Source: a virus
Length of the DNA: 48,981 nucleotides
Direction: 5' to 3' (one strand)
IMG/VR virus record: IMGVR_UViG_3300050029_000513
Location: 1 to 48,981 of that record
The notes under the pieces are model-generated. The model was not told where the DNA came from, made no database searches, and saw nothing but the letters and a program-made list of their open reading frames with translations. Position numbers and translations under genes: made by a program. This document shows, piece after piece, positions 1-48,981 of the stretch; the stretch's first letter is position 1, and every line of letters starts with the position of its first letter.

Positions 1-63
<63 letters not shown>

Positions 64-209
64 TTCGGCTATGTGCCGAACAATCAACAGGATAGCCCGG
101 ACGAGCGTCAACAGCTTACCCGGGTTTTTCCTTTCTGTATACGCGGTGCCTACGCGGTCCATGGTCGGATTCGGAAAGGGTTCGGGGGTCAAGGGAATGA
201 TCGAAGCCT
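64..209. other. Non-coding stretch between tRNA and first phage gene
   Basis: A perfect 6-bp inverted repeat TTCGGC/GCCGAA (64-69/75-80) directly abuts the tRNA 3' end. An imperfect CCCGG/CCGGG stem with a long loop, followed by five T, lies around 93-129 and could be a weak terminator for the tRNA transcript. No convincing coding sequence was seen. If the prophage attachment core is the tRNA 3' end, this is the first phage DNA. Confidence 0.4.
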
Positions 210-599
210 TCATCCCCGATCCTCGTCGTGCTGAAGCGCGAAGTCGGACTCGACGTCATCGTCCACGTCGTCAGCCGGTGCGGTCGTCGCTGGTAGTTGT
301 CGCTCGACCGGGATCTGCACGGGTAGCGGGCTGTCATATCTCCCGATCTCGCGGGCAGCCTTTCGTGCGATCTCTTCGGTCGTTGGATGGATCATGTAGA
401 TCGACCCGGGCCCGACGAACTTCGTGAAACTGGCGAGCGTGCGTTCCTTCTCGCCGTTCGCCAGTACGAGCTCCGGAACATCGACGCGGACGAAGGCGGC
501 GCCGGCGATCGTTTCTTCGGTGATGTGGCCAGCGTACTTCTTGTGGCCCATTACTTCGACTATTCCCCATTGATCGAAGGACGCGGTGGTCTCAGTCAT
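210..599 (-). CDS. Conserved phage protein of unknown function
   Basis: 129 aa. The pattern 'FDQWGIVEVMGHKKYAGHITEE...FVRVDVPE...FTKFVGPGSIYMIHPTTEE' matches, from memory, a widespread family of small phage and mobile-element proteins without assigned function. It has no signal peptide or membrane segment. The C-terminal 30 residues are acidic and low in complexity. It is the last gene of the early operon, one base after the integrase stop, and so lies between int and the attachment site, as small accessory genes often do. The function is unknown. Confidence 0.75.
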   Translation of the reverse strand: MTETTASFDQWGIVEVMGHKKYAGHITEETIAGAAFVRVDVPELVLANGEKERTLASFTKFVGPGSIYMIHPTTEEIARKAAREIGRYDSPLPVQIPVERQLPATTAPADDVDDDVESDFALQHDEDRG

Positions 600-2012
600 T
601 TATTCCTCTCCTCTGTATTTGGCTCGAACGTCGCGGGCTTCTCTGCGCGCGTACGAACGTTCCTGTTCCGAGTAGATCGCATCTGGCACCTGGCTGTCAG
701 TCCAGCCGCCGGCCTCCTGGAGACCCTCGCGCGAGATCTTCGCACCCTTGGCCATGTCGACCCCGACGCGTCGGCCGCCGTACCAGCTCCGGCCCTCGAC
801 GTGCGGAATCCCGGCGCGCTGTTCCGTCGCGCGCATCCATTTGTTGATGGCGGTATCGCCGACGTGCTTTGCCGTATAGGTCGAGAAGCGGACGACCGTG
901 TGGTCCGTCACGCGCCATTTCGAGTCGTGACGGCTGCCGCGGCCGCGGCGGTGGGCCCGCTTGCCAGGCATCGATGACGCCGGGAAGAGGAAGTAGTCGG
1001 CGATCTCCGCGCGGAGATACGCGGCCTCGAGCTCACGCAGATAGCCGGTCTCTGGCGCGATCGCGCGATCGACAGAGGCGCGCTGTCCCCTCGTGAGATG
1101 GACCACCGTGCCGCGCTTCTTCCCGCTGCCCGGGACGCGGAGCTCACCGAATTCGCTCGTCTCCGGCGTCATCTCGGGCAACGTCAGATCCGATCGGCGG
1201 CCGCGCTTCATCTGACCGCCGCGAAGCTCCGCACCAAGCGCGTACATCAGGCCGAAGCGAGGATCCACCTTCCATGCCGCGTCGAGCAGCGTACGAAACT
1301 CGTCCGGGGTGTACCGCGGGCGCGCCGGCGTCGGCAACCGATCGGACCCGGTGAGGAGCTGCCAATCCTTGCGCAGCTCCTCACGCCAGGTCGACGGCGC
1401 CACGCAGGAGTCAGCCGGAATCAACTCCTCATCGCGAAGCCACTGCGCGATCGCCAGAAGCCTGGTGATCGAGATCTCGGCGCCGCGCAAGCCTTCGTGC
1501 CCGGCTGCCTGCAACTCCTGAATCCGAGTCCGCCACAGCTCGCGCAGATCCTTCCTCCGGATCGCCGCCCAGCGGGTGTCCGGCTTCAGGATGCGCGAGA
1601 CGTGACCGAACTCGCGTTCGACTTCCTTTCGGTGCGGCGTGACAACGGGATAGAGGCCAGTCTTCACATCCGAGACCTTCTTCCAAGTTTGTCCGAGCGT
1701 CAGCGGCGAGGCTTCGGCGCGATCGGCCGGCGACAATCCTGCCTTGAGGCGCGCAAACATCTCCTCCGCCTGCTCGAGCGCCCACTTCTTTCGCTGAGCG
1801 AGAGCACGGCCGGTGAGGCGCGCGCCGGCGAGATCGTACAGCGTTGCCGACTCGAGACCGTCCTTCGCGGCCGCGGGCTTGAGCGACCGATATTGCCAGT
1901 TGCCGGCGTCGCGCCACTGGAGATAGAGCACGCGTTTCCGCGTGGCCATCTCCATGACGGTCACCTTGAACGGAATCGACCCGACGGACTCGGTCCAGAT
2001 CTCGTCGGTCAT
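600..2012 (-). CDS. int: Tyrosine-family site-specific integrase
   Basis: 470 aa. It is expected to integrate and excise the phage at the neighbouring tRNA-Ile. The C-terminal half carries recognisable tyrosine-recombinase boxes: box I 'ELRGGQMKRGRRSDL' near residues 262-276, a divergent box II 'SWYGGRR' near 408-414 in which an aromatic residue stands where the H of HxxR is usual, and 'GGWTDSQVPDAIYS' near 435-448 with the candidate nucleophile Y447. The N-terminal part would be the arm- and core-binding domain. The chosen ATG at 2012 forms an ATGA overlap with the upstream excisionase-like gene. A longer in-frame version from 2111 would overlap that gene by about 100 bp and is less likely. 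The family call is good; activity is inferred. Confidence 0.82.
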   Translation of the reverse strand: MTDEIWTESVGSIPFKVTVMEMATRKRVLYLQWRDAGNWQYRSLKPAAAKDGLESATLYDLAGARLTGRALAQRKKWALEQAEEMFARLKAGLSPADRAEASPLTLGQTWKKVSDVKTGLYPVVTPHRKEVEREFGHVSRILKPDTRWAAIRRKDLRELWRTRIQELQAAGHEGLRGAEISITRLLAIAQWLRDEELIPADSCVAPSTWREELRKDWQLLTGSDRLPTPARPRYTPDEFRTLLDAAWKVDPRFGLMYALGAELRGGQMKRGRRSDLTLPEMTPETSEFGELRVPGSGKKRGTVVHLTRGQRASVDRAIAPETGYLRELEAAYLRAEIADYFLFPASSMPGKRAHRRGRGSRHDSKWRVTDHTVVRFSTYTAKHVGDTAINKWMRATEQRAGIPHVEGRSWYGGRRVGVDMAKGAKISREGLQEAGGWTDSQVPDAIYSEQERSYARREARDVRAKYRGEE

Positions 2013-2335
2013 GCGCGAACTGCCCGACGTCGCGGGGCCCTGGCGCTGCGCGGAATTCTCCAGCTGCGACCGTTCGGAACGGCGCCGGCGATCTTTCCAG
2101 ATCGGCACCACGCCGTGACGGTTTGCGGGCTGGTTTTGTGCAGCTTCCCGAATTCGCTCGGCGAGAGCGTTGTCGTGTCTTCCTCGAGGCGCGCCAGGAG
2201 CTGCTCGGCCTCGCCGGCGCAGTAGTCGATCGTGTCGGCGACCGGATCGGTCGACGTCACCTTCCGACGCCGAGCGGCCTCGGAGTGCCAGTTGTCCTTC
2301 ATGGCCCGGAGTTGTGCGAAAACGACTTCGAGCAT
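2009..2335 (-). CDS. HTH protein, excisionase-like
   Basis: 108 aa. Residues about 57-95 ('LSPSEFGKLHKTSPQTVTAWCRSGKIAGAVPNG') look like a MerR/excisionase-type winged helix (HTH_17), with the usual 'W.RSGKI.......RSWRIP' pattern. The N-terminal half is helical and charged. The position immediately upstream of, and overlapping (ATGA), the integrase gene is typical for a recombination directionality factor. The start codon overlaps the previous gene's stop (TGATG). It may instead regulate the operon; binding to the attachment site is inferred. Confidence 0.65.
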   Translation of the reverse strand: MLEVVFAQLRAMKDNWHSEAARRRKVTSTDPVADTIDYCAGEAEQLLARLEEDTTTLSPSEFGKLHKTSPQTVTAWCRSGKIAGAVPNGRSWRIPRSARAPRRRAVRA

Positions 2336-4119
2336 CAGAGCCCCTTCGGATACAGCAGGGCCGTCGCCTTGATCATGCCCGACTCCTTCTTCGTCAGGCC
2401 GAGCGAACTCAATACGCTGAGGTTGTTGCGGTAGCCGCTCGAGAGCGGAGACTGGCCGCTGTTCTTCGCCAAGTCGTCGCGCTCAACGCCATCGGCGTCA
2501 TCGAGGACCAGGCGGAGCATGAGCTTCTGAGGACCGGTCAGCTTTTTCAGCCAAGCCTCATGCAGCTCGTCGAGCGTGGCCGGCGCCGCGGACGGTGACG
2601 CGGCGACACGCCCGTCGTCAGTGAGTCTCACCGTCTCGCTGTCGACGCGTTCGATCAGTCCCTTGGCGCTGAGAACGCTGAGGTTATTCCGGAATCCGGA
2701 TGAGCGGGACGACTGATCACTGAAGACCGCGACGTGCGACTTCGCGAGTTGGTTGACGCCGATCGCTTCGAATGAGGCCAAGGCATCGAGCATCCGCTGC
2801 TGCGGATTGCTCAGGGTATCATTGATGATCGTGTAGTCCGAGCCCGGCAAGGTGGAACGCTGCGCCACCGGGGTGGTCCGCGGCCGTGACGCAGCAACCG
2901 GCGACCGCTCCGGCACCGATGCAATGGCGATCTCGCGATCGGACTGATACGACAGATCCACGTCTCGATCGAGCGAAAGGAAAGCGGCTCGACTATTGGC
3001 GACGAACGTGGCCAGCTTGTCGCTCGCGTGTCCGACCGAGTCGATTGACTTGGCCAACACATCGAGATCCTTGCCCACGATGCGTCGAAGATCCCTCGTC
3101 CAGGTTGCGCGAGCCTTCTCGACGGCCGCCACGATTTGGCGCTGAGCGTCGGCTGGATCGGCAACGTCGACACCCCGCTGAGCGCGCGAGAGATCACCCT
3201 TCAGCTGCTTCACCTGCTTTTGGAGATCGGCGACGGACTTCGCTTCTTCCTCGGCTTCCTTCGGCAGGTCGACGAGCTGCGACAGCATCGCCTTGACCTT
3301 GGCCGGCGCGGCGATCGGTGCGGCACTGACCTGCCCCGGTTCCGGATGGGATGTGATGACGTCGCCGGTCTTGATGATCGTGACTTCGCGGGAGATCGCC
3401 GGGCCGAACACGTAGAATTCGCCATCGCCGAGCTGCGCGAGCGTCCGGCGCTTGTCCTTGTCGAATCCGAGCTCCTTGGCCGCCCGGTCCATGTCGACGT
3501 CGAGGCCAGTGCGGCCGATCATCTTGTTGTTGAGCTCCGCGGCGGCGTCCTTGTTCAGCTTCGACAGGCGCTGCGTCGCGAGAATCGGGCAGAACCCGCG
3601 CTTTCGTGAGAGCGAGATAAAGTCGATCACGGCATTCGTCGAGACGGATTCGCCATGTCCCTTCTCAGGCGCGAAGGCGTGGGACTCGTCAATCACAACG
3701 ATGCACGGGCGCCACAACGTCTTGGGCAGCGCTGTCATCTCGGTCAGGAAGATCCGGACGAACTCGCGCCGCTCAGGGACCGACAGTTCGTAGATGTCGA
3801 GGATCGCCGACGCGCCGAGCTCCATGAGGCGACGGCAGAGAAGCTTCGCCGTCTTCGGGCTCGCGAGCACGTCGCCGCCAGTCTTCGCAGCCAGGACGTA
3901 TGGGAACTTCTCGCGAAGGGTCGGAAACTCGCCTTCCGGATCGATGACGATGTGCTGGACCTTCCCAAACGTTTCCTCCAGGAGCTGCCGCAGCGCGCGA
4001 GACTTGCCGCCGCCGCTGTTTGCCTGAATGAGCATGCGCGTCACCATCAGCCGATCGAGATCGACGAGAAGTCGATCCTTGCCGGCGGTGCCGCGGTATG
4101 TGAGAAGTGGAGTGGTCAA
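2335..4119 (-). CDS. HerA-like ATPase (DUF87-type) with duplicated C-terminal winged-helix
   Basis: 594 aa. HerA/FtsK-superfamily DNA-pumping ATPase: Walker A 'NSGGGKS' near 34-40, the HerA-type 'VIDPEGEF' near 58-65, Walker B 'IVVIDESHAF' near 140-149 and a sensor-like 'ATQR' near 181-184. A coiled coil follows at about 290-330. The end holds two related winged-helix repeats, each with 'SG[FY]RNNLSVLS..GL'. HerA usually feeds DNA to a NurA or Mre11-type nuclease; here an Mre11-like nuclease and RecT lie just upstream, so a role in end resection is inferred. The start is uncertain: the only reasonable one is TTG at 4119 with no clear Shine-Dalgarno, and the frame is closed 66 bases upstream. 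Confidence 0.82.
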   Translation of the reverse strand: MTTPLLTYRGTAGKDRLLVDLDRLMVTRMLIQANSGGGKSRALRQLLEETFGKVQHIVIDPEGEFPTLREKFPYVLAAKTGGDVLASPKTAKLLCRRLMELGASAILDIYELSVPERREFVRIFLTEMTALPKTLWRPCIVVIDESHAFAPEKGHGESVSTNAVIDFISLSRKRGFCPILATQRLSKLNKDAAAELNNKMIGRTGLDVDMDRAAKELGFDKDKRRTLAQLGDGEFYVFGPAISREVTIIKTGDVITSHPEPGQVSAAPIAAPAKVKAMLSQLVDLPKEAEEEAKSVADLQKQVKQLKGDLSRAQRGVDVADPADAQRQIVAAVEKARATWTRDLRRIVGKDLDVLAKSIDSVGHASDKLATFVANSRAAFLSLDRDVDLSYQSDREIAIASVPERSPVAASRPRTTPVAQRSTLPGSDYTIINDTLSNPQQRMLDALASFEAIGVNQLAKSHVAVFSDQSSRSSGFRNNLSVLSAKGLIERVDSETVRLTDDGRVAASPSAAPATLDELHEAWLKKLTGPQKLMLRLVLDDADGVERDDLAKNSGQSPLSSGYRNNLSVLSSLGLTKKESGMIKATALLYPKGL

Positions 4120-4237
4120 CGGAATTGAAGAAGAAGGGATCCCGCCCCGTCGTCAGAGACGAAACGCTGGTGCTTGCCGTCGATACCGGCAGCCGTGGAC
4201 CGGGGGCCCACGAGCCAGACGACGGGACGAGGACCCG
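4120..4237 (-). other. Gap inside the otherwise overlapping early operon
   Basis: These 118 bases separate recT and the HerA-like gene, whereas all other genes nearby overlap or abut. The stretch is GC-rich with several short inverted repeats, but no terminator with a U tract or clear promoter was seen. The downstream gene has no ATG near its expected start, so the gap may hold a translational control element or a mis-called start. Confidence 0.3.
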
Positions 4238-5278
4238 CTAGAACTGCATCTGAGCGTTGTCTTTCGGCGGCCAGATGAGGCCACCGCATGCCTCATCCTT
4301 GCACTTGAAGTCCGGCCGCGATCTCTGGCCGGCCGCGCGGCGTTTCACATTCTCTTCGCGGTTGTCGTACATGTCGGCACTCCCGCATTTCGGGCACTTC
4401 GCGATGACCGGCGCGGCCGGCGACGATGGCGCAGCCGTGCCGGTATCGGCAGCGGATGCGGGGGCCCCCACTCCTGCCCCGGGCTCTTCGCCCCCTGTCG
4501 TCGGCTCTGCGTCTTCGATCACCGCATCGGTGACCACTTCCTCATCGAACTGCGCGACAACCTTTGCCATGCGCGGGCTCGTCGGCAGCTGCTTCGCGAT
4601 CTTGTGAACCGGTGTCTTTTCTACGTACCACGGGATCTCTTCAATCGGAATCAGCCGCTTGATGTTGCCTTCGCGATCCTTCTCTGCCCACCACGATTGA
4701 GACTTGCTCTTCCGGATGGCGTCGATCTCTTCGATGGTCAACACGACGACCTTCGGAGGAATCCCAGCGGCGATGTGTGCGACGGAATAGCCGTGCGTGA
4801 TCTTCCTGCCGGTTTTTGACTTTGACGACGGCCGGTGATTGATGAATGCATTCGAGCCGAGCTGGTACTCGAAGTGATCACCGTCGTAGACCGCCGACGC
4901 GTCGATCGATCGCGCGCCGCCGGCGCGAACGATCAGCTCGATATCGCCTTGATAACTGCGAACCGCGGTCGCCGTCCCTTTGAACGGAACCATGAACGCC
5001 TTTTCGCCGATCGTCAGTCCCCACTCGAGGCACCGGACGGCCGACTGCACCAGGCTCGCCGGCGAGCATTTCGCGAGCGCCGGCGTCTTCTGCATGGCGA
5101 AATAGAGTTCTGTGAGCAGGTGCTCGAAGGTGATCCCCAACGGTGCCAGCTTCGGCATCAGGAGCGCCTTCGCGTTAGCCGTCGTGAACGCAGCAAGCTC
5201 CGGCTTCTTGTAGAGCGTTAGCGCGCCGCCGGGTTCCGGCGTTGATGCGACCGCGGTTGGGCGTTGTGCTGTTGCCAT
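4238..5278 (-). CDS. recT: RecT-family ssDNA annealing protein with C-terminal zinc ribbon
   Basis: 346 aa. The RecT core spans about residues 25-245 ('AKALLMPKLAPLG', 'SAVRCLEWGLTIGEKAFMVPFKG', 'YQGDIELIVRAGGARSIDASAVYDGD', 'PWYVEKTPVHKIAKQLPTSP'). It would bind ssDNA and anneal complementary strands in phage recombination. After a low-complexity Ala/Pro/Glu linker (about 250-290) comes a four-cysteine zinc-ribbon pattern, CPKC near 295-298 and C326/C331. The start ATG at 5278 has a GGAGG site 8 bases upstream, better than the in-frame TTG at 5293. The partner nuclease is probably the Mre11-like protein encoded upstream rather than RecE. Confidence 0.9.
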   Translation of the reverse strand: MATAQRPTAVASTPEPGGALTLYKKPELAAFTTANAKALLMPKLAPLGITFEHLLTELYFAMQKTPALAKCSPASLVQSAVRCLEWGLTIGEKAFMVPFKGTATAVRSYQGDIELIVRAGGARSIDASAVYDGDHFEYQLGSNAFINHRPSSKSKTGRKITHGYSVAHIAAGIPPKVVVLTIEEIDAIRKSKSQSWWAEKDREGNIKRLIPIEEIPWYVEKTPVHKIAKQLPTSPRMAKVVAQFDEEVVTDAVIEDAEPTTGGEEPGAGVGAPASAADTGTAAPSSPAAPVIAKCPKCGSADMYDNREENVKRRAAGQRSRPDFKCKDEACGGLIWPPKDNAQMQF

Positions 5279-5282
5279 CGGT

Positions 5283-5873
5283 TCAGCCTCCAACGGCGCG
5301 CCTAGCGCCGATCGGTGATGTGGTTTTGGCGGTCTGGTCGGTGCCGGTGCGGGCGAGCAGTTGATCGAGCACGTGGATCCGGCGTTCCGCCTGGAAGTGT
5401 TCGGTCTTGAGTGTCTCGAGCTCGGTCCGGCGCTCGGCCGCGCGAAGCAGCTCCGCGACGCCGGCGTACGTGATCCGGACCTGGCCGTTGACCCGGACCG
5501 CGTGGCCCAGATCGACGGCCGTGTTCAGCCGGTCAACGAACGCCTCCGACATCCGGGGATCCTCGTCGAGCGGCACGCCGAGGGTGTCGATCACGACCTC
5601 AACGATCGCGGGGAGTGACTCGTGGATGGCCGTGATGACCGCGGCGTAGTTCTGCGCGCGCGAGTCGAGCCGGACGCGCTCCTGGTTCGCCAGGTCGTAC
5701 GCGGACTCAATGGTGGTGAATGCCTGCTCGAGGGCCACGGCCGCGCTGTCCCGTTTGAGCAGCGAGACTTCACGATCGGGGGCGTTGTTGTCGATCAAGG
5801 CGCGCGTCAGCGATCGCTGCGCGTCGATCAACATCTCGATGATGGGACGGAGACGACCGTGGTGATGATTCAT
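5283..5873 (-). CDS. Unknown early protein between recT and the Mre11-like nuclease
   Basis: 196 aa, predicted mostly alpha-helical and charged, with long heptad-like stretches (about 60-110 and 140-180) suggesting a coiled coil. There is no catalytic motif, signal or membrane segment. ATGA overlap with the nuclease gene upstream and the recT Shine-Dalgarno lying just after its stop imply tight co-expression with the recombination set. An accessory subunit (a small stand-in for the SbcC/Rad50 coiled-coil partner) is conceivable, but it has no Walker motifs and this is speculation. Confidence 0.7.
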   Translation of the reverse strand: MNHHHGRLRPIIEMLIDAQRSLTRALIDNNAPDREVSLLKRDSAAVALEQAFTTIESAYDLANQERVRLDSRAQNYAAVITAIHESLPAIVEVVIDTLGVPLDEDPRMSEAFVDRLNTAVDLGHAVRVNGQVRITYAGVAELLRAAERRTELETLKTEHFQAERRIHVLDQLLARTGTDQTAKTTSPIGARRAVGG

Positions 5874-7096
5874 GCAGCCTCCGAGTCAGCAGCGACGAGC
5901 GCCGGCTCTTCTTCGTGGAGCGGTGCCGACGGTTGGTCCAGCGCCGTTGCATCACCGAGATACGTGTTGGCCAGGGCGAGCATCTGATCGCGGGTGATAT
6001 CGGCTGGCCACTCGCGCTTGGCGAAGAACTCGCCAACGACCTCGTCTAGCGATTGCCGTCGTACGATCGGGCTCAGACTCGAACCGAACTGAATGGCGCG
6101 CGCCGTCCGCACGTTGAGATGGAAGTTGAGCGCGCGGCCCTTATAGGAACGGATGGCCTTGTGATCCAGCTCGCGCACCATGCCCGGAGCGGCATCCGTC
6201 ACCACCAGGCGGACGACCTGCCCGTCGATGCCGCCTTCGCAGGAGTCGACGGCCTCACGAATCGCCTCATCTACGTCGACGATGGACATCTCGTGCGCGC
6301 TGAACCGCGGGAGATCGATGTACCGCCGCGACGGGGCTAGCGGATGGAAGGTCTGCTCACCGGTATCGAGGTCACGCTCGATGAATCCCTTCCCGGCCAG
6401 ACCCGCCTCGATCTCCTCGTCACGCTCTCCCCAGGGATTTGTGCTGGTGTAGTCAATGCTCCCCGAGTAGTTCATGTTCGGCGCGAGTTGTCGGAACACG
6501 TGATAATGTCCGAGCGCCACATAGGTCCAGTCGCCGAGTTGAAGGTCAGCGATCGGGATCTCGACGGCGGCGCGCTCAGGCGCCACCCACCGCGTCGTCA
6601 TCCCCTGCACTTCACCGTGAAGACAAATGACGTTATACCTGGCCGTGAGATCAGGATCGAACGCCGGCCGAACCGTTTGCGGCGCATCCGGTACGGCGAG
6701 GACAGACAAGTTGAGAGCAGGGAAGGCAAGGCGCGTTGCATCGCGTTCGATGACGTGGATCCCCAACGAGGCAAAGAGCCGGAGGATGCATCCAGTGTCG
6801 GCTGACCGCGGGACATCGTGGTTCCCGGCGACCATGACGACGACTGCGGTGGGCAGCGCCTGCATGAGTCGCGAGAACTCGGCGAAGGCATCAACGACAG
6901 TGCCGTTGGACGGCCGAACGGAATGGAAGACGTCGCCGGCGATCACGATCACGTCCGGCGCGATCGCGATCATGCGATCGACCAGCGTGTGAAGCGTCGA
7001 CGTGACATCCATTTCACGGACGTTCCGCCCTTCCGGAGTGGACCGGGTGAATTGCCGGAAGCCGATGTGGAGGTCGGCGAGGTGGACGAGTTTCAC
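5870..7096 (-). CDS. Mre11/SbcD-type DNA nuclease
   Basis: 408 aa. Calcineurin-like metallophosphoesterase with the full Mre11/SbcD motif set: D8-x-H10 ('ADLHIG'), 'GDVFH' 54-58, 'GNHD' 91-94, H160 ('LHGEV') and 'GHYH' 196-199, followed by a C-terminal capping region. The expected activity is Mn-dependent exo/endonuclease processing of DNA ends. The start chosen is GTG 7096, which gives the canonical 'MKLVHLADLHIG' beginning and a GTGA overlap with the upstream gene; the longer form from 7132 runs back into that gene. No SbcC/Rad50 ATPase is encoded nearby, but a HerA-type ATPase is, 1.8 kb downstream in the same operon. Confidence 0.9.
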   Translation of the reverse strand: MKLVHLADLHIGFRQFTRSTPEGRNVREMDVTSTLHTLVDRMIAIAPDVIVIAGDVFHSVRPSNGTVVDAFAEFSRLMQALPTAVVVMVAGNHDVPRSADTGCILRLFASLGIHVIERDATRLAFPALNLSVLAVPDAPQTVRPAFDPDLTARYNVICLHGEVQGMTTRWVAPERAAVEIPIADLQLGDWTYVALGHYHVFRQLAPNMNYSGSIDYTSTNPWGERDEEIEAGLAGKGFIERDLDTGEQTFHPLAPSRRYIDLPRFSAHEMSIVDVDEAIREAVDSCEGGIDGQVVRLVVTDAAPGMVRELDHKAIRSYKGRALNFHLNVRTARAIQFGSSLSPIVRRQSLDEVVGEFFAKREWPADITRDQMLALANTYLGDATALDQPSAPLHEEEPALVAADSEAA

Positions 7097-7311
7097 GACT
7101 GGACCTCGTCGCACACGCACACGGTTTCCCACTGGCCGCAGTCATCGCAACGAACGGCGTAGCTATTGGCCTCGGACTGCCGGCCCCGAATCTTGCGAGT
7201 CAGCTCGTCCAACCCGTCTGGACGATCAAGAGCAGCCAGCAGCTCCACGCCGAGTTCCGTATCGGCGAGCAGCTGGTGGATCTCTTCGTAGGTCGGATAG
7301 AGTTGCGGCAT
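7093..7311 (-). CDS. Small CxxC protein
   Basis: 72 aa. A C-terminal 'RCDDCGQWETVCVCDE' gives two close cysteine pairs that could bind one metal ion. The N-terminal part ('YPTYEEIHQLLADTELGVELLAALDRPDG') is helical. It is coupled to the Mre11-like gene by a GTGA overlap. Phage zinc-finger peptides of this kind are often regulators or host-takeover factors, but no family is recognised. Confidence 0.65.
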   Translation of the reverse strand: MPQLYPTYEEIHQLLADTELGVELLAALDRPDGLDELTRKIRGRQSEANSYAVRCDDCGQWETVCVCDEVQS

Positions 7312-7361
7312 GGTGATCGATTACTTTTCAGGTCAGCGGGCGTCGCCCAATCGGCGTTTCG

Positions 7362-7643
7362 TTAGGTGCGGGGTGATGACTTCGAGTCCGAGTCGTCGCC
7401 CCGTGCTGTTTTCGGCGCACCATCCACCGAGCCAAGGGCCTGCCGCTCCTTCTTCGCCTTCGGCTCCTTTTCTTCGAGCCACGCCGAGACGGTCATCATC
7501 CCACCGTCGACCGTCACCGTCTCGAATCGAATCCCGAGCGGCTTGAGCGCCCGCAGTGCGTCGTGCGTGGTCGCCACTGCGACGATTGTCACGTCATCAG
7601 TAGCGTCGGCCTCGGTCTGGAACACCTGAACCTTTCTCGCCAT
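7362..7643 (-). CDS. Small early protein, unknown
   Basis: 93 aa, starting at ATG 7643 ('MARKVQVFQTEADATDDVTIVAVATTHDALRALKPLGIRFE...'). The start overlaps the stop of the preceding gene (TAATG). The first 60 residues look like a compact alpha/beta fold; the tail is lysine- and serine-rich and probably disordered. A longer reading from 7853 runs through the upstream gene and is rejected. The function is not recognised. Confidence 0.6.
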   Translation of the reverse strand: MARKVQVFQTEADATDDVTIVAVATTHDALRALKPLGIRFETVTVDGGMMTVSAWLEEKEPKAKKERQALGSVDGAPKTARGDDSDSKSSPRT

Positions 7644-8125
7644 TAGGCACCCGCCTTTGCGTACGTTGCCCCGTCGCGCGCTCCGCGAAGAACGAACTTT
7701 CCGGAGATGCTGACGCCGCCCCTGTCTACGATCGCGCGAATATCCGACGCGAGGGCTTTGTATTCGGAGTGCAGAAGCGTCGGGTAGACCGCGAGTGTCG
7801 GCCGCAGAGCGATCTTGCGAATGCGCTCTCCGTCGGCGGCCCCCTGTCGCCACGCTGGCTTCGGGTCGTTCGCCCCCTTGGCGAAGTTCGGCATCGACTT
7901 CGCGTAGGGGTTGGCCGAGTCGCTGCCGCTGATCGAATCCGCTGACAGACCCGCAACCAATCCCTTCCGGTAGGCGGATGCCGGGAGCCGTTGCGTGTGT
8001 CGCCCAGCATTAGGAGCTAACGGAATGAGCGACCAGACCATCTCTTGATGTGCGTCGCCGAAGTTGGCTCGGATCGCCATGAGGATTGGAAGGAATCCGC
8101 TCTTGATCTTCGCGTACGTTTTCAT
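7643..8125 (-). CDS. Early phage protein, unknown
   Basis: 160 aa from ATG 8125, which makes an ATGA overlap with the upstream gene. It contains 'MKTYAKIKSGFLPILMAIRANFGDAHQEMVWSL...' and a basic central part, with no cysteines, membrane segment or catalytic motif that I can name. It is probably cytoplasmic and co-translated with its neighbours. The function is unknown. Confidence 0.6.
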   Translation of the reverse strand: MKTYAKIKSGFLPILMAIRANFGDAHQEMVWSLIPLAPNAGRHTQRLPASAYRKGLVAGLSADSISGSDSANPYAKSMPNFAKGANDPKPAWRQGAADGERIRKIALRPTLAVYPTLLHSEYKALASDIRAIVDRGGVSISGKFVLRGARDGATYAKAGA

Positions 8126-8631
8126 CGGTGGGCGAGTGACAGGTGATTGCGGCGCGGCATGCGCGCGACGGATTCGCGGAACACTTCGAGCGAGACGATC
8201 GCTTCGCCGGCCTCGCGCACGGCTTCCTCGACTGCACCATCGGTGCGCATGGTGCCAGCCTTGCCGATGCCACTCAGTGCCGCGGCCGTCTCCTCCATCG
8301 CGTGACACGCGGTGTCCTCAAAGGCGACGTTCGAGAGCAGCGGCGAATTGGCGAGGCCGTACGCCAGCAGCTCATCGTGGAACGAGATGATCATGAACTG
8401 CGTGCGTTCGATCGTCTCGTGATCGTTTGTCGCGATCGCGCTGGCCATGACGTTGCGGTAGACCTCAGCGACGTCGGAGCCTTTCGGCGGAAGCGGGTTG
8501 CTGGCGCGCGCGACGTTGTCGAAGATGTGACGCGGCTCCGGACGGCTCGGCAGATACTTCACGAGCGAGAGGAACGCGGTCCGGAGGCGGCGCTCCTGCA
8601 TGCGCGGGTCCATCGGGTTCGTCTGTTTCAT
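8122..8631 (-). CDS. Early phage protein, unknown
   Basis: 169 aa, alpha-helical. It begins with a basic helix ('MQERRLRTAFLSLVKYLP') and has a long helical middle ('AEVYRNVMASAIATNDHETIERTQFMIISFHDELLAYGLA'). It has ATGA overlaps at both ends. No motif identifies it; it belongs to the uncharacterised early genes that follow the Cro-like gene. Confidence 0.6.
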   Translation of the reverse strand: MKQTNPMDPRMQERRLRTAFLSLVKYLPSRPEPRHIFDNVARASNPLPPKGSDVAEVYRNVMASAIATNDHETIERTQFMIISFHDELLAYGLANSPLLSNVAFEDTACHAMEETAAALSGIGKAGTMRTDGAVEEAVREAGEAIVSLEVFRESVARMPRRNHLSLAHR

Positions 8632-8945
8632 AACCCGAATGACTGCGCAAGCAGTTCGCTCTCCGTGACGCCAGCGGTGTCAACGCACTGGCGGGCGATC
8701 TCGATTTCCTGATTGAACTGCCGCGCGCTCAGACCGTCGAGCGTCGAATGCTCCAGTCTCATGTAGCCCTCGACATGGCGCGGATCGTATTTGCCGACGT
8801 GCCCCGACTCCGCGAGCTGAACGCGGATCATCGTCGCATACGGCGATCGACGAGGCTGCTTCTGTTCGGCGAGCAAACTGCCGCCGTTGTTCTGCTGGCT
8901 GTCCATCAGATCCCACAATAGGTCTGTTGGTGTGAACGAGTCCAT
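8628..8945 (-). CDS. Early phage protein, unknown
   Basis: 105 aa, helical, with a glutamine/asparagine-rich N-terminal segment ('DSQQNNGGSLLAEQKQ') and 'EIEIARQCVDTAGVTESELLAQSFGL' at the end. It is the second gene of the early operon, 17 bases after the Cro-like gene. There is no recognised domain. Confidence 0.6.
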   Translation of the reverse strand: MDSFTPTDLLWDLMDSQQNNGGSLLAEQKQPRRSPYATMIRVQLAESGHVGKYDPRHVEGYMRLEHSTLDGLSARQFNQEIEIARQCVDTAGVTESELLAQSFGL

Positions 8946-8962
8946 CCGAGCGCCACCACGAC

Positions 8963-9175
8963 TTACGCCGCGATCGTCGGCCAGATGTCTGCCGGCGAGA
9001 TGTCCGGCCGCTTCTTCAGAATTTCCTTCGCGATCAGTGCCTGGACTTTCTCGTCGGGCCGGCCAGCGCGATTCACTTCCGACACGTGCCCGACGGTGCG
9101 TCCAGCTCTCCGAGCCACGCGGGTCAATCCGCCGTGGCCCAGCAGTTTCTTGCGATCTTCAGGAGTCAGAGGCAT
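8963..9175 (-). CDS. Cro-like helix-turn-helix regulator
   Basis: 70 aa. 'LLGHGGLTRVARRAGRTVGHVSEVNRAGR' (about 10-38) fits an XRE/Cro-type helix-turn-helix. It is the first gene of the minus-strand early operon and is divergent from the repressor gene, the classical position of cro. ATG 9175 is chosen because the predicted early promoter would start transcription near 9214; the upstream ATG at 9232 would lie before the transcript. It probably binds the operators in 9193-9241 and represses the repressor gene. Confidence 0.65.
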   Translation of the reverse strand: MPLTPEDRKKLLGHGGLTRVARRAGRTVGHVSEVNRAGRPDEKVQALIAKEILKKRPDISPADIWPTIAA

Positions 9176-9192
9176 ATGTAGGGAGTCCGTTT

Positions 9193-9211
9193 TCACGTGA
9201 GACTCACGTGA
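9193..9211. promoter_or_regulatory. Tandem palindromic sites TCACGTGA
   Basis: Two identical 8-bp palindromes TCACGTGA at 9193-9200 and 9204-9211 have their starts 11 bp apart, one helical turn. They lie just downstream of the predicted start of the early transcript. A further CACGTG-centred palindrome, GTTCCACGTGGAAC, is at 9506-9519 inside the repressor gene. They are candidate operators for the Cro-like or repressor protein. Confidence 0.55.
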
Positions 9212-9220
9212 GCGGAAGGG

Positions 9221-9249
9221 AATATCTGCCATTCGGCAGATTTCCGCAA
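9221..9249 (-). promoter_or_regulatory. Early promoter with embedded operator
   Basis: On the minus strand TTGCGG (9244-9249), a 17-base spacer and GATATT (9221-9226) make a sigma70-type promoter driving the early operon. The 18-bp operator ATCTGCCATTCGGCAGAT (9224-9241; 7-bp arms, 4-bp centre) fills the spacer and overlaps the -10, so occupancy would block RNA polymerase. A near-identical site, CTGCC-GAAC-GGCAG, is at 9486-9499. On the plus strand a TATGAT (9259-9264) may be the -10 of the repressor promoter, but its -35 is poor. Confidence 0.6.
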
Positions 9250-9292
9250 GCCCTGTTTCTATGATGTCCAATCCTGGCGACAGAAAAAGCCT

Positions 9293-9859
9293 GTGAAGCG
9301 GGAAAGCAAGAGCAACGGCCACGGCCAGAAGTTACGCATCCTCCGAGACGCATCTGGTCTAACGCAACCGGAAGCGGCTAAACGACTTGGCGTCGATAAG
9401 AATTCGATCTATCGATGGGAGGCCGGGCTCCGGCGGATCAAAGCGGAGGACTACGAGAGAGCGGTTCGGCTGTACCGGGAAATGACTGCCGAACGGCAGA
9501 GAAAAGTTCCACGTGGAACGCTCCGAGAGTCCGCGCCGTCGTATGGCGACGACTCCTCCGCGCTCGTCCGCCAGATCTTTCTAGAAGCGGGCGCGCTGCA
9601 CGCCACGCCTGCGGCGGCTGACTTTCTCGTGGCCGCGCTGCAATTACCTCAGGCCAAAGCTCTGATGGCTGAAGCGGGCACTAATGCGGCCGGCCCCGAT
9701 CTCACCCGGTCGCTACTTGCCTGGCTGGCCGTGTGGGTTCGGGAGCGGTCGGCCGCGCCTATAGCAGACGGAGAATTGGTCGCTGTCCCTGCGCCGGCGC
9801 CGAAGCGGAGTCCCCGCGAGGGCGCACAGCCCACAAAGCGGCAGAAAGGTGCTCGATGA
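9293..9859 (+). CDS. Phage repressor-like XRE-family regulator
   Basis: 188 aa. The N-terminal helix-turn-helix (about 12-60: 'KLRILRDASGLTQPEAAKRLGVDKNSIYRWEAGLRRIKAEDYERAVRLY') is a clear HTH_XRE. The C-terminal part is helical and Ala-rich with a basic tail and lacks an S24/LexA serine-lysine protease pattern, so RecA-stimulated self-cleavage is not evident. The start is GTG 9293, with no strong Shine-Dalgarno. It is divergent from the Cro-like gene across the operator region and carries two operator-like sites within its own coding sequence. It is probably the lysogeny repressor. Confidence 0.78.
   Translation: MKRESKSNGHGQKLRILRDASGLTQPEAAKRLGVDKNSIYRWEAGLRRIKAEDYERAVRLYREMTAERQRKVPRGTLRESAPSYGDDSSALVRQIFLEAGALHATPAAADFLVAALQLPQAKALMAEAGTNAAGPDLTRSLLAWLAVWVRERSAAPIADGELVAVPAPAPKRSPREGAQPTKRQKGAR
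9486..9519. promoter_or_regulatory. Two operator-like palindromes inside the repressor gene
   Basis: CTGCC-GAAC-GGCAG (9486-9499) matches the core of the operator in the early promoter at 13 of 14 positions when read on the other strand. GTTCCACGTGGAAC (9506-9519) is a perfect 14-bp palindrome. Both lie about 200 bp into the repressor coding region, a suitable distance for DNA looping or autoregulation. Confidence 0.45.
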
Positions 9860-10001
9860 TCTCCGCCTCGGTCTCGTCGCCGTCAACCACCCGCAGCTCG
9901 GACTGGACGCCATGGTAGTCGACGACGTAGAACGCCGGGCACCCGTCGATCAGGGCGAAGTACCGATAGACACCAGGATCGGGCGGGGGATGAGCGACCA
10001 T
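9759..10001 (-). CDS. Possible small protein overlapping the repressor end
   Basis: 80 aa from ATG 10001 ('MVAHPPPDPGVYRYFALIDGCPAFYVVDYHGVQSELRVVDGDETEAEIIEHLSAALWAV...'). The sequence reads like a folded alpha/beta domain, unlike typical shadow frames, but its last third overlaps the repressor gene antisense by about 100 bp, there is no clear Shine-Dalgarno, and no family is recognised. It is reported as a doubtful gene. Confidence 0.35.
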   Translation of the reverse strand: MVAHPPPDPGVYRYFALIDGCPAFYVVDYHGVQSELRVVDGDETEAEIIEHLSAALWAVRPRGDSASAPAQGQRPILRLL

Positions 10002-10060
10002 CCAGAAGAGTATTCCGAGCGAGCCAGCCGAACGCAACGTGTCACCAGGGGGAATTGAGT

Positions 10061-10447
10061 ATGCTGCGTCACTTCATGTTGGGAACTTTTTTCGTGGTTG
10101 TGGTTGTCGGATGTGTGCCGCCGACTCCAACGCTCAGCCCTGTGGCCGCCACAGTTGAGTGTGACAGCGGATGCAAGACTGAATGGGAACGATCTCAAAT
10201 CTGGCTCGCAAAACACTCGGCAATGAAGATCCAGACGGCGACCGACGTCCTGCTTCAGACGTATACCTCAACCGGTACCGGCACTGATGCGGACTACACG
10301 ATCATCAAAGAGCCTATCGGAGCCGGCCGGTATAGGATCTCCGTGAGAACGCACTGCGCGAATATGTTCGGCTGTGTTCCAAAGGAGGAAGACAGTCGAG
10401 CGGCGCTACTCCGCTATATCAGGACCGGCGAAGATACCGGGACATGA
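10061..10447 (+). CDS. Small lipoprotein, prophage-encoded
   Basis: 128 aa. A hydrophobic signal 'FMLGTFFVVVVVGC' ends in a lipobox-like VVGC; the mature part begins at that Cys. The body 'CKTEWERSQIWLAKHSAMKIQTATDVLLQTY...REPIGAGRYRISVRTHCANMFGCVPKEEDS' resembles, from memory, small lipoproteins carried by prophages. ATG 10061 has GGGGG 8 bases upstream. It is probably exported to the envelope and expressed in the lysogen, so superinfection exclusion or envelope modification are possible roles; the function is unknown. It is coupled to a tiny downstream ORF by ATGA. Confidence 0.75.
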   Translation: MLRHFMLGTFFVVVVVGCVPPTPTLSPVAATVECDSGCKTEWERSQIWLAKHSAMKIQTATDVLLQTYTSTGTGTDADYTIIKEPIGAGRYRISVRTHCANMFGCVPKEEDSRAALLRYIRTGEDTGT

Positions 10448-10566
10448 TCCGGCGTGAGCTTCAGCTGCAGCTCGAGCTCTCCGAGGTGGATTGGCGCGAC
10501 GATCCCGCGCATCCGGTCAATCGGCTCGCGAAGCCGCCTGGCGGCCCTCCCGGCCACGACCGGTAG
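10444..10566 (+). CDS. Tiny ORF translationally coupled to the lipoprotein
   Basis: 40 aa, starting at an ATGA overlap with the lipoprotein stop: 'MIRRELQLQLELSEVDWRDD' continuing to '...PGGPPGHDR'. It is one amphipathic helix followed by a Pro/Gly-rich tail. The overlap pattern is the one used by genes throughout this window, which supports it, but the ORF is short and unlike any family I know. Confidence 0.4.
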   Translation: MIRRELQLQLELSEVDWRDDPAHPVNRLAKPPGGPPGHDR

Positions 10567-10664
10567 GGTTCGTCTTGCGGCGCCAGACCCCTTGGCTCAA
10601 ATATTCCAATTGCCCCTACTCGTGAATTTTTCCACGAGCCCCGTCTCCGCCACATCGCCGTCCC
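10567..10664 (+). promoter_or_regulatory. Short intergenic region, possible promoter
   Basis: It is lower in GC than its surroundings. It contains TTGGCT followed 17 bases later by CCTACT, a weak promoter candidate, and the inverted repeat CTCGTG...CACGAG separated by an A/T-rich loop just before the next gene. The following ATG (10665) has no clear Shine-Dalgarno. Confidence 0.3.
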
Positions 10665-10904
10665 ATGGATAGTCCGCTCAAGCGCGAATTCGAATACTAC
10701 GTCGCCCATCAGGACGAGTTGGTGAAGCAGTTCAATGGGAGGGTGGTTGTCATCAAGGACCAGAAGGTCCTCGGGACATACGACAATGAAATGGCGGCGA
10801 TCACCGAGACACAGAAGCTGCATAAGCTCGGCACGTTCCTCGTTCAGCGAGTCGGACCTGGTACCGAGGCCTACACGCAAAGCTTTCACTCGCGAGTAGC
10901 CTGA
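10665..10904 (+). CDS. DUF5678-family protein
   Basis: 79 aa. 'REFEYYVAHQDELVKQFNGRVVVIKDQKVLGTYDNEMAAITETQKLHKLGTFLVQRV' is the DUF5678 pattern: a small domain of unknown function, typically encoded next to an aspartyl-protease-like gene. That partner follows here after 19 bases, so the two probably act together. No signal or membrane segment. The cargo or role in the lysogen is unknown. Confidence 0.75.
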   Translation: MDSPLKREFEYYVAHQDELVKQFNGRVVVIKDQKVLGTYDNEMAAITETQKLHKLGTFLVQRVGPGTEAYTQSFHSRVA

Positions 10905-10923
10905 GCGGACCCAGAAGAGCTGC

Positions 10924-11490
10924 ATGGCAGGCAAGCACCCCGACTTCCACGCGCTGAGTCTCGAATCGAACCAAGGGCGCATTCGCGTCCTGAAGACGCC
11001 AGTGCACGTGTCGAGTGCATTTGTCGTTGCCACGACGCCTGAGGCGAATCGGCCGGCTGCACTCCAGGTCGAAGGTTTGTGGGACACCGGCGCGAGCGGC
11101 ACGGTCATCACCCAGCGGGTCGTCGACGCCTGCGGACTGCAGCAAACGGGCATGGCCAAAGTGCGAGGCGCGTACGGCGACGTGACAGATCGGCCGACGT
11201 TCCTCATCAATCTGATCTTGATGGGCCGAGTTCAGATCGAGGGATTACCGGTGAGCCTCGGAGAGCCTCAGGGCACCGACCTCCTGATCGGAATGGACAT
11301 CATCACGCTGGGCGACTTTGCGATCACGCACGAACACGGAAAGACATTTTTCTCGTTTCGAATTCCGTCGTGCCACACGATCGACTACGTCAAGCAGGCG
11401 CGTCACCATCGTGAGTCGAAGGAAGCCGAGGCCGCAAAAAAACAACGCGGCGGTGGATCGTCGACCAATCCAGGCAAGCGACCGCGCTAA
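10924..11490 (+). CDS. Retropepsin-like aspartic peptidase
   Basis: 188 aa. The catalytic motif 'GLWDTGASGTVIT' (DTGAS at 54-58) and a downstream 'TDLLIGMDIITLGDFAI' mark a retropepsin-fold aspartic peptidase, which is active as a dimer because only one DTG is present. The C-terminal 35 residues are basic and probably disordered. There is no signal peptide, so it is cytoplasmic. It pairs with the preceding DUF5678 gene; bacteria also carry this pair outside phages. There is no reverse transcriptase nearby, so it is not part of a retroelement. Confidence 0.82.
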   Translation: MAGKHPDFHALSLESNQGRIRVLKTPVHVSSAFVVATTPEANRPAALQVEGLWDTGASGTVITQRVVDACGLQQTGMAKVRGAYGDVTDRPTFLINLILMGRVQIEGLPVSLGEPQGTDLLIGMDIITLGDFAITHEHGKTFFSFRIPSCHTIDYVKQARHHRESKEAEAAKKQRGGGSSTNPGKRPR

Positions 11491-11512
11491 CCCACGGCCA
11501 AAAGGCTATTTG
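11491..11512. terminator. Inverted repeat between convergent genes
   Basis: GGCCAAA-AGGCTA-TTTGGCC lies between the end of the retropepsin gene (plus) and the end of the HTH/nuclease-like gene (minus), and overlaps the latter's stop codon. The stem is good but no run of T follows in either direction, so intrinsic termination is uncertain. Confidence 0.35.
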
Positions 11513-12003
11513 GCCTTGGATCTGATCGCCGGCTCGTATCGGATTGGCTCGTCGGTCAGAATCATCGCTCGCCGATCGCTGCGACTTCGGTCCGGCATTG
11601 GCTCATCATACCGAAACTCCTCGCCGGCGCGCCGCGCCTTTCTGACGACAACCCGCTCGACGCGATCGTTGCGATCGATGGCAACCAGGTCGCAGCTTGC
11701 AGTTGGAGTCAGCGGAACGAACACCGTGAACCCTCGAGCCGTAAGATCGGCCGCGGTGAGCAGCACCGCGACTGCCGGCGTCGTGCCTGGCGGGACCGCC
11801 ATGGGCTCTCGAGGCTTCGGATCGGCCTCCTTGACCTTCCGGCCGCCGGGGCCGCGCGGTCCGGTGTCCAGGGTCAGCTCGAGCGACTTCGCGAGCTGCT
11901 GCACGCGCTGACGCGTCACGTGGAGCCGATCGGCGAGCTCCGACTGGTTCAGGTGCGGCTCGGCGCGATGAAGCGCCTTGAGACGTTCTCTCGTGGTCGG
12001 CAT
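11506..12003 (-). CDS. HTH protein with restriction-endonuclease-like C-terminal domain
   Basis: 165 aa from ATG 12003, which has a GGAGGG Shine-Dalgarno 9-10 bases upstream. The N-terminal helix-turn-helix is 'HLNQSELADRLHVTRQRVQQLAKSLEL'. The C-terminal segment 'LTARGFTVFVPLTPTASCDLVAIDRNDRVERVVVRKARR' follows the PD-(D/E)xK layout (conserved Asp in 'CDLVA', then a beta strand with 'VVVRK'), but the usual acidic-x-K is replaced by V-x-K, so catalysis is doubtful. It stands alone on the minus strand, divergent from radC. It could be a regulator or a DNA-binding interference protein. Confidence 0.6.
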   Translation of the reverse strand: MPTTRERLKALHRAEPHLNQSELADRLHVTRQRVQQLAKSLELTLDTGPRGPGGRKVKEADPKPREPMAVPPGTTPAVAVLLTAADLTARGFTVFVPLTPTASCDLVAIDRNDRVERVVVRKARRAGEEFRYDEPMPDRSRSDRRAMILTDEPIRYEPAIRSKAK

Positions 12004-12057
12004 GGTTCTGGTCCCTCCCGGGCGATTTCGGTGACGCACTTTCAAGATATCCCGCTA

Positions 12058-12086
12058 TTGACAAAAGGCAAGGGATTGCCTAATAT
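12058..12086 (+). promoter_or_regulatory. Strong sigma70-type promoter upstream of radC
   Basis: TTGACA (12058-12063), a spacer of exactly 17 bases and TAATAT (12081-12086) give a near-consensus promoter. Transcription would start near 12093 and run into radC and the HTH gene. It lies between divergent genes and looks constitutive in the lysogen unless repressed; a CACGTG core at 12092-12097, at the predicted start site, could be a regulator site. Confidence 0.8.
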
Positions 12087-12136
12087 TCATCCACGTGCCA
12101 GGGCAATACCGTCCGGCCAGCATGGAGCAAGTCAGT

Positions 12137-12598
12137 ATGTCGAAAGCGGTCCGCCTTCCGAAGTGGTGCAGCATCGTTCGCACCAATCCCGCCCTCTACG
12201 AGAAAGAGGCGTTTTCACACCCGCACATTCAGGCTCCGAGAGACGCCGTGGCGCTGCTTCGCCCGTTCCTCTCGCGGCAAGAGGTTGAGCACGTCGTGGT
12301 GATCTGCCTCGACAGCCAGCACCGTGCGATGGCCGTCACGCAGGTCACGAAAGGGCTCCTCAATTCGTCGCTGATCCATCCGCGTGAAGTGTTTCGCATA
12401 GCCGTCGCGATGGGTGCCGCTGCGATTCTCGTCGCGCACAATCATCCGAGTGGCGACCCGTCGCCAAGCGCGAATGATCGTGTGGTCACCGAACAGCTAG
12501 CGGCCGCTGGCCGGGTGCTCGACATTCCGGTTCACGATCACATCATCATTGCCGGCGAAGATCGCTACACCAGCTTTGCCGAGGCAGGACTCCTATGA
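12137..12598 (+). CDS. radC: RadC/JAB-type (MPN+) protein
   Basis: 153 aa. 'VVVICLDSQHRAMAVTQVTKGLLNSSLIHPREVFRIAVAMGAAAILVAHNHPSGDPSPSANDRVVTEQL' is the RadC signature, with the JAMM zinc motif HNHPSGDPSPSAND. It lacks the N-terminal helix-hairpin-helix part of chromosomal RadC, as mobile-element copies often do. The start chosen is ATG 12137 (GGAG nine bases upstream); an ATG at 12122 is possible. The role is unproven: an isopeptidase-like metalloenzyme, common on phages and plasmids, possibly linked to DNA repair or anti-restriction. Confidence 0.88.
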   Translation: MSKAVRLPKWCSIVRTNPALYEKEAFSHPHIQAPRDAVALLRPFLSRQEVEHVVVICLDSQHRAMAVTQVTKGLLNSSLIHPREVFRIAVAMGAAAILVAHNHPSGDPSPSANDRVVTEQLAAAGRVLDIPVHDHIIIAGEDRYTSFAEAGLL

Positions 12599-12846
12599 AC
12601 GATCCAGACATTTTCTCTGCTGCAATGGCGGCCGCCGGGTACGAAAGTACCGGGCGGTTCGCCGACGAGGTCCTCGGCGTCGACAAGCGCGCCGGACGTC
12701 GATGGAGAGGCGGAGAGAGAGAACTGCAGGCGACGGTTCGCGTCGTGTGTCTGGCGATCGTCGCACGCCCTGAGCTCGCGAAGGAACTCGCTGCGGCGCG
12801 GGCAACGCTGCCCCCTATCGCAGTATCACTGGATCAACTAGACTGA
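12595..12846 (+). CDS. Small HTH-like DNA-binding protein
   Basis: 83 aa. 'ESTGRFADEVLGVDKRAGRRWRGGERELQATVRVVCLAIVARPELAKEL' looks like a minimal XRE-type helix-turn-helix in which one helix selects DNA ('KRAGRRWRGGER'). It is coupled to radC by ATGA and followed by a strong terminator, so it belongs to the TTGACA/TAATAT transcript. A regulator role, possibly of late genes, is an open guess. Confidence 0.6.
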   Translation: MNDPDIFSAAMAAAGYESTGRFADEVLGVDKRAGRRWRGGERELQATVRVVCLAIVARPELAKELAAARATLPPIAVSLDQLD

Positions 12847-12891
12847 TCGAACCTGCGTCCGAATGGACCAGGCTTAGGGTTTTCCACGCAA

Positions 12892-12934
12892 CGAATGCCG
12901 GGTCCCCTCAAAGGACACCCGGCATTCGTATTTT
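12892..12934 (+). terminator. Intrinsic terminator after the radC operon
   Basis: A perfect 12-bp stem, CGAATGCCGGGT (12892-12903) with ACCCGGCATTCG (12917-12928), encloses a 13-base loop and is followed by TATTTT on the plus strand. It lies between the convergent HTH gene and the end of the lysis cassette. Read on the minus strand it lacks a U tract, so it mainly serves the plus-strand transcript. Confidence 0.85.
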
Positions 12935-12954
12935 ACGGCTTCGCTCCGCTTCGG

Positions 12955-13716
12955 TTAACGGCCGTACGCGAGTGCGACACCTGCGAATCCGCCCAGCTGG
13001 ACCTTTCTCGTTGACGGTGCGATCAGCCCGCCACCGACGACGAACGCCGGATGCATGTGCCATCCGCCGCCGCCCTCGAGCGCGGGACTTCGACAGAGAT
13101 CTGGTGACTGCTGGACGTCGGTGAAGTTGACCTTGGCCCATGCCGGCGACGTCGTCTCGATCGACGCCGAGCGAATCCCATCCGCGTTCGGCGCTGCGCA
13201 CGACAGTCGCGCCACGAGCGGAATCGGATCCAGTGCAACCGTGACGTCGAGTTTGCCCGTATCGGGCGGGGCAGGGAGCTCCACGTTCGCAACGAGCGTA
13301 TACGGCGCCTGGCGCACATCAAAGGTGGCTCGGCGTACTCGAGTGGCGCTGTCTTCGGTGGTTGCTGACGTGGCCGCGACGACTCGCTGAAGGGAATCCA
13401 GTTGCGCAGAGAGCGAGTACTTCGCTTCTCGCTCGAGGCCGAGGATGCGATCGATGGAGTCTCGATTTTGCGTCACCTGGATGACTCGGTGCTGCGCCAT
13501 CTTGAGCGAATCGCCGAGGATCTTGGCGATGCCCGGCTTCTCGAGCGCGACGTTGCGGGTCGTGTCCGCGGCCGCGGCCGCGGAATCATTCCGCAAGGCG
13601 AGCTGCCCCGAATGCTCCTGCAACGTTCGGATTCGATGGTTCTCGACGGCGACGGTGCCAACGAGTACAGCGCTGAGTACGGCGATGGCGATGGTACTTC
13701 GGCTGAACGGAAACAT
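12955..13716 (-). CDS. Membrane-anchored coiled-coil protein, spanin-like position
   Basis: 253 aa from ATG 13716 (GGGAG 6 bases upstream). One N-terminal transmembrane segment ('STIAIAVLSAVLVGTVAV') is followed by a long Gln/Arg/Ser-rich coiled coil (about 20-110), a beta-rich domain, and a C-terminal segment 'GGGWHMHPAFVVGGGLIAP...GGFAGVALAYGR' that could be a membrane hairpin. It is the last gene of the lysis cassette. The topology and position recall inner-membrane spanins, but there is no sequence match and it is larger than usual. Confidence 0.6.
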   Translation of the reverse strand: MFPFSRSTIAIAVLSAVLVGTVAVENHRIRTLQEHSGQLALRNDSAAAAADTTRNVALEKPGIAKILGDSLKMAQHRVIQVTQNRDSIDRILGLEREAKYSLSAQLDSLQRVVAATSATTEDSATRVRRATFDVRQAPYTLVANVELPAPPDTGKLDVTVALDPIPLVARLSCAAPNADGIRSASIETTSPAWAKVNFTDVQQSPDLCRSPALEGGGGWHMHPAFVVGGGLIAPSTRKVQLGGFAGVALAYGR

Positions 13717-13781
13717 GTGGAACTCCCAGGTGAGGTTGGCGGCGAGGATCGGCGCGCCGCGCGGCGCCGTTTTTTGGTTTT

Positions 13782-13919
13782 CTAGGCGGTGCAGCGGCCC
13801 AGGAGAAAGGCCCAAACGGCGATGAACAGCATGCCGCAGGCGGGCAGAAAGTCGCGGCGGATCCGGGCGCGAATCTTTGCGCGGGCGATCGTTCGCTCGA
13901 AGTCCGCGTGGGTTGTCAC
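13782..13919 (-). CDS. Short membrane protein
   Basis: 45 aa from GTG 13919, making a GTGA overlap with the gene upstream. A basic amphipathic N-terminus ('TIARAKIRARIRRD') is followed by one transmembrane helix ('FLPACGMLFIAVWAFLLG'). In a lysis cassette this could be a pinholin, antiholin or spanin partner. It is too short for further assignment. Confidence 0.5.
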   Translation of the reverse strand: MTTHADFERTIARAKIRARIRRDFLPACGMLFIAVWAFLLGRCTA

Positions 13920-14572
13920 GTGTGCAGCTCTCCGTGATGCAGGAAGCCGTGCCACGTCGGCGTCAGGATCGAGCCGGCGCCGGCGCCGCAGGTATTGCCG
14001 ATCTTGTCGACGCTGACGTCGGCTTTCCTCGGCGAACCGTGCCGGCACCAGCAGAAGTGCTCGTGATCGCCGGGCTTGTCGCAGTTGGACGCCGGGCCAT
14101 CGACGTGCCAATCCCAGCCGTCAGGCGTGCGCACCATCAGAGCGAGATCATCCGGCCCGACGAAGGGACGCGTCCGCGGATACCAGCTCGCGTCCCACGT
14201 GGCGCCGGGCGGCGCGCTACGTAGTGTGTACCGCTCGCCATCGCGCTCGCCGCCACGAACCTCATAGAGGCGAGTGTGATTCACCTGCCATTTATCCTCG
14301 CCCGCGAACGTATAGCCGCACTCGCAGTGATGCGGGAACCTCTGATTGTCGCGCGTGATGCGATCGCTTTTCCAAGAATCGTCGTCGAACGCAGCTGCGT
14401 CGTAGTTGCCTGGATGTTCCGGAGCAGTGATGACGCCAAGGTCGACGCGGGCATCGTGGCAGTTCATGCCATACGGCTTCGCTGGACAGACGTCGTCATT
14501 CGTTGACGAGTAGCGACGGAGCTCGTGCTGGTACGAATTCGTCGGCTCGAGCCAGAATGTCTGGAGGCCCAT
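13916..14572 (-). CDS. Cys/His-rich phage protein, DUF6527-like end
   Basis: 218 aa. Cysteine/histidine clusters ('HHCECGYTFAGEDKWQVNHTRLYEVRGGERDGERYTLRSAPPGATWDASWY', 'NCDKPGDHEHFCWCRHG') suggest zinc binding. The C-terminus 'ILTPTWHGFLHHGEL' repeats the 'PTWHG.L..G' ending of the next gene and the DUF6527 style. It is cytoplasmic and of unknown function. Its stop overlaps the following short membrane protein and it directly abuts the next DUF6527-like gene. Confidence 0.6.
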   Translation of the reverse strand: MGLQTFWLEPTNSYQHELRRYSSTNDDVCPAKPYGMNCHDARVDLGVITAPEHPGNYDAAAFDDDSWKSDRITRDNQRFPHHCECGYTFAGEDKWQVNHTRLYEVRGGERDGERYTLRSAPPGATWDASWYPRTRPFVGPDDLALMVRTPDGWDWHVDGPASNCDKPGDHEHFCWCRHGSPRKADVSVDKIGNTCGAGAGSILTPTWHGFLHHGELHT

Positions 14573-14839
14573 CTAACAGGTTCTCCAGACGCCGCGCTCT
14601 AAGTATCCGTGCCACGTGGGCCGGTCAGGTCCGGAGCCGACCAGGATTGATGGGCTGACTGTGATCGTCCCGTCCTCATGCTCGGTCACGTCGTGATTGC
14701 GCAGACCGACCATCTGCCCGTCCGGAGACACACCACACCAGCCAGCCTGCGGAGAGAGGTAGTAGTCACCTGGCAGCGGCCACTCACCGACGAGTCCACC
14801 GTCAGCGGCAAACGGCGACTCGATGCGACGGCCGATCAT
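14573..14839 (-). CDS. DUF6527-like phage protein
   Basis: 88 aa from ATG 14839 (ATGA overlap with the upstream metalloprotein gene; a longer frame from 14902 would overlap more). The pattern 'WCGVSPDGQMVGL...DGTITVSPSILVGSG...PTWHGYLERGVWRTC' matches the DUF6527 layout (TVSPSI ... WHGYL..G.W). The function is unknown; such proteins are frequent in phage accessory cassettes. Confidence 0.6.
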   Translation of the reverse strand: MIGRRIESPFAADGGLVGEWPLPGDYYLSPQAGWCGVSPDGQMVGLRNHDVTEHEDGTITVSPSILVGSGPDRPTWHGYLERGVWRTC

Positions 14840-15372
14840 CGTGTCGTATCGGTCGCCGGCTTCCAGCATCGCATCGCGTGCTTCACGCCGTCGATCGTCC
14901 ACGTGCCCGCATAGCCCTTGTCCGGGTGCAGTGAATCAGGCCGTGACATCAGGTTGCTCACGATCTGTGCGAGGCTCGGGTCCGGCGTCACGCCCGATGC
15001 GAATTGCGCGTCATGCACTCCACAGAAGGCGTCGGCTTCCATCTGCAACCGGAACGCCTCATCGTGGCCGTAGTGCATGGAGAACCCGAAACATCCCCCC
15101 TCATGCGCCCGCGTCTGGGCAACGTGGATGTTCTCGTGTAGGACGACCCACTTGACGCCGAATGCGGAGAGACGAGGACTGATTTGACGGTACGGCTGTC
15201 CGGCGAGGTCGCAGAGCGTGTGCCCGAGGCTGTGGTCGGCCGTGTCGGTGATTGGCAGAATGGCCGCGTACGGCACGACGACCGTCACCACATAGGGCGG
15301 CTGTTGGCAACTCGCCACGCGATACGTGAGGGCGACAGCCATCAGGCAGAGGAGGAGTGAGCGGCGCGTCAT
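14836..15372 (-). CDS. Secreted zincin-like (HExxH) protein
   Basis: 178 aa from ATG 15372 (ATGA overlap upstream). The N-terminal signal 'RRSLLLCLMAVALTYRVASC' ends in a lipobox-like VASC. The motif HENIH (79-83) with a downstream 'MEADAFCG' (111-118) fits a gluzincin-type metalloprotease centre with a glutamate as third ligand. It also holds cysteines typical of exported proteins. It is encoded in the lysis cassette, where no classical endolysin is visible, so an envelope-degrading or host-protein-cleaving role is possible. Activity and target are unproven. Confidence 0.65.
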   Translation of the reverse strand: MTRRSLLLCLMAVALTYRVASCQQPPYVVTVVVPYAAILPITDTADHSLGHTLCDLAGQPYRQISPRLSAFGVKWVVLHENIHVAQTRAHEGGCFGFSMHYGHDEAFRLQMEADAFCGVHDAQFASGVTPDPSLAQIVSNLMSRPDSLHPDKGYAGTWTIDGVKHAMRCWKPATDTTR

Positions 15373-15620
15373 TTCGCACACTCCGTGTGAGGCGTGACGC
15401 CCTTCGGGCACTGACACTCGTAGTAGACCGAGTCCTTCCGCTCGACGTGGCTGATGCAGCGGCACGGCGGTTTCGGCGGTTGCTTCGCGCTGGCCGTCGT
15501 GATGAGCAGCGTCCACAGGAAGAGCGTGACGGCGATCAGCAGTCCGAGAGAGCGGGCAATGCGCCGGCACGCCCCCCAGGCCATGCCAGCCACGACAGCC
15601 AGCGCAATCAGGTATCTCAT
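15369..15620 (-). CDS. Two-helix membrane protein with Cys-rich tail
   Basis: 83 aa from ATG 15620 (ATGA). Two hydrophobic helices ('YLIALAVVAGMAWGAC', 'LGLLIAVTLFLWTLLITTASA') are separated by 'RRIARS'; the tail has 'CRCISH...YYECQCPKG'. It could be an additional holin/antiholin or an exported Cys-rich peptide. No family is recognised. Confidence 0.55.
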   Translation of the reverse strand: MRYLIALAVVAGMAWGACRRIARSLGLLIAVTLFLWTLLITTASAKQPPKPPCRCISHVERKDSVYYECQCPKGVTPHTECAK

Positions 15621-16000
15621 CGGCGATACACGAAGAGTCCTTCGTCCCACCGGGCTGTCAGCGTGCCAAGTGTCCAACCCATCGCGAACGGCGCGAGGTA
15701 GGACTGGCTGCTGAACCGGACCGAATCACCGCGTACTGAGAACGACCCGACAAAGTCGAATTCCACGGTCGTCCGATTCGCGTTGATGGTGCGGACGTCG
15801 GTGAACGTCGAGTCACGACGCAGCACCAGGCGGCCGGCGACGTAGGTCACGCCATCAGCAGGCGCATAGGGCATCGGTTGCCCGGCGATCGTGGCGAGCG
15901 TGTAGGTCCCGGCGATCGTGGGCTCAGCTGGTGCTGACGGCGCTGGCGCTGTTGGCGTCGAGGTGCACGCCATGAGGAGTACCAGCGCGAGCACTCTCAC
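15617..16000 (-). CDS. Lipoprotein with beta-rich domain
   Basis: 127 aa from GTG 16000 (GTGA overlap). The signal 'RVLALVLLMAC' ends in lipobox LMAC. The mature domain 'GTYTLATIAGQPMPYAPADGVTYVAGRLVLRRDSTFTDVRTINANRTTVEFDFVGSFSVRGDSVRF' is a small lipocalin-like beta sheet. I associate this pattern with lipoproteins abundant in Gemmatimonadota, from memory and without a search. In the lysis cassette an outer-membrane spanin or envelope role is possible. Confidence 0.65.
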   Translation of the reverse strand: MRVLALVLLMACTSTPTAPAPSAPAEPTIAGTYTLATIAGQPMPYAPADGVTYVAGRLVLRRDSTFTDVRTINANRTTVEFDFVGSFSVRGDSVRFSSQSYLAPFAMGWTLGTLTARWDEGLFVYRR

Positions 16001-16389
16001 GCGGCGTCACCGTTCTTGACCCAGCCGTGGAACTTGCAGCTGCTCGGGTGTTCCACGCCGGCCGCGTCCTTCCACGGAATGTCGCAGTTGACGCTTGGGC
16101 TGAGCGTGAGATCGTCGAGCGACGATCCTTCCATCAGCCACCGCGGGTTGTGGTCGAATTCAGTCGGAGCTGCCGAGGCGCCGATCGGGTTGGCGAAGCA
16201 GACCATGATGTAGTGCGCGCCGCGGATGAACCGGCGACCGTCCTCCTCTCCACGCTCGAGCCCTTCGCCGCACTTCGGGCACTGGAACATCACGCCGGCC
16301 GCGCCCTCGATTCCCTCTGCCCGTCGGTGCGTACGCGCGGCCGCATCGACCACGGCGATGAAATCGGCGTCGAGATCTCGGAGCCTCAT
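15997..16389 (-). CDS. DUF6527-like zinc-ribbon protein
   Basis: 130 aa from ATG 16389 (ATGA). 'MFQCPKCGEGLERGEEDGRRFIRGAHYIMVCF' carries a CxxC; later 'PRWLMEGSSLDDLTLSPSVNCDIPWKDAAGVEHPSSCKFHGWVKNGDAA' has the 'TLSPS' and 'C.FHGWV..G' features of DUF6527. This is the third protein with that style within 2.5 kb. The function is unknown. Confidence 0.6.
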   Translation of the reverse strand: MRLRDLDADFIAVVDAAARTHRRAEGIEGAAGVMFQCPKCGEGLERGEEDGRRFIRGAHYIMVCFANPIGASAAPTEFDHNPRWLMEGSSLDDLTLSPSVNCDIPWKDAAGVEHPSSCKFHGWVKNGDAA

Positions 16390-16547
16390 CGATCTGTCTC
16401 CGACGTTCCTGGCGTCACATCTTTCTCGGTGCGCGCGATCGCTTTCTCGTGCACCCTGGCCAGCCGGAGCACGCGAGCAGCCATCAGCGCGGCGTCTCGC
16501 TCGAGCACGACACCGAGCGGCCCGATGGTCTCGGTTGACGGATTCAC
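16386..16547 (-). CDS. Small coupled protein, unknown
   Basis: 53 aa from GTG 16547 (GTGA overlap with DUF5675 upstream). It consists of one long helix ('GPLGVVLERDAALMAARVLRLARVHEKAIARTEKD') and a polar tail. There is no motif. The overlap on both sides supports it as a gene. Confidence 0.5.
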   Translation of the reverse strand: MNPSTETIGPLGVVLERDAALMAARVLRLARVHEKAIARTEKDVTPGTSETDR

Positions 16548-17047
16548 GTGGCCGCCTGGTTGGCAAAGTCGTCGAGCACGGTGATCTCGAGTTCCGCGTA
16601 CCCCGCCGTCTCCGTCATCCACTTCTCGAACGTGAGCCGGCTCCCGGTGATGCCGGGATCCATCGTGCCGGTGTCAGGATTCTCGACGTCGCCAAATGCC
16701 GCGCCGACGCCGACGCACCCCTTGAGATCACGAGGGAGATTGGCGATGTGCACCTGTGCGTCGTCGATATCGGGAATGCCGACGAACTCCCACACGTCGT
16801 AATCGCGATGACCGGTGCCGCCGTTCAGGTGACTGAGGCGAGGCGTCAGCCGGTACGTGCCCGGCACGAACCGGGACACGCCGCGATCGCGGTGGCCATC
16901 GCCGTCCGCATCGACCCATGGCCGCTCGAGCGTGACGCAGATATCGGTGCCGTCGATGTGGGCGATGCGGCCGTACGTCGCGTAATCCGTCTGCTTGTGG
17001 CGACGAAGGCGATAGCGCCCAATGCCGGTGCGCACGATAGTCGTCAT
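16544..17047 (-). CDS. DUF5675-family protein (lysis-module enzyme candidate)
   Basis: 167 aa from ATG 17047 (ATGA with the holin-like gene). 'GTDICVTLERPWVDADGDGHRDRGVSRFVPGTYRLTPRLSHLNGG...YDVWEFVGIPDIDDAQVHIANLPRDLKGCVGVGAAFG' fits DUF5675: a beta-rich fold with 'VPGTY', 'H.AN' and 'GC...G'. The conserved His and Cys resemble an L,D-transpeptidase-like site, and these proteins occur beside phage holins. It is the best candidate for the cassette's cell-wall enzyme, but hydrolysis is not shown for the family as far as I know. Confidence 0.7.
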   Translation of the reverse strand: MTTIVRTGIGRYRLRRHKQTDYATYGRIAHIDGTDICVTLERPWVDADGDGHRDRGVSRFVPGTYRLTPRLSHLNGGTGHRDYDVWEFVGIPDIDDAQVHIANLPRDLKGCVGVGAAFGDVENPDTGTMDPGITGSRLTFEKWMTETAGYAELEITVLDDFANQAAT

Positions 17048-17292
17048 GGCGTCGCGTCCGGCGTCTTCGCCTTGTCGATCGCGTGGCGGATCCCGAGCGC
17101 CATAAGCAGTCCGCCGGCGATCTGGACGCCCTTCGCCCACTTCGCTGGCACCAGGGCGAGAAAGTCCGGCGAGCACGCGTAGCCGATCGCATTGAGATAG
17201 GCGCCGACCATCGTCTTGCTGAACAGAAATCGCCGAACCGTCACGATCTCCGTGGAGATCCAGGTACGTACGGCAAGAAGCGCCTTACTCAT
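17044..17292 (-). CDS. Holin-like membrane protein
   Basis: 82 aa. Amphipathic basic N-terminus, then hydrophobic segments ('MVGAYLNAIGYACSPDFLALV' and 'WAKGVQIAGGLLMALGI'), and a charged tail ('RHAIDKAKTPD'). Size, topology and position directly before DUF5675 fit a class II holin. There is no sequence match to a named holin family. Confidence 0.6.
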   Translation of the reverse strand: MSKALLAVRTWISTEIVTVRRFLFSKTMVGAYLNAIGYACSPDFLALVPAKWAKGVQIAGGLLMALGIRHAIDKAKTPDATP

Positions 17293-17509
17293 CGACCTGA
17301 CCTCGAGGTGTTCCGCAGAGATTGCAGCGGCCTGTGAGATACGCGCCGTTCATGGTCCATTGTGCGCAGTGCGGGTTGCCGCATCGCCAGGTCAAATGCA
17401 CCGAACGGCGTCGATACGATGCGGGATCGCGGCGCTCGACAGGGCCGGTCCACGCCAGTCGGTTGTCGACCATGCGTTTGATTCCCCGGGCGTCAGCGTG
17501 ACGTCTCAT
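17285..17509 (-). CDS. Small zinc-ribbon protein
   Basis: 74 aa from ATG 17509 (ATGA overlap upstream). 'WRCGNPHCAQWTMNGAYLTGRCNLCGTPRG' gives a four-cysteine ribbon (CxxxxC ... CxxC). The N-terminal half is basic. It could be a DNA- or RNA-binding regulator; the function is unknown. It overlaps the holin-like gene by 8 bases. Confidence 0.6.
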   Translation of the reverse strand: MRRHADARGIKRMVDNRLAWTGPVERRDPASYRRRSVHLTWRCGNPHCAQWTMNGAYLTGRCNLCGTPRGQVDE

Positions 17510-17925
17510 CGTTCCTTCCGCGATCGCTCGGCCTCTCGGCATTCATCGAGCGTGACCGCGCGCGGTTGGCTGCGCCGCAGCAGCTCGCAGGCGATGTACA
17601 GCGTGGCGTGGCCGTCGCGCTCGACGCTGTCGACTCGTTTGGAGGTGGCGATCACGGAATCGCGCACCACTGACAGGGTTGAGGCCGACGCCTGCTGGAG
17701 AAAGGTGATGTCCGCCTGGAGCGAATCGAAGCGGGCTGACGGCCCGAACCATTTCCAGCCGCTATAGCTCGCCGCGGTACCAAAGAGCCCGAGCAATCCG
17801 ACCAAGGTGAGGAGGCGCCGACCCCACCGATGGACCTCGTATCCGACCTGTTGGATCGTGACATCAGCCGTCGGCGAGTACGGCGCGAACAGCTCCGGTC
17901 GTTTCGGAAACAGGCGGCGAATCAT
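17506..17925 (-). CDS. Membrane-anchored coiled-coil protein, first gene of lysis cassette
   Basis: 139 aa from ATG 17925. One transmembrane helix ('LLTLVGLLGLFGTAASYSGW') follows about 35 cytoplasmic residues; a coiled coil ('SARFDSLQADITFLQQASASTLSVVRDSVIATSKRVDSVE') would lie in the periplasm. A longer frame back to 18063 passes through the terminator and shared leader and is rejected. It is the first gene after the promoter-leader-terminator element, about 50 bases downstream of the terminator. Confidence 0.65.
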   Translation of the reverse strand: MIRRLFPKRPELFAPYSPTADVTIQQVGYEVHRWGRRLLTLVGLLGLFGTAASYSGWKWFGPSARFDSLQADITFLQQASASTLSVVRDSVIATSKRVDSVERDGHATLYIACELLRRSQPRAVTLDECREAERSRKER

Positions 17926-17974
17926 GGACGGCGTTCGGTCGCTGTCATGTGAGCAACGGGAGTGGCTAGAAACG

Positions 17975-18015
17975 AAAAAGCGGCGCCGGAGATCCGAAGG
18001 GATCTCAAGCGCCGC
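17975..18015 (-). terminator. Leader terminator, copy 1
   Basis: Read on the minus strand, GCGGCGC (18015-18009) pairs with GCGCCGC (17986-17980), with an inner 7-bp stem GAGATCC/GGATCTC, followed by five U (17979-17975). It is a strong intrinsic terminator between the end of the tail-fibre region and the first lysis-cassette gene, immediately after the 28-nt block shared with copies 2 and 3. Confidence 0.88.
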
Positions 18016-18037
18016 AGTTACTGCAGCTGTCTCAGTT
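18010..18037 (-). other. 28-nt shared leader block, copy 1
   Basis: On the minus strand it begins AACTGAGACAGCTG and ends GTAACTGCGGCG, with all 28 bases identical to 35911-35938 and 44591-44618. Its 3' end is the 5' arm of the terminator. It contains a CAGCTG palindrome and the inverted repeat GCAGT-A-ACTGC. In this copy a 28-base insert with two CGGCCG palindromes separates the block from the -10; in the other copies the gap is 7-9 bases. Confidence 0.9.
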
Positions 18038-18065
18038 GTTCGGCCGGTGGTTCGGCCGCTCATTC

Positions 18066-18095
18066 AGTGTACTACATGGCCCTCGAACGGGCCAG
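18066..18095 (-). promoter_or_regulatory. Candidate late promoter, copy 1
   Basis: On the minus strand the -10 TACACT (18066-18071) is identical to that of copy 2. The -35 CTGGCC (18090-18095, spacer 18) is weak. It would start transcription within 18050-18060, ahead of the shared leader and terminator. Confidence 0.5.
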
Positions 18096-18097
18096 TC

Positions 18098-18703
18098 CTA
18101 CCGCAATCGCTCCCCCGCAAACCGGTGCGGCTCGATCAGATCAAGTTCCACCACATGCGCGGCCGGATCAGCGAGCGCCATCTGGATCGTGGCGCGTTCG
18201 AGGCCCGTTCCCGCGATGCTCGCCAGCCGCTTCGCTTCCTCTGGTGCCAAGTCGGGCCCGGAGAGATCGACCAGCGGAGCCCCGTTCACGTCGCCGACGT
18301 TCTCGGCGATCGCCGTCGACTGAGCGGTGACATTCGCTTGCGCGATGCCAATCGCCGTCTGGCCCTCCGTTGTCGCTCGGATGACGTGCGCCAGGTGGAT
18401 CTTCGGTTTCAGGTCCACCGGCAGATCCTTGTAGCGCGTCGGCCCCTGCGTGATGAGCGTGCCGACCATCGGGGCGCCGGAGTGCCAGTCCCACTGCTCG
18501 ACGCCCGTATCGATGAACAGATGATCGTCGCGCCGCAATTGGTGCGCGACGCTGTAGTGGTCCGGCTCGGGCAGGCGGAAGATGTCTTGATTCGCCAGTT
18601 CCTGATCGGTGCAGGGTCGTGGCGTGTCGCTGCCGATGTCCGTGGTCGTCGGGAGATCAGCCGGCGCGATGAAGCGCAGGGCGTAGTGGATGCGATGGCT
18701 CAT
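18098..18703 (-). CDS. Virion-associated protein after the tail fibre, unknown
   Basis: 201 aa. It starts 'MSHRIHYALRFIAPADLP' and has a helical, Ala-rich C-terminal half ('EEAKRLASIAGTGLERATIQMALADPAAHVVELDLIEP'). It is coupled to the fibre gene by ATGA and is the last gene of the structural operon, so a fibre chaperone or small virion protein is likely. No domain is recognised. Confidence 0.55.
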   Translation of the reverse strand: MSHRIHYALRFIAPADLPTTTDIGSDTPRPCTDQELANQDIFRLPEPDHYSVAHQLRRDDHLFIDTGVEQWDWHSGAPMVGTLITQGPTRYKDLPVDLKPKIHLAHVIRATTEGQTAIGIAQANVTAQSTAIAENVGDVNGAPLVDLSGPDLAPEEAKRLASIAGTGLERATIQMALADPAAHVVELDLIEPHRFAGERLR

Positions 18704-19893
18704 AGGACTTGTCCGTTGGCACCAAGCTCGAAGGCGCGCAGTTCGGCCATGATGTCGGCAGGGGTTGCTCCAACAACATCGGCGTACTTCACGGCTTTGA
18801 CTTCAGCGTACGAAGCCATCGTAGCAATATGAGTATTCTCATCTCCGAGGATGAGAACGGGCGTAGGTATCGTGCTGGGAATGGTGAGTGCTGCACTAAC
18901 AGCTCCTACAATTACTGCCGCGCCATTGACGGATGCTATGCTCTGAATCACTCCGCTTGGTGAAAGTACGAGCGCCACTTCAAGCGTATCGCCGGGCAAC
19001 ACCGATACGCCATTTGAATCGCTCAGACGCGTGTTCGTTCCATCGTCCCAGTAACATCGAATAGCATTTCCCGGGACTCCAACCGGGCAGATATATGTCA
19101 ATGTTGTAGCACCAAACATCGCTAGATACCGAGCCCCTCCACCCTGTAGGAATGCGCCGGTGTCCCGCATCCGGAGATAGATCATCATTGCCTGCTCCAT
19201 CGGCGGAAAAGCCCAATAGAACAAGTCGGCTGAGCGTGCGACGGAGACGCTCGTGGTGGCGATACCCGACGAGATGGTCGGCGTGTTCTCTTCCTGCGCC
19301 AACCAGAGATCGACGGCGTCCCCGCTCGTCTGTATGTAGACTCCGATGAATTGGCCCGTGCCCGCCGCAGCCTCAATAGCGGAGAAGCGCTGCCACGCAC
19401 TTGTGAGAGCGACAGTCACTCCACCCGTATCCGCCATGAGTAGTTGAACGAGTCCGCTGCCCGTTCTTCGCCGCATCCACATTGAGTTAGCGCGAACAAT
19501 GGACGAACCCGCGCCCAGGTTTTGTGTTATCTGGGCACTCACGCCCGTTGCCGTCACTGTGCAGGCGGTCGCATTTCCGTCAGGGCTCGCGATCCCCGTC
19601 GTAACCGAGCAGCTCGATTTGCCCCATACGGCGTTGCTAAAGTCGTTCGACCAAAGCATCTGGTTCGTCCGCGCGATCTCCAGCGTCATAACCGCACGAC
19701 GACCTGCTCCGTCGCCGAGGTCAGCCTGCTCGAAGCGCGGTGTGTTCACGATGGCCGATTGGCGGATGCCCTGTCCATCGATCCACCCTCCAGCGGAGTT
19801 GCGACTGTGGACAGGCTTGCCGCCGACGATTGGTGTCGCGGATTCCGACCGCGACGTCCAGTAATGCAGCACGGAGCTGAGAGAGAGCGTCAT
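18700..19893 (-). CDS. Tail fibre / receptor-binding protein candidate
   Basis: 397 aa. 'ARTNQMLWSNDFSNAVWGKSSCSVTTGIASPDGNATACTVTATG...' is the lectin/CBM-like domain pattern found in phage fibre proteins, followed by a second beta-sandwich ('MIYLRMRDTGAFLQGGGARYLAMFG...TLEVALVLSPSGVIQSIASVNGAAV'). The coding sequence, especially 18770-19130, is visibly lower in GC than its neighbours, a sign of acquisition or exchange. Position at the end of the tail module supports host recognition. There is no catalytic motif for depolymerase activity. Confidence 0.65.
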   Translation of the reverse strand: MTLSLSSVLHYWTSRSESATPIVGGKPVHSRNSAGGWIDGQGIRQSAIVNTPRFEQADLGDGAGRRAVMTLEIARTNQMLWSNDFSNAVWGKSSCSVTTGIASPDGNATACTVTATGVSAQITQNLGAGSSIVRANSMWMRRRTGSGLVQLLMADTGGVTVALTSAWQRFSAIEAAAGTGQFIGVYIQTSGDAVDLWLAQEENTPTISSGIATTSVSVARSADLFYWAFPPMEQAMMIYLRMRDTGAFLQGGGARYLAMFGATTLTYICPVGVPGNAIRCYWDDGTNTRLSDSNGVSVLPGDTLEVALVLSPSGVIQSIASVNGAAVIVGAVSAALTIPSTIPTPVLILGDENTHIATMASYAEVKAVKYADVVGATPADIMAELRAFELGANGQVL

Positions 19894-19896
19894 CGC

Positions 19897-20223
19897 TCAG
19901 CCCACCAGGTCGCCGTGCGCGTTGACGCGAGAGACGCCCGCTTCAGCCGCCCGCTTCTCGACCTCCTGGACCGCGTAGTACGTGGTCCACGCGTCGAGCC
20001 CGTCCTGCATCGTCTTTCGGATGGCGAGCGAATCGATGCGGGCCTTGTCGAGCGCGGCCTTGAACGCTGGCGCCGTCGGATCGCTGAGCGCGTCCGCGCG
20101 CATCCACGCGATCTCGGCCTCGACGACAGCGCGCTCAGCGGCGCGTTCTTCGGCGATGAGTTGCTCTCGGCCTTTGGGCGGAGCAGTGATCGACGGGGTT
20201 GTGCTGGCAGCAGGATTTGTCAT
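19897..20223 (-). CDS. Small structural-operon protein, unknown
   Basis: 108 aa from ATG 20223 ('MTNPAASTTPSITAPPKGREQLIAEERAAERAVVEAEIAWMRAD...'). It has a disordered N-terminus followed by long helices. It has no clear Shine-Dalgarno, and its start is divergent from the plus-strand lipoprotein gene across 71 bases. A fibre-assembly helper is possible. Confidence 0.5.
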   Translation of the reverse strand: MTNPAASTTPSITAPPKGREQLIAEERAAERAVVEAEIAWMRADALSDPTAPAFKAALDKARIDSLAIRKTMQDGLDAWTTYYAVQEVEKRAAEAGVSRVNAHGDLVG

Positions 20224-20294
20224 AGAGGTTGCTCGCGAAACAGGTGGACGGGCGCTAACGTCGTATGGGTAGGACTTTCTCTGTCGAGGGTGAG

Positions 20295-21092
20295 ATGAGC
20301 CGGAACTTGAGCGCACTGGTGGTGATCGCGGCGTTGACCGCCTGCGGTGGCAACAGCACGGACACTGGTCCGCTCCGCTACAACTTTGCGGTCATCGCTG
20401 GCAAGAATCAGGAGTCGACGGCTGGTGCCGTAACGCTGGCTGCCCCGATCACGACGGAGCTGACCCGCGACAAGAACGGCACGTTTGCGCGCGGTGCCTT
20501 CGACTTCCTGTTGCCGCGTGAAGCGTTCGCACAGTCGCTGACGATGACTGGCACTCCGGTAGCGGGTGCGCTCGTCTGCGCTCGTGAGGCCCAACCCGGC
20601 GAACCGCAAGCCGTCCCGCTCTGCGCCTTCACGTTGGCCGACGGCACGGCGCCGATCGCGATCAAGGGTGGTACCAAGGCCGGCACGTTCGTGATCGCGT
20701 TCACGGCCCAGGTGCAGACGCAACTGCCGGTCAAGGATTCGACGACGACGATCGTCAACGCGGGGCCGGTGACGATCAATCGCTACGTGCCCGGTATCAC
20801 GATCGGGGGACAGACGCCGCTCATCGTCGACAACGGACCGGGCGACCCGCTCGTGCTCGATGCGTTCGGGAACCGTGTGCCGTACAAGCTGGTGCCGTCC
20901 GGCTTCGTCCATGTACTCAGCGATACGCTCGGCGCGCTGTCGGCCCGGACCCTCGTCATCGATGCCGATGGTCAAGGCACGATCGACGTCGTCACGAAGG
21001 CGGGCGTCCTCTCGTCTGGCAAGATCACGGTGACGGGCGCTGGTAGCGTCGGCAGCACCGTGATTCAGTTGAGCAACTTCGTCGCGAAGTAG
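20295..21092 (+). CDS. Plus-strand lipoprotein 'moron' inside the tail operon
   Basis: 265 aa from ATG 20295, with GAGGGTG just upstream. The signal 'RNLSALVVIAALTACGG' ends in lipobox LTAC. The mature protein is beta-rich: 'LPREAFAQSLTMTGTPVAGALVCAREAQPGEPQAVPLCAFTLADGTAPIAIKGGTKAGTFVIAFTAQVQ' and an Ig/big-like 'PGDPLVLDAFGNRVPYKLVPSGFVHV'. It is the only plus-strand gene within the structural region, placed between two minus genes, which is how phage morons appear. A surface role in the lysogen (receptor masking, superinfection exclusion) is inferred. The opposite-strand frame is Arg/His/Asp-rich and looks like a shadow. Confidence 0.75.
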   Translation: MSRNLSALVVIAALTACGGNSTDTGPLRYNFAVIAGKNQESTAGAVTLAAPITTELTRDKNGTFARGAFDFLLPREAFAQSLTMTGTPVAGALVCAREAQPGEPQAVPLCAFTLADGTAPIAIKGGTKAGTFVIAFTAQVQTQLPVKDSTTTIVNAGPVTINRYVPGITIGGQTPLIVDNGPGDPLVLDAFGNRVPYKLVPSGFVHVLSDTLGALSARTLVIDADGQGTIDVVTKAGVLSSGKITVTGAGSVGSTVIQLSNFVAK

Positions 21093-21094
21093 GT

Positions 21095-21598
21095 TCATCT
21101 CGCCCACTCCGGATTGTCAATCGCGGCCTGCGCCTCAGCTGCTCGATGATGTAGCAGCGTGATCTGCTCTATGGCGAGGTCGTAGAATTCCTGCGGATAG
21201 TGCGTCTCGCCGCGACGGCCGCACTGATTGACCATCTCAAGCCGCCATTCCTCAGCACGGTGCCACTGGACCATCTGGGCCGGCGCGCCCCTCGCCTCTA
21301 GCAGCTTCGACTCCGTCCAGTCGTTCGTCGGGTCGAGAAAGAGCCGATGGCGACAGCCATCGCATAGCCAGTCGTGATCGATCGCCGGCCGAACACCGCC
21401 GCCTGAGACGACGGTCCCCTTGATCCCCCGGACATCGGCGACGGCACATGCGATCACCCGGCGCCCACAACATGGCGCGAATATGTCCGTATCCTCGCTG
21501 ATCTCCGGCTGCGGGCTGAGTGGATCGTCGTCGCGATCGCAGCGCCAGAGGCGAATCAGGTCGGGGTAGTCCGAGACGTGGAAGATGGTCCGTGGCAT
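21095..21598 (-). CDS. Zinc-ribbon-like protein after the tail tip gene, unknown
   Basis: 167 aa. 'CCGRRVIACAVADVRGIKG...HDWLCDGCRHRLFL' gives two CxxC/CC clusters that may bind zinc. The C-terminal third is helical. It directly abuts the tail tip gene and converges with the plus-strand lipoprotein. The function is unknown. Confidence 0.55.
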   Translation of the reverse strand: MPRTIFHVSDYPDLIRLWRCDRDDDPLSPQPEISEDTDIFAPCCGRRVIACAVADVRGIKGTVVSGGGVRPAIDHDWLCDGCRHRLFLDPTNDWTESKLLEARGAPAQMVQWHRAEEWRLEMVNQCGRRGETHYPQEFYDLAIEQITLLHHRAAEAQAAIDNPEWAR

Positions 21599-24500
21599 TC
21601 AGCTTTTCTCCACCGCTTGACCGAGTAACGCCGATCCCGCCGCCGTGGTGAGGATGGTCTCCGCGCCGGTCACGATCAGATTGTACGTGCACGCCTTCGC
21701 CGTCACGGTGAACGTCCCGCTCGATTTGGTGAGCGTGATCTTGAGATCCCAGTCGAGCGCCATCGCCCCGGTCCACGACAGCGTCTCGCCGGTGACCGTG
21801 GTGCTGACGTCGTACGTCTTGTTGTCGACCTGCGACCAGTTCGTGTTGTCCGCCGTCCCGGTGTTCTTCCACAGCTTGACCGTGAGCAGGCCGCCGCTTG
21901 AGCCGGTAGTGACGTCGTAGGTCACCGTGTAAGTGGTCGACGTGGTGTTCGCGTGCGAGAGATCCCAATACGCGGCCATGCCCGTCGTGGTGAGCACCTG
22001 AGTCGACGCCGGTGTACCATTCAGCGTCGAGGCGGGGTTTTCCGTCTCGGCGGTCGCTGTGGCGCCGGTCGACATGACCGCGCGCGGGGTGTAGCCCGTG
22101 ATGCTCACCGTTTGGGCTGAGAACTCGAACTTGCGATCGACCGTCGAACTCGCGCCCGGGAGCGTGAAGATTTGCGGGAGAATCCGCACCTCCGGCACGT
22201 TCTCGTACGAGACACCGAACGTCACGGCGGTCCCGCTGACGGCGTTCGGGTTGATCTCGTTGTGGCGGTTCACCGGAAACTTGGTCGATGCACCAAACGC
22301 CACCGAGGAATCGGCGCGGACGGCGTTCGCGCCAGCCCCGGGTCCACCGATCGCGAGATCGGAGAGTATCTGCATAGCCGTCGTGTCGATCAGCGTCTTC
22401 GTTCCCGTCACGTCCACGACCGGAACGCCCGAGAACGACGCCCCCGCCACTGGCACGCCGCCCTCGCCCATTCGCGACCTATCCTCGCCGACTGTTCCCT
22501 TCGCGGTCGCGGCCTGGCGTGCCGCACCAGTCCGGCTCTCGATGTTCGGGCGACCATCCGAACCCGTCGCGACGGGATCGACACCGCTGACCAGCATGTT
22601 CGATGAGTTGAGCCCCGCTTTCGCTCTATCTCCACCGGTCTTCTGGTCGGCCGTTGCCGCGCGACGATCCGAACTCACGTCGTCCGGCACGTTCCCGAGG
22701 TGCTTTCCCGTGTAGCCCCGCACGAAGTCCACCGCTCCCGCGACGGCAACGAACCCGCTATCCAACGCGTTGTCGCCCTTGTTCCCGCCGCGCTCGATCA
22801 CGGTCGACGTGACGCCGGTTGGGCCTGAAATGCTCGACGTGAACCGTCCGAGCACCGGATCGATGAGGAAGTCAGCACCGTCGTCGGTGTACTGCGCCCC
22901 GTTGCGAATCAGGCCGCGCTTCGTTGGCACGCCACCGGTGCCATCCCGCGCGGTATCCTCGTTAACCTTGCTCCCGCCGAGATTCCCCTGGCGCGAACCG
23001 TCCATGCCATCGGCGCTGATGGTCATGAGAGCCGCGATCGTCTTGAGCGGGAACAGCGGATCGGTGATCAAGAGCCTGAGTACCGTGGCCCGGCTAAAGT
23101 GCGCCGTCACGACGACGTCGATCGGCAGCGCGCTCACGACACCGGAGCTGAGCGTCACGACGGCGCCATTCCCGACCTTGGACGTCAGCGCATAGGTCAG
23201 GGACGCCGCCGGCGTCGACCCCGCCGAGCAATCAACGTGCACCGTAGTCTTGCTGACACTCGGGTCCGCCGTGACCACCGACAGCGCCGGCACCGGCAGC
23301 ACCGCGCCGCCGGATCCCGCGGTGACCGCGTTCACCCCGATCGTGTGGCTGACGGCCGAGACGCTGCCGATATCCTCGAGCGCGAGCCCGAACACATTGA
23401 ACGCCGGAAACTTGAAGTACACGACCTGGCCGTTCACGCCCTGCGGGTACGGCACCTTGAGCAGCGCGCCATCGCAGCGGACGAAGACCGCGCCGATCGC
23501 ATGGCTCGCTGGGATCGGCGAGCCAAAGAGCCCGCGCTCGAGCGTCGTCAGGTTGTAGTGAAACGCGCTCGTCAGGCTGGCGCCCTGGTACGCGAGGTAT
23601 TCGTTCTCCACGATCGAGAGCGTCACCAGCGCCGCGAGATCGGATGCGGATCCAGCGACCAGCGCGCCACCGGACGAGGTCAGATCGACGGCTAGCGTGT
23701 GCGTCGTATCGTTCGGTGGTGACGGCGCCGCGGTGGCCAGCGCCGCTGTCAGCACGCCGAAGTTCCCCTTCTTCGTGATCGATCCGACTTTGGTGTACGT
23801 GACGTTGTCGGACGAAAAGTGCACATCACAGCCGCCCCAGTTGGCACCCCCAGATGCGGCGATCCAGATTTCCAACGCCGATTGGAGCAACGGACCGGGC
23901 CCCTCGAAGATCGCTTCTGCGGTGGTCGGTCCCGGCGGGATGTTGTTCGCCGGGATATTGCCGCCCGCGCCCGGCGCCCCGTACCGACTGGCTGACGCGA
24001 CACCCGCCGGGAAGTCCTCGGCGGTGAAGACCAGGTCACCGGTATCCGATTCCTCGATCATCGTGATCCGGACCGTGGTGTGATTCAGTCCCAGCCCGGC
24101 ATCGGTCAGCGTCACCAGATCCATCGGCTCCAGGAGCGAGTACCGCATCGGGAGCGTGAACTGGTACGTGTTCCGGACGTTGAGCTCGCGCTGGAGCTGC
24201 AACTGGGCGACATAGCGCGCCGTCGTGGCATCCTTGATGGCGGCCAGTTGCAGCGTTGGCGCCGGACGCAGTCCAAACTGATCGACCGATCCCTGGTCCT
24301 TCGCTTCCTGAACGTTCGGGTTATAGTCGAGTGCGCGATCCTCGAATGAGACAAGGACTTGATTGAAGCACTCGGCGGCCTTCTTCCGCGTGATGATGAT
24401 CGGGTCGGTCCCAACGGGCGCAATGAAATCATCGTCCGTGAGATCGTAGATCGGAGTGACGTTCGGCGTATACGTCACCGAATTGCCGGTGATCGCCTGA

Positions 24501-25279
24501 TCGGCGTACGGCACCACCTTGAGCGTGCCGTCAGACCAGACCGGCCCGCTGTTGGTGGCCTCGAACAACGCGTTCAGTTGATCAACGAGCGGTCCTTTCG
24601 TGTCGAGCACGGGCGAGAGAAAGAGCCCCGCCGCAATGCAGTATTGGCTATAGCCCGTCAGGGCATCCAGTTGCGCCGAGGGGAAGCCGCACCCGTGATT
24701 CGGATCGGTGAGGATGTCGACGACCACGTCCCGCGGATTGGCATCAACGAAGCCTCCGCCATACCGCAGCAGCCCTTGCACTTCCCACGTGTAGTTCGAC
24801 AGGACGTCGTTCGGCAGCTCGAGCGATGGATGGGCGACGTACGCGGTGAGTTGATAGGGAAACGCGTCGCTCGGATGGTTCGAGGTCAGCCATGCCCATG
24901 CGATTTGCGTCAGCGAGCCGAGGAACAGCGACCAGCCGGCCACCGAATAGACCGAATAGTCGACCGATGCATCCTTGTCACGCCAGACCTTCCCGATGCC
25001 GACGATTGGCCCCTCTGACAGCGCCAGCACGATCGGCGACGTGTAGAGGTAGCCCGTGACCTGCTGATCGACCTTGACGAACTTACTCCGTGATCCTTGG
25101 GAGACCTGTGGAATCGCGGTCGACGGATATTTGTGGATCAGATTGCCCGCAACGCGTGCCTGGCCGTACACGATGGGGATCGGCAGACCATAGATCGAGG
25201 TCTGCACCTTGAAGCCGGCGATCGTGGGCGCTCCGGACTTGCCCAGGTTGGCCGCACTGCCAAAAATCCGGCCGGCCAT
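21599..25279 (-). CDS. Tail tip / host-specificity protein (J- or GTA g15-like)
   Basis: 1226 aa. 'GFKVQTSIYGLPIPIVYGQARVAGNLIHKY' at the start and 'ITRKKAAECFNQVLVSFEDRALDYNPNVQEAKDQ...DVRNTYQFTLPMRYSLLEPMDLVTLTD'-like features near 290-410 are typical of phage tip-attachment proteins. Later parts are beta-rich (Ig-like) and contain 'GTGGVPTKRGLIRNGAQYTDDGADF', a pattern seen in central-fibre domains. It sits at the tail tip and contacts the host. The order NlpC/P60 then large tip protein matches the Rhodobacter gene transfer agent. Confidence 0.82.
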   Translation of the reverse strand: MAGRIFGSAANLGKSGAPTIAGFKVQTSIYGLPIPIVYGQARVAGNLIHKYPSTAIPQVSQGSRSKFVKVDQQVTGYLYTSPIVLALSEGPIVGIGKVWRDKDASVDYSVYSVAGWSLFLGSLTQIAWAWLTSNHPSDAFPYQLTAYVAHPSLELPNDVLSNYTWEVQGLLRYGGGFVDANPRDVVVDILTDPNHGCGFPSAQLDALTGYSQYCIAAGLFLSPVLDTKGPLVDQLNALFEATNSGPVWSDGTLKVVPYADQAITGNSVTYTPNVTPIYDLTDDDFIAPVGTDPIIITRKKAAECFNQVLVSFEDRALDYNPNVQEAKDQGSVDQFGLRPAPTLQLAAIKDATTARYVAQLQLQRELNVRNTYQFTLPMRYSLLEPMDLVTLTDAGLGLNHTTVRITMIEESDTGDLVFTAEDFPAGVASASRYGAPGAGGNIPANNIPPGPTTAEAIFEGPGPLLQSALEIWIAASGGANWGGCDVHFSSDNVTYTKVGSITKKGNFGVLTAALATAAPSPPNDTTHTLAVDLTSSGGALVAGSASDLAALVTLSIVENEYLAYQGASLTSAFHYNLTTLERGLFGSPIPASHAIGAVFVRCDGALLKVPYPQGVNGQVVYFKFPAFNVFGLALEDIGSVSAVSHTIGVNAVTAGSGGAVLPVPALSVVTADPSVSKTTVHVDCSAGSTPAASLTYALTSKVGNGAVVTLSSGVVSALPIDVVVTAHFSRATVLRLLITDPLFPLKTIAALMTISADGMDGSRQGNLGGSKVNEDTARDGTGGVPTKRGLIRNGAQYTDDGADFLIDPVLGRFTSSISGPTGVTSTVIERGGNKGDNALDSGFVAVAGAVDFVRGYTGKHLGNVPDDVSSDRRAATADQKTGGDRAKAGLNSSNMLVSGVDPVATGSDGRPNIESRTGAARQAATAKGTVGEDRSRMGEGGVPVAGASFSGVPVVDVTGTKTLIDTTAMQILSDLAIGGPGAGANAVRADSSVAFGASTKFPVNRHNEINPNAVSGTAVTFGVSYENVPEVRILPQIFTLPGASSTVDRKFEFSAQTVSITGYTPRAVMSTGATATAETENPASTLNGTPASTQVLTTTGMAAYWDLSHANTTSTTYTVTYDVTTGSSGGLLTVKLWKNTGTADNTNWSQVDNKTYDVSTTVTGETLSWTGAMALDWDLKITLTKSSGTFTVTAKACTYNLIVTGAETILTTAAGSALLGQAVEKS

Positions 25280-25753
25280 CTACTCGACCCTCCAACGCCG
25301 CGGACTCCAGAAGCCAGCCAGTCGCGGGAAGAGATCATGCGTCGGCTCGAGCGAGCCCAGAATGACGCCGAGCTCCCGGAAACTGTGAATCACCGTCGAT
25401 CGATCAACCACGATCGCGCCGTGACTCACCGCGCGGCCGTAGCGGAAGAGTGCGATGTCGCCGGGCCGTGGCTCGATGACCGCTACACAGAGCCGACGGA
25501 TCCAGTCCGAGAACCGTTCGAGGGCCTCTCCGTCTTCGTGCAGGAACCAGTCTGGCGAGTACTCGGCGACGTCAGGCCGATCGACGACACCGGTCGCGGC
25601 GTACACGGCGATGAGCAGCTGCGCGCAATCGACGCCGACGCCCTTGATGGCTGCGTGATGGTGAAATGGCGTGAGAAGCCACGACCGTGCTTCCGCGACG
25701 ACAGCGGCGCGCTCGCCGGCGATGTCCACGCCGTTGACTTTGTCAGCGCGCAT
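25280..25753 (-). CDS. NlpC/P60-type tail peptidase
   Basis: 157 aa. The catalytic Cys is in 'GVGVDCAQLLIAVYAATG', the His in 'GRAVSHGAIVV', with a following polar residue in 'STVIHSFRELG'. This is the tail-associated cell-wall hydrolase of GTA-like tails (g14 position), expected to cleave peptidoglycan stem peptides during DNA entry. It overlaps the upstream DUF2163 gene by 11 bases. Confidence 0.82.
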   Translation of the reverse strand: MRADKVNGVDIAGERAAVVAEARSWLLTPFHHHAAIKGVGVDCAQLLIAVYAATGVVDRPDVAEYSPDWFLHEDGEALERFSDWIRRLCVAVIEPRPGDIALFRYGRAVSHGAIVVDRSTVIHSFRELGVILGSLEPTHDLFPRLAGFWSPRRWRVE

Positions 25754-26621
25754 TTTCGGGAGTCGGAATCAGGGGATAGCCTCTGAAGCGCGCCAAATTC
25801 GCAAACTTTGCTAAGCACGTGGACGACAGCTTGTCGCAACCGGGATACGCCGTGAACGTGTCGCCCGTGCCCGGCGCAGATGCGAATGGGCGTGCCGGAA
25901 TGAACGAGGTCGCCGACGTGAACTTCTTCACCGTGTACGTCTGGCCGTTCAGCACGCCGGACGTGAACACGATCGTCCCGAGATCGAAGTAGCCCGTTGC
26001 CTGCGCCAGCGTCGTATTGAGCAGAGCGATCGTCGAGCCAGCCTGCGCGCTGCCCGTGATGGCGAACGTCGCTTTGACCAAGCCGCAGCCGGTATCGAAC
26101 AGCGTGTGCACGCAGCCTGGTTGGTAGGTGTTCCGCGGCGTCTGCGCGCTCAGGAGCTCGAGATCGCTGTTCACCTGAAGGACGAGCGTCGAGCGCGATG
26201 GCGTTGCCTGACCAACACGACCCGAGAACTGGATGAGCGTGCCGGCCGACGTGTCGCCCCAACTGGCCATGAACGCGCGCTCGAGAACGATCCGCGCTTC
26301 ATCGAAGGCCCCTGTGGCGGCCGCGGCGGGCCAGGGCTGGCTCCCGAGCGAATGGAGGATCGGATCGGGCATCATCGTGATCGTTAGGCTGTCGATCTCC
26401 AGCCCGACGATGACCTTTGTCTTCGTCCGAGTGAACGGCGGCCCTTTCGATGAGAACGTGTGGCTCAGACCATCGACCTGGCTGACACTGGTGACATCGA
26501 AGTCGGCCGACGTCAGTCGCGTAATCGTGCCATTCGCCTGGAGAATCGTCAGCAGATCCGCGACGTAGTACTGCCGCTGCGTGTTCAGGAGGGTGATGAG
26601 CGAGCCGGAGGCGTTGCGCAT
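25743..26621 (-). CDS. DUF2163 tail protein (GTA g13-like)
   Basis: 292 aa. The N-terminal 'LITLLNTQRQYYVADLLTILQANGTITRLTSADFDV' and the C-terminal 'TYQPGCVHTLFDTGCG...YPGCDKLSSTCLAKFANLARFRGYPLIPTP' are diagnostic of DUF2163 with the BR0599 C-terminal domain, whose cysteines bind a metal or cluster in GTA-type tails. It is a baseplate hub component beneath the tape measure. Confidence 0.88.
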   Translation of the reverse strand: MRNASGSLITLLNTQRQYYVADLLTILQANGTITRLTSADFDVTSVSQVDGLSHTFSSKGPPFTRTKTKVIVGLEIDSLTITMMPDPILHSLGSQPWPAAAATGAFDEARIVLERAFMASWGDTSAGTLIQFSGRVGQATPSRSTLVLQVNSDLELLSAQTPRNTYQPGCVHTLFDTGCGLVKATFAITGSAQAGSTIALLNTTLAQATGYFDLGTIVFTSGVLNGQTYTVKKFTSATSFIPARPFASAPGTGDTFTAYPGCDKLSSTCLAKFANLARFRGYPLIPTPENAR

Positions 26622-27239
26622 CTACTTCACTGAACAGAAAATGAGCTGTTTGAGGTCCCACAGCTGCGTCAGGAAGTTGTTGAAGTCGGCCGAATCCTGA
26701 TCAAATCGCACGCGCCAGAACCAAAACCCGTCCCACGTGAGCGCGGCCGCGGCCGCCGGCGCTGCCACGAACGTCACGATGCCGGTCGCACCGATCGTGT
26801 AGTCGGTCGTCACCGTCTTGAGCGTGCCGTTCACATAGATCTTCGGCACCGACGGCGAATTGTTGATATCATAAATGTTCTCGCGCCCCGTGAATCCGCC
26901 GGCGCCGTAATCGCGCACGAGCTGGAATGGCTTCGTCGCTCCGTCTCCGGTGCCGAAATTCTGGCCAATGACCGCATTGTCGTTCGGATCGGAGTAGAGG
27001 AACGAGTCGAACTTGCCTTGCCGCGCGTTGAAGAACCCGACGAGTGTCTGGAGCTCCTGAAGCGCGGCCGCCTGGCGCAGGACTTCATACTTGAGCGTCC
27101 ATCGCCAGATCGGCGACGAAAAGAACGCCGCGCGTATCTCCTTGCCGCCAACGGACTGCTGCACCTTCGTGTTCCACTGCGGCGTCTTGACGACGTCCCA
27201 GGACAATCCAGCAAGAACCGGAAATTGCGCTTGGCTCAT
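26622..27239 (-). CDS. DUF2460 distal tail protein (GTA g12-like)
   Basis: 205 aa. 'PVLAGLSWDVVKTPQWNTKVQQSVGGKEIRAAFFSSPIWRWTLKYEVLR', 'GFFNARQGKFDSFLYSDPNDN' and 'FWFWRVRFDQDSADFNNFLTQLWDLKQL' define DUF2460. It is the distal tail protein linking tube and hub. ATGA overlap with the tape measure gene. Confidence 0.9.
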   Translation of the reverse strand: MSQAQFPVLAGLSWDVVKTPQWNTKVQQSVGGKEIRAAFFSSPIWRWTLKYEVLRQAAALQELQTLVGFFNARQGKFDSFLYSDPNDNAVIGQNFGTGDGATKPFQLVRDYGAGGFTGRENIYDINNSPSVPKIYVNGTLKTVTTDYTIGATGIVTFVAAPAAAAALTWDGFWFWRVRFDQDSADFNNFLTQLWDLKQLIFCSVK

Positions 27240-29158
27240 CCGCGTTTCCTCAACGCATTCGCGAGCGCACTGTGGTTGATCGCGATCGCACCGGCCATCC
27301 CATTGCCAAACGCCTCCGGATTGCGCTTGGCGAACTCGTTGAACGACTGTGAGTCCATAGCGTAGATGTAGTGGTTATGCACAACGCTTCCACTGCCACC
27401 GGGGCCACCAGCCATCCCGCGGACCCGGTTCGCCAGTTCCGCCGGCAGCACCATCTCCTGCGCATGCAGCTGCGTCATCGGGTTGAGGCCAGCAGGGATG
27501 TCGTAGCCGCCGGCGGCCGACATCATGCTCGCGCCAACGCCCACGGCTGCCGCGGTGACGCCGAGCGCCACCGGGATCGCGAATGGGCCGAGCTTGTCGG
27601 AGAGCCATGACGCCATGCCCATAAACATCTTGCCGCTGTAGATGGCCATGCTCTTGATCGCATGGGCAAGTTCAATCGCGAGACCCTTGACCGCCGCCCA
27701 CTCGGTTTGCGCCACGGACTCCAGCGCCCCCCACGTCCTAATGGCGACTTGCGCCGTCACGCTCGCCACGGTCGCATGGTGCTTCGCGAGCTCGGCCGCG
27801 ACATGGTCGCGGAGCATTCGGAGTCCGGCCTCGGCCGACATCTTCGTGATATCGGTAAACATGGTGCGGAAGAGATCGCGCATCGTGAATACGGACTTCC
27901 CAACGCCTTTGAGCGCCTGGTCGAACGCACTCGGAATCGCGTTGAACACCGATACCCACTCCTTGGTGGTCTCCTTCGCGAGCGTCGCCTGCGCCGCCTT
28001 CGCCTGCCGCGCGAGCTCCTCCTCAATGGTGAGGATCTTGGAGTGAATCTCGATGTATTCCTTTGACCCCTCCTGCGCGATCGCCAGTTTGGACTTCCAG
28101 AAGTCGAGCTCGACCTGCTTGAGGTCCTCGTTGTTGTCCAGCGCGAGCTGCTTTCGCTTGTTCAGCTCTTCGATCCATTCCTCCAGTTGCGATAGATCCT
28201 TGACCGGCTTGTCGAACGAGGGAGCGGTGGTCTTCGCCGGCGCCGTTGGCAACCGCGCCGCGGCGAGCATATCGGCCAGTTGCTTCTGATCGATGAAATG
28301 GCCCAGGATCTTGTCTAGCAGGAGGAGCGGTGGAAGCGCCAGTTCCACTGCGGTCTTGATATCGTCGATGTGGAGCGCAACCGTCTCCGCCCATCCGGCG
28401 AACAGCGTTAGCACCGGCATCACGCGCAGGGCCAGCGTCCGCTCGAGCGAGTTAATGACCTGATGGAATTCCTTCATCTGGTCGGTATAAGCGGCCGCGG
28501 TGTTCACGCCTTCTTGCCCCATGGTCACGCCGAGCGATCGGGCCTTCGCTTCAAGCTCGGTGATGCCCTCTGCGCCCTGGTTGAGCAGCGGGATGAGCGT
28601 CGCGCCCGATCGGCCGAAGAGGTCCATGGCCAGCGCCGTCTTCCCAGCACCGTCCTCCATGCCCTGAAAGCGTGCGGCGAGATCGAGTAGGACGTCGTGC
28701 ATCGGCCGCATGTGATTATCGGCGTTGAGCACGGCGATGCCCAGGGCATTGAAGGCGTCGTTCGCCGGCCCGGTGCCCTTCTCGGCGCCTTCCATAGCCC
28801 TGGCCAGGCGCTGCATGCCGGTGGTGAGCTGCTCGGTCGACACGTCGGACAGATCCGCCGCATACTGGAGCGCCGAGAGGGCCTCGACGGTCATCCCAGT
28901 CTTTTGCGATGTGATCTCGAGCTGCTTACCGAATTCGGCCGTCTTCTCGACTGCCGCCCTGAAGATCTCGCCGCCCTCGAGGATGGCAGCGATCGCGATC
29001 AGTGGCGCGAAAGCCATCTCGGCGACCGCGGACAATCCCTCGAACGACGCCTTCATCTCCTCGACCGACCCGCGGACAGCGCCCGTGACCTCGGTCAGCC
29101 CGGCGAGCAGCTGCCCGATCTGGGCACCGAAGGCGACATCGATCCGTTGTTCTGACAC
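27236..29158 (-). CDS. Tail tape measure protein
   Basis: 640 aa. The N-terminus 'MSEQRIDVAFGAQIGQLLAGLTEVTGAVRG', long helical/coiled-coil stretches (about 300-400 'ELNKRKQLALDNNEDLKQVELDFWKSKLAIAQEG'), hydrophobic segments near 530-560 and a Gly-rich end are typical of a lambda-like tape measure. It sits directly downstream of the G/GT chaperone pair. Tape length sets tail length; at the usual 0.15 nm per residue this is a short-to-medium siphovirus tail of roughly 95 nm. Confidence 0.88.
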   Translation of the reverse strand: MSEQRIDVAFGAQIGQLLAGLTEVTGAVRGSVEEMKASFEGLSAVAEMAFAPLIAIAAILEGGEIFRAAVEKTAEFGKQLEITSQKTGMTVEALSALQYAADLSDVSTEQLTTGMQRLARAMEGAEKGTGPANDAFNALGIAVLNADNHMRPMHDVLLDLAARFQGMEDGAGKTALAMDLFGRSGATLIPLLNQGAEGITELEAKARSLGVTMGQEGVNTAAAYTDQMKEFHQVINSLERTLALRVMPVLTLFAGWAETVALHIDDIKTAVELALPPLLLLDKILGHFIDQKQLADMLAAARLPTAPAKTTAPSFDKPVKDLSQLEEWIEELNKRKQLALDNNEDLKQVELDFWKSKLAIAQEGSKEYIEIHSKILTIEEELARQAKAAQATLAKETTKEWVSVFNAIPSAFDQALKGVGKSVFTMRDLFRTMFTDITKMSAEAGLRMLRDHVAAELAKHHATVASVTAQVAIRTWGALESVAQTEWAAVKGLAIELAHAIKSMAIYSGKMFMGMASWLSDKLGPFAIPVALGVTAAAVGVGASMMSAAGGYDIPAGLNPMTQLHAQEMVLPAELANRVRGMAGGPGGSGSVVHNHYIYAMDSQSFNEFAKRNPEAFGNGMAGAIAINHSALANALRKRG

Positions 29159-29180
29159 TGTTCAGCAGCGCTCGGCGAAA

Positions 29181-29812
29181 TCAGGGAAGAACGTCTGCCG
29201 GGATCTGAAACCCGGCGGCCATAAGGTCTTGCATGAGTTGATTGGCCGTCTCCGGGTCTTCAGCGGACGGAGCACCCGACGGCGACCGACGTTTCGTGCT
29301 CAGTGCACCGATGAACGACGCAAACGCTTCGTGCAGCGGCGGCACTGTACTCCAGTAGTCCGAGATCTCGATCAGCCGGGGAACGGTTACGAACTCGTCG
29401 ATGTACTCCCACGTCCAGCCAAAGCACGTCGCAAGTCGCGTGTAGAGATCCCCCCAGATCAGGGGCTGGCCGCCCCGGCTCCCGAGTTTCCCGACGTGTC
29501 CTCGACTGTTTTGAGCCCGGACAATCCCATGATCATCCGGAAGAGGGGCTGCACGTTGCCGATATCGACCAGCTCGAGCAGTTCGGCCGAGGTCACGTCC
29601 GGATAGTTCCGTCGGATGGCAGCGCCGATGACGTCGATCATCGTATCGATGTCTTCTGCGCTGGGGATCCCGCCCATCGTCACGACCTTCTGGATGCGTG
29701 GCAGCAGCTCCTTGACTGCGCCAAGCGCCAGCGGAGGCACCACATAAGTGATGCCTCCCAGGTCTTGCTCCTGCCCCTTGAAGCGCGGGGCAGGGTGCGT
29801 AGTTGCGCCCAT
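29181..29812 (-). CDS. Tail assembly chaperone GT, made by -1 frameshift
   Basis: About 210 aa. Translation follows the G frame to the heptamer G-GGA-AAC (29492-29486), slips back one base and continues 101 codons to the stop at 29181-29183. The T part reads 'QPLIWGDLYTRLATCFGWTW', then 'EYIDEFVTVPRLIEISDYW', then 'PPLHEAFASFIG', a typical chaperone T domain, and it has no start codon of its own. G and GT together keep the tape measure soluble and recruit tube protein before assembly. Confidence 0.85.
29459..29812 (-). CDS. Tail assembly chaperone G
   Basis: 117 aa. The unshifted product: 'GGITYVVPPLALGAVKELLPRIQKVVTMGGIPSAEDIDTMIDVIGAAIRRNYPDVTSAELLELVDIGNVQPLFRMIMGLSGL', the usual helical G protein with 'NYPD.T..EL..L.D..N...'. 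The slippery site lies 9 codons before its stop. It is located between the tube and tape measure genes, as in lambda and GTA-like tails. Confidence 0.85.
   Translation of the reverse strand: MGATTHPAPRFKGQEQDLGGITYVVPPLALGAVKELLPRIQKVVTMGGIPSAEDIDTMIDVIGAAIRRNYPDVTSAELLELVDIGNVQPLFRMIMGLSGLKTVEDTSGNSGAGAASP
29486..29492 (-). other. -1 ribosomal slippery heptamer GGGAAAC
   Basis: In the G reading frame the codons are TCG-GGA-AAC-TCG, giving the canonical X-XXY-YYZ site G-GGA-AAC, the same heptamer as the lambda G/T site is often quoted to use (GGGAAAG-type). GC-rich sequence able to form a hairpin follows. It joins G to the T-domain frame. Confidence 0.85.
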
Positions 29813-29815
29813 CGA

Positions 29816-30547
29816 TTACTCCTGGAGAGAGAACGTCCCGATCGTGTTGGATGCGTCGGCGAACGCCATGAAGTCGAACTCGGGGACCACGAAGTCCTCG
29901 ATCTTCGTCGCGATCGTCAGCTTCGACGACGTCACGGCGTTCAACCGGAGGTAGAACTGCTTGGCGTTGAACTTCATCGGGATCGAGATGCCGAATGTCG
30001 GCGTTGTCCCAGACAACAGGTTGCTGATCGTCGTCTTGTTGCCGGTCGTCGCCGTGTAGGCGTAGTCGATGAGCACGGCCACTCCGACGTCCGCGGCCGC
30101 GAAGAGGTAGATGCCGACGCCGCTCGCCGAGTACTGGCCCGTGGCTGGTGCCGACGCAACGCGCAGCAATGGCACGCCCGTCGTTCCGTTAGTGACACCC
30201 AGGTCTTCCTTGAAGGTCGCCGCGTTCGCGACGGTGATCTGGAATGGCGTGGTCGGCACGACCGCCGCTTCACCGATGACATGCAGATCCTGTCCGGTGG
30301 CATTCGATCCGCCGAAGAACAGATCGTTCACCATGCCGCCGTTCAGGCTCGCGTACTTGGCCTTGCCGGCGATCTTGCCCTGGCCGCGCGCGACGACGAG
30401 TGGAAATTGCAGCTGGCCGTACAGCTCCTTCATCGTGAAGCTGAAATCGACCGAGAGGTCCTGTAGCGCGCCGAACTTCCGCGGCACATTGACGCCGCCG
30501 GCTGCAACAAGACCGAAGAGGTTGCCTGATCCGAAGTGGTACTCCAT
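29816..30547 (-). CDS. Major tail tube protein
   Basis: 243 aa. A beta-rich protein ('GALQDLSVDFSFTMKELYGQLQFPLVVARGQGKIAGKAKYASLNGGMVNDLFFG', ending 'KLTIATKIEDFVVPEFDFMAFADASNTIGTFSLQE') of the size and position of a siphovirus tail tube subunit, with an internal Ig-like part. It forms the tube around the tape measure. Assignment is by fold style and gene order. Confidence 0.75.
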   Translation of the reverse strand: MEYHFGSGNLFGLVAAGGVNVPRKFGALQDLSVDFSFTMKELYGQLQFPLVVARGQGKIAGKAKYASLNGGMVNDLFFGGSNATGQDLHVIGEAAVVPTTPFQITVANAATFKEDLGVTNGTTGVPLLRVASAPATGQYSASGVGIYLFAAADVGVAVLIDYAYTATTGNKTTISNLLSGTTPTFGISIPMKFNAKQFYLRLNAVTSSKLTIATKIEDFVVPEFDFMAFADASNTIGTFSLQE

Positions 30548-30576
30548 GGTCGTGTCCTCGAGAGTGGCTTACAGGG

Positions 30577-30792
30577 TTACCGATGAGCGCGCGCGAGGAT
30601 CGACTTGAGATCCTCTTTCGCGGCGCGGAAATGATTGAACAGGAATTCGTCGACTCTGGCGCCGAGACCATGGAAGTGCTTCGCGAACCACTCCTCGACG
30701 ATGGCATCCGTCGCCGTTGGAGCGCGTTGTTCGGTGGCCTTGGCCTGGCTTGATGCGTCGGCTGTGCCGCCGCTCTTTGTCTCGTCAAACAT
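30577..30792 (-). CDS. Small protein before the tail tube, unknown
   Basis: 71 aa. It has a disordered polar N-terminus and a helical end ('AIVEEWFAKHFHGLGARVDEFLFNHFRAAKEDLKSILARAHR'). It overlaps the tail-terminator gene by 8 bases. It may be a minor tail or capsid component. Confidence 0.5.
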   Translation of the reverse strand: MFDETKSGGTADASSQAKATEQRAPTATDAIVEEWFAKHFHGLGARVDEFLFNHFRAAKEDLKSILARAHR

Positions 30793-31216
30793 TGGCGATG
30801 ATCTCGATGGGGATGATGGCCACGGCCTGTTGGCCGAGCCGACCTTCGTCGGTTTCGATGTCGCCGGAGATCCGGCAGTCGTGCACCAGACCTCCGAGCG
30901 TTTGCGTGCCGGTGGCGGGATCGCGATCGAGCGCCGCCACGATCGCGTCGACTTCGTTGTTGAGCGTGGTCACGACGTCGGCCGTGTTGCACGTCGACGC
31001 GTGCACGTAGAGCACGAGCTCCGCGCGGAACGTCCATTTCGTCGGCAACCCGGCGTGCGTGGACGCGGCCTGCTTGCCCTCGGCCTGAAAGAGCGCGGGC
31101 TGCTCAGCGGACGCCGTGTCGGCCCAGGTCTTGAGCGTCCGGCTCTTCGTGACGAGGCCCGTTGATGCCGTGGCCTTCGCGAACAGCGCGGCAAAGATTG
31201 CTTCACGGCTGGTCAT
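30785..31216 (-). CDS. Tail terminator-like protein
   Basis: 143 aa. 'REAIFAALFAKATASTGLVTKSRTLKTWADTASAEQPALFQAEGKQ...WTFRAELVLYVHA...NNEVDAIVAALDRD...LGGLVHDCRISGDIETDEGRLGQQAVAIIPIEI' has the layout of tail terminator / minor tail U-type proteins, which cap the tail and join it to the head. The order after the gp10-like gene supports this. Confidence 0.7.
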   Translation of the reverse strand: MTSREAIFAALFAKATASTGLVTKSRTLKTWADTASAEQPALFQAEGKQAASTHAGLPTKWTFRAELVLYVHASTCNTADVVTTLNNEVDAIVAALDRDPATGTQTLGGLVHDCRISGDIETDEGRLGQQAVAIIPIEIIANV

Positions 31217-31692
31217 ATGGTGGCCTCAGCGACCGCCTGGCGAAGCATCAGCCCGATCGGGATAGCCTGGTCGCGGAGCGCGCTGCGGAGGAAGGACCGT
31301 TCCGGCAAGTGCATGTGGCGCTGGTACGCGCTCACTATTGACGTGACCGGCGAGATCGGCCTGCCGAATGCCTGCTTGACTGTCCGCAGATGTTCACGGA
31401 CGGACACCGTGCCATCGAATCCGTACTCGTGCGCGGCGGCATACGAGAGATCCACGCCGACCGATCCCGTGATGCCGGCAGGCGTCTCGGCGACCACATA
31501 GTTGATCTTGCGCCGCAATGTGCCGGTGCGGTTCTTCAGCGCCTGGCCGGAGAGCTTCTCTTCCTTCACGTACCGCGTCAGCATGATCGCCGCGCGTGTG
31601 ACGGCCTCGCGCAGGTTGTCACGAACCCGAATCCCCATCGATCGGAGATTGAGGATCACGTTTTCGTCGTTGACGAACTTGAACGTGATCAT
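31213..31692 (-). CDS. HK97 gp10-like head-tail protein
   Basis: 159 aa from ATG 31692 (ATGA overlap upstream). 'LREAVTRAAIMLTRYVKEEKLSGQALKNRTGTLRRKINYVVAETPAGITGSVGVDLSYAAAHEYGFDG' is the gp10 family pattern (sGrLrrsi ... YA..hEyG). It acts at the head-tail junction. Confidence 0.82.
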   Translation of the reverse strand: MITFKFVNDENVILNLRSMGIRVRDNLREAVTRAAIMLTRYVKEEKLSGQALKNRTGTLRRKINYVVAETPAGITGSVGVDLSYAAAHEYGFDGTVSVREHLRTVKQAFGRPISPVTSIVSAYQRHMHLPERSFLRSALRDQAIPIGLMLRQAVAEATI

Positions 31693-32456
31693 GTCGGCGG
31701 CCGGAACGGGCGGTTGTACTGATTGAACCGGCGCATGAGGTGCGGTGGGAGATCCCGGAGGAACGCGGTCGTCTCGCCCGCCATCGCTTTGGACGCCATC
31801 CCGATGCGATCGCGCTCGCGGTAGAGGAACCCGATCGCCTCGCACATGTCCTGGTCGAGATCCGCCGGCAACGTCGCGAAGCCACCGGAGTAGACCAGCA
31901 CGACGTTCTGACGGCTCATCTTCGAGAAGCAGTAGCCGTCGAGATAGATCGTGTCGTTGTCGAACGTGTAGCCGGCCGAGCCGGGCTGGGCCCGCGGCGC
32001 GATCGCGACGTTGTCCACAGTGACGCTCGTGATCGAGATAATCGGATCGTTCAGGACCATCATCTCGGTCTTGCCCGTGCCGTTCCGAACTTCGTTGTAC
32101 GTGGTCTGGGCGAAGACACGGCTCAGCACCGACTGGATGCCGGCGGATAGGCCGGTGATCACCCGCTGGAGCAGCGCATCGTCAACACCGATCAGGCCGC
32201 CGCTCGTCCAGGCGCCGTACCCGGTCGTATCGATGCCGATGCTGAAGGTGTTGGGGTCGACGACCGTGATCGTCACCGTCTGGCCGTTCAACTGCGTCAT
32301 CCCATTGATGCCGGAGAACGCGACCTGAACGTTGGACTGGAGATTGTGCAGTGGGCAGGTGACGACGCCCGGGTTCGCGCGCGTGATGGCCGTGATCGGC
32401 TGTCCCTTCAAGCCGAGCCAGGCCTTCACGTTCGCGAGGGTCGTCAGGTCGCCCAT
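31689..32456 (-). CDS. Head-tail connector with inserted beta domain
   Basis: 255 aa. The ends match gp6-type connectors ('LTTLANVKAWLGL' and 'QNVVLVYSGGFATLPADLDQDMCEAIGFLYRERDRIG'). Between about residues 20 and 95 lies an inserted beta domain ('NPGVVTCPLHNLQSNVQVAFSG', then 'MTQLNGQTVTITVVDPNTFSI') of the kind scattered in virion proteins as a surface decoration module. It is part of the neck ring. Confidence 0.78.
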   Translation of the reverse strand: MGDLTTLANVKAWLGLKGQPITAITRANPGVVTCPLHNLQSNVQVAFSGINGMTQLNGQTVTITVVDPNTFSIGIDTTGYGAWTSGGLIGVDDALLQRVITGLSAGIQSVLSRVFAQTTYNEVRNGTGKTEMMVLNDPIISITSVTVDNVAIAPRAQPGSAGYTFDNDTIYLDGYCFSKMSRQNVVLVYSGGFATLPADLDQDMCEAIGFLYRERDRIGMASKAMAGETTAFLRDLPPHLMRRFNQYNRPFRPPT

Positions 32457-32462
32457 CGTCAG

Positions 32463-32717
32463 CTACTCCACCACGAAGCTGAACCCGATCGCGCGGAGCG
32501 GCTCGATGTGGCGCTCGAGCACGGCCACGCGGCCATCGACCACGGAGTACTCGACGTGATCGATCTTGCACGACGTCGTACCTTCCGGCGCCTGCAGCGG
32601 CACGCGCGCCTCACCGTCAGCGACTGGAACTGCTGGCGACGATGGTCCCTGATTGCGTTGCGGTGCGCCAGCCGAATCTCTGGCCGGCGCACCGTCTTTC
32701 GCCTTGAATGGCGGCAT
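32463..32717 (-). CDS. Small protein after the major capsid gene, unknown
   Basis: 84 aa. It has a polar, Pro/Ala-rich N-terminal half, then 'CKIDHVEYSVVDGRVAVLERHIEPLRAIGFSFVVE', a short alpha/beta unit. It could be a decoration or head-completion protein. There is no family match. Confidence 0.5.
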   Translation of the reverse strand: MPPFKAKDGAPARDSAGAPQRNQGPSSPAVPVADGEARVPLQAPEGTTSCKIDHVEYSVVDGRVAVLERHIEPLRAIGFSFVVE

Positions 32718-32793
32718 TCAAACTCCCTATCAGTGAACCGAAGGGTTGCGGGCGCCCGATGATCCGGTACGCCCGCGCGTCCCCCCGGACGAA

Positions 32794-34281
32794 CTAGCCG
32801 TTCGCGATGTTGCTGATGACGCCGAGCGTGAACGTCGCGTAGTGCTGGAGCACCTCGTCCGCGTACACGCCGTACTCGTAGGCCCTGGTGCGCAGCGGCC
32901 ACTCGAGCTGGTAGTACTCGCGGCGGGTCTTCACCTGCATGATGTTCGCGACCCCGTTGAGCGGATACGGGATCGAGTCGGCCGTCAAGAGCATCGTGCC
33001 GGCCGTCAGGTTCGGGTGCACCTCGACGTTCACCATCGTGTTGGTGATCGGGTTAAGCAGTCCGCTCACCCGCACACCACCGGTCACCGCATGCGTGCCG
33101 GTCGCATCGGCCGTCAGCCGATAGAGCGGCGCGCCGTTGTTGGCGATGATCTTCTTCGTGATGTTCTTGGACTCCTGGCCGTTGACCCAGAGCACGTCGG
33201 GCGAGAGGCGGTAGTTGTCCCAGAAGTACTGACAGGCCGTCACGAACTCGGCGATGTTGCCGGCGCCGTCGGACGTCAGCGGCGTCCCGGTGCCGGCGGT
33301 CCCGGCCGGCTGCGCCGAGATATAGGCGCCGGACCCTGACTTGGTGGCGAACGTCAAGAGCCCGTCCATCGTGGCAGCGTTCGCCGACAAGTCGGCGGCG
33401 GCCAGCGCGGAGGCGAGCTGGCTCGCACCCGGGTAGGCGATGAGCACCGCCGAGTTGATCGTGGTGATCTGAGCGAGGCGCTCGTTCGTCGCGGTTGCGC
33501 CGACGTACCAGGCGTAGGCGACGGCTCCAGGAATCACGGCGACGGTCGCGGCGATCGACCCGTTCGCACCGGTGACCGAGACCGTGGCATTCGCCGACTT
33601 CTGCGCAACGCCAGGGTTGATCGTGTCCGTCGAGGCGTCGGTGTTGGTCTTCGTGATCGCCGCGGCAGGCAATCCGCCAGCCACGCTCGAACGCCGGAAT
33701 CCATCCGGCGTCAGCGCGACGACGATGACCGAGGCCGCCGCCTGCGTCGCCATGCCTCCGACCGAGCCGGCGACCAGCACTGGAGTGCCGGTCGTGCCGA
33801 GCGCGTTCGACGAGTTCGCGTTGAGCAGCACAAACTCTTCGCCGATCATCACGGCGCGGAGCAGGTTGAGCGCTGCCGTCGCCTTCACATCCTGGAAGCC
33901 CTCGGCAGCGTAGTCGGCTTCGAACGTCACGCTGTCCTCGAGCCCGATGCCCTTGTACGTGGCGACGTAGCTCGCCGTCGCGGTGGTGACCAGACCACCA
34001 CGGTGCCCTTCCGAGACACTGACGTCGATCAACTGCGTGTTGATCGCCGTGACGGCCTTCCAGTTGGTGGCCGTGCCGCCGTTCCCCTTGACGCGCGGAA
34101 TCCTGTTCCGCAAAGGCGTCAGGACCGGGAAGAGCGAGAGCGCCGGCGCCTGGAGGTCGTACGCGACCAGTGCGGACGCCTGGGTGATGCCAGCCTTGTT
34201 GAGCTCCTGAGTCAGCACCGGGTTCGGCGAACCAAGCGCATCCTTCACGAGCTGCAGGCTTTCGGTGGAATTGACTTTCAT
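32794..34281 (-). CDS. Major capsid protein (HK97 fold) with internal insertion
   Basis: 495 aa. The N-terminal part 'AYDLQAPALSLFPVLTPLRNRIPRVKGNGGTATNWKAV' and the C-terminal 'YALNGVANIMQV...EYYQLEWPLRTRAYEYGVYADEVLQHYATFTLGVI'-type end fit HK97-like capsids of this class. Residues about 160-285 contain an Ig-like insertion ('NATVSVTGANGSIAATVAVIPGAVAYAWYVGAT'), making the protein larger than the family norm. It follows the protease-scaffold gene. Confidence 0.82.
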   Translation of the reverse strand: MKVNSTESLQLVKDALGSPNPVLTQELNKAGITQASALVAYDLQAPALSLFPVLTPLRNRIPRVKGNGGTATNWKAVTAINTQLIDVSVSEGHRGGLVTTATASYVATYKGIGLEDSVTFEADYAAEGFQDVKATAALNLLRAVMIGEEFVLLNANSSNALGTTGTPVLVAGSVGGMATQAAASVIVVALTPDGFRRSSVAGGLPAAAITKTNTDASTDTINPGVAQKSANATVSVTGANGSIAATVAVIPGAVAYAWYVGATATNERLAQITTINSAVLIAYPGASQLASALAAADLSANAATMDGLLTFATKSGSGAYISAQPAGTAGTGTPLTSDGAGNIAEFVTACQYFWDNYRLSPDVLWVNGQESKNITKKIIANNGAPLYRLTADATGTHAVTGGVRVSGLLNPITNTMVNVEVHPNLTAGTMLLTADSIPYPLNGVANIMQVKTRREYYQLEWPLRTRAYEYGVYADEVLQHYATFTLGVISNIANG

Positions 34282-34333
34282 TTCAGTACTCCGGTGAGGT
34301 GCGGCTGGTGGTGTGTCGTGGGTGAGAAACGGG

Positions 34334-35815
34334 TCAGACCGTGATTCGCTTGCCGCCGGTGGCGTGGACTTTCCGCATCACGCCGATCGGATCCTTTGGA
34401 TCTGGCTCGATGGGATCGCCTGATTTGTCGACTTCGCCCGCGTCGTCTGTCTTCGTGACCGTGGTGCGGACGACGCCTTTGCCCGGTGCGGGCTGCGCCT
34501 CGAGGAATGCGACCCTCTTCTGAAGCCCGTCGCGCTCGGTGGTCAGATCGGTGACGGTCTTTTCGAGTCCGGCGATCTTCTCGATCGATTCGGGCGCCGC
34601 GGCCGCGGATTTGTCGATCTCGCCAGTTGCCGCCTTTTTCGTGTCTGCGCAGCACGCACCGAGATTGGTCGCGGTGTCGTGCACCGTCTGGATCATCTTG
34701 AGATCAGCGGCGGAGTGGCGCTTGCCGGCCTTGGCCAGATCGCCCTTTGCGGCGAGCTCGATGACTTCGATCACCATGCCTTCGGGGATGATCGAGGCGA
34801 GCATCTCGTCCGTCTCTTCGGCGGACATTTTCTTGAAGATTTCGCAGAGCAGTTGGAGCGCCGTGCGGAGATCCGCCGGAACGGTCGACGCGTCCTTTTC
34901 CCAGCCGTTCTCCATCTCGACGTCCTGGGCGAGCCATGCGAGGCTCTGAAGGAGCGAGGCGAACGACGACACCGAGTACATGCCCTTGCGGAGATGCTTG
35001 AAGACCTTCTCCGCTGGCACTGCCGCAGCTGCCGCAACTGCCGCGGTGTCAGCGACGGCAGGAGCAGCTTCTACAGCCGGCGGGGCCGCAGCGGGCTTCT
35101 CTCCGGCTGGAGCGGCGGCAACGTCGGCAACCTTCTCGACGACCGGAGCAACCGGTGTGTCGACGACGAGCGCGCGGAGCTTCTTGCGGAATTCACTGAG
35201 CGGGGCGTCGGCCTTGGCCAGACCGTCGACTGCCTCTTCCGGCAGATATTCCTTCGTCAGGGAGAGCAGCTCGCCGACGGTGAGGTCATCCTTGTCGATG
35301 ACGGCCTTGAGGAGGCCGTACTTCTGGAAAGGCTTCTCTTCCGTTTCGGTCGCCGACTTGACGAGCGCGAAGTTCGCCGTCGGAACACACGGAAAGTCGA
35401 CCAGGGAGATTTCGCTTGGGCTGGCGGTGTATCGCGTCAGCGTCGAGTCGGTCGGATCCTTCCACTTTTTGACGTAGGCGCCGCCGATCGAAAACCCGGT
35501 GTAGACGCCATCGACGCATTTCTGCCATTCGTTGTCGTCGACGATCTTCGTGCCGATATCGATCGACTTGGCGGCGTCATCGGAGTTGAACGAGATCACC
35601 TTGCCGGCGGCGACCTTGCCATGCATCGCGCGGATGTTGCCGAGCGACTTGCCATCCGTGACCTTTTCGAATCCGGCGGACCAGTCGCGGAACAGCGGCA
35701 GCGAGGTCTCGTAGTCGAAGATTTCCTTCGCGCGGTCGGCGACCTCGGCAACGGCCTGGCCCCAGACTTCGCGCTTCTCGACGTCGACCTTCGTGATCTT
35801 TGCGAAGAGCTTCAT
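34334..35815 (-). CDS. Prohead protease fused to scaffold-like domain (XkdF-like)
   Basis: 493 aa. The N-terminal 160 residues are an HK97-type prohead protease: 'MHGKVAAGKV' with the catalytic His and 'ASPSEISLVDFPCVP' with the Ser. An Ala/Pro-rich linker (about 215-275) and a long helical C-terminal region with coiled coil ('IEKIAGLEKTVTDLTTERDGLQKRVAFLEAQ') would act as scaffold and be digested during maturation. It is the first gene after element copy 2. Confidence 0.82.
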   Translation of the reverse strand: MKLFAKITKVDVEKREVWGQAVAEVADRAKEIFDYETSLPLFRDWSAGFEKVTDGKSLGNIRAMHGKVAAGKVISFNSDDAAKSIDIGTKIVDDNEWQKCVDGVYTGFSIGGAYVKKWKDPTDSTLTRYTASPSEISLVDFPCVPTANFALVKSATETEEKPFQKYGLLKAVIDKDDLTVGELLSLTKEYLPEEAVDGLAKADAPLSEFRKKLRALVVDTPVAPVVEKVADVAAAPAGEKPAAAPPAVEAAPAVADTAAVAAAAAVPAEKVFKHLRKGMYSVSSFASLLQSLAWLAQDVEMENGWEKDASTVPADLRTALQLLCEIFKKMSAEETDEMLASIIPEGMVIEVIELAAKGDLAKAGKRHSAADLKMIQTVHDTATNLGACCADTKKAATGEIDKSAAAAPESIEKIAGLEKTVTDLTTERDGLQKRVAFLEAQPAPGKGVVRTTVTKTDDAGEVDKSGDPIEPDPKDPIGVMRKVHATGGKRITV

Positions 35816-35834
35816 TCCAGCGCTCCGGGAAATG

Positions 35835-35864
35835 AAAAGGCGGCGTGAGTGCCCTCACGTCGCC
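35835..35864 (-). terminator. Second terminator-like hairpin before the protease gene
   Basis: An 11-bp stem with one mismatch (35864-35854 with 35849-35839 on the minus strand) and a 4-base loop is followed by UUUU (35838-35835). It lies 20 bases upstream of the protease start and overlaps sequence complementary to the first terminator, so the two hairpins compete with a longer alternative pairing. Confidence 0.65.
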
Positions 35865-35876
35865 CGGAGCGCCAAC

Positions 35877-35915
35877 AAAAAAACGGCGCGAGCACCCGGT
35901 GAGGGCGTCACGCCG
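35877..35915 (-). terminator. Leader terminator, copy 2
   Basis: On the minus strand CGGCG (35915-35911) pairs with CGCCG (35888-35884), with inner pairing CACC/GGTG, followed by seven U (35883-35877). It immediately follows the shared 28-nt block and precedes the capsid/tail operon. Confidence 0.82.
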
Positions 35916-35938
35916 CAGTTACTGCAGCTGTCTCAGTT
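35911..35938 (-). other. 28-nt shared leader block, copy 2
   Basis: Identical over 28 bases to 18010-18037 and 44591-44618. It lies 9 bases after the -10 hexamer, so the predicted transcript begins at or just before it and then enters the terminator. Confidence 0.9.
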
Positions 35939-35947
35939 GTGATGTTC

Positions 35948-35976
35948 AGTGTACGCGCATGCCCGAGCGGCGTCAA
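35948..35976 (-). promoter_or_regulatory. Late promoter, copy 2
   Basis: On the minus strand TTGACG (35976-35971), a 17-base spacer and TACACT (35953-35948) form a strong sigma70-like promoter. It is positioned between the end of the 86-aa gene and the shared leader, and drives the capsid/tail operon if the terminators are overcome. Confidence 0.78.
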
Positions 35977-36003
35977 GCGCCGCCGGACATGCGATCCATC
36001 AGC

Positions 36004-36264
36004 TTACGGGATTCGGAGCGCCGGACCGGCGTACCGACCCTTGGCGATCAGCGCGTTGCTGTATGCCGCGCAGGCCCGATAGAACTTGGCCTCGTCGGGC
36101 GCTGCATCGTCGAGCGTCGGGTGTCCCGGGTCCATCGCGCTGACCGCCGCGGCATTCGTCACGTGGAGCGGGGGCAGCGTCGATGTGACGAAGGTGAACA
36201 TCGCCGCCGTGAGCGCTGCGCGCGCGGTGTTGGCAGTGGCTTGAGTGGCATCGGTGCGAGCCAT
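36004..36264 (-). CDS. Small head-region protein, unknown
   Basis: 86 aa: 'TANTARAALTAAMFTFVTSTLPPLHVTNAAAVSAMDPGHPTLDD', a mainly helical, Ala-rich protein. It is the last gene of the packaging/head operon before element copy 2. No family is recognised. Confidence 0.5.
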   Translation of the reverse strand: MARTDATQATANTARAALTAAMFTFVTSTLPPLHVTNAAAVSAMDPGHPTLDDAAPDEAKFYRACAAYSNALIAKGRYAGPALRIP

Positions 36265-36303
36265 ACGGTCCTCTTCTCTCTAAAGGGTGATTACAACGGC
36301 AGT

Positions 36304-37230
36304 TTACTCTTCTTCGGCCAAAACAGGTAAAACGTCGCAAACGCAATTCGGATGAGCCGGGGGATCGCCAATGCCGCCAAAGTCGTCGTCGAGCGGTACA
36401 ACGCCCATGTCGGCGGCATCGTCGCACTCGTCCATGTCGTCGTGTTCGCTGCCGAGGATCCATTCCTTGCCTGAAACCGAGCCAGAATCTCGGTAGGCCA
36501 TCAGGTTGCCTTCGACATCAGCCTGCGCGATCTCGGTGCGGGCGATCACCTCGGCCCGATCGGCACTGAACGCATATTCGCCCTCGAGCTCGTCCGCGAA
36601 GTCCGCAGTGCTGGTGCCATTCTCGATCGCGCGGGCGACGGATCCACGGAGCATGTCCCGGGTGCTCTCCGTGATCGCCATGTCGGCATCCGGATTCGGG
36701 ACCAGGTTGCCGTCCTCATCGAACGTCATTCCAACCATCGAAGCCGAACGCTCGCGCGCCCACGCAACCGCCTTTTCGTTCACCTGGTCGGTGATCTCCG
36801 CGCTCGCCTCGAAGCCGATCTGATCGAACCCGACACCGATGCCGTCCTGGGTGATGCTGATCAGGATGTCGGCGACGTCGGTTTGCAGCTTCTCCCAGGT
36901 CGAGAAGTCGAGCTGGTCAAGGATGGCCTGGACCTTCGCATCGAGCTCCGCCTTCGGATCCTCGGCCTTGACGACCTTATTGACCTTCTTCCGGGCGGCG
37001 ATGATCTGTTTGGCCAGATCCTTCGCTGCTTTCGGGAAGAACGTCGTGAACACAGCCTTCATCTGCGACCGAGCCGTGGTGACCGCTTTTCGCTCGCGAT
37101 CGATCCGCGGCACTTTGGCCTGGCGCTTCTTCTTCGCGATCGCGCCGAGCCGATGAACCATCTTGGCGACTCGCGCCGGCGGCACGCCGTCAGCGAGCAG
37201 CGCCGCTCGGACCGTTTCGGCGCGCGTCAC
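36304..37230 (-). CDS. Minor head / head morphogenesis protein (SPP1 gp7 / Mu F-like)
   Basis: 308 aa, GTG start overlapping the upstream stop (GTGA). The C-terminal signature 'SADRAEVIARTEIAQADVEGNLMAYRDSGSVSGKEWILGSEHDDMDECDDAADMGVVPL...IGDPPAHPNCVCDVLPV' is diagnostic of the phage head morphogenesis domain (conserved Arg-Thr-E and Cys/His/Asp cluster). The N-terminal half is basic and helical. It associates with the portal inside the prohead. Confidence 0.85.
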   Translation of the reverse strand: MTRAETVRAALLADGVPPARVAKMVHRLGAIAKKKRQAKVPRIDRERKAVTTARSQMKAVFTTFFPKAAKDLAKQIIAARKKVNKVVKAEDPKAELDAKVQAILDQLDFSTWEKLQTDVADILISITQDGIGVGFDQIGFEASAEITDQVNEKAVAWARERSASMVGMTFDEDGNLVPNPDADMAITESTRDMLRGSVARAIENGTSTADFADELEGEYAFSADRAEVIARTEIAQADVEGNLMAYRDSGSVSGKEWILGSEHDDMDECDDAADMGVVPLDDDFGGIGDPPAHPNCVCDVLPVLAEEE

Positions 37231-38123
37231 GTGGCCGCCAGGTCAGCGAGCAGCAACATCTCGAGTATCTCATCGATGTCGTCTTCCCACGATTCAGGAT
37301 CTTCATCTTCTGCGATCGTCGGGAAGACCAGCACGCCCATAGCGGTTGCGTGGGCAGTTCCACCAGCGGCGCCGGCGCCGAGCATCGGGGTAATCGGTGC
37401 CTTGGGATTGACTTTCCGCGGCGTGGTAGTGGGAACGTGCAGTTCAAACGCGTCATACTGAAAGCGGGCCTGCGGTACGACGTCAAGAAGGAATGCAGCG
37501 GCCGCCGCCAAACTCGATCCGCCAGCATCGGCCGCGCCGACCACGGCCGCCGAGGCGGTTGCGGCGGAGTCGCCCTCCGCCATTCCGCCCATCGGATTGG
37601 CGCTGGCAATCGATTCACCAACAGCATCTCCGCGCGAAACAACCAGGGCGGCGCCGGCCACATCAGCCTCGCCGATCGCTGAGCCTTGCTCAACATCGTC
37701 TTCCGTTGTCGCGGTCGCCGATGCCACGCCAACGGCCGCGGCACTTCCGGCGAGGCCAGCGTTTGCCGTGCCAGACGAGTTACCGCCGGCAACTCCAGCC
37801 GCGACGACAACAGCGCCTGTCTCTCCAGCCGTCGCTGCACCGATCGCTGAACCATTCTCTACATCGTCTTCGGTCGTGGCTGTAGCAACCGCGACTCCGG
37901 TCGCCCCACCGGCCGCGACGATGTCAGCGGACGCGGTTATCGCGGCAATACCGACCGCAGCGCCGTTCTCCACCAGCTCCGCCGACGCCGCGCCAATCGC
38001 AATCCCGATCGCATCGCCGGCGCCTGTGACGACGCCACCGCTATCCGCCTGTGTCGGGTCGTAGAGCCGCCCGTCAGATGGGTTCGCGTCCGATGGAACG
38101 GAGTGGAGAAAGCCGTCCGTCAT
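37227..38123 (-). CDS. Ala/Gly-rich repetitive virion protein
   Basis: 298 aa. Residues about 30-210 are low-complexity Ala/Gly/Val with recurring units of the type 'ATATTEDDVE[NQ]GSAIG[AE]A' and 'AVGIA..TA.A'. The C-terminal 80 residues are ordinary ('QYDAFELHVPTTTPRKVNPKAPITP') and end acidic. This is a silk- or fibre-like extended protein, perhaps a head fibre. It is coupled to the genes on either side by ATGA/GTGA overlaps. Confidence 0.6.
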   Translation of the reverse strand: MTDGFLHSVPSDANPSDGRLYDPTQADSGGVVTGAGDAIGIAIGAASAELVENGAAVGIAAITASADIVAAGGATGVAVATATTEDDVENGSAIGAATAGETGAVVVAAGVAGGNSSGTANAGLAGSAAAVGVASATATTEDDVEQGSAIGEADVAGAALVVSRGDAVGESIASANPMGGMAEGDSAATASAAVVGAADAGGSSLAAAAAFLLDVVPQARFQYDAFELHVPTTTPRKVNPKAPITPMLGAGAAGGTAHATAMGVLVFPTIAEDEDPESWEDDIDEILEMLLLADLAAT

Positions 38124-38455
38124 GTCGCGACCAGCGTATTGACCGAGGTCCCCGCGCGATCAGGCGAGCCCGCCAGATACCAGACGAGGTAGTACGGTCC
38201 CGACGTCGACGGATTCAGCGTGAAGTTCCCCGACCCGTCCGACACCGTTTGCGCGATCATGAGATCGTCCCACGCCCGATAGCACTTGACGACACAGGCG
38301 CCGAGCGCCGCGCCGGTGTTGTCGCGCGACACACCTGTTATGGCCGGCGCGTGGCCGAGGGACCGCGTGAGAAACGGACGATCCCTGAAGTGCGTCGCGC
38401 CCCACGGCGTCCGGCCTGCTAGCTGCCGCCGGAACGGGTCGAGCTTCGTCGACAT
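38120..38455 (-). CDS. Virion protein with carboxypeptidase-regulatory-like (Ig-type) domain
   Basis: 111 aa. 'PAITGVSRDNTGAALGACVVKCYRAWDDLMIAQTVSDGSGNFTLNPSTSGPYYLVWYLAGSPDRAGTSVNTL' is the CarboxypepD_reg-like beta-sandwich pattern ('G.V.D..G..L.GA.V.....D....A.T.SD..GNF.L'). Such domains decorate capsids or tails. It sits in the group of structural genes following the portal. Confidence 0.65.
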   Translation of the reverse strand: MSTKLDPFRRQLAGRTPWGATHFRDRPFLTRSLGHAPAITGVSRDNTGAALGACVVKCYRAWDDLMIAQTVSDGSGNFTLNPSTSGPYYLVWYLAGSPDRAGTSVNTLVAT

Positions 38456-39025
38456 TTAGATGCTTTCGTAGACGGTGTACTCGTGGACCGTAAAACTTCC
38501 AGTCGCGGCGGTCTGCGTGAAGAACATATCGACCGCATTCGCCACAGTATTATCGAAGCCACCGCCAACCGCCGGTGCACCGACTGGGCAGTTCAACTGT
38601 CCGTTGCCACCGACCGTCGGGAGCGGCGATCCGATAACCGCCTCGGACGAGAACGTGCCCATGCCGAACAGGTTCGATGCCGTCGCGCCGGCCACGACCG
38701 ACTTGCAGGTCAGCATGATCTCAACCCACCACGGCACCGTCACCTTGGCGACGATGTTCAGGTTGAGCGCGCCCGTGTCATAGACGACCGTCGTGCCGGC
38801 CGTTCCAAGGCGCAAGTCGAGCCGGAACGTCCCTGGAGTCGTGACGACGCAACTGATGCGACCGGACATACGGATAAACCATTGCTTCCCGACGAACCAG
38901 TAATTCGTCGGGAGTATGATGCGATTCGCCGCCGGAATGCACGACGCGGCCGCCGCCGCGGTGAGTGTCGGGCCATCGGTCGAGCCGATGATGAGCGGGA
39001 CAAAGGATGAGGGGTTCGGATACAT
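38456..39025 (-). CDS. Beta-rich structural protein
   Basis: 189 aa. 'AANRIILPTNYWFVGKQWFIRMSGRISCVVTTPGTFRLDLRLGTAGTTVVYDTGALNLNIVAKVTVPWWVEIMLTCKSVVAGATASNLFGMGTFSSEAV' resembles phage surface/fibre domains that trimerise. It abuts its neighbours. The position beside the portal suggests a capsid-associated spike or decoration. Confidence 0.6.
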   Translation of the reverse strand: MYPNPSSFVPLIIGSTDGPTLTAAAAASCIPAANRIILPTNYWFVGKQWFIRMSGRISCVVTTPGTFRLDLRLGTAGTTVVYDTGALNLNIVAKVTVPWWVEIMLTCKSVVAGATASNLFGMGTFSSEAVIGSPLPTVGGNGQLNCPVGAPAVGGGFDNTVANAVDMFFTQTAATGSFTVHEYTVYESI

Positions 39026-39028
39026 GGA

Positions 39029-39418
39029 TTAGGTCTCCGTCCAGGTGATACTCGAAATGGGAAATAAGACCGGCACGCCTACGCTCGTCGCGACGGGATT
39101 CGCCAACGCATCGCCGCCAACGAAGTTGCCTGCGCTCGCCGCGTCCCAGAGTCCGAAGTGAGTCGCGGTCCCCCAGTTCGATGGCGTCGGGGCGGGGAAC
39201 TGCGGCGCATTCGACGAGGCGCCGGCGCCGTTCGTGTCGGCTGCGAAGGTGATCGCTTGCCGCGCGTACGCGTTGCCGGTGATCTCGTTCGCGCCAGCCA
39301 AGCCAGGGGCCGCCGTGTGCAGCGACATGTAGATGTTCGCTCCGACCGTGAACGTCGTGTTCCGGAGAAGCGCCTTGTAGGCGGCGGACCGCGAGAAATT
39401 ACTCTTCGATGCGGACAT
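39029..39418 (-). CDS. Phage fibre-type protein
   Basis: 129 aa. 'AYKALLRNTTFTVGANIYMSLHTAAPGLAGANEITGNAYARQAITFAADTNGAGASSNAPQFPAPTPSNWGTATHFGLWDAASAGNFVGGDAL' follows a common phage tail-fibre/decoration family ('vyvaLhta.P...g..Ev.g.gYaRq.itf.....wgt.thfgi.da..gg.ll'). It probably forms part of a head or tail fibre. It lies directly after the portal gene. Confidence 0.75.
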   Translation of the reverse strand: MSASKSNFSRSAAYKALLRNTTFTVGANIYMSLHTAAPGLAGANEITGNAYARQAITFAADTNGAGASSNAPQFPAPTPSNWGTATHFGLWDAASAGNFVGGDALANPVATSVGVPVLFPISSITWTET

Positions 39419-39421
39419 GGA

Positions 39422-41470
39422 TTACTCGGCTTTGGGAGTGTCGGTGACGCGAGCGGTGACTTCTACACCGTCCGCTTTCGTCATGGTGATGGTGCGTTCG
39501 GTGGCCTTCGGTTCGGGCAGCGCCGGCATGGTGATGTGGAACGTCGGGTTGAATTCCATGGTCGGTACCGGCTCTGAGCGCTTCTCCACCTTCTGCGGTG
39601 GTTGTTCAAACAGCGTCGTGTCAGCGGCCATTTCCGTCGGAATTCGTCCGGCAGACATGAAGGACGTGTTTCCGTCAGGCACCGTGAGATCGAGATCCAT
39701 GGCCTTCATGGCCGCGTTCAAGGGAGCCCCGAATTCTGCCAGCTTGGCCGCAGCCATCGCCTTCTCTGGTTTGGTCGGAGTTGGCTGAACCATCTGCGAT
39801 TTCTTTTCAATTTCAGCGCGCAGTTCGTCGATCGATGCAACAAACGATCGCTCGAGTTCGATTCGTTCAATGGAGGAGGCAATCCGTGTTTCAACGGCAT
39901 CGATCTTCGCGACAACCGATTGCATCGATTCTTGAGTTACCTTTTTGACGGCTTCGCTGGCGTGCTGCCCGTCGGTGGCCACTTTCTCGGCCAACCGAGT
40001 CTCGAATGCATCGAGTCGCGTGCTGAGGGCGACGCCGAAGAGCTTCTCGGTCGCAGCCGCCACGTCGTCCTTCGTCGCCGGCGTTTTCTTTTCGTCGCCC
40101 GGCGGAACGGATCCGGGCGGTGGCGTCGGCGGTGCCAGCTTCCGCTCGTCGAGGACCGGGTTCTTCTCCCATCCATGATCCTCGCGAACCTCGTTCGGCA
40201 GCCGAATGCCGGCCGTGACATAGATATTATCGACCTCCGCCTGGATCAGCGGATCAGTCGCATCCTCGTCGAGCCACTTGAACTCGTAGTCGCTCGTTCC
40301 CCACGCCTTCCGGATCAGCGTGTTCATGAAGCGGACTTTCCACTCCATGAGCGGCGCCAGTCCTTCCTCGAGCGCGACGTCCTGGGCAGTGGTCGCCGTC
40401 GCCCGGTTCACCTGTTTGACGAATGCAGTCGGTGGCAGGCTGAACGCGTACGACACCACGCGCGCGAGCCATTCGTCGAACGCGTCGAAGAGGGACTTCT
40501 CCGGCCGAAGCGGCAACGGCTTCAGATCGCCGGGCACGAACTTGAGTTGCCGGCGCGCCTCGAGATCTCCCGCCATCAGCTGATCCCACAGCTTCTGGAA
40601 CTTAGCGATGTTGTCCGGCGTCCACGTCGCCGGCGTGGCCATCAACATCTCGGGGATATTGCCGGCCGTGTAGAACGAGAGCTGATGCGCCTGGCGCCGG
40701 AGCCCGATGTTGACGATGACGATGATCTGTTCGACCGGCGAATATCCGTAGACCTTTTGGACGCGCGGGTTCCGCGGCCGATAGATCAGCTCATCGGCGT
40801 GGTAGTCGGTCGCCGGCAGCCCTTTGATGATCTGCTGATAGGCGGTGTGGACCGCTGGATCGAATGTCTCGCCTTTCTTCGGCGCCGGCGGAGTGCGGCC
40901 GCGGCCGTCGAGCTTCCGGGCGATCGTGGCGCCATCGATCTGCTCGAGCGCAAAGACCTGGCCGCCCAACGTCGGGCGGATGTACACGGCGGGCGCGTCG
41001 ATGACGAGCAGATCCTCGTACAGCATGCGCGACCAGTCGAGGAAATCGTGCTCGCCGTCCGGCTCCTGAAGGAACTCCTGGATTGCTAAGGCGGTCGCAT
41101 CCTGTTCGGCGAGCCCCTTCTTACCTGGGGTTTTCTTGCCGTCGGTCTTCTTCACGATCTGCCACCGCAGTTTCCCCATCTGGTCCTTGCGGGTCTCGAT
41201 CGCCAGCCGGATCAGGTCGTACCCATCAGCCAGGGCACGGAGCGTCGGGAAATCGATTGGCTCGTTCCCGCGCGGGCGCGTCGTGATGTTGAAGTTCGTG
41301 TCGTAATCGAATGCGCGGCCGTGGGCCTGTTCCTGCGCCGCCGGCGCGATCGGCTGACCGGGCCCGAAGAACTCGGCATACGTCTTCCCGCTCAGCGCAT
41401 AGCGCACGCCGGTCGTAAGGCGCGTGATAATGCCCGACTCAATCGGGTTGCCGCCTTTAGGTGACGCCAT
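39422..41470 (-). CDS. Portal protein with long C-terminal extension
   Basis: 682 aa. 'NFNITTRPRGNEPIDFPTLRALADGYDLIRLAIETRKDQMGKLRWQIV' and 'VYGYSPVEQIIVIVNIGLRRQAHQLSFYTAGNIPEMLMATPATWTPDNIAKFQKLWDQLMAGDLEARRQLKFVPGD' are typical portal core sequences. After about residue 440 follow a disordered segment, a coiled coil and a Pro/Thr-rich tail that most portals lack. The dodecameric ring is the DNA channel. The start overlaps terL by 14 bases. Confidence 0.9.
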   Translation of the reverse strand: MASPKGGNPIESGIITRLTTGVRYALSGKTYAEFFGPGQPIAPAAQEQAHGRAFDYDTNFNITTRPRGNEPIDFPTLRALADGYDLIRLAIETRKDQMGKLRWQIVKKTDGKKTPGKKGLAEQDATALAIQEFLQEPDGEHDFLDWSRMLYEDLLVIDAPAVYIRPTLGGQVFALEQIDGATIARKLDGRGRTPPAPKKGETFDPAVHTAYQQIIKGLPATDYHADELIYRPRNPRVQKVYGYSPVEQIIVIVNIGLRRQAHQLSFYTAGNIPEMLMATPATWTPDNIAKFQKLWDQLMAGDLEARRQLKFVPGDLKPLPLRPEKSLFDAFDEWLARVVSYAFSLPPTAFVKQVNRATATTAQDVALEEGLAPLMEWKVRFMNTLIRKAWGTSDYEFKWLDEDATDPLIQAEVDNIYVTAGIRLPNEVREDHGWEKNPVLDERKLAPPTPPPGSVPPGDEKKTPATKDDVAAATEKLFGVALSTRLDAFETRLAEKVATDGQHASEAVKKVTQESMQSVVAKIDAVETRIASSIERIELERSFVASIDELRAEIEKKSQMVQPTPTKPEKAMAAAKLAEFGAPLNAAMKAMDLDLTVPDGNTSFMSAGRIPTEMAADTTLFEQPPQKVEKRSEPVPTMEFNPTFHITMPALPEPKATERTITMTKADGVEVTARVTDTPKAE

Positions 41471-42821
41471 TGGCCGCTCCCTGTCTGGCCTTCATTTCGG
41501 CCAGCTGCTTCTCGTAGTAGTCGAGCATGCCGGTATCGCCGCCTCTGATCAGGGGCGCGAGCGCGTACCGGATTCCGTCGATCATGTGGTTGTGCTTGTC
41601 GACGATGATCGGGAGCACATCACCGGTCCGATCGTCGAGCTTATAGCTGTAGTGGCGGGCTTCGTCGGCGGTGTGGGTGCACCGCGGATGGATGATGATC
41701 TTCTCGTATTGGCGGAGATGCGCGATGCCGTCCTCGACCGAGCCAGCCCACTTGTCGACGCCTTCGATTGCCGGGAAGCCGTGGCGCTGCAGGTAGCTGA
41801 TGGTCTCCGGCCGCGCGCTGTCGCCGCGGATCGTGTACTTCTCGCACTCGGGAACGGCGGCCTTCCAGGCGTCGGGGATGAGATCCGTGTCCTGCCCGAC
41901 TCGATAGGCCTCGTGCTCGATCATCAGCCGACCGGTGCTCTTCGGAATTGTGCCCGGGGCGATCCAGCACTTGACCAGCGTATTCGGGTCTGTCGCGAAG
42001 CCGAAGTCGGCGCCGTGGTATGGGCCATCCCAGAGCGTCGCGCGGAGCTCCGGAACGTCCAGCGCGTTCGCGCCGTGTTCGGCGATCAGCGATGCCTCGG
42101 TGACCGGCTCGAATTCCTCAATGATCCATTTGCCGTTCAAGATCTGCGCGGCGGTCGACTGCCGGCACTGGCCGCCCCAGACATGCGCCGCGGCGTCGGG
42201 GTCGACGGCGTAGAGATACGCGCGCTCGAGCTCCAGCTCCGCGGGGAACCACGGGTTGTCCTGGTAGGAGACCTGCTTCACCCACGCATTCGGCGGGGGA
42301 TGTTTCACAAACCGCTGATAGGTCGGATCGTCCTCGAGGTCAGGATTGAAGTTCACCCAGATCTCGGAGCCGTCCTTTCGGATCGTCGGGATGAGCACAT
42401 CCCACGAGGTTTTGCTGACCCGTTCGGCTTCCTCGACCCATGCGCGGTCGACGCCCTCGAGCGATTTGATCTTCGTGACGTTGTGACGCAGGCCTTCGAA
42501 GAGAAACAGCGAGCCGTTGCGATGCCGGATCTCGTGATCGGTGACCTCGTACCCGGGCAGCTCCATCAGATCGATCTGATCCGTCAGCAGGCGGTGGACC
42601 GAATCCTTGATCGACTTCTGAAACTCGCGGAAGCACCCGACGCGGAGCGGCGCCGCGGCGGCCTGAATCAGCAGCGATCGCGCGACGGACCATGACCGCC
42701 CGGCGCCGCGACCACCGTACAGGACCTTGTAGCGCATCGGCCGAAACAGGCCGACGGCGTAGCTCGGCAGCTTGGCGGCCGGGAGCTCGACGACCTGAGC
42801 GGCGGGATTAGCCACTACCAT
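41457..42821 (-). CDS. terL: Terminase large subunit
   Basis: 454 aa, PBSX/Terminase_3 type. ATPase: Walker A 'GGRGAGRS' 36-43 and Walker B 'AWVEEAE' near 127-133. Nuclease (RNase H fold): 'GADFGFATDP', 'IRGDSARPETI' and 'DKHNHMIDGIRYAL' carry the acidic metal ligands. It packages DNA through the portal. It overlaps terS by 14 bases. Confidence 0.95.
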   Translation of the reverse strand: MVVANPAAQVVELPAAKLPSYAVGLFRPMRYKVLYGGRGAGRSWSVARSLLIQAAAAPLRVGCFREFQKSIKDSVHRLLTDQIDLMELPGYEVTDHEIRHRNGSLFLFEGLRHNVTKIKSLEGVDRAWVEEAERVSKTSWDVLIPTIRKDGSEIWVNFNPDLEDDPTYQRFVKHPPPNAWVKQVSYQDNPWFPAELELERAYLYAVDPDAAAHVWGGQCRQSTAAQILNGKWIIEEFEPVTEASLIAEHGANALDVPELRATLWDGPYHGADFGFATDPNTLVKCWIAPGTIPKSTGRLMIEHEAYRVGQDTDLIPDAWKAAVPECEKYTIRGDSARPETISYLQRHGFPAIEGVDKWAGSVEDGIAHLRQYEKIIIHPRCTHTADEARHYSYKLDDRTGDVLPIIVDKHNHMIDGIRYALAPLIRGGDTGMLDYYEKQLAEMKARQGAANGVT

Positions 42822-43302
42822 TGGCCTTGCCCGGTTCGACGAAGGTGACGGTCAGCGCTGCGATCGGCAGATCCTTGCCGCCGGCGCCGGTGAGCTCACG
42901 GCGGTTCGTGAACACGCCACCCTCTTCCTCGGCCGCCTGTTTCAGCGTGTCGCGAACGCCAACCGTGTTCTCGCGAGCCCATTCCTTCTCGAGCGCGCGT
43001 TGCAAGTGGTGGGCTCGGTACGCCTGGTTCATCACCGGCACGCGGCCGACGTCGTTCAGGTACGTCGCGCGCGTCTTCTCGAAGAGCTGACGCCATTTCA
43101 GGCCCAACTCTTCGCCCTGCGCGGTGGTCGGGTCGTAGAACCCGAGTGTCGAGAGATTGGCGATTCGGTATCCGAATTCCTTCTCGACTTTGTCGCGAAC
43201 GTCTGACGGTGCCGTGAAGCACGCCAGCTCCGTCACGACCATGATCTTCATCTCTTTCGTCAGGCGCCGGGCCGGCGACTTGGGAGTGGCAGCGGTGGCC
43301 AT
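42808..43302 (-). CDS. terS: Terminase small subunit (DUF2280)
   Basis: 164 aa from ATG 43302, sharing TGATG with the gene upstream. 'LTKEMKIMVVTELACFTAPSDVRDKVEKEFGYRIANLSTLGFYDPTTAQGEELGLKWRQLFEKTRATYLNDVGRVPVMNQAYRAHHLQRALEKEWAREN' is DUF2280, the DNA-recognition subunit of this terminase type with an N-terminal helix-turn-helix. It recognises the packaging start. Confidence 0.88.
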   Translation of the reverse strand: MATAATPKSPARRLTKEMKIMVVTELACFTAPSDVRDKVEKEFGYRIANLSTLGFYDPTTAQGEELGLKWRQLFEKTRATYLNDVGRVPVMNQAYRAHHLQRALEKEWARENTVGVRDTLKQAAEEEGGVFTNRRELTGAGGKDLPIAALTVTFVEPGKANGSG

Positions 43303-43865
43303 CAGACGGCCTCCGGCGTCGCCGCGACGACCGGGTCGACGCGATAGACAGCCTTGATCGAGTGCACGCTCGGATATCGGTGCAATCCCTGAATGACGCC
43401 CCACCACGGATCGAGGACGCGTCCGTCGCGAATCATCACGACATAGTGATGGCCGGCGTCAGACAGACTTCGGACGTGGCACAGGTGAACGTCAGCCCAT
43501 GGCGCACAGGGCCACGGATCGCGCTGCATCGCCAGGCGAGCTTCGTTCAGATATCGCGTCTGCCAGGCGAACCCCAATGCGTCGAGCAGGTTATCGATCT
43601 GCTCGACGTCGACGCCGAAACGCTCGTCGCTCAGATCCTTCGCCATGGACAGCAGTCGACGCACATCGCGGTAACTCTGCCGGGTCGCCATGGCCACGGC
43701 AGCAATTCCGCACCCGCTTTCCTCTTCCTGGTAGACGAAGCCGATCGGGAGATCGGTGATCTGACAGGCGCAGTTCATCCCATGCTTTTCGCCGGTACCA
43801 GCGTGACGCACGACCCGCCTTCCCGTGCCGTTGCACCAGGTGCAGGCCTTCGCCTCGTCGCTCAT
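43302..43865 (-). CDS. Papain-like (C39-type) cysteine peptidase with N-terminal zinc knuckle
   Basis: 187 aa from ATG 43865 (ATGA). An N-terminal 'CTWCNGTGRRV...GMNCAC' resembles a DnaJ-type CxxCxGxG knuckle. The peptidase part has Cys52 in 'ESGCGIAAVAMATRQSYRDVRRLL', His139/140 in 'SDAGHHYVVMIRDGRV' and Asp152 in 'LDPWWG', the order and spacing of C39-like peptidases. It is located directly before terS. Possible roles are processing of a virion or host protein; it has no transporter and no signal peptide. Confidence 0.72.
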   Translation of the reverse strand: MSDEAKACTWCNGTGRRVVRHAGTGEKHGMNCACQITDLPIGFVYQEEESGCGIAAVAMATRQSYRDVRRLLSMAKDLSDERFGVDVEQIDNLLDALGFAWQTRYLNEARLAMQRDPWPCAPWADVHLCHVRSLSDAGHHYVVMIRDGRVLDPWWGVIQGLHRYPSVHSIKAVYRVDPVVAATPEAV

Positions 43866-44536
43866 GCCGCCCTCGCGATGCACGTGCCGCAGACGCCAGC
43901 GATCTTGGCGCCGTCGATCAGCGGCTTGGTGGCCGCCGCGGCGATCATCTCTTCGACGCCAGCAGCTCGAGCTCCGTATCGTCGCACGATCGCGGTGAAC
44001 TCTTCGACATCGTGGCCCCGGATGCCGAAGATCGGCCGGCCGGTCGATTGGCTGAACCGCGGGACGCCGTACGCATTCCGGGCCTGAGCGCAGTGCAGCA
44101 TCTCGTGCTCGACCAGCGCGCAAAAGCTCGCATCCTCAGCCTCAGCGGCGTATGGCGCGAACAGCGTGATGACGAAGTCGGGGACGCTGCCGAACCATTC
44201 GCGGAGCTGCAGATCGTGCCGAGCCTTCGCCCACTTGCCCCCGCGGGCCATCGGCATCTCGGCCTGGCCGACGATGCGGCGCATGTTCCGGGCGTTGCCG
44301 ACGTTGGTCCAGAGCACGCCGACGTGCGCCTGCCGGAGGTGGATGTGCTCGGCGTTGAACAGCGCCGACTTATCGTCGAGGAAGGTCGACTGGACCCACG
44401 GCCACAGATCCGTCGCCGGCTCGAACGCCTCAGTGAACTCGGCCAGCGCCGGCTCGCGAAGCTCCACGCCTGGCATAGGGCGTGTCGGCACGGGCGCGAT
44501 CGATTCGGCGTACCGGGAAACGAGCTTCGGCTTCAT
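43862..44536 (-). CDS. Phage putative metallopeptidase (Phage_metallopep-like)
   Basis: 224 aa. 'VPDFVITLFAPYAAEAEDASFCALVEHEMLHCAQARNAYGVPRFSQSTGRPIFGIRGHDVEEFTAIVRRYG' carries HEMLH plus a downstream His-Asp-Val-Glu-Glu, diagnostic of the phage metallopeptidase family. The end has 'CGTCIARAA'. It is the first gene after element copy 3, about 16 bases from the terminator U tract, with a weak AGG site. Confidence 0.82.
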   Translation of the reverse strand: MKPKLVSRYAESIAPVPTRPMPGVELREPALAEFTEAFEPATDLWPWVQSTFLDDKSALFNAEHIHLRQAHVGVLWTNVGNARNMRRIVGQAEMPMARGGKWAKARHDLQLREWFGSVPDFVITLFAPYAAEAEDASFCALVEHEMLHCAQARNAYGVPRFSQSTGRPIFGIRGHDVEEFTAIVRRYGARAAGVEEMIAAAATKPLIDGAKIAGVCGTCIARAA

Positions 44537-44551
44537 CAGGGCCTGGAAACG

Positions 44552-44596
44552 AAAAAAGCGGCGCCGGCAAGCCAGGTGATGGCTCGCTAGCGCCGC
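44552..44596 (-). terminator. Leader terminator, copy 3
   Basis: On the minus strand GCGGCGC (44596-44590) pairs with GCGCCGC (44564-44558), with inner AGCCA/TGGCT, followed by six U (44557-44552). It is a strong intrinsic terminator directly upstream of the metallopeptidase/terminase operon and directly after the shared block. Confidence 0.88.
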
Positions 44597-44618
44597 AGTT
44601 ACTGCAGCTGTCTCAGTT
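44591..44618 (-). other. 28-nt shared leader block, copy 3
   Basis: Identical over 28 bases to 18010-18037 and 35911-35938. It starts 7 bases after the -10 hexamer, so it coincides with the expected 5' end of the transcript. Confidence 0.9.
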
Positions 44619-44625
44619 AAAGGTC

Positions 44626-44655
44626 AGTATAGCTCCCGGCGCGAATCGACGCCAA
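44626..44655 (-). promoter_or_regulatory. Late promoter, copy 3
   Basis: On the minus strand TTGGCG (44655-44650), an 18-base spacer and TATACT (44631-44626) form a good sigma70-like promoter. It is the best -10 of the three copies and drives the packaging/portal operon if termination is relieved. Confidence 0.78.
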
Positions 44656-44663
44656 CCCTCAGA

Positions 44664-44846
44664 TCATGGGCCGTCGTGGAAGATGCGAGGGTCGGTTGTT
44701 CCAAACTCCTGAGCAAGCAACCCTTTCCACATGTACTCCTTCACTCGCGCCAACCCCTCGGCAGCGCCGTTCATTGCGATCACCACCGTGCCGATCACCT
44801 CGCCGATCAGCTTGCCGTTGACGTACAGCTTCGGGCGCTCAGCCAT
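44664..44846 (-). CDS. Small protein, unknown
   Basis: 60 aa: 'MAERPKLYVNGKLIGEVIGTVVIAMNGAAEGLARVKEYMWKGLLAQEFGTTDP'. It starts with a beta hairpin followed by a helix. It is the last gene of the right-hand accessory operon before element copy 3. No family is recognised. Confidence 0.5.
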   Translation of the reverse strand: MAERPKLYVNGKLIGEVIGTVVIAMNGAAEGLARVKEYMWKGLLAQEFGTTDPRIFHDGP

Positions 44847-45013
44847 CGGCCGGCATGCCTCCGAGATGTTTGCCTATAAGACTGCCCGTCAGACCGGACT
44901 GAAGCCCGATCAGCGTCCGCAATATGTGATCGATGTGCCCGCCACGCGATCACGAGAACGAGCGCGCTGGCGCCGATCCAGAGAAGCATAAAGACAGTCG
45001 AGACGCTAGCCAT
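44807..45013 (-). CDS. Possible small membrane protein
   Basis: 68 aa. 'MASVSTVFMLLWIGASALVLVIAWRAHRSHIADAD' is one transmembrane helix with a charged tail; the last 30 residues look out of register (Arg/Ser-rich) and overlap the next gene by 40 bases. Start overlap with the upstream stop supports expression; the 3' end may be mis-read. Confidence 0.4.
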   Translation of the reverse strand: MASVSTVFMLLWIGASALVLVIAWRAHRSHIADADRASVRSDGQSYRQTSRRHAGRWLSARSCTSTAS

Positions 45014-45422
45014 CGGTCGGCGGGAGATAGGATTCGAGGGCGTCGGCGAATCGATAGAGTGACTGACTCAACAGCCCTGTCACCTTCAGTGCATCGGCCG
45101 CGATACGCAGACAATGGACCTGGTCCGCCGTGATCTTCCGGGGGTCGGAGTCAGGGAGCGCGGCGTTGCACACGGCAATGATCGCCGGATAGTCTCCGAC
45201 GCCGGCAGACTCCTCGATGAAATGAGTAACCTGTCGCGGGAGGCGCGCCCACTCTTCCGCGCTCAGCGCCGGCTCGATCTTGTCGGTCACGTATTCGGCC
45301 ACATCCAACTGAGGAAACGGCGCACTGCAGTTAGCGCATCTATTGGGCGGCGGATCGCCCGGCTCAAATTCCGTTTCCGCGCCGCAGTTCAGACAGGGGC
45401 CTACGCGGTTCTTCTCGCTCAT
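45006..45422 (-). CDS. Zinc-ribbon protein, unknown
   Basis: 138 aa from ATG 45422 (ATGA). 'GPCLNCGAETEFEPGDPPPNRCANCSAPFPQLD' is a clear four-cysteine ribbon; the rest is helical ('EPALSAEEWARLPRQVTHFIEESAGVGDYPAIIAVCNAAL...'). It may be a DNA-binding or scaffold regulator. As the right-hand operon precedes the late operons in this direction, it is one of several candidates for a late regulator. Confidence 0.55.
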   Translation of the reverse strand: MSEKNRVGPCLNCGAETEFEPGDPPPNRCANCSAPFPQLDVAEYVTDKIEPALSAEEWARLPRQVTHFIEESAGVGDYPAIIAVCNAALPDSDPRKITADQVHCLRIAADALKVTGLLSQSLYRFADALESYLPPTDG

Positions 45423-45619
45423 TTCTTCACCGACAGTTTCAGTCCGCGTTTCGTCAGCATGTCCACAATCTCCTGCAGTCGGCCGACGCCATCCAGCGAA
45501 TCGACCGTAGCCAATCCGAGCCACTCATCGCCACGATAGGCCGTGACGGTAATCCCGAGCGGCTTGTCACCGTCGATCTCGATTGTGATGCGATGGCCCG
45601 GCGGGAGCGCTAGCGGCAT
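45419..45619 (-). CDS. Small protein, unknown
   Basis: 66 aa from ATG 45619: 'PLALPPGHRITIEIDGDKPLGITVTAYRGDEWLGLATVDSLDGVGRLQEIVDMLTKRGLKLSVKK', a compact alpha/beta unit. It overlaps the upstream gene by about 50 bases in another frame and the following gene by ATGA. The start is uncertain. Confidence 0.5.
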   Translation of the reverse strand: MPLALPPGHRITIEIDGDKPLGITVTAYRGDEWLGLATVDSLDGVGRLQEIVDMLTKRGLKLSVKK

Positions 45620-45974
45620 TCGGAACTGAGATTTGCTCGAAGATCTGCAGGTAGTCAATGACCTCGGCCGGCGTCGTCAGCTCGGAGAGATGCGACGCTT
45701 CGTCCTGCCTGACCTCGGCAATCACGCATTTCCCGCCGCGGACGACGTAGACAAAGATCCATAGGCCACATTCCCGCTTCTCCTCGGCGATCCACTTGTC
45801 GCATCGAATCAACCCCGATTCGAGCGGGTGCCAGCTGTTGTTGAAGTGGTGGCCGACGGGACAGATCAACCGTTTGCGGGGCACGTAGCACCACCACCGC
45901 GACGTGGCCTGAGCCGGGTGACATTCCGGCTCCGGCTGAAACGGTGCTGGCTGGTTACCGGCCATGGGTCTCAC
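45567..45974 (-). CDS. Cys/His-rich protein, unknown
   Basis: 135 aa from GTG 45974 (GTGA overlap) or ATG 45965. 'WWCYVPRKRLICPVGHHFNNSWHPLESGLIRCDKWIAEEKRECGLWIFVYVVRGGKCVIAEVR' has Cys/His spacing of a treble-clef or ribbon zinc domain. It is cytoplasmic and no family is recognised. Confidence 0.55.
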   Translation of the reverse strand: MRPMAGNQPAPFQPEPECHPAQATSRWWCYVPRKRLICPVGHHFNNSWHPLESGLIRCDKWIAEEKRECGLWIFVYVVRGGKCVIAEVRQDEASHLSELTTPAEVIDYLQIFEQISVPNAASAPAGPSHHNRDRR

Positions 45975-46528
45975 GCGGCGGAGGATGGGATCTGGATGGG
46001 TTCGAACAGCTCGCCGGACCTAGTCGCGATCCTGTTGTCGACGAGCCACTGCTTTAAGACTTCGAGCTTTCCTAGCAGATACACTTCGCCACAAGCTTCG
46101 ACCATTTCTTGGAAGGCGCGCTGGTCAGGACGCTGCTCGCCCGTCTCAGACTTCGCTTCCCACCAAAGAGTGATCGCGGGAATGGTGGTGATGGGAAAAA
46201 ACAGAGACGTGAGCTGTGTGCCGGCCGTAGTTAGCGGATACAAGAGTTCGATCTTGCGCGGACGGCGGTAGTAGCGTCGATCCGGTATACCCGGCGTCAC
46301 CTTCGCCCGTTTCTTCTGCGAGAAACACACGACTTCGAACCCCAGCGCGCGCATCAGGTCATCACCGGCGGCGACGTGCTCGTCCTCAATCTTCTGGTGC
46401 AGTGCCGCCTCCGAAGGCGTGACGATCACCTTCGGATATTTCGCCAGTGCCATGCGCTCGGCAGCTGCTCGGCCGACACCAGCGGCGAGCAGCGCTTCGA
46501 GGAACCCGTCGTAGGTGTCGAGGTTCAC
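45971..46528 (-). CDS. VRR-NUC-type nuclease
   Basis: 185 aa from GTG 46528 (GTGA overlap). 'VTPGIPDRRYY...ITLWWEAKSETGEQRPDQRAFQEMVEACGEVYLLGKLEVLKQWL' is the VRR-NUC form of the PD-(D/E)xK fold: GIPD, then WEAK, then Q. It would cut branched or single-stranded DNA. Between the PD and ExK strands there is an extra hydrophobic stretch ('YPLTTAGTQLTSLFFPITTIPA'). Phages often carry it near the packaging genes. Confidence 0.8.
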   Translation of the reverse strand: MNLDTYDGFLEALLAAGVGRAAAERMALAKYPKVIVTPSEAALHQKIEDEHVAAGDDLMRALGFEVVCFSQKKRAKVTPGIPDRRYYRRPRKIELLYPLTTAGTQLTSLFFPITTIPAITLWWEAKSETGEQRPDQRAFQEMVEACGEVYLLGKLEVLKQWLVDNRIATRSGELFEPIQIPSSAA

Positions 46529-47232
46529 TGAAGGTGGATTCCCCCCGGTGACTTCTTCGTCGGCAGCACGCCGCGTAGCCGCTCGATCGCCGACCTGATC
46601 CTGAGCGAACTCGCATTCGGCGAACCGACCAACGACGTCAGCGCGTCTCGGATCGCGTTGTACAGGGCCATGTTGTTCTCGACCTGGGTGTGCAGACGTC
46701 TGGACAGTCGATCGACGAACAGGTTGGTCCGGTGCACGAGGGTTAGGGTGTTCTCGAGGCGTTCGCGCGGGACGCCGAACCGATCGAGGATCGCGTGCGT
46801 TCGGTGCAACTGCTCACGCAATCCATCGACGTAGGCCGTGATCTCGTCGGCGTTATCAATGGTCATCTTGCCGAGCAACGCGTCGAGCTGGGGATCTCGG
46901 CCGATAGCGGCTGCCGCGTCGTTCTCGTTCGCCCAGCCGATGCCTACGAGCTCGTCGAAGTGGTCGTCTGGATGGCCGGTTGATCGAGCGCAGGTGACCT
47001 GACCGCCGTTCGGCGTCTCGCGGTGTGCGGCGCAGGGCTCGGCCAGCAGCTCGGCGATCGTAGCGTCGATGCCAGCCTTCTCCTCCTCGAGCTTGGCCAA
47101 TGTGGTGTCGTCCGCTGTTTCGGCCTCGGCGACGATGGCGTGAATGCGCGCGGCCAGGGCCTTGAGGCGGAGGGACTTTTGCTCGTAGGCGGCGCTGGGG
47201 TCGGCGGCCGCCGCGGTTGTCGGTTCGGTCAT
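46525..47232 (-). CDS. Coiled-coil protein with Cys/His patch, unknown
   Basis: 235 aa from ATG 47232 (GAAGGA upstream, ATGA overlap). N-terminal coiled coil ('LRLKALAARIHAIVAEAETADDTTLAKLEEEKAGIDATIAELL'), a 'CAAHRETPNGGQVTCARSTGHPDDHFD' patch that may bind zinc, and a long helical C-terminus. It could be a structural or nucleic-acid-binding accessory protein; the function is unknown. Confidence 0.55.
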   Translation of the reverse strand: MTEPTTAAAADPSAAYEQKSLRLKALAARIHAIVAEAETADDTTLAKLEEEKAGIDATIAELLAEPCAAHRETPNGGQVTCARSTGHPDDHFDELVGIGWANENDAAAAIGRDPQLDALLGKMTIDNADEITAYVDGLREQLHRTHAILDRFGVPRERLENTLTLVHRTNLFVDRLSRRLHTQVENNMALYNAIRDALTSLVGSPNASSLRIRSAIERLRGVLPTKKSPGGIHLQ

Positions 47233-47609
47233 GCTGCTTCCTTCGTGCACTCGGCACGCTCGATGTCAGTGATGGGGTTCTTGAATCCGCAGTGAATGCA
47301 GGCATCGCCGCGGCCGTAGTCTGGATACTCGGCGCACATCATCGGTCGGCGCTCATAAATGGTGCATCGCCCGCTCGACCGGTCGAGGTGGATGCACGTG
47401 TATTCCTGATATTCGTCCGGCTCGTTCAGCGGGATCAACATCTCGCCGATCGTCACCGTGTCCCAATCGGCGCGGCTGTCCTCGCCGGCCGTGATGCGAG
47501 CAGTCGACCATTCGTACATCTCGCCCATGCGCGCGGGTGTTGCGCTGAGAGGGAAGCGCTCGCAGCACTTCCCTCCACACGGATTCGAGGAAATCCCTCC
47601 AAGGCTCAC
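47229..47609 (-). CDS. YkgJ-type CxxxCC cluster protein
   Basis: 126 aa, GTG start at a GTGA overlap. 'NPCGGKCCERF...YTCIHLDRSSGRCTIYERRPMMCAEYPDYGRGDACIHCG' is the CxxxCC (YkgJ) family pattern, thought to hold zinc or an iron-sulfur cluster. Its role in phages is unknown; RNA or protein modification is sometimes proposed. Confidence 0.78.
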   Translation of the reverse strand: MSLGGISSNPCGGKCCERFPLSATPARMGEMYEWSTARITAGEDSRADWDTVTIGEMLIPLNEPDEYQEYTCIHLDRSSGRCTIYERRPMMCAEYPDYGRGDACIHCGFKNPITDIERAECTKEAA

Positions 47610-48001
47610 CGCCAGCCTTCCGGCAGCTCGCAGTTCGCTGGCGCGTCCGCGAACATCGGCGCAATGTCGACGTCAGTGAATCCCGCCAGGCCGCACCCAA
47701 CCCGAGTGACAGCGAATGTCAGCTCAGGATGTGCAATCGCGATCGCCAGGAATCGCGCGACATGGCCGGCCACCTGATCGATCGACAGCGACTCGATGTG
47801 GTCATCCTTGGTCGGAATGCCGTACGACCGGCCCATGAGGCCTTCGCCCGTTCCCCACTTCGCGCCGTACTCCTTCCACGCCACCCGCGCAGCGCCACCG
47901 CCATGGACGCCAGCGCGGTTGGACCCGAAGACGAAGACCACCTTCGGGTCCTGCATCAGGACGGTGACGCGCGCGATCTCTCGCTGATCGAGCGCGTTCA
48001 C
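47606..48001 (-). CDS. Macro-domain-like protein
   Basis: 131 aa. 'VVFVFGSNRAGVHGGGAARVAWKEYGAKWGTGEGLMGRSYGIPTKDD...FLAIAIAHPELTFAVTRVGCGLAGFTDVDIAPMFADA' is the phage/bacterial macro-like pattern (FGSN.aG.HG.GAA...YGA..G.GeGl.G.sYaiPTkd ... vT.iGcGlAG). It is probably an ADP-ribose or NAD-metabolite binder or hydrolase; an anti-defence role is possible. ATGA overlap with the repeat protein upstream. Confidence 0.8.
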   Translation of the reverse strand: MNALDQREIARVTVLMQDPKVVFVFGSNRAGVHGGGAARVAWKEYGAKWGTGEGLMGRSYGIPTKDDHIESLSIDQVAGHVARFLAIAIAHPELTFAVTRVGCGLAGFTDVDIAPMFADAPANCELPEGWR

Positions 48002-48981
48002 TTCTTGCCTCCGCGCTTGGCAAGCGCCTTTGCCTTTCGCTTTGGCGCGCTCGACTTCTTTGCCTTTGGGGCTGGCTTAGCCGGTTCGGCAGCCGTCCGC
48101 GGCAGCGCCGCGAGAACCATCTCCGTCGTCGGTGCGATCACGCCGGCGACTGGCTCACCGTTGCGATCAACCTCGAAACACGGACCGCACCGCGGCGCCT
48201 TGACCTTCTCCAGATACTGGCCGTTCGGGTGGACTACGATCTCGTCGACGCGGATCGGGCAGCCGGCGAACCGAGTCCCCGCCGTGTGGAAGGCCAGCGC
48301 CATCACTGGGCACGGAGAGAAGTGCAGGCCGCCTCCGCATTCGATCTCCGGATTCCAGTCCGGCGCTTTGGGACTGACGCCGGGCGCGTACCCCATGCCG
48401 TGCGGTGATGTGAAGTCCTCATTCAGCGCCTTGTACAGGACGACCACGCCATCGACGATGTCCAGTCCGTAGTACTCGCACCACTTCTCTGCCGTCGAGA
48501 TATCGACGGTCGTCTGCCGTCCACCGTCAGCCTTGCCGCCGCCGCGGAGCAGAACTGCGACGTTCGCGGTTGCCTTGGCACGCACGCCAGCGGACGCGAT
48601 TTGGATCTGGGCGTACGCCCAAGCCTCGACGTGCGACGATCCCCGAGCCACGACGTGCGACGATCCCCAAGCCACGACGTGCGACGATCCCCGAGCCACG
48701 ACGTGCGACGATTCCCGAGCCTCGACGTGCGACGATCCCCGAGCCACGACGTGCGACGATCCCCAAGCCACGACGTGCGACGATTCCCAAGCCTCGACGT
48801 GCGACGATTCCCGAGCCACGACGTGCGACGATTCCCAAGCCTCGACGTGCGACGATTCCCGAGCCACGACGTGCGACGATTCCCAAGCCACGACGTGCGA
48901 CGATTCCCTAGCCTCGACGTGCGACGATCCCCGAGCCACGACGTGCGACGATTCCCGAGCCACGACGTGCGACGATTCCCA
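47998..48981 (-). CDS. DUF7666-like protein with N-terminal 8-residue repeats (5' end outside window)
   Basis: At least 328 codons; the true start lies beyond the window edge. The visible N-terminal part is about 15 copies of an octapeptide [RW][EG]SSHV[VE]A, then 'AYAQIQIASAGVRAKATANVAVL', and a C-terminal domain 'VVLYKALNEDFTSPHGMGYAPGVSPKAPDWNPEIECGGGLHFSPCPVMALAFH' that fits DUF7666, ending in a basic Lys/Ala tail. Such repeats are expected to form a beta-solenoid. The function is unknown; it is linked to a macro-domain gene. Confidence 0.7.
   Translation of the reverse strand, partial: WESSHVVARESSHVVARGSSHVEARESSHVVAWESSHVVARESSHVEAWESSHVVARESSHVEAWESSHVVAWGSSHVVARGSSHVEARESSHVVARGSSHVVAWGSSHVVARGSSHVEAWAYAQIQIASAGVRAKATANVAVLLRGGGKADGGRQTTVDISTAEKWCEYYGLDIVDGVVVLYKALNEDFTSPHGMGYAPGVSPKAPDWNPEIECGGGLHFSPCPVMALAFHTAGTRFAGCPIRVDEIVVHPNGQYLEKVKAPRCGPCFEVDRNGEPVAGVIAPTTEMVLAALPRTAAEPAKPAPKAKKSSAPKRKAKALAKRGGKK
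48627..48981. repeat. 24-bp tandem repeat array (about 15 units, continues past window)
   Basis: Units start at 48627 and recur every 24 bp with core CGACGTGCGACGAT. Variation is confined to a few positions per unit; all but one of the differences change an amino acid (R/W, G/E, V/E), while the SSHV codons are invariant. Repeats are in frame with the encoded octapeptide and continuous, with no spacers. Confidence 0.95.

Follow-up and report, generated by a model that had tools for sequence, protein, structure and literature searches.

A repeated leader motif ahead of three phage terminators and a hairpin predicted to hide the Shine-Dalgarno sequence of the capsid-tail operon

In Q-type late-gene antitermination, exemplified by the Q proteins of phages lambda and 21, an intrinsic terminator lies downstream of a sigma-70 promoter and must be overcome before the late structural genes can be expressed (PMC6606751). 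In Pseudomonas aeruginosa, a promoter-proximal terminator is bypassed with a dedicated protein, AlpA (PMC9371919), and GafZ, which controls the phage-like structural genes of the Caulobacter gene transfer agent, bypasses a downstream terminator (PMC11150451). The binding elements of Q, AlpA, and GafZ lie between the -35 and -10 elements (PMC6606751, PMC9371919, PMC11150451). A literature search for the arrangement described below found only these three systems. Antitermination can also involve RNA: the put RNA of phage HK022 is a conserved leader element that lies before a terminator, as does the 22-nucleotide motif reported here. At the level of translation, Shine-Dalgarno-sequestering leaders form a general class in which a stem pairs the Shine-Dalgarno sequence with an upstream complement.

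We examined the minus-strand leader upstream of the gene at 35815-34334 in the 48,981-base IMG/VR contig IMGVR_UViG_3300050029_000513 (the window). The features of this leader and of the operon that it precedes are as follows.

35948 to 35976, minus strand: predicted sigma-70-like promoter, TTGACG-17-TACACT, identified by its match to the consensus
35916 to 35937, minus strand: 22-nucleotide leader motif ACTGAGACAGCTGCAGTAACTG, matched exactly at three leaders
35877 to 35916, minus strand: predicted intrinsic terminator T1, with a 14-bp stem at 35916-35883 and U7 at 35883-35877
34334 to 35815, minus strand: head protease/scaffold-type gene, first gene of the capsid-tail operon, with PHROG matches to head maturation protease
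32794 to 34281, minus strand: major capsid protein gene, with tblastn matches to proteins annotated as major capsid protein in Arthrobacter phages Mufasa8 and Sonali

Homologues of the protease/scaffold gene align from residue 1, in agreement with a start at 35815. The major capsid protein gene is the next large gene and has hundreds of viral relatives; at the nucleotide level, the window has no match among GenBank phage records. Elsewhere in the window, at 12095-12598 and 10924-11490, the plus strand, opposite most genes, carries a gene with a RadC-like JAB domain and one for a retropepsin-like aspartyl protease. The minus-strand open reading frame at 47998-48963 contains at least 12 overlapping tandem copies of a 24-nucleotide unit (48546-48981, reaching the contig end) that code for an octapeptide repeat, VARESSHV-like. 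Positions 1-63, at the other contig edge, hold the 3' part of a tRNA according to Rfam (RF00005), with none reported by ARAGORN; this partial tRNA is possibly an integration site or a contig boundary.

The 22-nucleotide motif occurs in three identical copies, all on the minus strand, at 18036-18015 (copy 1), 35937-35916 (copy 2), and 44617-44596 (copy 3), with none expected in shuffled sequences. A TA[C/T]ACT hexamer lies 7 to 28 nucleotides ahead of the motif in all three cases; the accompanying predicted -35 is fair at copies 2 and 3 and poor at copy 1. Each copy is followed by a terminator, and no other terminator-like hairpin that a full scan found in the window is as strong as these three (-30.8, -28.4, and -22.4 kcal/mol). 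The only other terminator-like hairpins below -14 kcal/mol on the gene strand are H2, described below, and an irregular one at 11442. A promoter scan of the window gave no clear excess over shuffles; this and the poor -35 at copy 1 count against the reading of the leader that we favor below. At copy 1, an extra hairpin of the type CGGCCG-aaccac-CGGCCG lies between TACACT and the motif (18037-18064).

The exact motif had no match in IMG/VR and none in the other loci that we fetched (L001 to L003 being the window itself). Among the loci of 10 kb or more fetched up to that stage, a scan for leader elements that recur ahead of terminators, limited to even hairpin lengths and so liable to overlook some, found a comparable set in the window alone. 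The looser pattern AACTG..AACTG..terminator gave 13 matches, one of which is L004, the nearest relative by capsid protein (60% identity). Two further matches, L208 and L213, have a hairpin ahead of a gene in what we take, from its proteins, for a Mu-like phage; the rest, which have no terminator hairpin before the T-run, we took as chance.

At the same gene boundary, L004 carries TTGCGC-17-TACACT, a different leader, and a terminator of -21.9 kcal/mol, so that the promoter-leader-terminator order recurs at its capsid operon despite the diverged leader sequence. At the place in L004 that corresponds to the extra copy-1 hairpin (about 2940-2975) lies CGGCC-aaaaca-CCGGCC, although the L004 leader is a capsid-operon leader. 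Across the 85 distinct relatives, a terminator-like hairpin of varied sequence precedes the protease/scaffold start by 12 to 41 nucleotides in 13 and the capsid start by 25 to 57 nucleotides in 11. The pre-capsid-start hairpins of L094, L098, L100, L117, L125, and others lie inside the head-gene cluster. The arrangement of a hairpin before a head gene thus recurs but is not the rule, and the 72 relatives with no terminator before the protease/scaffold gene count against the reading of the leader that we favor. Relatives found via the metallopeptidase, terminase, and tail genes yielded no close leader.

That reading, to which we assign a probability of roughly one-half, is of a late-operon leader that requires terminator read-through and has, at copy 2 alone, an added hairpin that hides the Shine-Dalgarno sequence. 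Transcription would start at the sigma-70-like promoter, pass the 22-nucleotide motif, and meet T1 about 25 nucleotides downstream of the predicted start. Since T1 lies only about 60 nucleotides ahead of the start codon, with no promoter found in between, expression of the operon probably depends on polymerases that read through T1. Read-through could occur by leakage or with an antitermination factor acting on the shared promoter or leader. In favor of this reading we count the three exact motif copies with their strong terminators, the recurrence of the order in L004, and, as set out below, the early folding of T1, the local fold of the full-length leader, the Shine-Dalgarno complement unique among the starts tested, the inverted copy of T1, and the lack of the added hairpin at copies 1 and 3 and in L004. 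Computation shows how the leader is laid out, which sequence repeats and how significantly, how the RNA is predicted to fold, in what order its segments are made, and that promoter and terminator come in the same order in L004. That read-through is needed, that translation is lowered, and that an alternative stem described below is a by-product we infer, and all of our functional statements are likewise drawn from sequence and folding models.

The leaders may work like the Q, AlpA, and GafZ systems, and several features bear on this comparison. As in Q-type regulation, copies 2 and 3 and L004 have an intrinsic terminator downstream of a predicted promoter; copy 1 has a -10 and a poor -35. There are three leaders here rather than one, however, and the sequence that they have in common lies downstream of the -10. 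In contrast to the AlpA and GafZ systems, the spacer between -35 and -10 is not visibly conserved between the copies; by eye, the spacers of copies 2 and 3 and L004 have no evident shared repeat. As candidates for a -10-like pause element, the best matches to TATAAT score 3/6 at copies 1 and 2 and 4/6 at copy 3 and in L004. Pfam and PHROG searches over part of the genes matched no antiterminator gene and no Q gene, the record possibly being a fragment; we count this, too, against the favored reading. Because of the position of the common sequence, the spacers, the weak pause matches, and the lack of a recognized antiterminator, we do not file the leaders with the Q, AlpA, or GafZ systems. For a lambda N-type nut site, the best boxA match (CGCTCTTTA) in the leader is 6/9. 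The motif differs from the put RNA of HK022 in that it is identical in all copies, so that no covariation is visible, and in having no Rfam match.

Between T1 and the first gene, copy 2 has two further predicted structures.

35835 to 35863, minus strand: second hairpin H2, weakly terminator-like, with its stem at 35863-35840 and U4 at 35838-35835
35819 to 35873, minus strand: predicted Shine-Dalgarno-hiding stem, in which 35873-35864 pairs with 35828-35819 and H2 sits on top

The initial annotation had described a second hairpin with UUUU downstream of the copy-2 terminator; indeed, such a hairpin is present on the minus strand at -16.7 kcal/mol, with pair probabilities of about 0.88. T1, at -22.4 kcal/mol for the counted stem, has stem pair probabilities of mostly about 0.99. 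We found no counterpart of H2 at copies 1 and 3 or at the corresponding L004 site, which bears out the further claim that these structures occur only before the protease/scaffold-capsid-tail operon. H2 caps a longer stem, and the 10 bp beneath it have predicted pair probabilities of 0.92 to 1.00 (0.64 at the innermost pair). The Shine-Dalgarno GGAG (35826-35823), 7 nucleotides ahead of the AUG, lies within this stem at 35828-35819 and in the local fold has an unpaired probability of at most 0.0004. The stretch that separates T1 from the gene is thus an inverted, imperfect copy of T1 that, according to these models, folds as H2 on the 10-bp stem, and this stem would hide the Shine-Dalgarno sequence and probably lower translation of the first gene.

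The start at 35815 is the only one of 39 tested in the window with 9 or more perfectly complementary bases within 100 nucleotides upstream; here, a 10-nucleotide perfect complement covers the GGAG. In a shorter fold, its mean accessibility is sixth lowest of the 39, which indicates that low accessibility of a start is nothing out of the ordinary in this phage, whereas the perfect complement is. As in Shine-Dalgarno-sequestering leaders, the predicted stem pairs the Shine-Dalgarno sequence with an upstream complement, but it has no ligand or known family and derives its sequence from the terminator ahead of it, copied in inverted orientation. Ribosomes or coupled translation can open hidden Shine-Dalgarno sequences, and we count this against the favored reading.

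The inverted-copy relationship is evident from an alignment of T1 (35916-35883, minus strand) with the plus strand at 35835-35874, which scores 34. Shuffles gave a mean of 18.7 and a maximum of 33 (2,000 shuffles), and none of 1,311 other window positions sampled reached 34. The T1 sequence on the minus strand, GCGGCGTGA-CGCCCTCAC..., and the plus-strand sequence, GCGGCGTGAGTGCCCTCAC..., are imperfect copies, and together they form an imperfect inverted repeat about 80 nucleotides long with its center near the U-tract. This relationship is one reason to consider that the hairpins are mostly neutral or protect the mRNA, with T1 serving as punctuation or as a 5' stabilizing hairpin and H2 being a chance inverted copy (a quasi-palindrome from template switching) of little effect. 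The varied-sequence hairpins before protease/scaffold and capsid starts in relatives also fit such an explanation. However, that one motif recurs unchanged three times, always with a terminator, argues for a use of the leaders as a whole, and no other start tested in this phage has a 10-nucleotide perfect Shine-Dalgarno complement. We regard the neutral or protective explanation as unlikely, though it is the most serious of the alternatives to read-through combined with a hidden Shine-Dalgarno sequence.

The two local hairpins can be replaced by a longer pairing.

35841 to 35915, minus strand: alternative pairing, in which 35915-35908 pairs with 35848-35841 and 35906-35899 with 35858-35851, all 16 pairs being exact

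The two perfect complements that had been proposed hold base for base (CGGCGTGA at 35841-35848 with TCACGCCG at 35908-35915, and GCCCTCAC at 35851-35858 with GTGAGGGC at 35899-35906). As had also been proposed, the two-hairpin and long-stem structures are mutually exclusive, and they are nonrandom by a composition null as well. When the base pairs of T1, H2, and the Shine-Dalgarno stem were redrawn at the same composition (n = 2,000), the cross-duplex averaged -16.4 kcal/mol (standard deviation, 3.6; minimum, -29.5), and no redraw reached the observed -34.4 kcal/mol. In the alternative fold, the 3' arm of T1 also pairs with the anti-Shine-Dalgarno stretch, which adds a second layer. The strong cross-complementarity of T1 and H2 stems from the imperfect inverted-copy relationship of the two; one copying event would make all of it at once, so its strength alone is no evidence of selection.

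Mutually exclusive pairings of this kind had led the initial annotation to propose an attenuator, in which the long stem would act as an antiterminator controlling read-through at the copy-2 terminator. The order of synthesis speaks against this proposal at T1. The T1 hairpin and its U-tract are complete when the RNA is 58 to 65 nucleotides long, and the competing segment (35858-35841) is made at 84 to 101 nucleotides, 19 to 36 nucleotides after the U-tract. As the U-tract has been passed by then, the alternative pairing cannot set read-through of T1. Further, the reading frames of the leader start at GTG or TTG and none has a Shine-Dalgarno sequence that would mark a leader peptide, and no Rfam riboswitch or leader family matched, the partial tRNA at 1-63 being the only match in the window at the gathering threshold. 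We therefore consider a classical attenuator highly improbable, although the mutually exclusive pairings on which it was based do exist. The alternative pairing could influence only the weaker H2 or the Shine-Dalgarno sequence.

Growing transcripts were folded with standard parameters at 37°C. For transcripts of about 92 to 118 nucleotides, the alternative fold is slightly favored (for example, -52.1 versus -50.7 kcal/mol), but after synthesis of the Shine-Dalgarno region, in the leader up to the AUG, the local hairpins win (-61.9 versus -56.1 kcal/mol). With some coding sequence added, the alternative pairs have an equilibrium probability of about 0.003, or about 0.3% of molecules. The gap of 5.8 kcal/mol between the folds is small relative to the null (15.8 kcal/mol; standard deviation, 4.3), with 1.7% of redraws as small.

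These folds allow for a switch coupled to read-through, in which escape at T1 without the T1 hairpin would also turn on translation. The free 5' arm of T1 would pair with H2 once the latter is made, so that H2 could not terminate, and the 3' arm of T1 would trap the anti-Shine-Dalgarno stretch, leaving the Shine-Dalgarno sequence in a much weaker hairpin. The stability of the alternative fold at about 92 to 118 nucleotides, with its second layer, and the small gap between the folds are consistent with such a switch, as is the partial opening of the Shine-Dalgarno sequence when T1 and H2 pairs are penalized. Yet the switched state makes up only about 0.3% at equilibrium, it is not kept in L004 or at copies 1 and 3, and sequence copying alone would yield the alternative pairing. 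We judge the coupled switch improbable, and slightly more so the specific proposal that antitermination, as a single event, would both let polymerase through and open the ribosome-binding site of the capsid operon. A role for the alternative pairing at H2 or the Shine-Dalgarno sequence, transient or protein-assisted, is conceivable. In the finished leader the alternative stem is a minor conformer, and it probably arose as a side effect of the inverted copying. In these models, the Shine-Dalgarno-hiding stem is the more robust of the two features.

With attenuation unsupported at T1, the result taken alone is a modest one. If the leaders function as we infer, an uncultivated phage coordinates three operons via a shared promoter-leader-terminator module. 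Such a module, if real, would resemble the Q, AlpA, and GafZ systems except that its common sequence lies in the transcribed leader. The additional hairpin at copy 2 would illustrate the way in which an inverted terminator copy can add translational control to a single operon.

Follow-up and report, generated by a model that had tools for sequence, protein, structure and literature searches.

A variable octapeptide-repeat gene with a DUF7666-like domain and its recurrent macrodomain neighbor in unrelated phages

Why would a phage carry a gene built on a 24-bp tandem repeat that varies almost only in bases that change the encoded residue, directly beside a macrodomain gene? The question arises at the right end of IMG/VR record IMGVR_UViG_3300050029_000513, a linear sequence of 48,981 bases that was analyzed over its whole length (hereafter, the window). 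The same record carries tailed-phage terminase, portal, tape-measure, and tail genes (PHROG matches), and the best named relatives of its terminase, about 50% identical, belong to Nitratiruptor and Bdellovibrio phages, with none closer. The repeat gene is a minus-strand open frame at the right end that runs off the contig, and the region is laid out as follows.

48622..48981, minus strand: 24-bp array of 15 full units, (W/R)(E/G)SSHV(V/E)A, read codon by codon and abutting the contig end
48502..48615, minus strand: degenerate strands predicted as the C-terminal end of the solenoid (residues 123-160; AlphaFold2 secondary structure)
48148..48498, minus strand: DUF7666-like or RIIB-type domain, about residues 162-278 (Pfam E 1.2e-4, below gathering; PHROG 15773, E 5.5e-55; alignments; fold matches)
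47998..48147, minus strand: Lys/Ala/Pro-rich C-terminal tail and stop codon of the repeat gene (low confidence, pLDDT 53-58 at the end)
47606..48001, minus strand: A1S_2505-family macrodomain gene with a GTG start (NCBIfam match and model)
47229-47609: CxxCxxCC zinc- or iron-chelating protein, the next gene downstream of the macro gene (Pfam PF03692, E 3e-11)
43862-44536: open reading frame between the macro region and the terminase, matching phrog_513 (annotated transposase; E 1.2e-67)

A first-pass annotation had described about 15 in-frame 24-bp units that differ almost only by replacement changes at three positions, with SSHV fixed, and reading the array codon by codon confirmed that description. 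Tandem Repeats Finder reports a period of 24, 15.1 copies, and 92% matches over 48618-48980. The codons TCG TCG CAC GTC (SSHV) and GCT (Ala) are unchanged in all 15 units, and variation is confined to codon 1 (TGG/CGG, with AGG once), codon 2 (GAA/GGA), and codon 7 (GTG/GAG). The bases exchanged at these fixed sites are G/A, T/A, and T/C, and CGG/AGG (Arg) is the sole synonymous difference. What the annotation overlooked is that the gene is cut: because the array meets the contig end, the 5′ part (start, cap, and possibly further units) is missing, and the count of 15 does not measure the full copy number. Contigs of several relatives (L002, L036, L038, L045, L047, L048, L057, and L061) also break within the array, so in the window, too, assembly probably broke off at the repeat. 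A search for a reverse transcriptase (RVT_1) of a diversity-generating retroelement gave no match in the window record, which is possibly a fragment. A separate PADLOC search gave no matches. An open antisense frame crosses the array, as is to be expected of a 24-bp repeat.

The units were also said to encode an octapeptide solenoid, and structure prediction agrees. With a 24-row alignment, AlphaFold2 modeled residues 1-160 as a β-solenoid with one four-residue strand per unit and pLDDT mostly near 90, and residues 161-280 as a compact domain with block pLDDT of 84-97. The autotransporter TibA comes closest in structure to the solenoid (Z 15.4, 159 residues within a 190-residue stretch). A TibA coil comprises about 19 residues, which together with the match suggests about 16 residues, or two 8-residue units, per turn. 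Judging from strand alternation in the model, V and A would point inside, with H, V/E, and W/R outside.

Intact homologues have a cap-like stretch (VxTQxELDxAL...), then 3-67 units of 8 or 10 residues, then a DUF7666-like domain, and their unit cores differ (SSHV, SAHV, SATV, SSQPHV, SSAPSI, SSSPTI, and others). Che8 gp59, Redi gp44, Squirty gp51, and Gordonia phage Spooky gp76 likewise combine an N-terminal cap-like stretch, an octapeptide array, and a DUF7666-type C-terminus, but they are followed by DUF732 or another gene rather than a macro gene, and the mycobacteriophage units, mostly GSA(H/R)V(E/V)A(W/x), are unlike those of the window. Homologues are broken or shortened in mycobacteriophages Nitzel (L034), EleanorGeorge, and Soul22 (L032, L033), which indicates that the gene is dispensable in those phages. 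Copy-number change, a point on which the annotation had proposed to compare isolates, is seen between near-identical phages: the Charlievirus relatives Raymond7, Redi, and L051 hold 3, 4, and 7 units within flanks that are 98.4-99.7% identical, and Bordetella relatives, described below, also differ. By far the longest array (L044:2778-5372) consists of about 67 ten-residue units, SSSP(T/R)I(V/E)S(W/R)(G/E), in which longer blocks are seemingly repeated. Arrays often lie no more than a few kb from phage recombination genes (exonuclease, RecE/RecT, ssDNA annealing proteins), for instance at L017:143-1996, L020:5387-7307, L021:5528-7366, and L091:4378-6355. Nearby recombination genes could drive unit shuffling.

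Read as a signal of selection, the three replacement sites of a single array prove nothing, because about 73% of sites are replacement sites. The comparison of many arrays is what supports the annotated expansion with selection on exposed residues. Across 43 arrays, variable codon columns, counted if the minor form occurs at least twice and set against a silent-site fraction of 0.271, include 128 replacement and 7 silent columns (P 4.6e-11). With related arrays removed (n = 33), the counts are 97 and 7 (P 1.9e-7), both P values being rough, as the arrays retained after de-duplication still share some ancestry. End units with at least two residues unique in the array were trimmed. The 43-array set left out L002, L045, L047, L049, L053, L055, L060, L066, and L083 as too short or near-copies and did not include L024, L033, L091, L108, and L109; alignment A3 left out L044, L049, L051, L053, L056, L059, and L060. 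The codon pairs compared are one base apart in 128 cases and more in 26.

The columns that vary lie at outward or turn positions. In the 42 registered arrays they occur at −1 (11), +1 (40), +3 (34), +4 (38), and elsewhere (4), with none at core positions 0 and +2, a zero that is partly built in, as registration required invariance there (L080 was not registrable). Silent sites are near uniform within arrays, and the codons used for one residue differ between arrays, so that a shared DNA motif does not explain the silent uniformity. Homogenization wipes out silent differences while exposed replacements persist, and the 43 arrays make a clear case of this process. Crossing-over within units should bring together all four combinations of two sites, and 101 of the 178 site pairs compared inside units do show all four. 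The tetra- or octapeptide repeats of Tweety gp54 and Che8 gp57, a separate gene (Che8 gp57, not gp59) with another repeat, show a comparable pattern, in which third codon positions do not change and the variation replaces residues. In the relevant passage of the Tweety paper, its authors inferred selection for variation in those repeats (PMC2884959).

These patterns bear on two alternatives. If the array were simply a mutable repeat undergoing neutral slippage in a dispensable gene, its variation would be meaningless, and rapid copy-number change and the sometimes broken homologues would both fit. The near-uniform silent sites beside persisting replacements (128:7) and the constant core residues speak against such slippage, which we disfavor as very improbable. 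Alternatively, the solenoid could be a passive rod or spacer in which a mixed charged and uncharged surface prevents like-charge ladders and aggregation, so that diversity serves folding. The same few dimorphism classes recur in many phages (E/V in 25 of the 43 arrays, G/D in 24, W/R in 18, and G/E in 12), which looks like a physical requirement, and anywhere from 3 to 67 units are tolerated. However, under an anti-ladder rule stacked coils should alternate strongly, and no clear ordering of unit types emerged when adjacent-unit identity was compared with shuffled order (lag-1 z −1.66, lag-2 z −0.1). With identity this close to random, the arrays show no ordered code, and we consider the passive rod unlikely, if still worth bearing in mind.

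A related array has been on record in Bordetella phages; the annotation mentioned neither this link nor the one to T4 RIIB described below. A passage of the Tweety paper, citing Liu 2002 and 2004, describes a 24-bp element of BMP-1 that is repeated 9-20 times, depending on the isolate, in bbp36 and has no known role (PMC2884959). We found that Bbp36 passes the DUF7666 gathering score (41.7 vs 27 bits, residues 21-116) and consists of DUF7666 followed by (YR/ES/NY)GTATAG units, with the macro gene bbp37 overlapping the bbp36 stop. BPP-1 has 14 GTATAG units, BMP-1 21, BIP-1 20, and vB_BbrP_003 7, in flanks 98.1-99.8% identical to BPP-1 (main matches). This region, VR2, of BPP-1, BMP-1, and BIP-1 resembles the window locus in its 24-bp octapeptide array, its DUF7666 domain, and a macro gene overlapping by 4 bases. 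It differs in its order, with DUF7666 first and the repeats last, and in its unit, which varies by two-codon cassettes, whereas the window array has three single-base sites. VR2 copy number varies between isolates, while for the window type such variation is known from relatives, the window being one cut contig. Given its order, array then DUF7666-like domain, the window gene is a relative of bbp36 and a different gene. The window array thus represents a genuine class of repeat found in other phages as well, and it is one version of a type already on record but still without an explanation. The Bbp36 relatives of Burkholderia phage Mica and Pseudomonas phage D14O have no adjoining macro gene. 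That of Mica is annotated as ice nucleation by its submitters; the Pfam ice-nucleation repeat is absent from the matches of the window repeat protein at E ≤ 1.

Might the repeats instead vary for host range, as part of a virion or receptor-binding protein? Tailspikes are among the fold neighbors of the solenoid, and VR1 of BPP-1-type Bordetella phages is a tropism region, which we counted in favor of a receptor-binding role. Relatives of the repeat gene nevertheless lie among early, regulatory, and recombination genes (excise, repressor, WhiB, RecE/RecT), not tail genes. In its passage on VR2, the Tweety paper presents this region as seemingly unlinked to tropism and bbp36 as not essential (PMC2884959); among the matches listed by our literature search on bbp36 and VR2, bbp36 appears in that paper only. 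Of the readings weighed here, a virion role strikes us as the least credible.

The remainder of the protein points elsewhere. Its best Pfam match is DUF7666 (PF24703), at 22.9-23.9 bits against a gathering score of 27. The fusion to DUF7666 proposed in the annotation stands as to best match and shared motifs, and since the score (22.9 vs 27 bits) is below gathering, we term the domain DUF7666-like. All 10 members of a smaller family alignment (A1) match the DUF7666 model at E ≤ 5, the best at 6e-13. The window domain contains the motifs YKA, ECGGGLHF, K-x-K, and EVD, and K, A, Y, C, GLH, K, and EV are invariant in 25 aligned sequences including the window (A4 alignment). The A4 profile, run against 276 ORFs, matches T4 RIIB over residues 203-305 at 31 bits (E 3e-9), and shuffling T4 RIIB and the Bbp36 N-terminal part 1,000 times each never gave more than 9.5 bits. 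Comparison of T4 RIIB with the DUF7666-like family by hhalign gives 90.5%, and fold matches to RIIB proteins of T4-like phages begin at E 3e-5 among BFVD predicted viral structures, with rmsd 2.7-3.0 over about 115 columns in several rows. N4 RIIB matches the A4 profile weakly (4.5 bits) and has a DCSHGLH motif. By profile (T4), fold, and a CSxGLH motif, the C-terminal domains of T4 and N4 RIIB appear to belong to one family with the window domain, but their N-terminal parts are HTH or other regions without a repeat array. On sequence grounds, the window protein bears a RIIB-type domain but is not RIIB, its N-terminal part being the repeat array.

One paper describes RIIA/RIIB as countering RexAB and, in the passage concerned, calls the specificity of that interaction unclear (PMC11879866), and a passage of a jumbo-phage survey terms T4 rIIA-centered systems poorly understood counter-defense (PMC7824862). 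A term search for rIIB in a survey of viral NAD/ADP-ribose systems gave no match (PMC9503650), and our literature search found no paper naming DUF7666. Among 84,980 bacterial and archaeal genomes, two narrow peptide patterns for DUF7666 relatives gave 37 matches with none confirmed, which is only weak evidence that such relatives are absent there, and no relatives were found on plasmids.

The annotation also coupled the repeat gene to a macro-domain gene, and this coupling proved real and recurrent. A macro gene abuts the DUF7666 gene in 5 of 57 loci: downstream in the window, L040, L017, and BPP-1, and upstream in L044. The paired genes overlap by 4 bases in the window (GTG start of the macro gene over the TGA stop of the repeat gene), L040, and BPP-1, by 11 as called in L017, and by 1 in L044. 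The five linked macro proteins are 38-59% identical pairwise. In a tree of 50 domains, the linked loci sit at five separate places, implying five changes, of which well supported branches require three or more (bootstrap not settled). This tree took 50 of the 57 loci, leaving out L024, L033, L049, L051, L053, L055, and L060; the 57-locus list was de-duplicated by contig, and near-identical mycobacteriophages remain in it. Entries L068, L070, L075, L077, L079, and L084 are repeat fetches of other loci. The macro family occurs in about 0.7% of phage records, which places five adjacencies far from chance, although no formal probability attaches to this. Among divergent loci, the macro family is the sole recurring downstream family, save for one pair of near-identical phages; a single downstream family, DUF732 by Pfam in Che8, is common to 13 of the 57 loci, and mycobacteriophages have a DUF732-type neighbor instead. 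The link between repeat protein and macro gene thus recurs across unrelated phages, and this recurrence hints at a role for these unexplained genes. The association is loose in both directions: 52 of the 57 DUF7666 loci have no adjoining macro gene, and an adjoining DUF7666 gene is missing from all 14 of the macro loci that were found independently. In two related phages of those 14 (L003:630-2141, L006:618-2141), a RIIB-like gene precedes the A1S_2505 macro gene at a distance of about 1.8 kb. Macro loci L095-L107 duplicate thirteen of L003-L016 and were not used.

The partner itself is assigned to the A1S_2505 family (NF049995) at 150.4 bits against a cut-off of 45, over 109 of 109 positions, with no Pfam match at E ≤ 1. 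Its model (pLDDT 91) adopts a macrodomain fold resembling TARG1 (Z 11.8, rmsd 2.5 over 116) and DarG (Z 11.0). This likeness of predicted fold comes with only 12-14% identity, and the lysine of the PTK motif, which is catalytic in TARG1-type macrodomains, is not kept across the linked homologues: the motif is present in the window and L044 proteins and absent in L040, L017, and Bbp37 (three of the five). Relatives of the macro protein were found in 363 of 50,697 phage records, some annotated as macro or ADP-ribosylglycohydrolase, and phage N4 has a homologue at 4118-4525, over gp14. A literature search found no paper combining four of the five terms macro domain, phage, ADP-ribose, A1S_2505, and phage N4.

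Such a partner raises the prospect that DUF7666/RIIB is itself ADP-ribosyltransferase-like, with the macro protein reversing or buffering its product, as in transferase-macrodomain pairs like DarTG. In the top 50 rows of the structural search, the proteins aligned to the DUF7666 domain and not to the solenoid were KptA/Tpt1 (Z 6.0-6.6, about 83 residues) and, at Z 5.8, the Rhs toxin TreTu; we take all of these to be ADP-ribosyltransferase folds. PARP10 and C3 appear as weak Foldseek rows, invariant K, H, and E lie near three transferase motif positions in the 25 sequences when mapped by eye, and the pairing with a macro gene recurs. By the tool's own warning, however, Z below 8 may reflect a common arrangement, and sequence gives no support, with a profile-profile probability of 0.2% with E. 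coli KptA and chance-level matches only, no transferase among them, in PDB sequence searches with A1 and A4. The candidate catalytic E is absent, by eye, from N4 RIIB and Bbp36, and most DUF7666 loci lack the macro gene. A possible transferase-like fold may serve as a lead, from weak evidence, and as an explanation of the locus we think it distinctly unlikely. CNFy, which occupies the top Foldseek rows, was considered as a transferase-like domain and dropped, as the literature search did not support a decision. Longer odds still apply to the broader idea that the rIIB C-terminal domain is an ADP-ribosyltransferase-like family and that phages repeatedly built a transferase-macrodomain pair with a hypervariable β-solenoid targeting arm, VR2 being one case. 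If true, the rII module would act through NAD/ADP-ribose chemistry.

We favor, at a probability of roughly 40%, a reading of the repeat protein as an accessory protein for counter-defense or host takeover, with an ADP-ribose-processing partner and with a solenoid surface whose diversity recombination and selection maintain. The locus would be a two-gene phage accessory module. Its first gene would encode a β-solenoid of 8-residue units, in which the core stays constant and the outward residues vary, followed by a DUF7666-like domain of the type seen in T4 RIIB. The solenoid would most likely be a recognition or scaffold surface whose length and surface residues change as units recombine with one another, with selection maintaining the diversity, and the DUF7666-like domain would be the effector. 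The macrodomain encoded by the second gene would bind or remove ADP-ribose in a shared pathway, early in infection, during counter-defense or host takeover. Computation directly shows the array with its variation, the domain relationships, the changes of copy number among relatives, and the recurring pairing of genes. Both folds are predicted, and what we infer is timing, target, enzymatic roles, and the NAD/ADP-ribose biology and counter-defense that the annotation had suggested. The link between VR2, RIIB, and the macrodomain yields a concrete biochemical guess, ADP-ribose, along with small proteins on which to try it. It also makes two long-standing questions testable at once, namely the reason for VR2 variation in Bordetella phages and the role of the RIIB C-terminal domain.

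Two further kinds of array were noted. Octapeptide arrays in which the DUF7666 motif was not seen occur in L030 and L031, a Porphyromonas phage and a 5.5-kb microvirus. At L059:4485-5381, the array is broken by SPSSVQHRT repeats that resemble its own repeat read in another frame.
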